Assembly (NCBI GenBank): GCA_030611385.1
Contig: JAUWPV010000002.1
Coordinates: forward strand, 79,433-115,261
Reading direction: 5' to 3'
Source of the DNA: Bacillota bacterium
Lineage (GTDB): Bacteria; Bacillota; Dethiobacteria; DTU022
Length of the DNA: 35,829 nucleotides
Both the position numbers and the translations under genes were made by a program. Of the stretch, positions 1-35,829 are shown one piece after another (position 1 is the first letter of the stretch; every line of letters begins with the position of its first letter). The notes under the pieces are model-generated. The model worked only from the letters and a program-made list of their open reading frames with translations, had not been told where the DNA came from and did not search any database.

Positions 1-1
1 T

Positions 2-364
2 GAAGGAATGGGAGACTGCTTTGTGATTACCCGTGGTCTTGATCACTGCATTTTTGTCTATCCGTCTTCAGAATGGGTTCGCCTGGAGCAGAAACTGAAA
101 AAAGCACCGATGACCAAGAGAGATTCCCGCGCTTTTAACCGCCTCATCTTCTCAGGGGCTATGGAAATGGAAGCCGACAAACAGGGGAGGGTGCTTATAC
201 CCCAGTATTTACGTGAATATGCCGAAATAGAAAAAGATGTGGTGTTTATCGGTGCCGGAGAACGGGTGGAAATTTGGAGCGAACCGGCCTGGAGGAAATA
301 TTTTGTTGAAGTAGATGGCAATTACGAAGAACTTGCTGAAAAAATGGTTGATTTTGAACTTTAA
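2..364 (+). CDS. mraZ: MraZ, dcw-cluster transcriptional regulator (5' truncated by window edge)
   Basis: MraZ is a ring-forming DNA-binding protein with two AbrB-like (SpoVT/AbrB) repeats that binds upstream of, and usually represses, its own dcw operon. The reading frame is open from base 2. It lacks about the first 30 residues compared with the usual length of about 143, so the true start lies outside the window. Visible family signatures are FVITRGLD and FVYP in the first repeat, then FSGAMEMEADKQGRVLIP and the ending EKMVDFEL. Position immediately before rsmH is the canonical arrangement. The internal ATG at base 8 is not the real start because it would cut the first AbrB repeat. Confidence 0.95.
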   Translation, partial: EGMGDCFVITRGLDHCIFVYPSSEWVRLEQKLKKAPMTKRDSRAFNRLIFSGAMEMEADKQGRVLIPQYLREYAEIEKDVVFIGAGERVEIWSEPAWRKYFVEVDGNYEELAEKMVDFEL

Positions 365-379
365 AAGTGGTGTTTTAAT

Positions 380-1339
380 ATGGTTGAATTACACCTGCCG
401 GTTATGGAAAAAGAAGTGCTTCACTTTCTCGGCTGCAAAGATGAAGGAGTCTATGTCGATGCAACGGTTGGAGACGGAGGACACGCTGAAACAATTTTAA
501 ACAGTCTTGCTTCGGCCGGCCGGCTAATTGGAATCGATTGGGATGCCGCCGCACTTGAACGAGCTGGAGAAAGACTATCTCGATTTTCAGGCCGGGTTAC
601 CCTGGTTCATGACAGCTACACCCGGTTGGAAGAATTACTGAAAGAAGTGGGTTATCCCCGGGTCGACGGTATCTTAATCGACCTGGGAGCATCAACCCTG
701 CAGTTGATGGATCCTGGGCGCGGTTTTTCATTTCACCGGGAAGGCGATCTCGATATGCGCATGGACCGCCGCCGCTCTTTGACAGCTAAAGATATTGTTA
801 ATGAATATTCCGCCGAACAGATGGCGGAGATCTTCTTTCGATTCGGTGAAGAGCGCTGGTCGAGGAGCATTGCAGCCAGAATAGTTCGTGAACGGGAGCG
901 GGAAGGTCCGATTGTTGACAGCAAACAGTTAGCGGAAATAATCAAGGGAGCGGTTCCAGCTCGTTATCGCCGACAGGGGGGACATCCGGCCCGCAAGATT
1001 TTTCAAGCCTTACGCCTTGCAGTCAACCGGGAGCTTGATAATATAGTGGCTGTGCTGCCACAGGCAGTTAACTGCCTTGCTCCTGGAGGCCGGCTCTGTG
1101 TTATCGCTTATCACTCTTTGGAAGATCGTCTCATCAAGCACTACTTCAGGGAACAGGCCAGGTATTGTAGTTGTCCCCCGAACAGGCCCTGTATTTGCCA
1201 GGGAGAAACAGTGTTGGCCATCCTTACTGCAAAGGCGATCAGGCCTTCTGATGATGAAGTTAACAGCAATCCACGGGCGCGCAGCGCCCGGCTGAGAGCA
1301 GCTGAAAAATGTAATAACTTTAAGATGGAAAGCAGGTGA
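380..1339 (+). CDS. rsmH: 16S rRNA (cytosine-1402-N4)-methyltransferase RsmH
   Basis: RsmH (MraW) transfers a methyl group from S-adenosylmethionine to N4 of C1402 in the decoding centre of 16S rRNA. The 319-residue length is normal. The N-terminus VELHLPVMEKEV and the SAM-binding motif DATVGDGGHA (residues 27-36) are diagnostic, as are the segment GRGFSFHREGDLDMRMD and the C-terminal RSARLRAAEK. It starts 15 nt after mraZ with only a weak ribosome binding site (AAGTGGTG), which suggests coupling to mraZ translation. Its end overlaps the first possible start of ftsL. Confidence 0.97.
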   Translation: MVELHLPVMEKEVLHFLGCKDEGVYVDATVGDGGHAETILNSLASAGRLIGIDWDAAALERAGERLSRFSGRVTLVHDSYTRLEELLKEVGYPRVDGILIDLGASTLQLMDPGRGFSFHREGDLDMRMDRRRSLTAKDIVNEYSAEQMAEIFFRFGEERWSRSIAARIVREREREGPIVDSKQLAEIIKGAVPARYRRQGGHPARKIFQALRLAVNRELDNIVAVLPQAVNCLAPGGRLCVIAYHSLEDRLIKHYFREQARYCSCPPNRPCICQGETVLAILTAKAIRPSDDEVNSNPRARSARLRAAEKCNNFKMESR

Positions 1340-1344
1340 GTAAA

Positions 1345-1734
1345 ATGCAGCAGGCAAGACAGCTACCTGCATATAACCGTTTAATATCGCCGGCTCAGCC
1401 AATCAGGAATCCGGGCGTTATACAGCGGCCCGGAAGCCGACTAAGAAAAGTAAAATTGTTCTTTACCTTAACGTTTTGTTTTATACTCAGCCTTGTTGTA
1501 GTGGCCCAGTACTCATCGCTGATTATCCTTAATTATAGGTTGAGTAACGCCCGAGTTGAATTGGCTGAAATCAAAGAAGCTTCACGTACCCTGGAGCTCG
1601 AAGCGTCACAGCTCAGCACGATCGGCCGAATTGAGCAAATCGCCAGAGAAGAACTGGGTATGATTGAGCCGGAGATAGGCCAGTTAAGAGTGCTTACTGC
1701 CCGTCAGGGAGACAGTAATCAACTTGGAGAGTGA
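1345..1734 (+). CDS. ftsL: FtsL-like septum formation protein
   Basis: Small bitopic membrane protein of the divisome, expected to pair with DivIB and DivIC outside the membrane through its coiled coil. Identity rests on position (between rsmH and a class B PBP) and architecture: a basic cytoplasmic N-terminus, one membrane span (VKLFFTLTFCFILSLVVVA), then a heptad-like helix from YRLSNARVELAEIKEA to IGRIEQIAREELGM. FtsL sequences are poorly conserved, so motif support is modest. I choose ATG 1345 because AGGTGAG (1334-1340) lies 4 nt upstream; the alternative is GTG 1336, which overlaps the rsmH stop by 4 nt. The last bases overlap the first possible start of the next gene. Confidence 0.85.
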   Translation: MQQARQLPAYNRLISPAQPIRNPGVIQRPGSRLRKVKLFFTLTFCFILSLVVVAQYSSLIILNYRLSNARVELAEIKEASRTLELEASQLSTIGRIEQIAREELGMIEPEIGQLRVLTARQGDSNQLGE

Positions 1735-1739
1735 ATCGT

Positions 1740-3467
1740 ATGGCTGATTTCACTGTAAGCCGGGTAACTGTCAGGCGAAGATTGATTGCTGTTTTTTTTC
1801 TAACTGTAATGATTACTCTTTGCCTGATCAGTCGATTGGCCTGGATTCAGATTGTTTGTGCTGATGAACTATTCGAACAGGCTTGGGAGCAGTGGAATCA
1901 CAACATCCTGATTAGCTCGATTCGTGGTTCAATCTATGATCGCCATGGCCGGTTGTTGGCAGGAAGCACTTCTGCACATACTGTTGCTGCCATTCCTCCG
2001 CAGTTGGAAGACCCGCAAGCGGTTGCCGACGCACTGGCTCCGGTGCTTGATATGGATGAGCAAAGCATTTTCGAACTTATTTCAATTGAACGCAGTGCCG
2101 TTTATATTAAACGCAAGGTGAGCCCGGAGGTTTCGGAGGCGGTGCGTGAAATGAATATACCCGGCATTATATTCTTCAATGAAGAGAAGAGATACTACCC
2201 AGGCGGCAACCTGGCTTCCCAACTGCTTGGTTTTGTCGGTATGGATCAGGGATGGGCCGGTCTTGAAATATATTACGAGGAAGAAATGAGCGGAAGTGGA
2301 AGCAGATATCTTTATCTTGCAGACGCGTTGGGAAGACAGGTGCCGCATGATTTTGACCGATATATCCCGCCTCAGCAGGGTTTTGATCTTTACCTGGCTG
2401 TTGATGAGACAATTCAACATATTGTCGAAAAGGAACTCGACCGGATCATGATTGAAGCAGCCCCGAAACGGGCTATGGTTTTAGCTGTAGACCCGCAGAC
2501 CGGTGCGGTTTTGGCGGCGGCGGCGAGACCTGACTATAATCCGGAAAAGTACGCCGCTTATGATCAGGAAAGCTGGACGCTGGCGCCTATCACATCATCT
2601 TTCGAACCCGGGTCAACTTTTAAAATGGTTGTTCTGGCAGCGGCTATAGAAGAAGGGCTTTTTAATCCGGAAGAGCGTTACTTTTGTTCCGGTCATACAA
2701 CTGTTAGCGGCTCTCAGATCAACTGCTGGACAGTCAATCAGGGCGGACATGGCGATATAAGTTTTTATCAGTCGGTAGGTGCTTCCTGCAACCCGGCTTT
2801 TGTTGAGATGGGCAGTCGATTGGGCAAAGATATATTGTTTCAATATATTGAAGCCTTCGGATTCGGACAGCTCACCGGTGTCGATTATCCCGGTGAAAGT
2901 GCCGGTATAATTTTTAATCCTGATTTAATCGGTCCGCTGGAGTTGGCCACGGCATCTTTCGGTCAGGGTATTTCGGTTACTCCTATTCAGCAAATTATGG
3001 CAGTCGCGGCGATGGCCAATGGCGGTTATCTCTATAAGCCCTATCTGGTTGCTGAGATGCGGGACAGAGACGGCGAAGTCATCTTTATCCGTGAACCTGA
3101 AGTTATCAGGCAGGTAGTGTCTAAAGAAACATCACTCAAACTGGTCGCGATGATGGAAAGTGTAATAATTGAGGGCACCGGTCAGACCGCTGCTGTGGAA
3201 GGTTACCGTGTCGCCGGAAAAACAGGAACTGCAGAAAAACTGGGATCAGATAACACTTATATGACCGATCAGTTCATCTATTCTCTGGTTGGTTTCGCCC
3301 CGGCAGAAGATCCCCGTATTGTTCTCTATGTGGCGGTTGACGGGGTGACCAGGGGCCCGCTCTTTGGTTCTTATACCAGTGCGCCTTTATTCAAAAGAAT
3401 TATGGAGGACACTTTAAATTACCTGCAGGTCACACCGTCAGAGGTAATTTCGCTTTCTGATAATTAA
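1740..3467 (+). CDS. Class B penicillin-binding protein (FtsI/SpoVD type transpeptidase)
   Basis: Cross-links septal (or spore) peptidoglycan as a D,D-transpeptidase working with the glycosyltransferase FtsW. Counted from GTG 1731, there is one N-terminal membrane anchor (about residues 15-38), a PBP dimerisation domain, then the transpeptidase domain with all three active-site motifs: S295-T-F-K (nucleophile Ser), S352-C-N and K497-T-G. It lacks C-terminal PASTA repeats, which SpoVD and PBP2B of Bacillus have; the protein stops soon after the transpeptidase fold. I prefer ATG 1740, with GGAGAG at 1726-1731, over GTG 1731, which would sit on top of that site. It is the only PBP in the cluster, so it probably serves division; FtsI versus SpoVD cannot be decided from sequence. 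Confidence 0.93.
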   Translation: MADFTVSRVTVRRRLIAVFFLTVMITLCLISRLAWIQIVCADELFEQAWEQWNHNILISSIRGSIYDRHGRLLAGSTSAHTVAAIPPQLEDPQAVADALAPVLDMDEQSIFELISIERSAVYIKRKVSPEVSEAVREMNIPGIIFFNEEKRYYPGGNLASQLLGFVGMDQGWAGLEIYYEEEMSGSGSRYLYLADALGRQVPHDFDRYIPPQQGFDLYLAVDETIQHIVEKELDRIMIEAAPKRAMVLAVDPQTGAVLAAAARPDYNPEKYAAYDQESWTLAPITSSFEPGSTFKMVVLAAAIEEGLFNPEERYFCSGHTTVSGSQINCWTVNQGGHGDISFYQSVGASCNPAFVEMGSRLGKDILFQYIEAFGFGQLTGVDYPGESAGIIFNPDLIGPLELATASFGQGISVTPIQQIMAVAAMANGGYLYKPYLVAEMRDRDGEVIFIREPEVIRQVVSKETSLKLVAMMESVIIEGTGQTAAVEGYRVAGKTGTAEKLGSDNTYMTDQFIYSLVGFAPAEDPRIVLYVAVDGVTRGPLFGSYTSAPLFKRIMEDTLNYLQVTPSEVISLSDN

Positions 3468-3547
3468 ATTTGATTATTATTGGGTAAATCATAAGTACGG
3501 TGAATTAGCTGTAGAAAGAAGTAAAAATGGTAAGGGAGTCTAACCGG

Positions 3548-4939
3548 ATGAAATTGCGGGGAAATGAAATAGTCAGGGTTTGCGGCGGCAGGCTGCTGCA
3601 GGGAGATCCGCAGCGGCAAGCCACCGGATTTGCCATCGATTCGCGGCAGGTTAAACCGGGTGATTTTTTCATTCCATTTGAAGGGAAGTGCACAGACGGT
3701 CACCATTATATTGCCAGGGCTTGTGCGCAGGGGGCTAGCGGTGCTTTCCATGAGCAGGACAAAACACCCAGCCCGGATATCCCTGCCGATTTTTTGCTGA
3801 TCGGAGTCGATCAAACCCTGGCAGCGCTCCAACAACTGGCTTCTGCTTACCGTGACAGTTTCGATCTTCCGGTGATCGGTATAACCGGCAGCAGTGGAAA
3901 AACCACAACCAAAGATTTTACAGCCGCTGTTCTTTCGGCGAAGTATAAAGTGTTGAAAACAACCGGTAACCTGAACAACGAAATCGGGTTGCCGTTGACC
4001 ATATTACAATTGGAAAAAAGTCACCAGGCTGCAGTGCTCGAGATGGGTATGAGCGCTGCTGGTGAAATAACAACGCTGTGTGAAATAGGCAGACCTTCAA
4101 TCGGAGTTATTACCAATATTGGAGAAGCGCATCTAGAGATGCTCGGCTCAATCGATGCTATTGCACAGGCGAAAGAAGAACTTATCGATTACCTCGGCTC
4201 AGGCGGGGTAGCCGTATTGAATGGCGATGATCCCCGCCTCCTTAAGCTTAGGGAGCGCTACCCGGGAAAGGCATACTACTATGGCTTGAACCAGGGCGAT
4301 ATAAAAGGCTTCGAATTGTCTCAAAAGGGAGAAAGAAGCTTTTTCCGGGTGCGTTTTCCTGATAAATCGGATGGACTGTTTCAATCACCACTACCGGGAC
4401 GGGAGTCGGTCAGCAATGCCCTGGCGGCTCTAACCGTCGGTTATATTCTGGGGTTGACTTTGCCGCAGATGGAAGAAGGGCTTACAAAAAGCCAGACTGC
4501 GGCCGGACGGCTCCAGATTTTGCATAGTTGTGACGGCTTAAATATTATCGATGACAGTTACAACGCCAATCCCAGTTCTGTTCGGGCAGCCTTAAAGGTG
4601 CTTACCGAACTCGGTGGCGAAAAAACAGTTGCTGTGCTCGGTGATATGCTCGAGCTTGGATCTGCCGCTCCTGAAGCGCATCTCTCTGTCGGACGATTTG
4701 CAGCTGAGTGCGGAATTGGCTGTCTTATAACTGTCGGAGAATTGGCCCGCGGTTTTGCCGATGGCGCCGGAACTGCCGGCTTGAAAGTGTATTCCTGCAT
4801 TGATCATAAAGAGGCGCTTACAGTTCTCAGAGGATTATCTCTTGATCGAAACTGGTATGTACTGGTAAAAGGTTCCCGGGGTATGCAAATGGAAAAAGTT
4901 GTCCATATTCTGACCTGCGGGGAAGGAGCGGGTGGATAA
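3548..4939 (+). CDS. murF: UDP-MurNAc-tripeptide--D-Ala-D-Ala ligase MurF
   Basis: ATP-dependent Mur ligase that adds D-Ala-D-Ala to the UDP-MurNAc tripeptide, the last cytoplasmic peptide step. The N-terminal MurF domain binds the nucleotide substrate (AIDSRQVKPGDFFIPF). The ATP loop is GITGSSGKTTT (about residues 111-121), and the C-terminal ligase domain contains DDSYNANP, a MurF hallmark. I start at ATG 3548 because AGGGAG (3533-3538) is spaced 9 nt from it; the in-frame ATG 3527 lies upstream of that site. The upstream gap of 80 nt is where murE is normally found. The stop overlaps the mraY start (TAATG). Confidence 0.96.
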   Translation: MKLRGNEIVRVCGGRLLQGDPQRQATGFAIDSRQVKPGDFFIPFEGKCTDGHHYIARACAQGASGAFHEQDKTPSPDIPADFLLIGVDQTLAALQQLASAYRDSFDLPVIGITGSSGKTTTKDFTAAVLSAKYKVLKTTGNLNNEIGLPLTILQLEKSHQAAVLEMGMSAAGEITTLCEIGRPSIGVITNIGEAHLEMLGSIDAIAQAKEELIDYLGSGGVAVLNGDDPRLLKLRERYPGKAYYYGLNQGDIKGFELSQKGERSFFRVRFPDKSDGLFQSPLPGRESVSNALAALTVGYILGLTLPQMEEGLTKSQTAAGRLQILHSCDGLNIIDDSYNANPSSVRAALKVLTELGGEKTVAVLGDMLELGSAAPEAHLSVGRFAAECGIGCLITVGELARGFADGAGTAGLKVYSCIDHKEALTVLRGLSLDRNWYVLVKGSRGMQMEKVVHILTCGEGAGG

Positions 4940-5904
4940 TGGTGCTGGCAATTATGATGGCTGTAATAGTTTCTTTTTTGATTACTGCAGCCGCCTGCCC
5001 ATTATTTATTAAACGCATGCTTTTAATGCAATACGGACAGCAGATCAGGACTGACGGACCCAACCACCATTCGGTCAAGGCCGGCACACCAACCATGGGC
5101 GGGATCATCTTTATCCTTACCGCGGCACTGGTCAGTTTGATTCTGGTTGGTCCCGCACCGCAGTTGTTTGCAGTGCTCCTGGTTACTCTTGGCTGCGGCC
5201 TGATTGGTTTTCTCGATGACTATTTAAAAATATCGCGCAGTCGGTCGCTGGGTTTGAAAGCCAGATCGAAGCTGGCCGGAGAAGCTGTGCTAACGCTGAT
5301 CTTTATCATACTGACCAGGTATATGGGTCTCTATTCGTCCGCAATAACCTTACCGATTATTAATCTGCCCATTGACCTTGGTTTTGTTTATCCCATCTTT
5401 GTTTTCCTGATCATATCTGGTTTCAGTAACAGCGTTAACCTGACTGATGGTGTCGACGGTCTGGCGGCGGGAGCTGCAATAATTACTTTAACGGCTTTCA
5501 TATATATTTCTTACCGGGCCGGAGTAAATGAAATTGCCTTGTTCTGCGGAGCCCTGATTGGGGCCTGTCTCGGATTTTTGATTTATAATCGTCATCCAGC
5601 TCGTTTATTCATGGGTGATGTTGGCTCTCTTGCTCTGGGAGGCTCTTTTGCCGCAGTTGCCGTGTTGATGAAAGTAGAACTGTTTTTGTTGATTATCGGT
5701 GGAGTCTTTGTTCTTGAAGCTTTATCAGTTATTGCTCAGGTGATCAGCTTTCAGTTGACCAGGCGTCGTATCCTGTTGATGAGTCCGCTTCATCACCATT
5801 TTGAACTGAAAGGCTGGTCGGAGTGGCGGGTAGTCTCCGTTTTCTGGATACTAAGTTTCATTTTTTCAATGCTGGGCGCACTGGCCTACAGATATGGGGC
5901 CTGA
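4939..5904 (+). CDS. mraY: Phospho-MurNAc-pentapeptide transferase MraY
   Basis: Integral membrane enzyme that moves phospho-MurNAc-pentapeptide from UDP onto undecaprenyl phosphate, forming lipid I. The 321-residue protein has about ten hydrophobic helices and the family signatures: HSVKAGTPTMGG near the N-terminus, the DDY pair (residues 93-95), NLTDGVDG (168-175), MGDVGSLALGG and the histidine-rich SPLHHHFE loop. The ATG overlaps the murF stop by one base, and GGAAGGAG lies about 10 nt upstream inside murF. Confidence 0.97.
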   Translation: MVLAIMMAVIVSFLITAAACPLFIKRMLLMQYGQQIRTDGPNHHSVKAGTPTMGGIIFILTAALVSLILVGPAPQLFAVLLVTLGCGLIGFLDDYLKISRSRSLGLKARSKLAGEAVLTLIFIILTRYMGLYSSAITLPIINLPIDLGFVYPIFVFLIISGFSNSVNLTDGVDGLAAGAAIITLTAFIYISYRAGVNEIALFCGALIGACLGFLIYNRHPARLFMGDVGSLALGGSFAAVAVLMKVELFLLIIGGVFVLEALSVIAQVISFQLTRRRILLMSPLHHHFELKGWSEWRVVSVFWILSFIFSMLGALAYRYGA

Positions 5905-5947
5905 TCGGAAAAGCCCCATTAAGGCACTCTTTTCAGGAGGCACGGCT

Positions 5948-7342
5948 TTGATCAATTTGATTAAAGGAAAAGAGATTTTGGTTGTTGGAATGGCTCGCAG
6001 CGGCATGGCGGCTGTTGAGCTGCTTAGCGGAACCGGTGCGGCCAAAATTACGGTCACAGATCAAAAACAGCATGAAGAACTGCAGACTGAACTGGCCAAA
6101 CTGGAATGCTATCCTGTCGTTACGGCAGTAACCGGTGGAAATCCACCTGAACTGGTTACCAATTCGCTGGCGATGATTATAAAGAGCCCGGGTGTGCCTC
6201 CATCTCTTGAAATATTCAAGCGAGCCGAAGAGCTTGGTGTGCCGGTTCTTTCGGAAATCGAATTGGCCTACGCTTTTATCAGGGCACCACTGATCGGCAT
6301 TACTGGAACAAACGGTAAAACCACAACGACAGCCATGGTCACTACCATGTTAAAAGAGGCTCGCTTTAACCCGGTTGTATCGGCCGGAAACATTGGTAAT
6401 CCCCTGACCGGGGTAGTCGGCAAGATCGGTTCACAGGGAGTTATTGTTGCCGAATTAAGCAGTTTTCAATTGGAGAATATTAGAAGCTTTCGCCCTACTA
6501 TAGCGGTTTTTCTGAATTTTGCGGAGGATCATACGGATTATCATGGCAGTATTGATCAATATCTCAAGGCAAAATCACGTATTTTAGAAAACCAAACTGA
6601 AGGTGATTATGCTGTACTCAATGCCGGTGATCCGGCAGTGGCATCATTGGAGAAAAAAACCCGGAGTCAGGTGATCTGGTTTGATCGGGTGCCTGTGCAG
6701 TTGGGGGTCGGATTGGAAAAAGACCGGGTTCTGCTCTATAATCCGGGATGCAGTCCGGAATTGATCTGTCTCCGTGATGAAATTGCTCTGCCCGGTGAGC
6801 ATAATCTTGAAAATGCCCTGGCCGCTTCTGCAGCAGCCTGGGCTGCCGGGGCAGATCTGCAGTCAATCGGGACTGTCTTGCGCAGTTTTCACGCTATTGA
6901 ACACCGTCTGGAACAGGTTGCCACTCTCGGTGGTGTTGACTTCATTAACGATTCCAAAGGAACTAATCCGGGAGCAACAATCAAAGCGCTGCAGTCTTTC
7001 CCCGGGAAGAAAAAAATTTTGATAGCCGGAGGTAAAGACAAGTGTGGCGATTTTACGGAGCTGGCCGAGGTTATTGAGCATGAAGCCCGGTTACTGGTAT
7101 TGATCGGTGAGACCAGTTCTAAAATTGCCCGGGCAGTGGAAGAGGCTGGATTTAATAACTACCAAAAAGTGAAAACTCTGGAAGAAGCAGTTAATGTGGC
7201 CTGGAAAGAGGCCCGCTCCGGCGATATTGTTCTATTGTCACCAGCCTGTGCCAGTTGGGATATGTTTACCGATTATGAAGCAAGGGGTAATCTGTTTAAA
7301 GAACTGGTTCGTTCGCTGAAAAATATGAGGGAAGCGGAATGA
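5948..7342 (+). CDS. murD: UDP-MurNAc-L-alanine--D-glutamate ligase MurD
   Basis: Cytoplasmic Mur ligase adding D-glutamate to UDP-MurNAc-L-Ala. It has an N-terminal Rossmann-like domain (ILVVGMARSGMAAVELL), an ATP loop GITGTNGKTTTT (about residues 117-128), NFAEDHTDYHGS, and a C-terminal domain with NDSKGTNPGAT and SPACASWDMF, the last typical of MurD. I choose TTG 5948 because a perfect AGGAGG (5935-5940) lies 7 nt upstream and the protein then begins INLIKGKEILVVG, as in the family. The longer frame from ATG 5894 adds 18 residues without family character and overlaps mraY. Confidence 0.95.
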   Translation: MINLIKGKEILVVGMARSGMAAVELLSGTGAAKITVTDQKQHEELQTELAKLECYPVVTAVTGGNPPELVTNSLAMIIKSPGVPPSLEIFKRAEELGVPVLSEIELAYAFIRAPLIGITGTNGKTTTTAMVTTMLKEARFNPVVSAGNIGNPLTGVVGKIGSQGVIVAELSSFQLENIRSFRPTIAVFLNFAEDHTDYHGSIDQYLKAKSRILENQTEGDYAVLNAGDPAVASLEKKTRSQVIWFDRVPVQLGVGLEKDRVLLYNPGCSPELICLRDEIALPGEHNLENALAASAAAWAAGADLQSIGTVLRSFHAIEHRLEQVATLGGVDFINDSKGTNPGATIKALQSFPGKKKILIAGGKDKCGDFTELAEVIEHEARLLVLIGETSSKIARAVEEAGFNNYQKVKTLEEAVNVAWKEARSGDIVLLSPACASWDMFTDYEARGNLFKELVRSLKNMREAE

Positions 7343-7345
7343 AAA

Positions 7346-8461
7346 ATGGCCATGCATAAAGAAGACACCCGAAACGGGTATGATCGAGTTTTACTGTTGG
7401 TCACCCTGCTGCTGTTGGCATTTGGCCTACTGATGGTCTTCAGTGCCAGTTTCGTCATTGCTGCAGAAAGCAAGGGTGATCCCTACTACTTCCTGAAACG
7501 TCAGGCTCTGTGGATTATGATCGGGTTGGCCGGTATGTTCTGTATCTCCTATTTTCCGTATAATAAGCTGAAACGATTATCGGTAATTATTCTTTTACTC
7601 AACTTTGTTTTTTTAGGTATGATCTATTCCGGTTTCGGTTCCGATCTGGGCGTGGAGGCCAGGCGATGGTTAGTTTTTGGCCCTATCGTTGTCCAGCCGG
7701 CTGAATTCAGTAAACTGGCTTTGATTATATTCACTGCCGCTTATATGAGCAGCCGCAATCTCAATTTCAAAAAATTAGCAAATGGCAGTTTGATCCCACT
7801 TGTTCTGGCCATGATTGTGTTTTTCATGATCCAGAGTCAACCCGACCTTAGTACGGCGTTGATCGTTTTGGTCGGCAGTCTCCTGGTTATTTTCCTGGCC
7901 GGAGTGCCAATATACCAGGTAGCCGGCCTGTCCCTTTCCCTGCTGCCATTTCTTATCTATTTTACAATCAAGCAGGATTACCGTGTCCAACGGTTATTAA
8001 CTTTTTTCGATCCCTGGGCTGAACCGACCGGGTCGGGCTATCAGGTTATTCAATCCTTATATGCTCTTGGGCCGGGTCATATCTTCGGTTCTGGCCTTGG
8101 GCGTAGCCAACAGAAGTTATTTTACCTGCCTGAACCGCAAAATGACTTTATATTTGCCGTGATCGGCGAAGAACTGGGTTTTGTCGGGACAGTTACAGTG
8201 CTGCTGTTCTACCTGGTATTTTTCTGGCGTGGATTTCAGATTGCCATGAAAGCGCCAGATCTCTTTGGCAGTCTTCTGGCGGCCGGTATTACTTTTATTA
8301 TAGCCGTTCAGGTGTTGATAAATGTAGCTGTTGTTACCGGTTCACTGCCTGTAACCGGAATAAACCTGCCCCTGATCAGTGCAGGTGGTAGTTCGGTATT
8401 TTTCACTCTGCTCGGTATTGGCATACTTCTGAATATATCTAAGCATGCCCGGGCAGTATAA
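7346..8461 (+). CDS. ftsW: FtsW/SpoVE family peptidoglycan glycosyltransferase
   Basis: SEDS-family membrane glycosyltransferase that polymerises lipid II during septation together with the class B PBP. The 371 residues contain about ten hydrophobic segments. The SEDS signature PVTGINLPLISAGGSS lies near the C-terminus, and RRWLVFGPIVVQPAEFSKLALI and QSQPDLSTAL are also characteristic. It starts 4 nt after the murD stop. FtsW and the sporulation paralogue SpoVE cannot be separated by sequence here; because no sporulation genes are visible in the cluster, FtsW is the simpler reading. Confidence 0.93.
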   Translation: MAMHKEDTRNGYDRVLLLVTLLLLAFGLLMVFSASFVIAAESKGDPYYFLKRQALWIMIGLAGMFCISYFPYNKLKRLSVIILLLNFVFLGMIYSGFGSDLGVEARRWLVFGPIVVQPAEFSKLALIIFTAAYMSSRNLNFKKLANGSLIPLVLAMIVFFMIQSQPDLSTALIVLVGSLLVIFLAGVPIYQVAGLSLSLLPFLIYFTIKQDYRVQRLLTFFDPWAEPTGSGYQVIQSLYALGPGHIFGSGLGRSQQKLFYLPEPQNDFIFAVIGEELGFVGTVTVLLFYLVFFWRGFQIAMKAPDLFGSLLAAGITFIIAVQVLINVAVVTGSLPVTGINLPLISAGGSSVFFTLLGIGILLNISKHARAV

Positions 8462-8484
8462 AGAACACAGGGGAGAGTTAAAAG

Positions 8485-9576
8485 ATGAAAATTTTAATCG
8501 GTGGAGGAGGAACAGGCGGTCATATCTACCCGGCGCTTGCCTTGGCCCGTTATGCTCTGGCGGAAGACGACAGCTCGGAGATTCTTTTTGTCGGCAGCGC
8601 CAGCGGGCTTGAGAGTAAGATCGTTCCTTCAGCCGGTTTTCCTCTTTTGATCATCCCGGCGCGTGGTTTTCAGCGCAGCTTCAAGCAGTTGGGTTTAGTA
8701 ATCTGGGATCTTGTCAGAGGCCTGGTGCAATCTGGCAAGATTATAAGCGAATATCAACCGAATGTTGTTCTCGGTACCGGAGGTTATGTTGCCGCACCGC
8801 TGATGATAGCTGCTTTGTTAAGAAGATTACCGGTGGTTATTCATGAACAGAATGCCCTGCCGGGCCTGACCAACCGCTGGCTGGCGCCGTTTGTGAAAAG
8901 GGTATGTCTTTCGTTTGCGGAGACCGAAAAAAGAATGTTTGGCTCCAGTAGGATAGTCTTTACCGGTAACCCGAGGGCAAGCGAAGTTATGAATTTAAGC
9001 CGTGCGGAAGCCTCCCGTTTTTTTGGTTTTGATCCACTGCAAAAGAACATCCTTATCTATGGTGGAAGCCGGGGTGCGCAAAAAATAAACCAGGTAGTTA
9101 CCGCTTACCTTAAAGAAAATCTGCTGCCGGATAGAGTTAACCTGATCTATATTACCGGGGAAATCTATTTCAAGGTTGTAACTGAAGAACTTGGTCAGCT
9201 TCCAAACAGGATAAAACTCTTTCCCTACCTGGACCAAATGCCCGAAGCGCTGGCTGCGGCCGATCTGGCCGTAACCCGTAGTGGGGCGACAACCCTTGCC
9301 GAGATTACAGCTATTGGCGTCCCGGCTTTGTTGGTGCCCTCGCCCAATGTAGTTAACAACCACCAGTATTATAATGCCCGGCTTTTAGCCGATACCGGTG
9401 CAGCAGTTTTAATTGATGAAAAAGATTTTAATCAACTGAAGCTGCAGCAGGAAATAGACAGATTGATCGAAGATCCGGCACTGTTGGAAGAAATGAGTCG
9501 CAACAGCAAGAAAATGGGTGTACCCGGTGCAGCGGCGAAACTCTATCAGTGTCTGCAGGAGGTAGCCTCCTCGTGA
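8485..9576 (+). CDS. murG: UDP-GlcNAc: lipid I N-acetylglucosaminyltransferase MurG
   Basis: Peripheral membrane GT-B enzyme that converts lipid I to lipid II using UDP-GlcNAc. The N-terminal glycine loop GGGGTGGH (residues 6-13) and VLGTGGYVAAP belong to the acceptor side. The C-terminal domain has IYGGSRGAQKIN and TRSGATTLAEITAIGVPALLVPSP for UDP-GlcNAc. A ribosome binding site, GGGGAGAG, precedes ATG 8485. The last 20 nt of the gene also carry the ribosome binding site and hairpin of murB. Confidence 0.97.
   Translation: MKILIGGGGTGGHIYPALALARYALAEDDSSEILFVGSASGLESKIVPSAGFPLLIIPARGFQRSFKQLGLVIWDLVRGLVQSGKIISEYQPNVVLGTGGYVAAPLMIAALLRRLPVVIHEQNALPGLTNRWLAPFVKRVCLSFAETEKRMFGSSRIVFTGNPRASEVMNLSRAEASRFFGFDPLQKNILIYGGSRGAQKINQVVTAYLKENLLPDRVNLIYITGEIYFKVVTEELGQLPNRIKLFPYLDQMPEALAAADLAVTRSGATTLAEITAIGVPALLVPSPNVVNNHQYYNARLLADTGAAVLIDEKDFNQLKLQQEIDRLIEDPALLEEMSRNSKKMGVPGAAAKLYQCLQEVASS
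9557..9571 (+). promoter_or_regulatory. Hairpin enclosing the murB ribosome binding site
   Basis: Bases 9557-9562 read AGGAGG, a perfect ribosome binding site, and after a 3-nt loop (TAG) bases 9566-9571 read CCTCCT, its exact complement. The murB start GTG 9573 follows one base later. Folded mRNA would hide the site until a ribosome finishing murG (stop 9574-9576) melts it, so this is a candidate translational-coupling switch. The fold is seen in the sequence; the regulatory role is inferred. Confidence 0.6.
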
Positions 9577-10472
9577 GTATCGAGCAGGAATTGGGTCGAA
9601 AATTAAAATCCGGAATCAGAAAAGATGAACCGATGTCCATGCATACTTCCTGGCTGGTCGGCGGTCCAGCCGACTATTATCTCTGCCCGGCAGATATTTC
9701 GGAACTTGTGGAAATAGTTCGTTTCAGCGCTAAATATAAGTTGCCTCTCTATGTCCTGGGCAATGGCACTAACCTGCTTGTTCTGGATGGAGGGATCAGG
9801 GGTTTGGTTGTCAATATCGGAGAGCCCTTCTGTTATATCAACCACACTGACGGTGGTTTTGCCGCCGGTGCCGGTACTCCGATGACCTACCTGGCGGCAA
9901 GCGCTGCTCGCGAGGGTTTGGTTGGCCTGGAATTTGCAGCTGGTATACCCGGTTCACTCGGTGGGGCCATCATCATGAATGCCGGAGCTTTTGGTGGTTT
10001 TATCGGCGAAAAAATAGGTTCGGTAAAACTGGTTTCTGGCAGCGGAGATCTCCTGAATCTGAAGCGGGCTGATCTTATCTTTGGTTATCGCACCAGTAAC
10101 CTTGTTGGAATAGGGGTTATCGTAGAGGTTAAACTTGAGCTGAAAAAAGGTGATCCGGAAGAATCTTTAAAAAGAATGGAACACTTAATGGTTGAACGGA
10201 GAGATCGTCACCCAAACCTGCCCAGTGCAGGTTCTGTATTTCGTAATCTGCCCGACCAACCAGCCGGCCGGATTATCGAGAGTGCAGGAGGTAAAGGTCT
10301 GCGCATCGGTAAAGCCGAGGTTTCGACACAGCACGCCAATTTCATCGTCAATACCGGAGGCGCTTCCGCTGCTGATATCCTGGCCTTGATCAATGCGGTT
10401 CGCCAGCTGGTCAGAGATAAATATAATATTGATCTCGAGCCGGAAGTAAAAATCGTGGGTGAGGAGCGTTAA
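9573..10472 (+). CDS. murB: UDP-N-acetylenolpyruvoylglucosamine reductase MurB
   Basis: FAD-dependent enzyme that reduces UDP-GlcNAc-enolpyruvate to UDP-MurNAc. The N-terminal HTSWLVGGPADYY and LGNGTNLLVLDGG segments bind FAD, and GSLGGAIIMNAGAFGG is the central family motif. RHPNLPSAGSVFRNLP provides the catalytic serine region and EPEVKIVG closes the protein. Its 299 residues fit the shorter type II MurB. I start at GTG 9573, 10 nt after AGGAGG and overlapping the murG stop (GTGA), rather than GTG 9549, which lies before that site. Confidence 0.95.
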   Translation: MSIEQELGRKLKSGIRKDEPMSMHTSWLVGGPADYYLCPADISELVEIVRFSAKYKLPLYVLGNGTNLLVLDGGIRGLVVNIGEPFCYINHTDGGFAAGAGTPMTYLAASAAREGLVGLEFAAGIPGSLGGAIIMNAGAFGGFIGEKIGSVKLVSGSGDLLNLKRADLIFGYRTSNLVGIGVIVEVKLELKKGDPEESLKRMEHLMVERRDRHPNLPSAGSVFRNLPDQPAGRIIESAGGKGLRIGKAEVSTQHANFIVNTGGASAADILALINAVRQLVRDKYNIDLEPEVKIVGEER

Positions 10473-11267
10473 GTGGTGAAAAGGAAGAGTGATCATCTAA
10501 AACTGGTGGAAAAAAGCAGAAATCTGCCTGTTTGGAAAAAAGTAACCCGTTTTTTGTTCAGGCTGTTTTTAGCGGTAGCTTTACTAATGCTGCTTAGATA
10601 TGGAGAAACTTTCTTCCGTGTTGACGAGATCAGCGTTGAAGGAGCAGAGGCATTCTCTTCTGAGGAAATAATTGCTGCAGCTGGAATCAGGGAAGGGATG
10701 AGCATCTTTTTGCTTCAGGAACAAAAAATATCTGAGAAGATCCGGAAGCAGTTTCCCAGGATCAAGGAAGTGAAGCTCAACCGAAACCTGCCAGATGCTG
10801 CCGTGATTACTGTCAGTGAGCGGATACCGGTGGGTTATGTGATCACAACAGACGGTTTCTGGCTGATTGATCAGAATGCTTTTTGTTTTGCTAATGCTGC
10901 AGAGTCAACAGGAGCGTATCCTTTAATTTCGGGAATTACCGAAGAGCTGGTTATACCGGGTGCCCTGCTGGACTGTCCGATCAGGAGAGAGGCGCTGCAA
11001 AGGGTTTTCGCGGTCTGGACCGAAGGAATTGCCCTGGAAATTGCTGAAATCAATTTAGATGATCGGTATAATCTTATTATCTATACAGATGAGGGACAGG
11101 AAATCTGGCTGGGGGATGGCAGAGATATGGAATCGAAAATAGCTCTGATTGAGCGAAGCATTCCCTATATTAATCTTGATTCCGGAACGCACCTTGATGT
11201 TCGTTCCGGAAAAAGGCTCGTTGCCGCAAAAAGTGCTTTAAAAATCGTAAAGGAGGTGGATCCATAA
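10473..11267 (+). CDS. ftsQ: FtsQ/DivIB cell division protein
   Basis: Bitopic divisome protein that assembles with FtsL and DivIC on the outer face of the membrane. It has a basic cytoplasmic N-terminus, one membrane span (FLFRLFLAVALLMLL, about residues 27-42) and a POTRA domain starting FRVDEISVEGAEAFSSEEII, followed by a beta domain (RNLPDAAVITVSERIPVGYV). GTG 10473 directly follows the murB stop, with GAGGAGCG upstream inside murB; a second GTG at 10476 is possible. Position between murB and ftsA is canonical. Confidence 0.92.
   Translation: MVKRKSDHLKLVEKSRNLPVWKKVTRFLFRLFLAVALLMLLRYGETFFRVDEISVEGAEAFSSEEIIAAAGIREGMSIFLLQEQKISEKIRKQFPRIKEVKLNRNLPDAAVITVSERIPVGYVITTDGFWLIDQNAFCFANAAESTGAYPLISGITEELVIPGALLDCPIRREALQRVFAVWTEGIALEIAEINLDDRYNLIIYTDEGQEIWLGDGRDMESKIALIERSIPYINLDSGTHLDVRSGKRLVAAKSALKIVKEVDP
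11249..11257 (+). other. Orphan strong ribosome binding site at the end of ftsQ
   Basis: The last codons of ftsQ contain AAAGGAGGT, close to an ideal ribosome binding site, but no ATG, GTG or TTG with an open frame follows at a usable distance. The only codon at the right spacing is ATA 11264, which would open nine codons. Other Firmicutes carry a small gene (for example sbp in Bacillus) between divIB and ftsA, so this may be a relic of a lost gene. That is inference. Confidence 0.35.
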
Positions 11268-11279
11268 AAAAGGAAATAG

Positions 11280-11308
11280 TTGATATGTGTTGAATATTTT
11301 AGTAGTAT
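11280..11308 (+). promoter_or_regulatory. Candidate sigma-A promoter for ftsA-ftsZ
   Basis: TTGATA (11280-11285), a 17-nt spacer, then TAGTAT (11303-11308), in the only real gap inside the dcw cluster. Matches to consensus are 5 of 6 and 4 of 6. A dedicated promoter before ftsAZ is common in bacteria. Confidence 0.4.
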
Positions 11309-11343
11309 CTGCACCACGCTGGAAAGGGTAAGGGGGTAAATAG

Positions 11344-12576
11344 ATGAGTCGAAGAAACTATCTGGTCGGTATAGATATAGGCACAGTTGAAATAAGGGTT
11401 GGGATCGGTGAACCCCGCCCTGACGGAACTGTGAATATAATTGGTTTAGGCCTGAGCCCTTCCGCTGGTGTAAGAAAAGGAGCTATTGTTGATCTGGAGA
11501 AAACGGTAGAATCGATTGTCAGCGCTGCTGAGGAAGCAGAGAGGATGGCCGGTTTTAAGATTGATTCCGCCTATGTTGGCCTGAAAGGTTTAAATATCGA
11601 ACTGATCAACAATCGCGGTGTAGTGGCGGTTACCTCTGAAGATCGGGAAATACGTGAAGAAGATTTGGAAAGAGTAATCCAGTCTGCCAGGGTTGTTGCT
11701 CTGCCGATGGATCGCGAAATAGTCGACATAATTCCCCGTGAATATATTGTTGATGGCTTCAGTGGAATCAGAGATCCGGTTGGCATGTTGGGAGTTCGGC
11801 TGGAAGTTGATGCCTTGGTTGTGACCAGTTTGATTACATCATTACATAATATGCTACGCTGTGTTAATCGAGCCGGTATCAGCATCAAAGGATTGGTTCT
11901 GCAGGCGATGGCCAACTCCGAAATAGCTCTTTCCTCTGACGAAAGAGATCTGGGAGTTTTTTTGATTGATATCGGCGGAGGGACGACCGAGCTTGTCCTG
12001 TTCCAGCACGGTAAGTTGCAGAAAATGTCGGTTATTCCGATCGGAGGAGATCATGTTTCCACAGATCTGGCTGCCGGTTTGAGAATAAACCATCATGTAG
12101 CCGAAGAGCTGAAAAAGGAGCATGGTTCGGCCATGCTATCGCTGGCTGAAAGCGAACCGAAAATTGAAATACAAACAGTAGGCAGCAATGAGCTCAGACT
12201 GGTATCGGAAAGGGAGATTACTTCTTTTATCGAGCCGCGGGTACAGGAAATATTTCAAATAACCAAAGAGGAAATGGTTAAAATGGGTTGGCCTCATTTG
12301 CCGCCGGCCGGGATTGTTTTACGCGGGGGTGTTTCTTCGATGAAAGGACTTGCCGCAATGGGTCGTAATTTCTTTGAAAGTGACCAGGTCAGATTGGCCA
12401 ACTTTGACGTTGTTGGTATTCAGAACCCGATTTATTCAACCGTGGTCGGGTTGCTCTATTATGCGCAGCGTTATCAGCCAAGAATGTATATCCATGAACG
12501 AGGCAGGCAGAAGAAAAAACGCGGGCTTGGATTGTGGCAGCGTTTAAAAGATTGGCTAGCCGATATTACTGAATAA
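11344..12576 (+). CDS. ftsA: FtsA, actin-like divisome protein
   Basis: Actin-fold ATPase that tethers FtsZ to the membrane and recruits later divisome proteins. The phosphate-1 motif is GIDIGTVEIRVGIG (from residue 9), the 1C subdomain follows, and the phosphate-2 motif is DIGGGTTE (209-216). The last helix, GLGLWQRLKDWLADI, is amphipathic with a basic stretch (RQKKKR) before it, as expected for a membrane-targeting helix. AAGGGGG precedes ATG 11344. It is followed 31 nt later by ftsZ. Confidence 0.96.
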   Translation: MSRRNYLVGIDIGTVEIRVGIGEPRPDGTVNIIGLGLSPSAGVRKGAIVDLEKTVESIVSAAEEAERMAGFKIDSAYVGLKGLNIELINNRGVVAVTSEDREIREEDLERVIQSARVVALPMDREIVDIIPREYIVDGFSGIRDPVGMLGVRLEVDALVVTSLITSLHNMLRCVNRAGISIKGLVLQAMANSEIALSSDERDLGVFLIDIGGGTTELVLFQHGKLQKMSVIPIGGDHVSTDLAAGLRINHHVAEELKKEHGSAMLSLAESEPKIEIQTVGSNELRLVSEREITSFIEPRVQEIFQITKEEMVKMGWPHLPPAGIVLRGGVSSMKGLAAMGRNFFESDQVRLANFDVVGIQNPIYSTVVGLLYYAQRYQPRMYIHERGRQKKKRGLGLWQRLKDWLADITE

Positions 12577-12607
12577 AGGAGCATACCACTTTTAGGAGGT
12601 GCTTTTA

Positions 12608-13681
12608 ATGATTGAGTTTGACATTGAAATGGAACAATATGCTTCAATAAAAGTAGTAGGGATAGGCGGAGGAGGTAGTAACGCCGTAAACCGGATGATT
12701 GCTGCCGGGCTGCAGGGAGTAGAATTTTGTGCGATAAACACCGATGCCCAGGCGCTATATTTGGCCAATGCCGGAACGAAGCTGCAGATCGGTGAACAGT
12801 TGACCAAAGGACTTGGGGCCGGAGCAAATCCCGAGATTGGTCGCAAAGCGGCCGAAGAGAGTCGCGGTGATATTGAGGCGATGCTTAAAGGGGCCGATAT
12901 GGTTTTTATTACTGCTGGCATGGGCGGTGGCACGGGTACTGGAGCGGCGTCGATTGTCGCTGAAATTGCACAAAGGCTCGGCGCACTGACAGTAGGTGTG
13001 ATTACAAAGCCATTCGGGTTCGAAGGAAGAAAGCGCATGCAGCAAGCTGAAGAAGGTATTGCCAGCCTGAAAGAAAAGGTTGACACCCTGATCATAATAC
13101 CTAACGATCGCCTGCTACAGATAGTGGAGAAGAAGACACCAATTCTTGAAGCATTCCGCGTTGCCGATGATGTTCTCAGACAGGGTGTCCAGGGAATTTC
13201 CGATCTGATCGCTGTCCCCGGCTTGATTAACCTCGATTTTGCAGATGTGCGCACGATCATGTCTGAAAAAGGGCCCGCGCTGATGGGGGTTGGCCAGGGT
13301 AGTGGTGAAAACCGCACTGTTGAAGCGGCCAAGGCAGCGACAAATAGTCCGCTGTTGGAAACCTCGATCGAAGGAGCCAAGGGGATCTTGATCAATGTTA
13401 CCGGTGGAACTGACCTTGGCCTCTATGAAGTTCACGAGGCGGCGGAAATTATTTCCGGCTATGCTGACCCCGAGGCCACGATCATCTTTGGGGCAGTAAT
13501 CGACGAGAACTGCAAGGACCAGGTGAGGATTACAGTTATAGCCACTGGTTACCCTACGGCACAAACGGTATTCAGACCGAAACTTGCTGCTGTTGGCGGT
13601 AGTGCTTATCAGCTCGGTGAAAATCTCGATTCACCGACTTGGTCACGCTGGAACCAGCTGAATAAAATCGTCAACGAATAG
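12608..13681 (+). CDS. ftsZ: FtsZ, tubulin-like division GTPase
   Basis: Polymerises at mid-cell with GTP to form the Z-ring. It has the N-terminal [13 protein letters not shown], the tubulin signature GGGTGTG (about residues 106-112) and the T7 catalytic loop NLDFADV (about 208-214). I start at ATG 12608, 7 nt after AGGAGGT (12594-12600); the GTG at 12599 lies inside that site. The 357-residue protein has almost no flexible linker. Its tail, [18 protein letters not shown], can be aligned with the usual LDIPTFLR peptide but has lost the hydrophobic Ile, Phe and Leu positions. Confidence 0.97.
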
Positions 13682-13714
13682 CTTTCTGTATTCCTTGGAA
13701 ATTAACCATTACCA

Positions 13715-13753
13715 GCCCGGCCCAATCGGAAAATTGGTGCCGGGCCTGTTTTT
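13715..13753 (+). terminator. Rho-independent terminator after ftsZ
   Basis: Stem GCCCGGC (13715-13721) plus CCAAT pairs with ATTGG, a one-base bulge, and GCCGGGC (13739-13745), followed by TTTTT (13749-13753). It closes the dcw transcription unit 34 nt after the ftsZ stop. Confidence 0.85.
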
Positions 13754-13864
13754 ACAAGTCCGGATTCAAATTCAACGAACCGGGGGCTACAATCCAATGA
13801 AGTGTTAAATATTTGTGGTGATTTCATCGGAAAAAAGGTTTCCTGAAATAAAGCTATACAGGGC

Positions 13865-13893
13865 TTTACACACAACATGTTGTGGTCTATAAT
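13865..13893 (+). promoter_or_regulatory. Promoter of nrdR-nrdD-nrdG
   Basis: TTTACA (13865-13870), exactly 17 nt, then a perfect TATAAT (13888-13893). It lies about 37 nt before nrdR and just after the ftsZ terminator. Confidence 0.8.
13870..13885 (+). promoter_or_regulatory. NrdR-box-like operator between -35 and -10
   Basis: Bases 13871-13884 are the perfect palindrome CACAACATGTTGTG. Aligned with the known NrdR-box consensus (acaCwAtATaTwGtgt), the 16-mer matches at about 13 positions. It fills the promoter spacer, so bound NrdR would block RNA polymerase. A much weaker second match is centred exactly 21 bp upstream (around 13849-13864); NrdR boxes often occur as in-phase pairs. Autoregulation is inferred. 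Confidence 0.65.
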
Positions 13894-13929
13894 AAATTAA
13901 CTGCAATATATTGACGGGAGAACTTGAGG

Positions 13930-14403
13930 ATGAAATGTCCCTACTGCGGCGAACTCGATACCAGGGTGCTAGACTCCAGAGCAACCCAGGTTTCCTCTGC
14001 AATCAGGCGCAGACGCCAGTGCATCAGCTGCAATAATCGCTTTTCAACTATGGAGAAAATTGATGAAGATCCGATTGTCGTCATAAAAAGAGACGGCCGC
14101 CGGGAGCTATTCGACTCGGGTAAGATTCTCAGGGGATTACTTCTGGCCGGCCAGAAACGCAATATATCGCTTTCCTGCTGGGAAGAGGTTGTGGAAAGTC
14201 TTGAACAGGAACTTCGCAGCAGTTACACTAAAGAAGTTGCCGCCGATCTGATCGGCGATATTGTTCTCAAAAGACTGCGCAGTATAGACGAAGTAGCTTA
14301 CGTTCGCTTCGCCTCGGTATTCCGCCAGTTTCCTGATGTTGAAACATTTAAAGCCGAACTGGAAGAGATGCTAAGGGAAAAGAAGCGCAATACCCGCGGA
14401 TAG
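13930..14403 (+). CDS. nrdR: NrdR, ATP/dATP-sensing repressor of ribonucleotide reductase genes
   Basis: Represses ribonucleotide reductase operons when dATP is abundant. The N-terminal zinc ribbon has CPYC (residues 3-6) and CISC cysteine pairs with the basic segment RRRRQ between them, followed by the ATP-cone (IVVIKRDGRRELFDSGKILRGL and onward). The 157-residue length is typical. ATG 13930 has GGGAG (13916-13920) 9 nt upstream. It is directly followed by a class III reductase, and its promoter carries a matching operator. Confidence 0.97.
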   Translation: MKCPYCGELDTRVLDSRATQVSSAIRRRRQCISCNNRFSTMEKIDEDPIVVIKRDGRRELFDSGKILRGLLLAGQKRNISLSCWEEVVESLEQELRSSYTKEVAADLIGDIVLKRLRSIDEVAYVRFASVFRQFPDVETFKAELEEMLREKKRNTRG

Positions 14404-14563
14404 AGATTTCCGTGATCAACGAATGATCATTAAGCTGGCTTTGGATAACAGCAGAATAAGATAGTTAACGGCATACCAAAAGTGAGTATAGCCAGATACC
14501 TTATCGCAAATTTAGGTAAGCAATGGTTTGTCGGTGCGCTATAAAGCAAGGGAGGTTAACTAA
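14404..14563 (+). other. Intergenic leader between nrdR and nrdD
   Basis: This 160-nt gap holds a good ribosome binding site for nrdD (AAGGGAGG, 14548-14555). I see no convincing promoter, NrdR box, terminator or riboswitch in it, so nrdD is probably transcribed from the nrdR promoter. Confidence 0.4.
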
Positions 14564-16660
14564 GTGAGTGATGGCGCCGCAACAAAAAATAAGAAAGAAG
14601 TGTCGGATAAAAATGCCGCGTTTAAAGAGATCCGCAAACGCGATGGCCGAATCGTCCCCTTCGAACACGAAAAGATAACCGACGCCATCCTCAAAGCTGC
14701 CAAAGCAGTGGGCGGCAGCGACCGCGGCATTGCCGAGAACCTGACCAGGCAGGTTATTCAAAATCTACAGCAGGATGTTCATAACGGAATTATTCCCACT
14801 GTTGAAGAAGTGCAGGATGCGGTGGAAGTGGCTCTGATTGAAAACGGGCATGCCCGCACGGCCAAGGCATATATTTTGTACCGCGATCGACGTACCCGCA
14901 TTCGGGAAGCCAAATCAGAGCTGATGGATGTGGTAAAAGAAATTCTTGTTGAAACCAGCCGGGAAAACGCCAATGTCAACAACTCCCCTTCAGCCAAGAT
15001 GCTACAAATTGCTTCGGCGGCCAGTAAACAGTACTATTTAAACAATCTTTTGCCGGAAGAATACGCCCGTGCGCATGAAGATGGGGTTATGCATATACAC
15101 GATCTTGATTATTACAGCAAAACCCTGAATTGCTTGCAAATTGACCTCTCCCGATTGATGCAGGAAGGTTTTAATACCGGTTATGGGTATATCCGCCCGC
15201 CCAAACGGATCGCTTCTGCGGCTGCGCAGGCCGCCATTATTCTGCAGAGTAACCAGAATGATATGTTTGGCGGCCAGAGTTTCCCTCACTTCGACCGTAG
15301 CATGGGCGAAGTGATTCGCGGGTTGAAAAATATACCGGAATATGAAGAAATCTATCAGGCCATGGAAGGGTTTATCTATAATCTAAATACTATGCACAGC
15401 CGGGCCGGAGCGCAGGTGCCCTTCAGTTCGCTTAACTTGGGCACAGACACAAGTGAAGAGGGGCGCTTGATTTCCCGTGCTGTCCTTGAGGCTTTCAGAC
15501 ATGGCCTGGGTCGCGGTGAAAGTCCGATCTTTCCAAACGTGGTTTTCAGGATCAAAGAAGGAGTTAATTTCAGTTCGGAGGATCCAAACTATGATCTCTA
15601 CCGATTGGCTATCCAGGTGGCGGCGCGCCGGATGAACCCCACTTTTAGTTTTATGGATAGTACTTTTAACAGGGCCTATGGTGATGAAGTCTCCTATATG
15701 GGCTGTCGGACTCGTGTTATTGCCAACCGGCATGGTCCGGAAGTCTCGGCCGGACGCGGCAATATAGCCCCGCTTACTTTGAACTTGCCGCGCGTCGCTT
15801 TAGAATGCCGCGGTCAGCAGGATCTCTTCTTCGTTCAACTCGACAGGTTGCTGCGTCTCGGAGCGCGTCAGCTTTTGCACCGTTTTGAAGTGCTTTCCAG
15901 GCTGCGGGCTCGGGATCTCCCATTCCTGATGGGCCAAAAACTCTATCTTGACTCGGATAAACTGGCTCCCGATGATTCTATTCGAGAGGTAATCAAGCAT
16001 GGCACTCTGGCGATTGGTTTTATTGGGTTGGCAGAAACGCTGCAAATTTTGATTGGCAGGCATCACGGTGAAGATAGTGAAACTCTCGAACTAGGCCTGA
16101 AAATTGTTGAGCATATGCGGAGGCGGACAGATAATTATACTGATGACTACGACCTTAACTTTGCTCTCGTAGCTACCCCGGCAGAGGGGTCGGCCGGACG
16201 GTTTGTGGCTATGGATCGTGAACGTTATGGAACAATTCCAGGTGTAACTGATAAAGATTACTACAGCAACTCTTTTCATGTACCGGTTTACTATACAATG
16301 TCTATGTTCGACAAAATTGCCGCCGAAGGCCGTTTTCACAAGCTATGCAACGCAGGACACATTAGCTATATTGAGCTGGAAGCGCCGCCGGTGCACAACT
16401 TCGAAGCAGTTGATCACATTGTCCGCCAGATGGCGGTATCCGATGTTGGTTACGGGGGTATTAACTTTCCTCTTGATGAATGCCGAAACTGTTCACACAG
16501 TGGTGTTTTCAATCAAAATTGTCCCGAATGCGGCAGTCATGATATCAGGCGAATTCGCCGTATTACCGGTTATCTTTCAACCGACGAACGCTTCAACGAG
16601 GCCAAGTTGAGTGAACTTAAAGACAGGCGGATCCATTTTGTTCCGGGTGATCAACAATGA
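14564..16660 (+). CDS. nrdD: Anaerobic ribonucleoside-triphosphate reductase NrdD (class III)
   Basis: Glycyl-radical enzyme that reduces ribonucleoside triphosphates to deoxyribonucleotides without oxygen. It has an N-terminal ATP-cone (about residues 20-110, [18 protein letters not shown]) for allosteric control, then the ten-stranded barrel with NCLQIDL (C190) and MGCRTRV (C381), the second probably being the thiyl-radical cysteine. The C-terminal zinc site is C640, C643, C653 and C656. The glycyl-radical loop RRITGYL contains G669, 30 residues from the end, as expected. GTG 14564 is supported by AAGGGAGG. nrdG overlaps it by 4 nt. Confidence 0.96.
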
Positions 16661-17196
16661 ACCTGAGGCTGGCTGGTTTTCAGCCGGATAGTATCGTGGA
16701 CGGCCCGGGAATCCGTCTCTCTATCTTCGTTCAAGGTTGTTCACACCGTTGTCCGGGCTGCCATAATCCGGAAACACATGATCCCCGCGGTGGAAGTGAA
16801 ATAAACGTGGGTCGGCTTATCGATCTTATCTCCAACTGCAGCGGCATTGACGGTGTTACTATTTCCGGTGGTGAACCCTTTGAACAGGCAGCTCCGGCTG
16901 CCTCGCTATCCGCTGAAATAGCTGGGCGGGGTCTAAATATAGTTTTCTATAGTGGGTATACCTTTGAAGAGCTGTGGGCAAAAAGTTTAAATGATCAGGA
17001 TATCCGATCTCTGCTGGAGATTGGCTGGCTGCTGGTTGACGGTCCCTTTATTCTGAATGAACAGGATTTAACCTTGCCTTATTGCGGATCTAACAATCAG
17101 CGCCTGATCGACCTTCCCCTCTCTCTCAGAGAAGGTAAAGCCGTGGAGTGGCGCCCTTTATTGATGGAATATCTCCATAGGTCATGGAAATCATAA
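16657..17196 (+). CDS. nrdG: NrdG, anaerobic ribonucleotide reductase-activating radical SAM enzyme
   Basis: Uses S-adenosylmethionine and a [4Fe-4S] cluster to generate the glycyl radical of NrdD. The cluster-binding motif CxxxCxxC is C28-S-H-R-C32-P-G-C35, followed by HNPETHD as in the NrdG family. [10 protein letters not shown] is the SAM-binding GGE motif. The start codon overlaps the nrdD stop (ATGA), showing tight coupling. The 179-residue length is normal. Confidence 0.95.
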
Positions 17197-17215
17197 AAGG
17201 TATTTGTTTGACGAA

Positions 17216-18092
17216 ATGCGGCACTTAGGGGGAATTTGACGTCCAGCTCTACCGGAAAGACGAAATAGCTTATCTGCAGGCTCCACTGCTTGTCGAAAGC
17301 GGACTGGTCGACCATGCATTTTCCACACGCCTCGGCGGTTGCAGTTCTGGCGCTATGGCCTCACTGAATACCGCTTTTCATACCGGTGACAGTGAAGATA
17401 ATGTTCTGGAAAACAGGCGGAGAATATTTGCGCTTTTTGGTTATGACAGCCGTGAAATTGTATCATCCATCCAGGTGCATGGAACCGGACTGGCTATATT
17501 TAGTCAAGTGCATCGGGGCGAGGGTGCCCTACCGGGCAGCGCCAGAGAGCAGTGTGATGCTCTGGTTACCACAGCAGAGGGACTGACACTGACGGCATAC
17601 GCTGCCGACTGTATGTTGATCTATTTCGTGTCACAGCAAAAAGCACTTGTAGCGCTGGCTCATGCTGGCTGGCGGGGTACCCTGGGGGGAATCGGATCTA
17701 AAGTGGTTCGCTGTTTACACGAACTTTATAGCCTGGCACCCGACCGGTTGTTGGTCGGTTTTAGCCCTGCTGTCTGCAGGAACTGTTACCGGGTTAATGG
17801 TAAAGTAGCTGAACAATTTCAATATGCCGGCTGGGATGGTCCCGCTTACCTGAAACAAATTGCGGAAGAACACTGGAGCCTTGATCTTGCAGCAATAAAC
17901 GCCGAGCAGCTTATACAGACTGGAGTTAAAGAAGTAAACATGGCTCGCAGTAATTGGTGCACATCCTGTAACCCGGAACTGTTTTACTCTTACCGCCGCG
18001 ATCAAGGAATAACCGGAAGGATGATCGGTTTTATAGCTTTAAAACCCTTCGGGAGGCATAATTATGAAACAGAAGCGGAGAAAACAGCATAA
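17216..18092 (+). CDS. pgeF: PgeF (YfiH/YlmD) family purine nucleoside phosphorylase-like protein, apparent 5' frameshift
   Basis: Family members are copper/zinc-binding proteins first called polyphenol oxidases and later linked to purine nucleoside phosphorolysis and removal of mis-made muropeptide precursors. Conserved parts are HAFSTRLGG (about 17313-17339), QVHG, ADCMLIYF, HAGWRGTLGG and CRNCYRV. The family frame is open only from 17229, just after TAG 17226, and has no usual start codon before the conserved region. ATG 17216 lies in another frame, but removing one G from the run GGGGG (17228-17232) would join it to give MRHLGEFDVQLYRKDEIAYL and then the family sequence. So this is a sequencing error, a frameshifted gene or a recoding site. 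ATG 17355 is certainly internal. It overlaps the next gene by 29 nt. Confidence 0.85.
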
Positions 18093-19239
18093 TCAGCGCT
18101 TTGAAGTGCTCTCCGGGGAAGGGCGTCGATTTAGTTTCAGCAGGCTGAAGCAGGCCCTGTTCTTTTATATCCTCCTGTTCATAGCCCTGGTAGTTATTGT
18201 TCAGGTTGGTTATCATTGGCTGGGGGAACAATTTTTATCTTGGAGACTGCAGATCGTAGCCGCTGAGCCGGGTGTAATGCAGCAGGAAATAATGGTCAAA
18301 GGCGTGGTAACCCGTCAGGAAATAGTAATCAAAGCCCCGGCTGACGGATTGGTCCTGCAGATAACTGCTGCCGGTGAAAGAGTTCCAGCCGGAACGGAGC
18401 TGATAAAACTCGGTGTCGTATCCCAGGCTGAAATTCAGGCTATGCGTGGATCCGAAGGACAGGAGCCGGATAAAGATCTCTGGAGACAATTAATAACATA
18501 CTGGCAGCAGATCTTTGCTGCTGAAAATGAAGGTAAAGCGGAGCAGAATGAAGAAACTGATAATAATACCCAGCAGCAGACTGTAGGCGGTTCAGGGGAG
18601 AATGCATTTGAAGAGATCTTGACCATCTGCAATGAGCATCCTGGTCATATCTCCTATTATATCGATGGTTGGGAAGCATATAACGGGTCGCTTTACCTGT
18701 CCGGGGAAGAGTATGATCAAAATATTCGGGAGGGTATAATTACTGCTGAAGGCGATCTTGTTGAAGCAGGGCAGCCGATCATCAAAGTAGTAGACAACTG
18801 GCACTGGTTTTTTAACGTAGTTTTACCTTTGTATCCGGGTCGTCTGGTAGCTGAACTCCCAGTTGTTGAAATTGTATTTAATTTTGCGCCATATGAACCG
18901 GTTCAGGCTGATCTCTACTGTTTTGAGATTGATGAACCCGGGCACGAGGTGCATCTTACTTTCATTATTGAAAAACAGCTCGCCGGTTTTGATCAAGCCC
19001 GCTGGGCCGAGGCTTCCTTGATCTACCGGCGACGGCAGGGGATTATTGTCCCGGCGGAAGCTGTTTTTGAGAAGGAACTTACTTCTGGAGTTTACCTCAA
19101 CCAGGGCGGGCGAGTTGTCTTCGCTCCGGTTACTGTTATAGAGAAGCAGGAAGAAAAAATAATGGTCGACGGCATTGCTCCTTTTAATCTGGTGATCAGC
19201 CGCCCCGAACTGGTCGAAGAGGGCCAACGTCTGAGATAG
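18064..19239 (+). CDS. HlyD-like single-span membrane protein
   Basis: The 391-residue protein has a basic cytoplasmic tail, one membrane span (about residues 30-52) and an extracytoplasmic part. Just after the span lies a barrel-sandwich (lipoyl-like) segment, VIKAPADGLVLQITAAGERV, as in HlyD or RND adaptor proteins. A polar Glu/Asn/Gln-rich insertion follows (EGKAEQNEETDNNTQQQ), and the C-terminal part (IIVPAEAVF onward) resembles the adaptor membrane-proximal domain. GGGAGG (18051-18056) supports ATG 18064, inside the end of pgeF. No transporter partner is nearby. Similar proteins occur in this neighbourhood in other Clostridia, which suggests a cell-envelope or division-linked role; the function is unknown. 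Confidence 0.75.
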   Translation: MKQKRRKQHNQRFEVLSGEGRRFSFSRLKQALFFYILLFIALVVIVQVGYHWLGEQFLSWRLQIVAAEPGVMQQEIMVKGVVTRQEIVIKAPADGLVLQITAAGERVPAGTELIKLGVVSQAEIQAMRGSEGQEPDKDLWRQLITYWQQIFAAENEGKAEQNEETDNNTQQQTVGGSGENAFEEILTICNEHPGHISYYIDGWEAYNGSLYLSGEEYDQNIREGIITAEGDLVEAGQPIIKVVDNWHWFFNVVLPLYPGRLVAELPVVEIVFNFAPYEPVQADLYCFEIDEPGHEVHLTFIIEKQLAGFDQARWAEASLIYRRRQGIIVPAEAVFEKELTSGVYLNQGGRVVFAPVTVIEKQEEKIMVDGIAPFNLVISRPELVEEGQRLR

Positions 19240-19365
19240 CACCCTGTCAACTATAATGAGGTGTGATCAGACAAATTCTTGCAATGGGTAGCTGATCTAG
19301 CGCCGTTACTGTAAGCTGAAAGCGAACATAATATCCGACCGATAATTTGAGGGGGAAGAGAATCA

Positions 19366-20028
19366 GTGCTGGCTAAAAACTACCAAAAAGTACTGTCAGC
19401 AATCGATGAAGCCGCCCATCGTTCCGGTCGTGATCCCGAAATGGTAAAATTAGTGGCTGTAACCAAGACGGTCGGCATCGACGAGGTGCGGCGGGCAGCC
19501 GCACTCGGCATTTGTGATTTTGGCGAAAACAGGGTTCAGGATGCTGCCGCGAAGGTTGCCAGTTTAACGGAAGTCAGATGGCACTTCATCGGCCATCTGC
19601 AGACGAACAAAGTCAAAGATGTCCTGCCCGTATATTCGTTAATTCATTCTCTTGACCGTCTTGCTCTGGCCGAAGCCCTGCAACATTGTGCTGAAAAATT
19701 CGACCGGACAGTGAAAGTTCTCATTCAGGTAAACGTTTCCGGCGAAAAAAGTAAATTTGGTCTGGAGCCTGGAGAATTACCCGGTTTTTTAAGAAAAATT
19801 AGCAATTTTAGTCTTCTTAATGTCAGGGGGTTAATGACGATGGCGCCTTTCATCGAAGACCCCGGGGAAACGCGCCCTTATTTCAGAGAACTGCGCCGAC
19901 TACGTGATGAAAATGCAAAACCGGGCGTTGAACTGCACGAGCTTTCCATGGGCATGACCAATGATTTCACAGTTGCCGTGGAAGAAGGAGCCACCATAGT
20001 CCGTATCGGCAGCGCCCTGTTTGGATAA
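19366..20028 (+). CDS. YggS/YlmE/PLPBP family pyridoxal-phosphate homeostasis protein
   Basis: Single-domain PLP-binding barrel protein with no known catalysis, involved in vitamin B6 and amino-acid balance. The PLP lysine is probably K34 in KLVAVTKT. GENRVQDA, WHFIGHLQTNKVKDVL, LIHSLDRLALAEAL, VNVSGEKSKFGLEP and ELSMGMTNDF are all family signatures. GTG 19366 has GGGGGA upstream. It sits in the classic ylm neighbourhood between pgeF and yggT. Confidence 0.96.
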   Translation: MLAKNYQKVLSAIDEAAHRSGRDPEMVKLVAVTKTVGIDEVRRAAALGICDFGENRVQDAAAKVASLTEVRWHFIGHLQTNKVKDVLPVYSLIHSLDRLALAEALQHCAEKFDRTVKVLIQVNVSGEKSKFGLEPGELPGFLRKISNFSLLNVRGLMTMAPFIEDPGETRPYFRELRRLRDENAKPGVELHELSMGMTNDFTVAVEEGATIVRIGSALFG

Positions 20029-20057
20029 ATTACAACAGAAGAAAGCAGGTAGATATT

Positions 20058-20342
20058 GTGGGCTTTTTAGCGAATGGATTACTCTTTTTTATCCAGATTT
20101 ATTATTTTGTCATTTTTGCACGGATCATTATGTCTTGGTTTATAATGGGTGCCGGCGTTAGTAAAACCGTATCCGATATATATCGGATAGTATACGGCCT
20201 GACCGAACCACTGATGGCTCCGCTGCGCAAGATTATTCCGTCAGTGAAGATAGGCATGGGCTATCTCGATCTTTCGCCACTGATCCTTATAATTCTGATC
20301 AGGATCGCTCAGTATCTAATCAGCCGTTACCTATTTATTTAA
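20058..20342 (+). CDS. YggT/YlmG family membrane protein
   Basis: Small 94-residue membrane protein with two hydrophobic segments (about residues 3-30 and 70-93) flanking the family motif YRIVYGLTEPLMAPLRKIIP. The family is linked to division or nucleoid distribution in several bacteria and chloroplasts, without a defined biochemical role. GTG 20058 has GCAGGT upstream. It follows yggS after only 29 nt, with no room for sepF, which normally lies here. Confidence 0.92.
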   Translation: MGFLANGLLFFIQIYYFVIFARIIMSWFIMGAGVSKTVSDIYRIVYGLTEPLMAPLRKIIPSVKIGMGYLDLSPLILIILIRIAQYLISRYLFI

Positions 20343-20359
20343 AAGCGGGAGAGTGAATA

Positions 20360-21127
20360 GTGGATACAGTATCCCCCCTTTCGGAAGCAGAACAACAATG
20401 GCAGCTGAATTTTGAACGTAAACTCGGGGAACTGTCTGGTGGTAGAAGGTTTAGCACCCCTTTTCTGGATCCCCGCCAGTTGGAACTTGCCGAAGCAGCG
20501 CTGCGAACAATACCTGCCCTGTCCTACACAGTATATGGTGGTTATCCTGAAGCGGAAAGAAATGCGCTCAATATATATCCTGCTCAACAAAAAGGTATGC
20601 TGCCCGAAGTAACAGCAGTGCTGGTAAAATGGGCCGGTTTTGAAAGTAAACTCAGCCACCGGGATCTGTTAGGAGCGGTTCTGGCCTGCGGTCTTCGCCG
20701 CGACCAGATCGGGGATATTGTTATGCTTCAGGAAGGTGGTGCGGTGATGATGGTAACTGATTCGAAAGTCGATTATATCTGCAGCAACCTGCTTCAGGTG
20801 GGTAACCTGCCGGTCAATTGTGTTGCGACTGAATTGGGGCAGCTACCTCTGGCGAAAGATGATGGCAAGGAAGTAAAGGGTATAGTGGCCAGTTTGCGGG
20901 CAGATGCTGTTTTGTCGCTCGGTTTTGGTATATCCAGATCGAGGATTGCCCTTCTGATTAGAGGTGGCCTGGTAAGGGTAAACTGGCGGCCGATCAATTC
21001 ACCTTCAATACAGCTGAAAGAAGGTGATCAGGTTTCCCTGAAAGGTAAAGGACGTCTGCTGATTTACACTCTGGAGGGTGAAACGCGTAAAGGGAGAATA
21101 CATCTGAAATTAAAGAAATATTGCTAA
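20360..21127 (+). CDS. YlmH, S4-domain RNA-binding protein
   Basis: Member of the YlmH family, a late dcw-associated protein with a C-terminal S4 RNA-binding domain, reported in other Firmicutes to act on ribosome-associated nascent chains. Residues 1-170 form the YlmH domain (RNALNIYPAQQ, LSHRDLLGAVLACGLRRDQIGDI). Residues about 180-245 form the S4 domain (ISRSRIALLIRGGLVRVNW, then GDQVSLKGKGR). GTG 20360 follows GGGAG. Its position before divIVA is canonical. Confidence 0.94.
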   Translation: MDTVSPLSEAEQQWQLNFERKLGELSGGRRFSTPFLDPRQLELAEAALRTIPALSYTVYGGYPEAERNALNIYPAQQKGMLPEVTAVLVKWAGFESKLSHRDLLGAVLACGLRRDQIGDIVMLQEGGAVMMVTDSKVDYICSNLLQVGNLPVNCVATELGQLPLAKDDGKEVKGIVASLRADAVLSLGFGISRSRIALLIRGGLVRVNWRPINSPSIQLKEGDQVSLKGKGRLLIYTLEGETRKGRIHLKLKKYC

Positions 21128-21188
21128 TTGGGCAGGAAAAATAGTCTTATTGTCGAATAACGCTCTGAATTATCTATTTTTCCATTCA

Positions 21189-21194
21189 TATAAT
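21189..21194 (+). promoter_or_regulatory. Possible -10 element of divIVA
   Basis: A perfect TATAAT lies 20 nt before the divIVA start, but no recognisable -35 sits 16-18 nt upstream and there is no extended TG motif. A separate divIVA promoter is plausible but weakly supported. Confidence 0.25.
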
Positions 21195-21214
21195 ATTAAC
21201 AGGGAGGATTACCG

Positions 21215-21832
21215 ATGACTATTACACCGATGGATATTCAAAATAAAGAATTTGAACGTTCTTTCCGCGGTTACGATATCGAAGATGTAGACGAGTTTTT
21301 AGATCGGGCAGCAAAAGATCTCGAACAGCTTATGCGCGAAAATGTTGAGTTAAAAGATCAAACCAACCAGCTTTTGGAAAAAAATAAAAATTATCAAAAA
21401 CTTGAAGAAACAATGCATAATGCCATTGTTGTCGCTCAGGAAACCGCAGAAGAGGTCAAGCTTACGGCCAGGCGCGAAGCCGAATTAATCAGGCGTGAAG
21501 CTGAGAGTGAAGCTAAACAGATTATTGAAGACGCCCGCTATCGTTCCAGTAAGATTCTGACGGAACAGGAAGAGCTTTTCAAGCAGGCCCAGGTTTTCAA
21601 AATGCGTTTCCGCTCATTTATTGAGGCTCAGCTTGCCACCCTCGAAAGTGAAGACTGGCTGGAGAATGCGAGAACTGAACGTAAAATGAGCGGCCAGAGG
21701 CGCAATTTTAAACCGCAAGCCGATTTTGAGCCGAAACCTGAATTGGAATTCAAAGCGGATTTTGAACCTGAACCTGAATCGGAATTTAGATCCGCTGCCG
21801 AATACGAGCTAGACACAGAACCTGAATTTTAA
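21215..21832 (+). CDS. divIVA: DivIVA, polar/septal curvature-sensing scaffold
   Basis: Coiled-coil protein that collects at strongly curved membranes (septa and poles) and organises division or polar proteins. The N-terminal lipid-binding domain is classic: MTITPMDIQNKEFERSFRGY, then DIEDVDEFLDRAAKDLEQL. A long heptad region runs to about residue 150. The C-terminal tail (about 165-205) is unusual: acidic and repetitive, with the unit DFEPxPExEF used twice and a degenerate third copy. GGGAGG upstream supports ATG 21215. Confidence 0.95.
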   Translation: MTITPMDIQNKEFERSFRGYDIEDVDEFLDRAAKDLEQLMRENVELKDQTNQLLEKNKNYQKLEETMHNAIVVAQETAEEVKLTARREAELIRREAESEAKQIIEDARYRSSKILTEQEELFKQAQVFKMRFRSFIEAQLATLESEDWLENARTERKMSGQRRNFKPQADFEPKPELEFKADFEPEPESEFRSAAEYELDTEPEF

Positions 21833-21851
21833 ATTTGCCGCCGCACTAATA

Positions 21852-21880
21852 TTGATTTATATTTATTTACATGCTACAAT
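21852..21880 (+). promoter_or_regulatory. Promoter of the ileS T-box transcript
   Basis: TTGATT (21852-21857), a 17-nt spacer ending in TGC, and TACAAT (21875-21880), giving an extended -10 promoter just ahead of the T-box leader. Confidence 0.65.
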
Positions 21881-21884
21881 CTAC

Positions 21885-22140
21885 CGCAAGTGCTGTGAAC
21901 GGGACATGAAAGCGTAAATTTGGCTTAATCAGAGAGCCGGTTTTAGATGAGAGTCCGGCTAAGCTGAACCGCTGCAAATCACCCGGGAGTTCCCGCGCGA
22001 AACCCCCATCAGGAGAGAGTAGGCACGGGCGGACGCCGCCGTTACCGGCTATTTAAAGAGAGGCCCCACATCAATGTGTGTGGCCAGGAGGGTGGTACCG
22101 CGGGAGAAGATCTCGTCCCTTAGGGGCGGGATTTTATTAT
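21885..22140 (+). promoter_or_regulatory. T-box leader (isoleucine) upstream of ileS
   Basis: tRNA-sensing leader RNA: uncharged tRNA-Ile stabilises the antiterminator and lets transcription enter ileS. Visible parts are the stem I motif AGAGAGCCGG with its partner CCGGC, the likely specifier codon ATC (21978-21980, within GCAAATCACC), and the highly conserved T-box AGGGTGGTACCGCGG (22089-22103). The terminator follows. The ATC specifier matches the downstream isoleucyl-tRNA synthetase. Confidence 0.93.
22111..22135 (+). terminator. T-box intrinsic terminator
   Basis: TCTCGTCCC (22111-22119) pairs with GGGGCGGGA (22123-22131) across a 3-nt loop with two G-U pairs, followed by TTTT. It competes with the antiterminator containing the T-box sequence. 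Confidence 0.85.
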
Positions 22141-22161
22141 ATAGCATAAAGGAGCATGATC

Positions 22162-24921
22162 ATGGACTACAGAGATACGCTTAACCTGCCGCAAACTGAA
22201 TTCCCAATGCGCGCAAACCTGCCGGTGCGCGAACCGGAGATGCTTGAAACATGGGCCTCAATGGATATCAATAAACTGGCGCGAGAAAACCGAAAAGGAG
22301 CGCCTCTCTATATACTGCACGACGGGCCGCCCTATGCTAACGGTGATATCCACATGGGTACTGCCCTGAACAAAATTCTCAAGGATATAATTAACAAGTA
22401 TAAAACAATGTGCGGTTTCGATTGCCCCTACACACCGGGTTGGGATACGCACGGTCTGCCGATTGAGTACCAGATCATCAAGACCCAAAAAATAAATCGT
22501 AAAGAGATCTCAGATCTTGAATTCAGGAGGATGTGCCGTGAGTATGCTTTAAAATACGTCGATCTTCAGAAGGGCCAGTTTAAAAGGCTCGGCGTTCGCG
22601 GTGACTGGGATAATCCATATCTGACCCTGAACCCTGTATTTGAAGGGTACCAGATCAAAGTATTCGGGACGATGGCTGATAAAGGCTATATATACAAGGG
22701 CATGCGACCGGTTTACTGGTGTGCAGACTGTGAAACTGCCCTGGCTGAGGCTGAGATAGAATACAGCAGCAAGGTATCCGAATCAATTTATGTCAAGTTT
22801 CCCTTAATTGATGATCAAGGTCTTTTCGGTGGGGTCGAAGATCGCTACTGTCTGATCTGGACTACCACCGCCTGGACTATTCCGGCTAACTTGGCTATAG
22901 CCGTGCATCCTGATCTCAATTACGTTCTTGTTGATGCCGGTTCTGAACAGTACCTTCTGGCCGAAGGTCTGTTCGAAGAAGTTTCCCGGGTAGCCGGTTC
23001 CCGGGAAACTTGGCAAGTTTTAAAGAGAGTTAAGGGCAGTGACCTGGTCGGAATGCGCTGCCGCCATCCTCTGTTTGACCGTGAATCGATCCTGCTGGCA
23101 GGTGAACATGTAACCCTGGAACAGGGTACCGGATGTGTGCATATAGCACCCGGTCACGGCCCTGAAGACTTTGCTATCGGGCAGGCTAATGGCTTACCGG
23201 TTTTAAGTCCTATTGACGACAGTGGTATCTTTACCGAAGAGGCCGGTCTCTATGCTGGCCTGCGCTATGATGTCGGAGGAAGAGCTGTCACTGAAGACCT
23301 GAAAAGTAAAGGTTTACTGCTGAAAGCCATCCCGCTCGAGCACCAGTACCCGAATTGTTGGCGCTGCAAACAGCCGATTTTATTCAGGGCTACCGAGCAG
23401 TGGTTTGCCTCGGTGGAAGGTTTCCGCAAAGAAGCTCTCGCAGCGATAAGCAAAGTAAATTGGACCCCTTCCTGGGGTGAAGAGCGCATCTATAACATGA
23501 TTGCCGAACGGCAGGACTGGTGTATTTCCCGCCAGAGGGTCTGGGGGGTGCCCATACCGATCTTTTACTGTGCAGACTGCAATACCCCGGTGATTAACAA
23601 ACAGACAATTGAAGCGATTAGTGAACTCTTTACCCGTGAAGGATCCGATGCCTGGTTTGCCCGGGAAGCCGCAGATATAATCCCAAAAGGGCTTAGCTGT
23701 CCCCAGTGTGGCCATGGTGAATTCAGGAAAGAAAAAGATACAATGGACGTCTGGTTCGATTCCGGCTCTAGCCATGCTGCAGTTTTGGAGGCCAACCCGG
23801 AGCTGCGCTGGCCGGCCGATCTCTACATAGAAGGCAGCGACCAGTACCGCGGCTGGTTTCATTCATCACTGCTCACAGCTGTGGCAACAAAGGGTGAGCC
23901 GCCCTATCGCGCCGTGGTCAGCCATGGTTGGGTTGTTGATGGCGAAGGTAAAAAGATGTCTAAATCGCTCGGCAATGTGATTGCTCCTGAAAAGATCATC
24001 AAGCAGTACGGGGCAGATATTTTAAGGCTCTGGGTTTCGTCAGCCGATTTCACAAGCGATATCCATCTTTCAGAGGATATTCTCAAACAGTTGATTGAAG
24101 TTTACCGCAAAATACGCAATACCACCCGTTTCCTGTTAGGTAACTGCTCCAGCTTTGACCCGGCCACACATGTGGTCGACTACAATTCAATGGAAGAGAT
24201 AGACCGCTGGGCCCTTTATCGATTGAACAGTCTGGTTGAAAGGGTAACCAGGGCTTATGAAAAATATGAATACCACCAGTTTTTCCATGCCCTTCATAAT
24301 TTTTGCGTTGTCGATATGAGCAGTTTTTATCTTGATGTCATTAAGGATCGGCTTTACTGTTCGGCACCCGATGATCCGGCCCGTCATTCAGCACAAACTG
24401 CATTAATGACCATTCTCGGGCACCTGGTCCTGCTGATGGCGCCGATTCTAACCTTTACTGCTGATGAGATCTGGCAGTATTTGCCCGGAAGAGATAAACA
24501 GAGTGTTCAACTGGCCGATTGGCCTGAGTTAAATCCGGTCTGGGCGGATCAGGAACTTAACAGTCGCTGGCAAACTTTACTGGCAGTGCGTGAAGAGGTA
24601 ACCGGGACTCTGGAACAGGCCCGTAAAGACAAAATAATCGGCGGTTCTCTGGAGGCTTCTGTTACCGTCTGGGCTGATGATCAGATTTACGAGCAGTTAA
24701 ATAACTATGCCGAATATCTGGCTGTTCTCTTTATTGTATCTTCAGCCCGGGTGCTCCGAAGCAGAGGGCAGGACCCTGAGCGCGCTCTTAAGGGGCAGAG
24801 TTGCCCGGTCAGTATATTGGTAGAAAAAGCGGCTGGCCACAAATGCCCGCGCTGCTGGATATTCACCGATTCAGAAGAGGAACTCTGTCCCCGCTGCAGC
24901 ACAGTAGTTGCCCAACTTTAA
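22162..24921 (+). CDS. ileS: Isoleucyl-tRNA synthetase
   Basis: Charges tRNA-Ile with isoleucine and edits misactivated valine. This is the class Ia bacterial type with HMGT (HIGH motif, residues 64-67), PGWDTHGLPIE, the editing domain (WTTTAWTIPANLAIAV), KMSKS (598-602) and a C-terminal zinc site made of CPRC and CPRC pairs. I choose ATG 22162 because AAAGGAG (22148-22154) is 7 nt upstream; ATG 22156 would be only one base from it. The 919-residue length is normal. It is controlled by the T-box leader. Confidence 0.97.
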   Translation: MDYRDTLNLPQTEFPMRANLPVREPEMLETWASMDINKLARENRKGAPLYILHDGPPYANGDIHMGTALNKILKDIINKYKTMCGFDCPYTPGWDTHGLPIEYQIIKTQKINRKEISDLEFRRMCREYALKYVDLQKGQFKRLGVRGDWDNPYLTLNPVFEGYQIKVFGTMADKGYIYKGMRPVYWCADCETALAEAEIEYSSKVSESIYVKFPLIDDQGLFGGVEDRYCLIWTTTAWTIPANLAIAVHPDLNYVLVDAGSEQYLLAEGLFEEVSRVAGSRETWQVLKRVKGSDLVGMRCRHPLFDRESILLAGEHVTLEQGTGCVHIAPGHGPEDFAIGQANGLPVLSPIDDSGIFTEEAGLYAGLRYDVGGRAVTEDLKSKGLLLKAIPLEHQYPNCWRCKQPILFRATEQWFASVEGFRKEALAAISKVNWTPSWGEERIYNMIAERQDWCISRQRVWGVPIPIFYCADCNTPVINKQTIEAISELFTREGSDAWFAREAADIIPKGLSCPQCGHGEFRKEKDTMDVWFDSGSSHAAVLEANPELRWPADLYIEGSDQYRGWFHSSLLTAVATKGEPPYRAVVSHGWVVDGEGKKMSKSLGNVIAPEKIIKQYGADILRLWVSSADFTSDIHLSEDILKQLIEVYRKIRNTTRFLLGNCSSFDPATHVVDYNSMEEIDRWALYRLNSLVERVTRAYEKYEYHQFFHALHNFCVVDMSSFYLDVIKDRLYCSAPDDPARHSAQTALMTILGHLVLLMAPILTFTADEIWQYLPGRDKQSVQLADWPELNPVWADQELNSRWQTLLAVREEVTGTLEQARKDKIIGGSLEASVTVWADDQIYEQLNNYAEYLAVLFIVSSARVLRSRGQDPERALKGQSCPVSILVEKAAGHKCPRCWIFTDSEEELCPRCSTVVAQL

Positions 24922-24991
24922 TCCGGGCATGCGGCATTTATATGTAGGGTCATAGCGTTCCATGCCGACTCTGTTCTAATTGATCCCCCTG

Positions 24992-25000
24992 TGTTAAAAT
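24992..25000 (+). promoter_or_regulatory. Possible extended -10 promoter before lspA
   Basis: TGT followed directly by TAAAAT (24995-25000) in the 145-nt gap between ileS and lspA. There is no good -35. I see no terminator after ileS. Confidence 0.3.
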
Positions 25001-25066
25001 AGTTTAAGTTACTGTAAGTAATCGATTGCTTTAGAGTCACTGATTCCCGGATCTGGAGGAAACCAA

Positions 25067-25522
25067 TTGCGACTGATCATAACTGCAGCTTTTGTCATTA
25101 TCGTTGATCAATTATCTAAATATCTGATCGCAACGCTGATGGAAACCAGCCAATCGATAGCTGTAATCAATAATTTTCTCTATATTACTTACGTGCGCAA
25201 TCCCGGTGCGGCTTTCGGTATATTTCCTTACCAGACCGCTGTTCTTATCGCTATTACCCTGGTAGTGGTTCTATTAATAATTTATTATTACCGTATTTTT
25301 TCCGAAAACTACAAATGGATTCGGTTTGCCCTTGCCCTCCAGCTCGGCGGCGCACTTGGTAATTTGATCGACCGGGTCAGGGTAGGTTACGTTGTCGATT
25401 TTATTGACTTTACCGTCTGGCCGCCAGTTTTCAATCTGGCTGATTCGGCGATCGTAATCGGTATGGGCATATTATTGATTACTTTCTGGCGTGATCCAGA
25501 ACTGCGTATAAAGAGGAGCTGA
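25067..25522 (+). CDS. lspA: Lipoprotein signal peptidase (signal peptidase II)
   Basis: Membrane aspartic protease that removes the signal peptide of prolipoproteins after lipidation. The 151-residue protein has four hydrophobic segments and the family motifs DQLSK (14-18), NPGAAFG (45-51), GALGNLIDR, VVDFIDF with catalytic D111, and FNLADSAIV with catalytic D126. TTG 25067 is the start, with GGAGGA (25055-25060) 6 nt upstream. It is followed 4 nt later by lgt, which acts one step earlier in the same pathway. Confidence 0.96.
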   Translation: MRLIITAAFVIIVDQLSKYLIATLMETSQSIAVINNFLYITYVRNPGAAFGIFPYQTAVLIAITLVVVLLIIYYYRIFSENYKWIRFALALQLGGALGNLIDRVRVGYVVDFIDFTVWPPVFNLADSAIVIGMGILLITFWRDPELRIKRS

Positions 25523-25526
25523 TATC

Positions 25527-26303
25527 TTGTATCCTGAAATTTTTCGCATTGGAAGTCTGACCATTCATTCTTACGGACTGATGATTGCCCTGGGAATCCT
25601 TGTGGGGGCCATGGCCATATACAGGGAGGCCCCGCGGGAGAAAGTTAACCCGGATCATGTTCTCGAAGCGGTTATCGTTGCCGCTTTTTTCGGCTTGCTT
25701 GGCTCGCGCATCCTTTACATTGTCCTGAACTGGCCGGACTACAGCGGGCAGCCGCTTTCTGTTTATTTTACTCAGTTTGAAGGACTTTCCTTTTATGGGG
25801 CTATGTTTGGTGGAGTAATTGCTCTCTATATCTGGAGTATTCTGCGCAAGATCGGTTTTCTCAAGATGGCTGATCTTTTAGCGCCCTATCTGGCTCTCGG
25901 TTATGCTTTCGGTAGAATCGGTTGTTTCCTTAATGGCTGCTGTTATGGGAAAGAATCCAGCGTGTCCTGGGCTCTGCCCATAAACATGGCCGACAGTGTC
26001 CTGCGGCACCCGGTTCAGCTTTATGCCTCCCTCGGCGCGATTATTATCTTTATTGTCCTTAAACTGCTGCGAAGGAATAGGCCGTTTGTCGGGTTTATCT
26101 TGATCGCTCTATTTGCTTTATACGGATTATTGCGTTTCACAACCGAATTTTTCCGTTATGAAGAAATAGTCTGGTCAGGCCTGACCGCGGCCCAGCTCTT
26201 CAGCCTGGGGTTGACGATCGTATCCCTTGTCGCGATTGTTGTTTTCTCCTTTGTGGAACCTAAAAAGAAATCAGAAAAAAAGAAGAAGGCTGTAAAGAAG
26301 TGA
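25527..26303 (+). CDS. lgt: Prolipoprotein diacylglyceryl transferase
   Basis: Integral membrane enzyme that attaches diacylglycerol to the lipobox cysteine of prolipoproteins. It has about seven hydrophobic helices, the N-terminal IHSYGLMIALGILVG with its HxxGL-type motif, EGLSFYGAMFGG, and the Lgt signature GRIGCFLNGCCYG (residues 129-141). The C-terminus is very lysine-rich (KKKSEKKKKAVKK). TTG 25527 has GAGGAG 8 nt upstream. The stop overlaps the rluD start. Confidence 0.96.
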   Translation: MYPEIFRIGSLTIHSYGLMIALGILVGAMAIYREAPREKVNPDHVLEAVIVAAFFGLLGSRILYIVLNWPDYSGQPLSVYFTQFEGLSFYGAMFGGVIALYIWSILRKIGFLKMADLLAPYLALGYAFGRIGCFLNGCCYGKESSVSWALPINMADSVLRHPVQLYASLGAIIIFIVLKLLRRNRPFVGFILIALFALYGLLRFTTEFFRYEEIVWSGLTAAQLFSLGLTIVSLVAIVVFSFVEPKKKSEKKKKAVKK

Positions 26304-27223
26304 GTGAAGAGTTAGCAGTCAATTCTGAAGATACCGGTCGGCGCCTCGATCTTTTTCTTTCCCAACAGGTAGCCGGCCTTTCTCGTAACCGGGTTCAGAA
26401 GTTAATCGATGCTGGAATGGTTCTGATCAACTGGGATCTCTGCAGCGATAAAAATTACCGTTTGCAAAGTGGGGATAAGATCAGTGTAACCGTTCCTGCG
26501 CCTGTCGAAACCGTGGTCGAACCAGAAGAGATTCTGTTGGACGTTGTTTACGAGGATGAAGACCTGGTGGTGATCAATAAACCGCGCGGAATGGTGGTCC
26601 ACCCTGCGCCGGGTCATGCCCGGGGCACCCTGGTCAATGCTCTGCTCAGTCACTGTCGTGACCTTTCTGGCATCGGTGGAGTGGTGCGCCCCGGTATTGT
26701 CCATCGGCTCGACAAAGACACCTCCGGTCTGCTGATTATCGCCAAGAATGACCTTACCCATCAATCGTTATCTGCTCAGTTGAAAACAAGAAAACTGCAT
26801 CGCGAGTATATCGCTCTGGCCTGTGGACTGGTCAAGCCGGAAAAAGCCCGCATTGAAGCCCCAATTGGCCGCGATCCGCGGCACCGCAAGAAAATGGCGG
26901 TTGTCGCGGGAGGAAGGGAATCGGTGACACGCTACCGTGTCTTGAAATATTATAAACGCTACACCCTGCTGGAGCTTAAACTGGAGACTGGTCGTACTCA
27001 CCAGATCCGCGTTCATTTGGCTAATATCGGTTACCCGGTGGTCGGTGATACAACCTATGGGCCGGGAAGTTATGGTGATCTGCCTGCTGAACTGGCCGCC
27101 CCCCAGGCTCTCCACGCCCGCCGTATCGTTTTCACCCACCCACGTAGCGGCGAAACCCTGGGAATTTCCACCCCTTTACCCGCAGCATTCAAAAAAACTC
27201 TACATTGGCTCAAGGAAGTATAA
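26300..27223 (+). CDS. RluD-type 23S rRNA pseudouridine synthase
   Basis: RluA/RluD-family pseudouridine synthase acting on large-subunit rRNA. An N-terminal S4 domain (RRLDLFLSQQVAGLSRNRVQ, about residues 14-65) precedes the catalytic domain with GIVHRLDKDTSGLL, whose D138 is the catalytic aspartate, and ETGRTHQIRVHLA near the end. GTG 26300 overlaps the lgt stop (GTGA). In the clostridial arrangement this gene follows lspA. The exact target uridines cannot be told from sequence. Confidence 0.93.
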   Translation: MSEELAVNSEDTGRRLDLFLSQQVAGLSRNRVQKLIDAGMVLINWDLCSDKNYRLQSGDKISVTVPAPVETVVEPEEILLDVVYEDEDLVVINKPRGMVVHPAPGHARGTLVNALLSHCRDLSGIGGVVRPGIVHRLDKDTSGLLIIAKNDLTHQSLSAQLKTRKLHREYIALACGLVKPEKARIEAPIGRDPRHRKKMAVVAGGRESVTRYRVLKYYKRYTLLELKLETGRTHQIRVHLANIGYPVVGDTTYGPGSYGDLPAELAAPQALHARRIVFTHPRSGETLGISTPLPAAFKKTLHWLKEV

Positions 27224-27265
27224 AGTTATTCTGTGTATTAACTTAACTGTGAATGGATGAGGAAA

Positions 27266-27297
27266 ATAAGAATCGGGAGTTTTCTCCCGGTTCTTAT
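27266..27297 (-). terminator. Strong hairpin, probably the original terminator of the tRNA-Val gene
   Basis: A 14-bp stem (27266-27279 with 27284-27297, one G-U pair) encloses a TTTT loop. Read on the minus strand, the stem is followed by TTTT, whereas on the plus strand no T-run follows. So it best terminates leftward transcription. It directly abuts the duplicated 3' end of tRNA-Val, which suggests that the tRNA gene once ended here before the island separated them. It may also act weakly for rluD. Confidence 0.6.
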
Positions 27298-27334
27298 GGT
27301 GCGCCTGAATGGTTTTGAACCATTGGCCTCCTGC
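27296..27334 (-). repeat. Left att repeat: displaced 3' fragment of tRNA-Val
   Basis: The 39 bases are identical to 31828-31866 and cover the CCA end, acceptor 3' strand, T arm, variable region and 3' side of the anticodon stem. Beyond that it diverges, but the anticodon loop still reads TTGACAT on the minus strand, the usual tRNA-Val(GAC) loop. It lacks the D arm and 5' acceptor strand, so it is not a functional tRNA. Confidence 0.85.
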
Positions 27335-27392
27335 ATGTCAATCTCACGATAGCTATTATCCTATATGGTAACATAACCCTGGAACCCCCTAT

Positions 27393-27429
27393 ATATCGTG
27401 TAATATTTAATATTAAAATTACACGATAT
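27393..27429. repeat. 37-nt near-perfect palindrome
   Basis: Arms ATATCGTGTAAT (27393-27404) and ATTACACGATAT (27418-27429) are perfect complements. The 13-nt centre is itself a 12-nt palindrome, TTTAATATTAAA, plus one A. No T-run follows, so it is not a standard terminator. It lies 60 bp inside the left island end; a binding site for an element protein (recombinase, replication or partition) is a guess. Confidence 0.75.
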
Positions 27430-27542
27430 GGTCTTCAAAGGCACTGTATCATCTCTCATCTTTAGTATAAAGGGTGTATAAAATGATGTGTTTTCCTTAA
27501 TGCCAGATGATGCAACATAAGATTAAAAAATCTTGAGAAGGT

Positions 27543-27797
27543 ATGTTTATTGCTTTCAGGCTTAAACACGGCAGGGATGATGACTCGATCGGTTGGCTTG
27601 CCAGCATGAGTGTAGACGATCGCTTTTGCTATATCAGGGGAATCCTAAAAAGTGGCTTGTATGCGACTTTATTAGCGGAGCCGATTTCCAATCTCGGGTA
27701 CGATTTTAAGATTGTTCATTAACAGGCAGAGGAAAAGAAGCAGGAGATCAGCGAAGCCGATCTTGAAACCGCCCTGGGTAAATGGCTTAATGTCTAA
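27543..27797 (+). pseudogene. Decayed small mobile-element gene with internal stop
   Basis: ATG 27543, with GAGAAGG just upstream, opens a 59-codon frame beginning MFIAFRLKHGRDDDSIGW that stops at TAA 27720. The same frame continues for 24 more codons (QAEEKKQEISEADLETALGK, then WLNV) to TAA 27795. The pattern of FRLK, then DDDSIGWLASM, then YIRGILKSGL resembles short plasmid or conjugative-element proteins of ribbon-helix-helix/ParR-like type. That similarity is from memory and is tentative. One substitution at the first TAA would restore 84 residues. Confidence 0.45.
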
Positions 27798-27868
27798 CGG
27801 GAGTAAAATAATATAAAATTATGCGTATGGAAATAATCAATTATTGGCAGGTAACTTTAAAATAATAA

Positions 27869-27958
27869 CGAATTCAGAAGATCGTATCTGATCTTTCGCA
27901 CTCCAACTACTGGTACAGAGATGATGTCAAGGTAAGACCACATCCGCATGTTAAATGA
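27869..27958 (+). pseudogene. C-terminal coding fragment of unknown gene
   Basis: A short open frame with protein-like character (IQKIVSDLSHSNYWYRDDVK, then VRPHPHVK) ends at TGA 27956 but has no start codon, being closed upstream by TAA TAA. It may be the tail of a deleted gene. I do not recognise the family. Confidence 0.25.
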
Positions 27959-27959
27959 T

Positions 27960-27973
27960 AAGGATGGCTCCTT
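27960..27973 (+). promoter_or_regulatory. Small hairpin over the glycan synthase ribosome binding site
   Basis: AAGGA (27960-27964) pairs with TCCTT (27969-27973) around TGGC, immediately before ATG 27974. The left arm is the likely ribosome binding site, so the fold could limit translation. The stem is only 5 bp. Confidence 0.35.
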
Positions 27974-30241
27974 ATGGCGGAAAGGCAAGAAATTGTGGGG
28001 ATGTATAAAAGATTTATACTTATTGCAGCAACGGTAAGCGCTCTTATATACATAGGATGGAGAGCTTATTTTACTATTCCTTTTGGATTTGGTACGGTTG
28101 CGGTTATCTGTGGGATAACTCTGCTCTTAGCTGAAATGAGCGATATGTTTGAAAATATGGTTAGCTACAAAAATATCAAAAAAGTTGAATTTCCCGTTAA
28201 ACCAACTATAAAAACTGAGAAATATCCTCATATTGATGTCTTTATCACCACATGTAATGAAACGGCGGAGCTTTTATTCAAAACGATAAACGGTTGCCTT
28301 CATATGGATTATCCTTATAAAAGCAAGGTGCATATTTATCTTTGTGATGACGGTAATCGTTTAGAAATGAAAGAGCTGGCTGGCCAAATGGGGATTAATT
28401 ACCTGGCCCATACTGATAATCAAGATGCAAAGGCCGGCAATTTAAATAATGCCCTGAAGAATTCGTCTTCACCATATGTTGCTACTTTGGATGCTGATAT
28501 GATCCCGAAACATAATTTTCTGATGGAAACAATCCCCTACTTGATGGTAAAAGAATTTGTAGGATTTGTTCAAACGCCACAGGATTTCTACAACCCTGAC
28601 CTTTTTCAATACTACCTTTATTCTGAACGCAGGATTCCCAATGAGCAGGCGTACTTCTTTCACTATGTTCAACTTTCACGAAACCAGGCAAACGCTGCAA
28701 TCTACTGCGGTTCCAACGCGATAATCGCAAGGAAAGCGCTCGAAGATGTTGGAGGCTTTGTTACAGGAGTACTAACAGAGGATTACGCAACAGGGATGGC
28801 CATTCAAAGTAAAGGTTATATAAGTTATGCTATTAACAAGATTGTTGCTTCAGGTTTGGCGCCAGTCGACTTGAAAAGCTTAATCAGGCAAAGGCAGCGA
28901 TGGGCCAGGGGGTGCATACAAAGTGGTAGGAAGCTACACTTTTTGTTTCGCAAAGATCTGTCTTGGGGCCAGAAAATCCAATATATGGCTTCCACAACCT
29001 ATTGGTATACGGGTGTAAAAAGGTTCATCTATATCACGACGCCGATTCTGTTTTCTGTATTTGGTGTTGTTGTATTGAAAACATCGTGGGTCGCAGTACT
29101 TATTTTTTGGTTGCCTATGTATTTATTTGGCGCAGCTAAACTTAAAATGCTCTCACAAAATACAAGAAGCACACGTTGGAATAATATTATAGAAACGATT
29201 ATCTTTCCATCCCTACTAACTTCAGTTCTTTTGGAGACATTTTATATTTCCAAGAGGAAGTTCGAAATTACAAAAAAAGGCAAAGAGGATGCAGGTGATC
29301 GTACTTACCATTTATTACAAGCAATGCCTCATATTATTTTGTCAGTATTGTCTGTTGTAGGCATTTATATATGCTTTACGATGATTTTCAATACTGGTTC
29401 ATTGATCTACCTAATAGTTTTGTTTTGGTTATCTGTAAACTTCTACAACCTGGTAATGGCAATTTTCTTTATGTTCGGAAGAAAGATGTTTCGAAATAAT
29501 GAGAGAATCAGGGTTGAAGTACCCTGTAAATTAGATGATGGTCGCAGGGTAATCGATTGTTTCACCTTTGACCTTTCCGATACTGGGTTTTCTGTTTCAA
29601 ACGAATTTCCTCTCTATATCCCCGACAATACTCCAAGTAAAGTATCTTTGAAGACAGATCATTATCAGTGTGATTTTGAAGCCGAGGTTGTTCGTGTTGT
29701 TTCTAAAGGTTCAATTATTGGCAAACAGAATCGTTGGCTTTACGCCTTCAACATTACTGATATCAGTGAAGAAGATAAGAAACAGTACTATCAGATAATA
29801 TACGACCGTGATTTTGATTTACCTAGAAGTTTAGATCGTCACGTAAGAGTATTTGGCGATTTGAGAATTAATGTAGTGCAGAGAACCCAGAAGCTGCTGG
29901 ATCATAACAGGAAGTTACCCAGGGTAATCCTGGAAAAAACCCTTGCCACCAGGGAAAATAATTCTCTAATTCTTGCAAAATTTAATTACGATTATGCCGA
30001 AGTAAAGACTTTTGATCAAAGAGATTTCCCACCAAATATATCTTTCATAGCAGCTGATAACATTGATATAATTTGCACTTATGTTCGAATAATAGAAGTA
30101 CGTAAGAAAAGTCCTAAGGTTAAACCAGTCTTGTTGCAAACAACTGCTCTATATAAAATCGAAAATAAAGATGAGCTTGCCTACTCAAAAGCATTTCAGG
30201 CTCTGCTGGACGAATGGATCAACGAATATGATCGCAGTTAA
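27974..30241 (+). CDS. BcsA-like processive glycosyltransferase with PilZ domain
   Basis: Membrane GT2 enzyme expected to polymerise and export a beta-glucan (cellulose-type) chain from UDP-glucose under c-di-GMP control. Two N-terminal membrane spans (about residues 12-54) precede the GT-A domain with all processive motifs: CDDGNR (124-129), DAD (173-175), TED (268-270) and QRQRW (306-310). Several membrane spans follow (about 345-500). The PilZ domain has R507-x-x-x-R511 and D533-L-S-D-T-G538, the complete c-di-GMP signature. A 140-residue C-terminal extension after PilZ is unrecognised. The gene is A+T-richer than the dcw genes and lies in the tRNA-bounded island. Sugar specificity is inferred from the neighbouring GH5. 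Confidence 0.88.
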   Translation: MAERQEIVGMYKRFILIAATVSALIYIGWRAYFTIPFGFGTVAVICGITLLLAEMSDMFENMVSYKNIKKVEFPVKPTIKTEKYPHIDVFITTCNETAELLFKTINGCLHMDYPYKSKVHIYLCDDGNRLEMKELAGQMGINYLAHTDNQDAKAGNLNNALKNSSSPYVATLDADMIPKHNFLMETIPYLMVKEFVGFVQTPQDFYNPDLFQYYLYSERRIPNEQAYFFHYVQLSRNQANAAIYCGSNAIIARKALEDVGGFVTGVLTEDYATGMAIQSKGYISYAINKIVASGLAPVDLKSLIRQRQRWARGCIQSGRKLHFLFRKDLSWGQKIQYMASTTYWYTGVKRFIYITTPILFSVFGVVVLKTSWVAVLIFWLPMYLFGAAKLKMLSQNTRSTRWNNIIETIIFPSLLTSVLLETFYISKRKFEITKKGKEDAGDRTYHLLQAMPHIILSVLSVVGIYICFTMIFNTGSLIYLIVLFWLSVNFYNLVMAIFFMFGRKMFRNNERIRVEVPCKLDDGRRVIDCFTFDLSDTGFSVSNEFPLYIPDNTPSKVSLKTDHYQCDFEAEVVRVVSKGSIIGKQNRWLYAFNITDISEEDKKQYYQIIYDRDFDLPRSLDRHVRVFGDLRINVVQRTQKLLDHNRKLPRVILEKTLATRENNSLILAKFNYDYAEVKTFDQRDFPPNISFIAADNIDIICTYVRIIEVRKKSPKVKPVLLQTTALYKIENKDELAYSKAFQALLDEWINEYDRS

Positions 30242-30263
30242 ATCCAACAAGAAGATATCCAGA

Positions 30264-30579
30264 TTATTGGTTAAGTGGGTTTAAATAAGCTTTTGAATTT
30301 AACTCTTCAGGGTTAGCCTCCGGAGTAAACTGATGTTTAGGTTTAGGGCCCGGAAATTGAGATAGAAAAATATCATAGGTTTTGATCTGGGCGAAGGCGG
30401 TGATCCTCTTAGTCCGATGGGATGGTTTTATAATTAATTTCAAAAGAATATTGTATTACCACAGAGGAGAAGGCAGACAGTTCGACTTTTAACCGCTTCG
30501 ATTTTATAATGCCGGTTACTTCTATGTTCGACTTTGGAATATCCACTTCAACTTTTTCCTCATCCAGTAAATCGGCCAT
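30264..30579 (-). pseudogene. Frameshifted small gene of unknown function, minus strand
   Basis: On the minus strand ATG (30579-30577) opens 56 codons, MADLLDEEKVEVDIPKSNIE onward, ending at TAA 30411-30409. The next frame continues without interruption as RITAFAQIKTYDIFLSQFPG and PKPKHQFTPEANPEELNSKA to TAA 30266-30264. A single-base change near 30412-30420 would join them into about 105 residues. Both halves look protein-like, with charged and hydrophobic residues alternating. I do not recognise a family. It fills most of the gap between the glycan synthase and the GH5 gene, which run on the other strand. Confidence 0.45.
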
Positions 30580-30631
30580 TATCTATTTTACCAACTTATG
30601 ATAAAATCTTGATTTAACAGGAGGAAAGTAA

Positions 30632-31690
30632 ATGAAATGGAAACATATCCTCTTAGTATACATTCTTATATTTATTGCTTTTGCTGGCTTATGGCATGAG
30701 CTGTCGTATCGCCTTACTATAAAAAAAGGTGAGCTGCTTATTCCGCTGGGATCGAACGCGGTTTCCGCTTTTTGCAGTGAGCTGCCTTTTAAAAGGTGCA
30801 TAAGCATTGGAAATGCTCTTGAGGCGCCAAAAGGTATCTCCTGGAATGTGCAGATGGACAAGCGCTACTTTGATTTAATAAAAGCCGCCGGATTTGACAG
30901 TGTCAGAATTCCTGTTAGATTTTCTGACTATGCAAAAGAGAACCCGGGTTATCAGATAGAAGAAGAGTTTATGTCTGAAGTTGACGGATACGTAGATTAT
31001 GCTCTGGAACTGGGACTTACTGTAATTTTGGACTTACATCACTTCGAGGAACTTATGGAATATCCTTTGGAGTATAGTCGTTGTTTTCTTGCAATATGGG
31101 AGCAGCTATCTTTGCGCTATAAAGATTATCCTCCCGAACTTATTTTCGAGCTACTCAATGAGCCCCAGAAAAACCTAAAGGATGATGTATGGAATAAATT
31201 GTTGGCAGAAGCGGTATTTGTTGTTAGGAAAGAGAATCCGGACAGATTTTTGATAATTGGCCCCGATAACTATAATTCACTCCATCGCCTGCAAAACTTG
31301 AAGCTGCCGGATGACAAAAAGATCATTATTTCAATTCACTATTATGCTCCTAATGATTTTGCATTTCAAGGAGATCCATATCACGAAAGTTACAAAGAGC
31401 TTAGTAATATTCCGTGGGGGAAACCCGACGAAATCAAGAGACTGAAAGATGATTTTCAAAAAGCAGCTAGTTGGGCGAAAGCCAATGATCGGCAGGTCTT
31501 TCTTGGTGAATTCGGGGTGAATCGAAGCGCGCCTGCACAATATCGAGAATTGTGGATCAAAATGGTAAGAGAACATGCAGAGGAAGTTGATTTTGCATGG
31601 GGTTTCTGGGAGTTTTGCTCTAACTTTGGAATTTATGATTCCAATACAGATAAATGGGATGAAAAATTAATGGAGGCCTTGATTGATTGA
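30632..31690 (+). CDS. Membrane-anchored GH5 family endo-glucanase
   Basis: Glycoside hydrolase family 5 enzyme (retaining, (beta/alpha)8 barrel), probably a beta-1,4-glucanase. An N-terminal uncleaved anchor (residues 5-21) places it on the outer face of the membrane. All GH5 residues are present: R92 (VRIP), H136-H137 (LDLHH), N176-E177-P178 with the acid/base glutamate, H236-Y237, nucleophile E293 in LGEFG, and W326. AGGAGG (30619-30624) sits 7 nt before ATG 30632. It lies 390 nt after the PilZ glycan synthase and likely trims or releases its product, as CcsZ (GH5) does beside clostridial cellulose synthase and BcsZ in proteobacteria. Confidence 0.9.
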   Translation: MKWKHILLVYILIFIAFAGLWHELSYRLTIKKGELLIPLGSNAVSAFCSELPFKRCISIGNALEAPKGISWNVQMDKRYFDLIKAAGFDSVRIPVRFSDYAKENPGYQIEEEFMSEVDGYVDYALELGLTVILDLHHFEELMEYPLEYSRCFLAIWEQLSLRYKDYPPELIFELLNEPQKNLKDDVWNKLLAEAVFVVRKENPDRFLIIGPDNYNSLHRLQNLKLPDDKKIIISIHYYAPNDFAFQGDPYHESYKELSNIPWGKPDEIKRLKDDFQKAASWAKANDRQVFLGEFGVNRSAPAQYRELWIKMVREHAEEVDFAWGFWEFCSNFGIYDSNTDKWDEKLMEALID

Positions 31691-31827
31691 GACATACTTC
31701 CATGATTCATATAAGTGTCAGGGAGACGGCATGCTGCTGTGTGACATTCTCTTCTCCTAAAAGATGTAAATCGGGATATTCGTGATGTTTTTAAAAGTAT
31801 GCACACCCGAAAAACCCTTTAAATTCA
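31691..31827. other. Gene-free island right end
   Basis: This stretch between the GH5 stop and the tRNA 3' end shows no open frame, terminator with a T-run or obvious repeat. It is the sequence the element brought next to the tRNA. Confidence 0.3.
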
Positions 31828-31866
31828 ATGGTGCGCCTGAATGGTTTTGAACCATTGGCCTCCTGC
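31828..31866 (-). repeat. Right att repeat inside the intact tRNA-Val gene
   Basis: The 39 bases are identical to 27296-27334 and form the 3' part of the functional tRNA. The crossover lay somewhere in this identity block. Confidence 0.85.
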
Positions 31867-31903
31867 GTGTCGAGCAGGCGCTCTCCCCCTGAGCTACAGG
31901 CGC
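31829..31903 (-). tRNA. tRNA-Val(GAC) with encoded CCA and unusual C33
   Basis: The minus strand folds as a complete 75-nt cloverleaf: acceptor GCGCCTG/CAGGCGC, D arm GCTC/GAGC, anticodon stem CCTGC/GCAGG, T arm AATGG/CCATT with loop TTCAAAA, A73 and a genomically encoded CCA. The anticodon loop is TCGACAC, so the anticodon is GAC (valine) but position 33 is C instead of the nearly universal T. It is the integration target of the island to its left. Confidence 0.9.
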
Positions 31904-31920
31904 ATAGATTAGTGCAAAAA

Positions 31921-31950
31921 CATTTTAGCATTATCTTGATCGTGATGTCA
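31921..31950 (-). promoter_or_regulatory. Promoter of tRNA-Val
   Basis: On the minus strand TTGACA, an 18-nt spacer ending in TGC, then TAAAAT give a near-consensus extended -10 promoter about 17 bp upstream of the tRNA 5' end. It shows that the right-hand tRNA copy is the expressed one. Confidence 0.75.
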
Positions 31951-31991
31951 AGGTAATGGCGGTTTCAAATCTATAAATATTTCTCTTTCTG

Positions 31992-32000
31992 TGCTATTAT
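31992..32000 (+). promoter_or_regulatory. Possible extended -10 promoter of the DRG-type GTPase
   Basis: TGC followed by TATTAT (31995-32000), 34 nt before the TTG start. No good -35 is seen. It is divergent from the tRNA promoter. Confidence 0.4.
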
Positions 32001-32034
32001 GTAAATGTGCTCAGGTCTTTAAGGGGGGTCTCAA

Positions 32035-33000
32035 TTGCCTGCAAACTTAACGCCGCAGTATTACGCTGCTGAAGAAAGCTACCGTCAGGCACGATCACCC
32101 GAAGAACGCATTAAGGCCCTGCAAGAGATGCTGGCGGTAATACCAAAGCATAAGGGGACCGAGCGGCTTCAGGGAGACATAAAGAAGCGCATTGCCCGTT
32201 TTAAAGAGGAAGGGATCAAGAAAAAGCAAACGAAGGGTTTTAACCCTTTTGGTGTTGAAAAACAGGGAGCGGGGCAAGCGGTATTAGCCGGTTATCCCAA
32301 TACCGGAAAATCATCCCTGGTTGGCATCCTATCGAGGGCCAAAGTAAAAATTGCTGAATACCCTTTTTCCACAGTTCTTCCGGTAAGCGGCATGATGCCC
32401 TACAAAGATACATTTATCCAACTGGTCGATACCCCTCCACTTTCGGTTGATAATATTCCTTCAGGCCTGATTGGAACATTCAAAGAGGCCGATCTTTTAT
32501 TGGTTGTAATCGATGTTTCCACGGCTGAATGCCTGGAACAGCTGGATGGTTTGATGAAAATACTGCAGGAACGCGAGATTATCGATCTCTCTGATGAGGG
32601 TGAAATAATTGCCCCGATTCCATTTATAGTTCTGGCAAACAAGATTGACCAACCGGAGGCAGAAGATAATCTTACAGTCTTAAAAGAATTGAATCCCAGT
32701 TTGGAGATACTGTCTGTTTCCAACACCGGGATCGGACTGGAAAATCTGAAAGATAAAGTATATGAAATCCTAAATATTATCAGGGTTTATGGTAAAAAGG
32801 TCGGCAGGGTCGTTGATAAGGAGCGGCCCTTTATCTTGAAAAAGGGGAGCACAGTTTTAGATTTTGCTGCCCAGGTGCACAAAGATTTTCCTCAGAAGCT
32901 GAAAAGCGCCCTGGTCTGGGGCTCGTCAAAATTTGACGGACAGGCTGTCGCCCGCGAATATGTTCTGGAAGACGGCGATATTATAGAACTTCAGTTTTAA
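32035..33000 (+). CDS. DRG/Obg-type GTPase with C-terminal TGS domain
   Basis: TRAFAC-class GTPase, probably ribosome- or RNA-linked. The N-terminal helical region (residues 1-65, IPKHKGTERLQGDIKKRIAR) resembles that of DRG proteins. The G domain has G1 GYPNTGKSS (86-94), switch region YPFSTVLPVSGMM, G3 DTPP (132-135, Pro where Gly is usual) and G4 NKID (202-205). The TGS domain (about 255-321) contains KSALVWGSSKFDG and EYVLEDGDIIEL, strikingly close to eukaryotic and archaeal DRG. TTG 32035 follows AAGGGGGG. It stands alone; the substrate is unknown. Confidence 0.85.
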   Translation: MPANLTPQYYAAEESYRQARSPEERIKALQEMLAVIPKHKGTERLQGDIKKRIARFKEEGIKKKQTKGFNPFGVEKQGAGQAVLAGYPNTGKSSLVGILSRAKVKIAEYPFSTVLPVSGMMPYKDTFIQLVDTPPLSVDNIPSGLIGTFKEADLLLVVIDVSTAECLEQLDGLMKILQEREIIDLSDEGEIIAPIPFIVLANKIDQPEAEDNLTVLKELNPSLEILSVSNTGIGLENLKDKVYEILNIIRVYGKKVGRVVDKERPFILKKGSTVLDFAAQVHKDFPQKLKSALVWGSSKFDGQAVAREYVLEDGDIIELQF

Positions 33001-33139
33001 AAGGTTTCCTTCTGCTGTCAGTTTGTTCATACACTACAACGATGCAGGAATAAGAGCAGTAATTGCGAATAAGTTCTCTATTAGCTGATCGGATCAGTAA
33101 ATGTATCTCAAGTAAAAAAATGAAAGGGAGATGAACCGG

Positions 33140-33691
33140 ATGATGTGGATATTTTTAGCGCTTATCGCAATTGTAGCTGTGTTTTTTGTTGGAATCTATA
33201 ACCGGCTGGTTACCCTGCGCCAGCGCCTTAAAAATGCATGGGCGCAGATTGAAGTCCAGCTGAAAAGGCGTTACGATTTAATCCCCAATCTGGTCAGCAC
33301 GGTTAAAGGCTATGCATCACATGAGAAGGAAACCTTTGAGAAGGTAACTCAGGCCAGGAATATGGCCATTCAGGCCAAAGATGTCAGCGAGCAGGCCGGT
33401 GCAGAGAATATGCTGTCCGGTGCCTTAAAAACACTTTTTGCCGTTGCGGAAAGCTATCCTGAACTCAAAGCCGATGCTAATTTCCGCCAATTGCAGGAAG
33501 AACTTACCAATACAGAGGGAAAAATCGCTTTTTCGCGGCAGTTCTACAATGACACTGTGATGACCTATAACACTACGATTCAGCAGTTTCCGACTGTATT
33601 GTTAGCTGGCATGTTCGGTTTTCATAAGGAAGACTACTTTAACCTCGATGAAGAAGCTGCAGCCCGCGAGGCGGTAAAAGTCGAATTTTAG
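33140..33691 (+). CDS. LemA family membrane protein
   Basis: Small envelope protein with an N-terminal membrane span (MMWIFLALIAIVAVFFVGIY) and a long helical bundle outside. Family signatures are YNRLVTLRQRLKNAWAQIEV, QLKRRYDLIPNLVSTVKGYA, HEKETFEKVTQARN, and YNDTVMTYNTTIQQFP near the end. The function is unknown; LemA genes often sit beside DUF2207 proteins, as here. I start at ATG 33140, 9 nt after AAGGGAG (33124-33130); ATG 33131 touches that site. It is 12 nt from the next gene. Confidence 0.93.
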   Translation: MMWIFLALIAIVAVFFVGIYNRLVTLRQRLKNAWAQIEVQLKRRYDLIPNLVSTVKGYASHEKETFEKVTQARNMAIQAKDVSEQAGAENMLSGALKTLFAVAESYPELKADANFRQLQEELTNTEGKIAFSRQFYNDTVMTYNTTIQQFPTVLLAGMFGFHKEDYFNLDEEAAAREAVKVEF

Positions 33692-33703
33692 GGGAGTTTA
33701 TCC

Positions 33704-35536
33704 ATGAAGAGGAAATATAAACTCCTGTCATTCAGGGCAGGGTTCGGTTTTTTGCTGATGGTGTTTGTTATCGCAATAGTTATCCTGTTCATTCCGGCCA
33801 GGGCTGGAGCACAGGACGACCGCTCTTTCTATTTCCCCTCAGTGACTATTGAGGCAGAAGTTAATCCAGATGGAACTATGAATGTCACCGAACAGCGTAC
33901 TTTTCGTTTTGATGGTAATTACCGGGGCGCCTGGGCTTATATTTATCTCAAATATAACTCAACGATCAGAGATGTTCAGGTCAGCGAGGAAGGCCAACCG
34001 TACCGCGAAATGCCGATTGGCACTCAGGATATACCCGGTATATTTTATGTTGAATATAAGCCTGATCTGGTTTATATCGACTGGAGCTACGAGGCCTATA
34101 ACGAGGATCGTACCTTTACCCTCAGTTATGTCGTCGATAATGCGGTGCTGCTTCATCAGGATGTCGCTGAATTATACTGGCAGTTTATTGGAGACGAATG
34201 GGGCGAGCGGACCACTTATGCCCGGGTTACCCTGACCCTGCCCGCAGGAGCAAATCAGGGGGAGATCAGGGCCTGGGGTCATGGTCCGCTTTATGGCGCG
34301 GTAACTATTGTAGATCCGGCAACCATAGTCTGGGAAGTCGATGGTTTACCCGCGAAAACTTTTATGGAGGCCCGGGTGGCTTTTCCACATAAGCTTGTTC
34401 CGCAAGCGGCTAACTACAGCGGCCTAGATGGCTTGCCGGGCATGCTGGCTGATGAAGAGGCTTGGGCCCGTCAGGCAAACTTAAAACGGACGATGACTCG
34501 TCTGGATTACTTTTTTGGGCCACTGCTTTTTCTGGCGATGTTAACCTATTACATCGTTGCCCGGATCAGATCAAAACGTTCACCGGATGCCTATAAAGGA
34601 GATTATTACCGTAAACTGGCTGGTGATTATTCACCGGCAGAGGCCGGCTACCTGGTTCGATCAGGGAAAACCGTCCCTGAAGATTTTACGGCAACCGTAA
34701 TGGACCTTGCCCGGAGAGGGCACCTGAAGTTGGAAGAATACCAGGGTGAAAGCGGTCTGATCCGTAAACGGAGTTTTACAGATTTCAGGGTGATTCCGGC
34801 AGAGGGTAAAGATCAACTGAAGAAGCATGAACAGCAGCTTTTTTCTTTTATATTCGAAAAAGTTAGTGGGTCTATCCCGGAGGGAACGACCCTGAGAGAT
34901 ATCGAGAAATATGGGAAACGCCGGCGCGAAAACACAGCGCTTTTCTATAAAAACTGGACCGAGAGCATCAAAAAAGAGGCCGCTAAGCATAAATTTTTTA
35001 AAGGGATTGCCTGGAGTGGAATAATTGTTGGCGCAGTGATCACCGTGGTCGGTATTCCACTGCGTTTCCTGCCGATGATTATTACCTTTGTGGTAACTTC
35101 TATTACCGGTCCTTTTTTGATTATCGGTTTTGCCATGATGAAGAGGTTAACTCCGATCGGAGCAGATCATTTCGCCAAGTGGAGAGCGTTCAAGCGCTTT
35201 CTGCAGCATTTTTCCCGTCTGGATCGTTCAACCATACCTGCGCTGATAGTATGGGAACATTATCTTGTCTATGCAGTGGTCCTGGGGGTGGCCAAAGAAG
35301 TAATGGAGCAGTTGCACCTGGCTTATCCAGAGCTAAAGAGCAACCCTCATCTGCTGAGCCCTGCTTTTGGTGTAATAGTAGCCAACCCGGTTCGTTTTAA
35401 CAGCCTGACATCATCCATGGATCAGTCTTTTAAAACAGCGTTTCGTTCAGCATCTTCCTCCGGTTCCGGCGGTGGTGGTGGTTTCTCCGGTGGAGGTGGA
35501 GGTGGAGGCGGTGGTGGAGGAGGCGGCGCCCGCTGA
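33704..35536 (+). CDS. DUF2207 membrane protein with glycine-rich tail
   Basis: The 610-residue protein has a signal peptide (about residues 1-36, ending ARAGA), an extracytoplasmic beta-rich DUF2207 domain (about 40-250, EAEVNPDGTMNVTEQRTFRF), a membrane span (about 270-287), a cytoplasmic winged-helix-like part (PAEAGYLVRSGKTVPEDFTA), two closely spaced spans (about 427-475) and a C-terminal segment ending in a run of Ser and Gly (last 25 residues almost all Gly). This is the typical partner of LemA. The role is unknown. GGGGAG lies upstream of ATG 33704. Confidence 0.9.
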   Translation: MKRKYKLLSFRAGFGFLLMVFVIAIVILFIPARAGAQDDRSFYFPSVTIEAEVNPDGTMNVTEQRTFRFDGNYRGAWAYIYLKYNSTIRDVQVSEEGQPYREMPIGTQDIPGIFYVEYKPDLVYIDWSYEAYNEDRTFTLSYVVDNAVLLHQDVAELYWQFIGDEWGERTTYARVTLTLPAGANQGEIRAWGHGPLYGAVTIVDPATIVWEVDGLPAKTFMEARVAFPHKLVPQAANYSGLDGLPGMLADEEAWARQANLKRTMTRLDYFFGPLLFLAMLTYYIVARIRSKRSPDAYKGDYYRKLAGDYSPAEAGYLVRSGKTVPEDFTATVMDLARRGHLKLEEYQGESGLIRKRSFTDFRVIPAEGKDQLKKHEQQLFSFIFEKVSGSIPEGTTLRDIEKYGKRRRENTALFYKNWTESIKKEAAKHKFFKGIAWSGIIVGAVITVVGIPLRFLPMIITFVVTSITGPFLIIGFAMMKRLTPIGADHFAKWRAFKRFLQHFSRLDRSTIPALIVWEHYLVYAVVLGVAKEVMEQLHLAYPELKSNPHLLSPAFGVIVANPVRFNSLTSSMDQSFKTAFRSASSSGSGGGGGFSGGGGGGGGGGGGGAR

Positions 35537-35613
35537 TACGCCTCTTTAATAACCTTAAATAGCTGGAAAACAGTTTGATTGATTGAAATGCAGGGAACCT
35601 TTTAGTTCGAACA

Positions 35614-35658
35614 AATAATACCCGGAGCTTAGAATGCCCCGGGTATTATTATTTAAAT
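35614..35658 (+). terminator. Terminator after the lemA-DUF2207 pair
   Basis: AATAATACCCGG (35614-35625) pairs perfectly with CCGGGTATTATT (35639-35650), followed by ATTTAAAT. The T-run is short, so efficiency is uncertain, but the 12-bp stem and position between the two units support the call. Confidence 0.65.
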
Positions 35659-35660
35659 GG

Positions 35661-35689
35661 TTGAAAAACCGGTAGCTCGGTGTTACTAT
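35661..35689 (+). promoter_or_regulatory. Promoter of the ArsR-family gene
   Basis: TTGAAA (35661-35666), 17 nt, then TACTAT (35684-35689). The -10 lies inside the left arm of the operator palindrome. Confidence 0.65.
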
Positions 35690-35710
35690 ATGCATATACA
35701 AGCATATAGT
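35685..35710. promoter_or_regulatory. Palindromic ArsR/SmtB-type operator
   Basis: ACTATATGC (35685-35693) and GCATATAGT (35702-35710) are perfect inverted repeats 8 nt apart, overlapping the -10 and start region. This layout is typical of autoregulated ArsR-family genes. Confidence 0.7.
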
Positions 35711-35738
35711 ATTAAAGGTATGAGGGGGAGATTGTAAG

Positions 35739-35829
35739 ATGCCCGAAGCACAGTATACTACCCTGGCCGATTTTTATAAAGCCCTCGCTCATCCAACCCG
35801 CCTGCAAATATTAGAGTTTTTAAAACCCG
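35739..35829 (+). CDS. ArsR-family transcriptional regulator (3' truncated by window edge)
   Basis: ATG 35739, with GAGGGGGAG upstream, opens a frame that runs off the window after 30 residues. The visible part, DFYKALAHPTRLQILEFLKP, is the classic start of the winged-helix ArsR/SmtB fold. Metal-binding residues lie beyond the window, so the inducer cannot be told. The operator palindrome in its promoter supports autoregulation. Confidence 0.8.
   Translation, partial: MPEAQYTTLADFYKALAHPTRLQILEFLKP

Follow-up and report, generated by a model that had tools for sequence, protein, structure and literature searches.

A probable decayed tRNA-Val island related to parM-parR-integrase elements keeps a glucan synthase/endoglucanase cargo in a Bacillota genome

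A 35,829-nucleotide stretch of DNA from a Bacillota bacterium (the whole stretch analysed, hereafter the window) contains the 3' part of a tRNA-Val gene twice, once inside the complete gene and once about 4.5 kb to its left. Is the DNA between the two copies an inserted element, and if so, what kind of element was it and what has become of it? It was proposed in a preliminary description, made from the letters alone, that a small genomic island without an integrase had been inserted at the 3' end of the tRNA-Val gene. The features that bear on this question are the following.

27274..27289, minus strand: intrinsic terminator of the original tRNA-Val gene (terminator scan), directly after the CCA of the displaced fragment
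27296..27341, minus strand: attL, displaced tRNA-Val 3' part (gene positions 33-75) plus two bases, TT on the minus strand
27393..27429, no strand assigned: A+T-rich palindrome near the left end of the island, next to attL (DNA fold -10.5 kcal/mol, z -4.0)
27543..27797, plus strand: putative parR-like ribbon-helix-helix pseudogene with an in-frame TAA at 27720-27722 (homology to L134:8882-9130)
27974..30241, plus strand: CcsA/BcsA-like GT2 glucan synthase with a C-terminal PilZ domain, 755 aa (Pfam and TIGR03030 matches)
30632..31690, plus strand: GH5 endoglucanase closest to CcsZ, 352 aa (PF00150, E 8.9e-49)
31828..31903, minus strand: attR, the regenerated intact tRNA-Val(GAC) with C at canonical position 33, plus-strand position 31872 (ARAGORN)
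31922..31951, minus strand: promoter of the intact tRNA-Val, TTGACA-18-TAAAAT with an extended -10 (consensus scan, 11/12)

The two copies of the direct repeat (27296-27339 and 31828-31871, spacing 4532) are identical at 43 of 44 positions and the first 39 are exact, so that the 39-bp exact copy described earlier is now part of a longer match. ARAGORN and Rfam place a complete tRNA-Val(GAC) gene on the minus strand at 31829-31903, and the right copy forms its 3' part. The duplicated stretch runs from the anticodon (gene position 33) to the CCA end; the intact gene and the displaced 3' fragment lie in the same orientation. The two extra TT bases of attL match U32-U33 of the relatives' alleles. 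Elsewhere in the window the best 44-mer match is 23/44, and dinucleotide shuffles (n=10) gave best matches of 22-27/44, which excludes chance as the source of the repeat. The preliminary description had suggested a search of the genome for further copies of the att core and of the palindrome, which its fold shows to be real. BLAST found the att core in two copies only, both at the island ends, and no second copy of the palindrome.

Which of the two copies is the original 3' end can be read from the terminator. The hairpin that adjoins the displaced fragment has a folding energy of -15.5 kcal/mol, while the sequence after the intact tRNA-Val gene folds at just -3.8 kcal/mol and the terminator is missing there. 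In relatives of other genera, a hairpin terminator of -7 to -22 kcal/mol was observed within a few bases of the tRNA-Val 3' end in 11 out of 11 cases. Since the terminator lies beside the displaced fragment and not beside the intact gene, the fragment is the original 3' end and the 4.5 kb in between is the insertion. The intact gene has retained its own promoter (31951-31922).

The composition of the inserted DNA differs from that of its surroundings. The GC content is 0.383 for the island, 0.377 for the bcsA-like gene and 0.402 for the GH5 gene, compared to 0.483 +/- 0.024 (minimum 0.430) across the remaining genes in the window, in agreement with the A+T-richness described earlier. The content between the repeats is absent from the relatives, as judged by the synthase: no real homologue of it turned up in 99 of them, and strong homologues (E<=1e-60) were found in just 6 of the 397 other genomes of the phylum sample. 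This absence and the deviant GC bear out the view that the biosynthetic module is foreign to its neighbourhood. No donor was found for the glucan genes, the nearest relatives of the synthase being CcsA-like proteins of other Firmicutes at 44-48% identity; the synthase and the att core gave no match in viral contigs.

The flanks of the tRNA-Val locus were also examined in relatives. The tRNA-Val(GAC) gene lies close to the same GTPase gene in 14 same-family relatives, with LemA next in most of them, and ten of the closest share the orientation seen in the window. The right side (tRNA-Val/GTPase/LemA) is uninterrupted in the relatives; the left neighbour differs from that of the window in all of them and is mmgE/prpD-like, alr-like (alanine racemase-like), rpe-like or another gene. 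An uninterrupted rluD/terminator/tRNA-Val/GTPase order had been expected in related genomes, and this expectation failed: rluD is the left neighbour in none of those examined. In two relatives (G014 and G002) rluD is followed by rqcH, yicC, gmk, dfp, priA, def, fmt, rsmB, prpC, prkC, rsgA and rpe, as gene names recognised from sequence and in part library-tested; this block leads on to tRNA-Val in G014 but not in G002. Because none of the relatives examined has rluD to the left of tRNA-Val, we regard the rluD junction as a separate rearrangement in this lineage. An assembly error is less likely, the assembly being a draft of 54 contigs in which a join error at the rluD side is possible. The expected rluD neighbour, rqcH, lies at the end of another contig, so that the other side of the rearrangement is a contig end. 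A search of this genome without a positive control found no MmgE/PrpD-like homologue.

The same genome carries other elements at tRNA genes. In one of them (C14:8636-22982; L141, L142), tRNA-Leu(CAA) at 8636-8721 is separated by 14.2 kb from a displaced 56-nt fragment at 22927-22982, and the DNA in between encodes parM-parR-integrase, a D5-type primase, a DNA methylase and a terminase gene that seems to be split in two. The element has no recognised capsid or tail genes and could be phage-satellite-like. A second one (C48:90727-100701; L148, L149) begins with tRNA-Arg(ACG) at 90727-90804 and has a displaced 47-nt fragment over a distance of 9.9 kb, an integrase gene 72 bp from the tRNA, and type I restriction-modification-like genes. 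All three duplications (Val, Leu and Arg) extend from the anticodon loop to the CCA end, and the anticodon-centred class is the larger of the two att classes of Islander (PMC4383910). The parR gene of the tRNA-Leu element is directed toward the end with the intact tRNA, and the cargo there is found between the integrase and the tRNA; in the island the parR remnant has the same sense and bcsA-gh5 occupies the corresponding cargo slot. In a further stretch (C47:15472-29874; L146, L147), a 14.3-kb region is flanked on either side by a complete tRNA-Gly(TCC) gene, the two being identical, and an integrase lies next to one; its terminase-like and methylase genes resemble the gene content of the tRNA-Leu element. 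In relatives, same-family integrases adjoin tRNA genes of many kinds. Of 29 related integrase loci from other genomes, none is at tRNA-Val and about two thirds adjoin a different tRNA. The insertion of 4.5 kb of foreign DNA into the 3' end of the tRNA-Val gene thus has four independent lines of support: the duplicated 3' half; the displaced conserved terminator; the foreign composition together with the lack of the synthase in relatives; and the two elements of the same geometry in this genome.

We then looked inside the island for what is left of its mobility genes. Pfam searches of the ORFs, tblastn with four integrases of this genome as queries and tblastx against its resident elements all failed to detect a recombinase, in accordance with the preliminary description, and no remnant of parM or an integrase was detected either. 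Islander counts an island as putatively active when an integrase gene lies inside it, and without one this island is classed as decayed. Of the "broken small genes" described earlier, one holds up, the ORF at 27543-27797 with its in-frame stop codon, and the other small ORFs are unsupported (the antisense ORF at 30409-30579, for example, has no PHROG match). The pseudogene shows 38% identity over 39 aa to an intact 82-aa parR-like ORF of the same genome (L134:8882-9130), with a Smith-Waterman score of 64 against a maximum of 47 in 2000 shuffles, and both were recovered in this genome by profile search. By its sequence pattern, its product looks like a ribbon-helix-helix protein. The intact ORF sits between a ParM-type actin gene (PF17989; ALP_N) and a gene for a tyrosine integrase (PF00589) with SAM-like and arm-binding domains, and it is for this position that we use the name ParR. 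The pseudogene has no match in Pfam, NCBIfam, PHROGs or plasmids. Two phage matches (E 0.7) were discarded, and an IMG/VR match (L128) was dropped because its frame is unrelated and its neighbours are head and tail genes of a phage. In two relatives (G062 and G031; L126, L127), MORN-repeat proteins that adjoin XerC-like recombinases carry the same RHH-like domain at the C-terminus. In the island the broken parR-like ORF stands alone, with neither parM nor integrase flanking it, and the island would be a relative, and no complete member, of the parM-parR-integrase family, to which it is linked by one 84-codon pseudogene with 39 alignable residues.

The cargo has kept its catalytic motifs. The synthase scores 374 bits against TIGR03030, under the equivalog cut-off of 699, and its synthase motifs and its c-di-GMP motifs are all present (DDG, DAD, TED, QRQRW, RNNER, DLSDTG and FEITKK), which cover the D,D,D,QxxRW pattern of GT2 and the RxxxR and D/NxSxxG pattern of a C-terminal PilZ domain. 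The adjacent GH5 gene is of the CcsZ kind: its best PDB match is 6UJE (E 1.7e-99), deposited as CcsZ (PMC7710045), and its catalytic motifs NEP and GEFG are intact. A hydrophobic N-terminal segment of the GH5 protein is likely a membrane anchor. No ccsB, ccsH or ccsI was found among the ORFs of 27340-31828; some or all of them are present in homologue loci elsewhere. One other genome (G470) likewise has a GH5 gene immediately after a CcsA-like gene, inside a larger cluster with MBOAT-like and DHHW-like genes. Ten GGDEF matches in this genome make a signal for the PilZ-controlled synthase plausible. The cargo would be a two-gene beta-glucan module and the polymer probably cellulose. The product could instead be a mixed-linkage glucan, between which and cellulose the sequence does not discriminate; the mixed-linkage synthase RiGT2 of Romboutsia has the same motifs (PMC10374906).

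Taken together, the evidence makes it very likely that this tRNA-Val island is decayed, is related to the parM-parR-integrase elements and has kept its glucan synthase/endoglucanase cargo. A tyrosine recombinase would have inserted a mobile element into the one tRNA-Val(GAC) gene, in its anticodon-loop/3' half. The attP of the element may have supplied a replacement 3' half, which left the host with a complete tRNA gene under its own promoter and pushed the old 3' half and the terminator 4.5 kb away. The element would have belonged or been related to the parM-parR-integrase elements that are still intact in this genome. The integrase, parM and nearly all else may have been lost later, leaving a broken parR beside attL. 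The two-gene cargo, a PilZ-type (c-di-GMP-responsive) beta-glucan synthase and a membrane-anchored GH5 protein, would have been kept, presumably as a useful extracellular polysaccharide module. In this account we infer the recombinase type, the order of the losses, the arrival of the cargo with the element and the polymer made.

The preliminary description had left the choice between a decayed element and a satellite mobilised by another element. Of these two, decay is favoured over the satellite because a ParR-like pseudogene related to the parM-parR-integrase cassette remains next to the left att. A minimal "hitcher" that never had its own integrase and was moved as a two-att cassette by that of a helper would account for an island without an integrase and with intact catalytic motifs in the cargo, and the genome does hold other integrase genes, three of them beside or near tRNA genes. 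We consider it improbable: the broken parR beside attL is of the kind that lies directly upstream of an integrase in this genome, which is to be expected if an integrase was lost and not if there never was one, and the tRNA-Val core is used by none of the resident elements, which sit at tRNA-Leu, tRNA-Arg and tRNA-Gly. Even less credible is a local tandem duplication of the terminator and the tRNA 3' part that was later split by an unrelated insertion of the glucan genes. Such an event has a precedent in one relative, G023 (L058:10720-10900), in which the terminator and 34 nt of the tRNA-Val 3' end are found in a 92-bp tandem duplication without an island. It would, however, leave a terminator beside both copies, and the intact gene in the window has none; it would need a second, independent insertion; and the duplicated part spans the anticodon loop to the CCA end, as in the two integrase-bearing elements of the genome.

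The regenerated tRNA has one unusual base. The intact tRNA-Val(GAC) reads CCTGC-TCGACAC-GCAGG, with C at canonical position 33, and T33 is found in all 12 other tRNA-Val(GAC) alleles from relatives. U33 is present in 58 of 59 distinct tRNAs of the loci examined, and in 38 of the 39 tRNAs found in 87% of this genome; of all the tRNAs examined, this is the only one without it. In the displaced fragment (minus strand, TTGACATGC) the ancestral T33 is retained, and position 38 is different. This is most simply read as a crossover immediately 5' of position 33: C33 would have come from the element, and the discarded fragment would have drifted. C33 by later mutation or consensus error is possible. 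In the surveyed 87% of the genome tRNA-Val(GAC) is single-copy, and tRNA-Val(UAC) and tRNA-Val(CAC) are also there. We suggest only tentatively that an attP with a C33 3' half changed the U-turn base in the only tRNA-Val(GAC) of the host, and that the cell gets by with an elongator tRNA carrying C33. This would be tolerated because the codons are covered by tRNA-Val(UAC), or because C33 is edited or compensated; the fragment would then be the record of the old U33. ARAGORN also predicts a tRNA-Pyl (CUA) in this genome (L185:711-781, contig C6), and a tRNA-SeC is predicted as well.

The locus is a clear example of a tRNA-targeted element worn down to useful cargo: the mobility genes are gone, the polysaccharide module is kept and the att scar can still be read, and intact sister elements elsewhere in the genome serve as a yardstick. 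A decayed tRNA-Val island with cargo is an already known kind of element, and the interest lies in the completeness of the evidence in one genome and in the C33 tRNA, which, if real, would show concretely that an integrating element has changed a base of its target tRNA that is normally invariant. Compared to the clostridial ccsZABHI locus (PMC7710045), the island shares a CcsA-like GT2/PilZ synthase adjoining a GH5 gene with CcsZ as best PDB match, but it lacks ccsB, ccsH and ccsI and its gene order is A-Z. With the tRNA-Leu element it has in common the geometry, a same-family parR-like gene toward the intact tRNA and cargo next to the tRNA, whereas that element is 14.2 kb with parM, integrase, D5-type primase and terminase, and the island has a broken parR and different cargo. 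Set against the Islander islands (PMC4383910), it is just 4.5 kb and has no integrase gene, for which the Islander filter would reject it; like them, it carries foreign cargo flanked on one side by the regenerated, intact tDNA and on the other by a directly oriented displaced 3' fragment, and its crossover lies in the anticodon loop.
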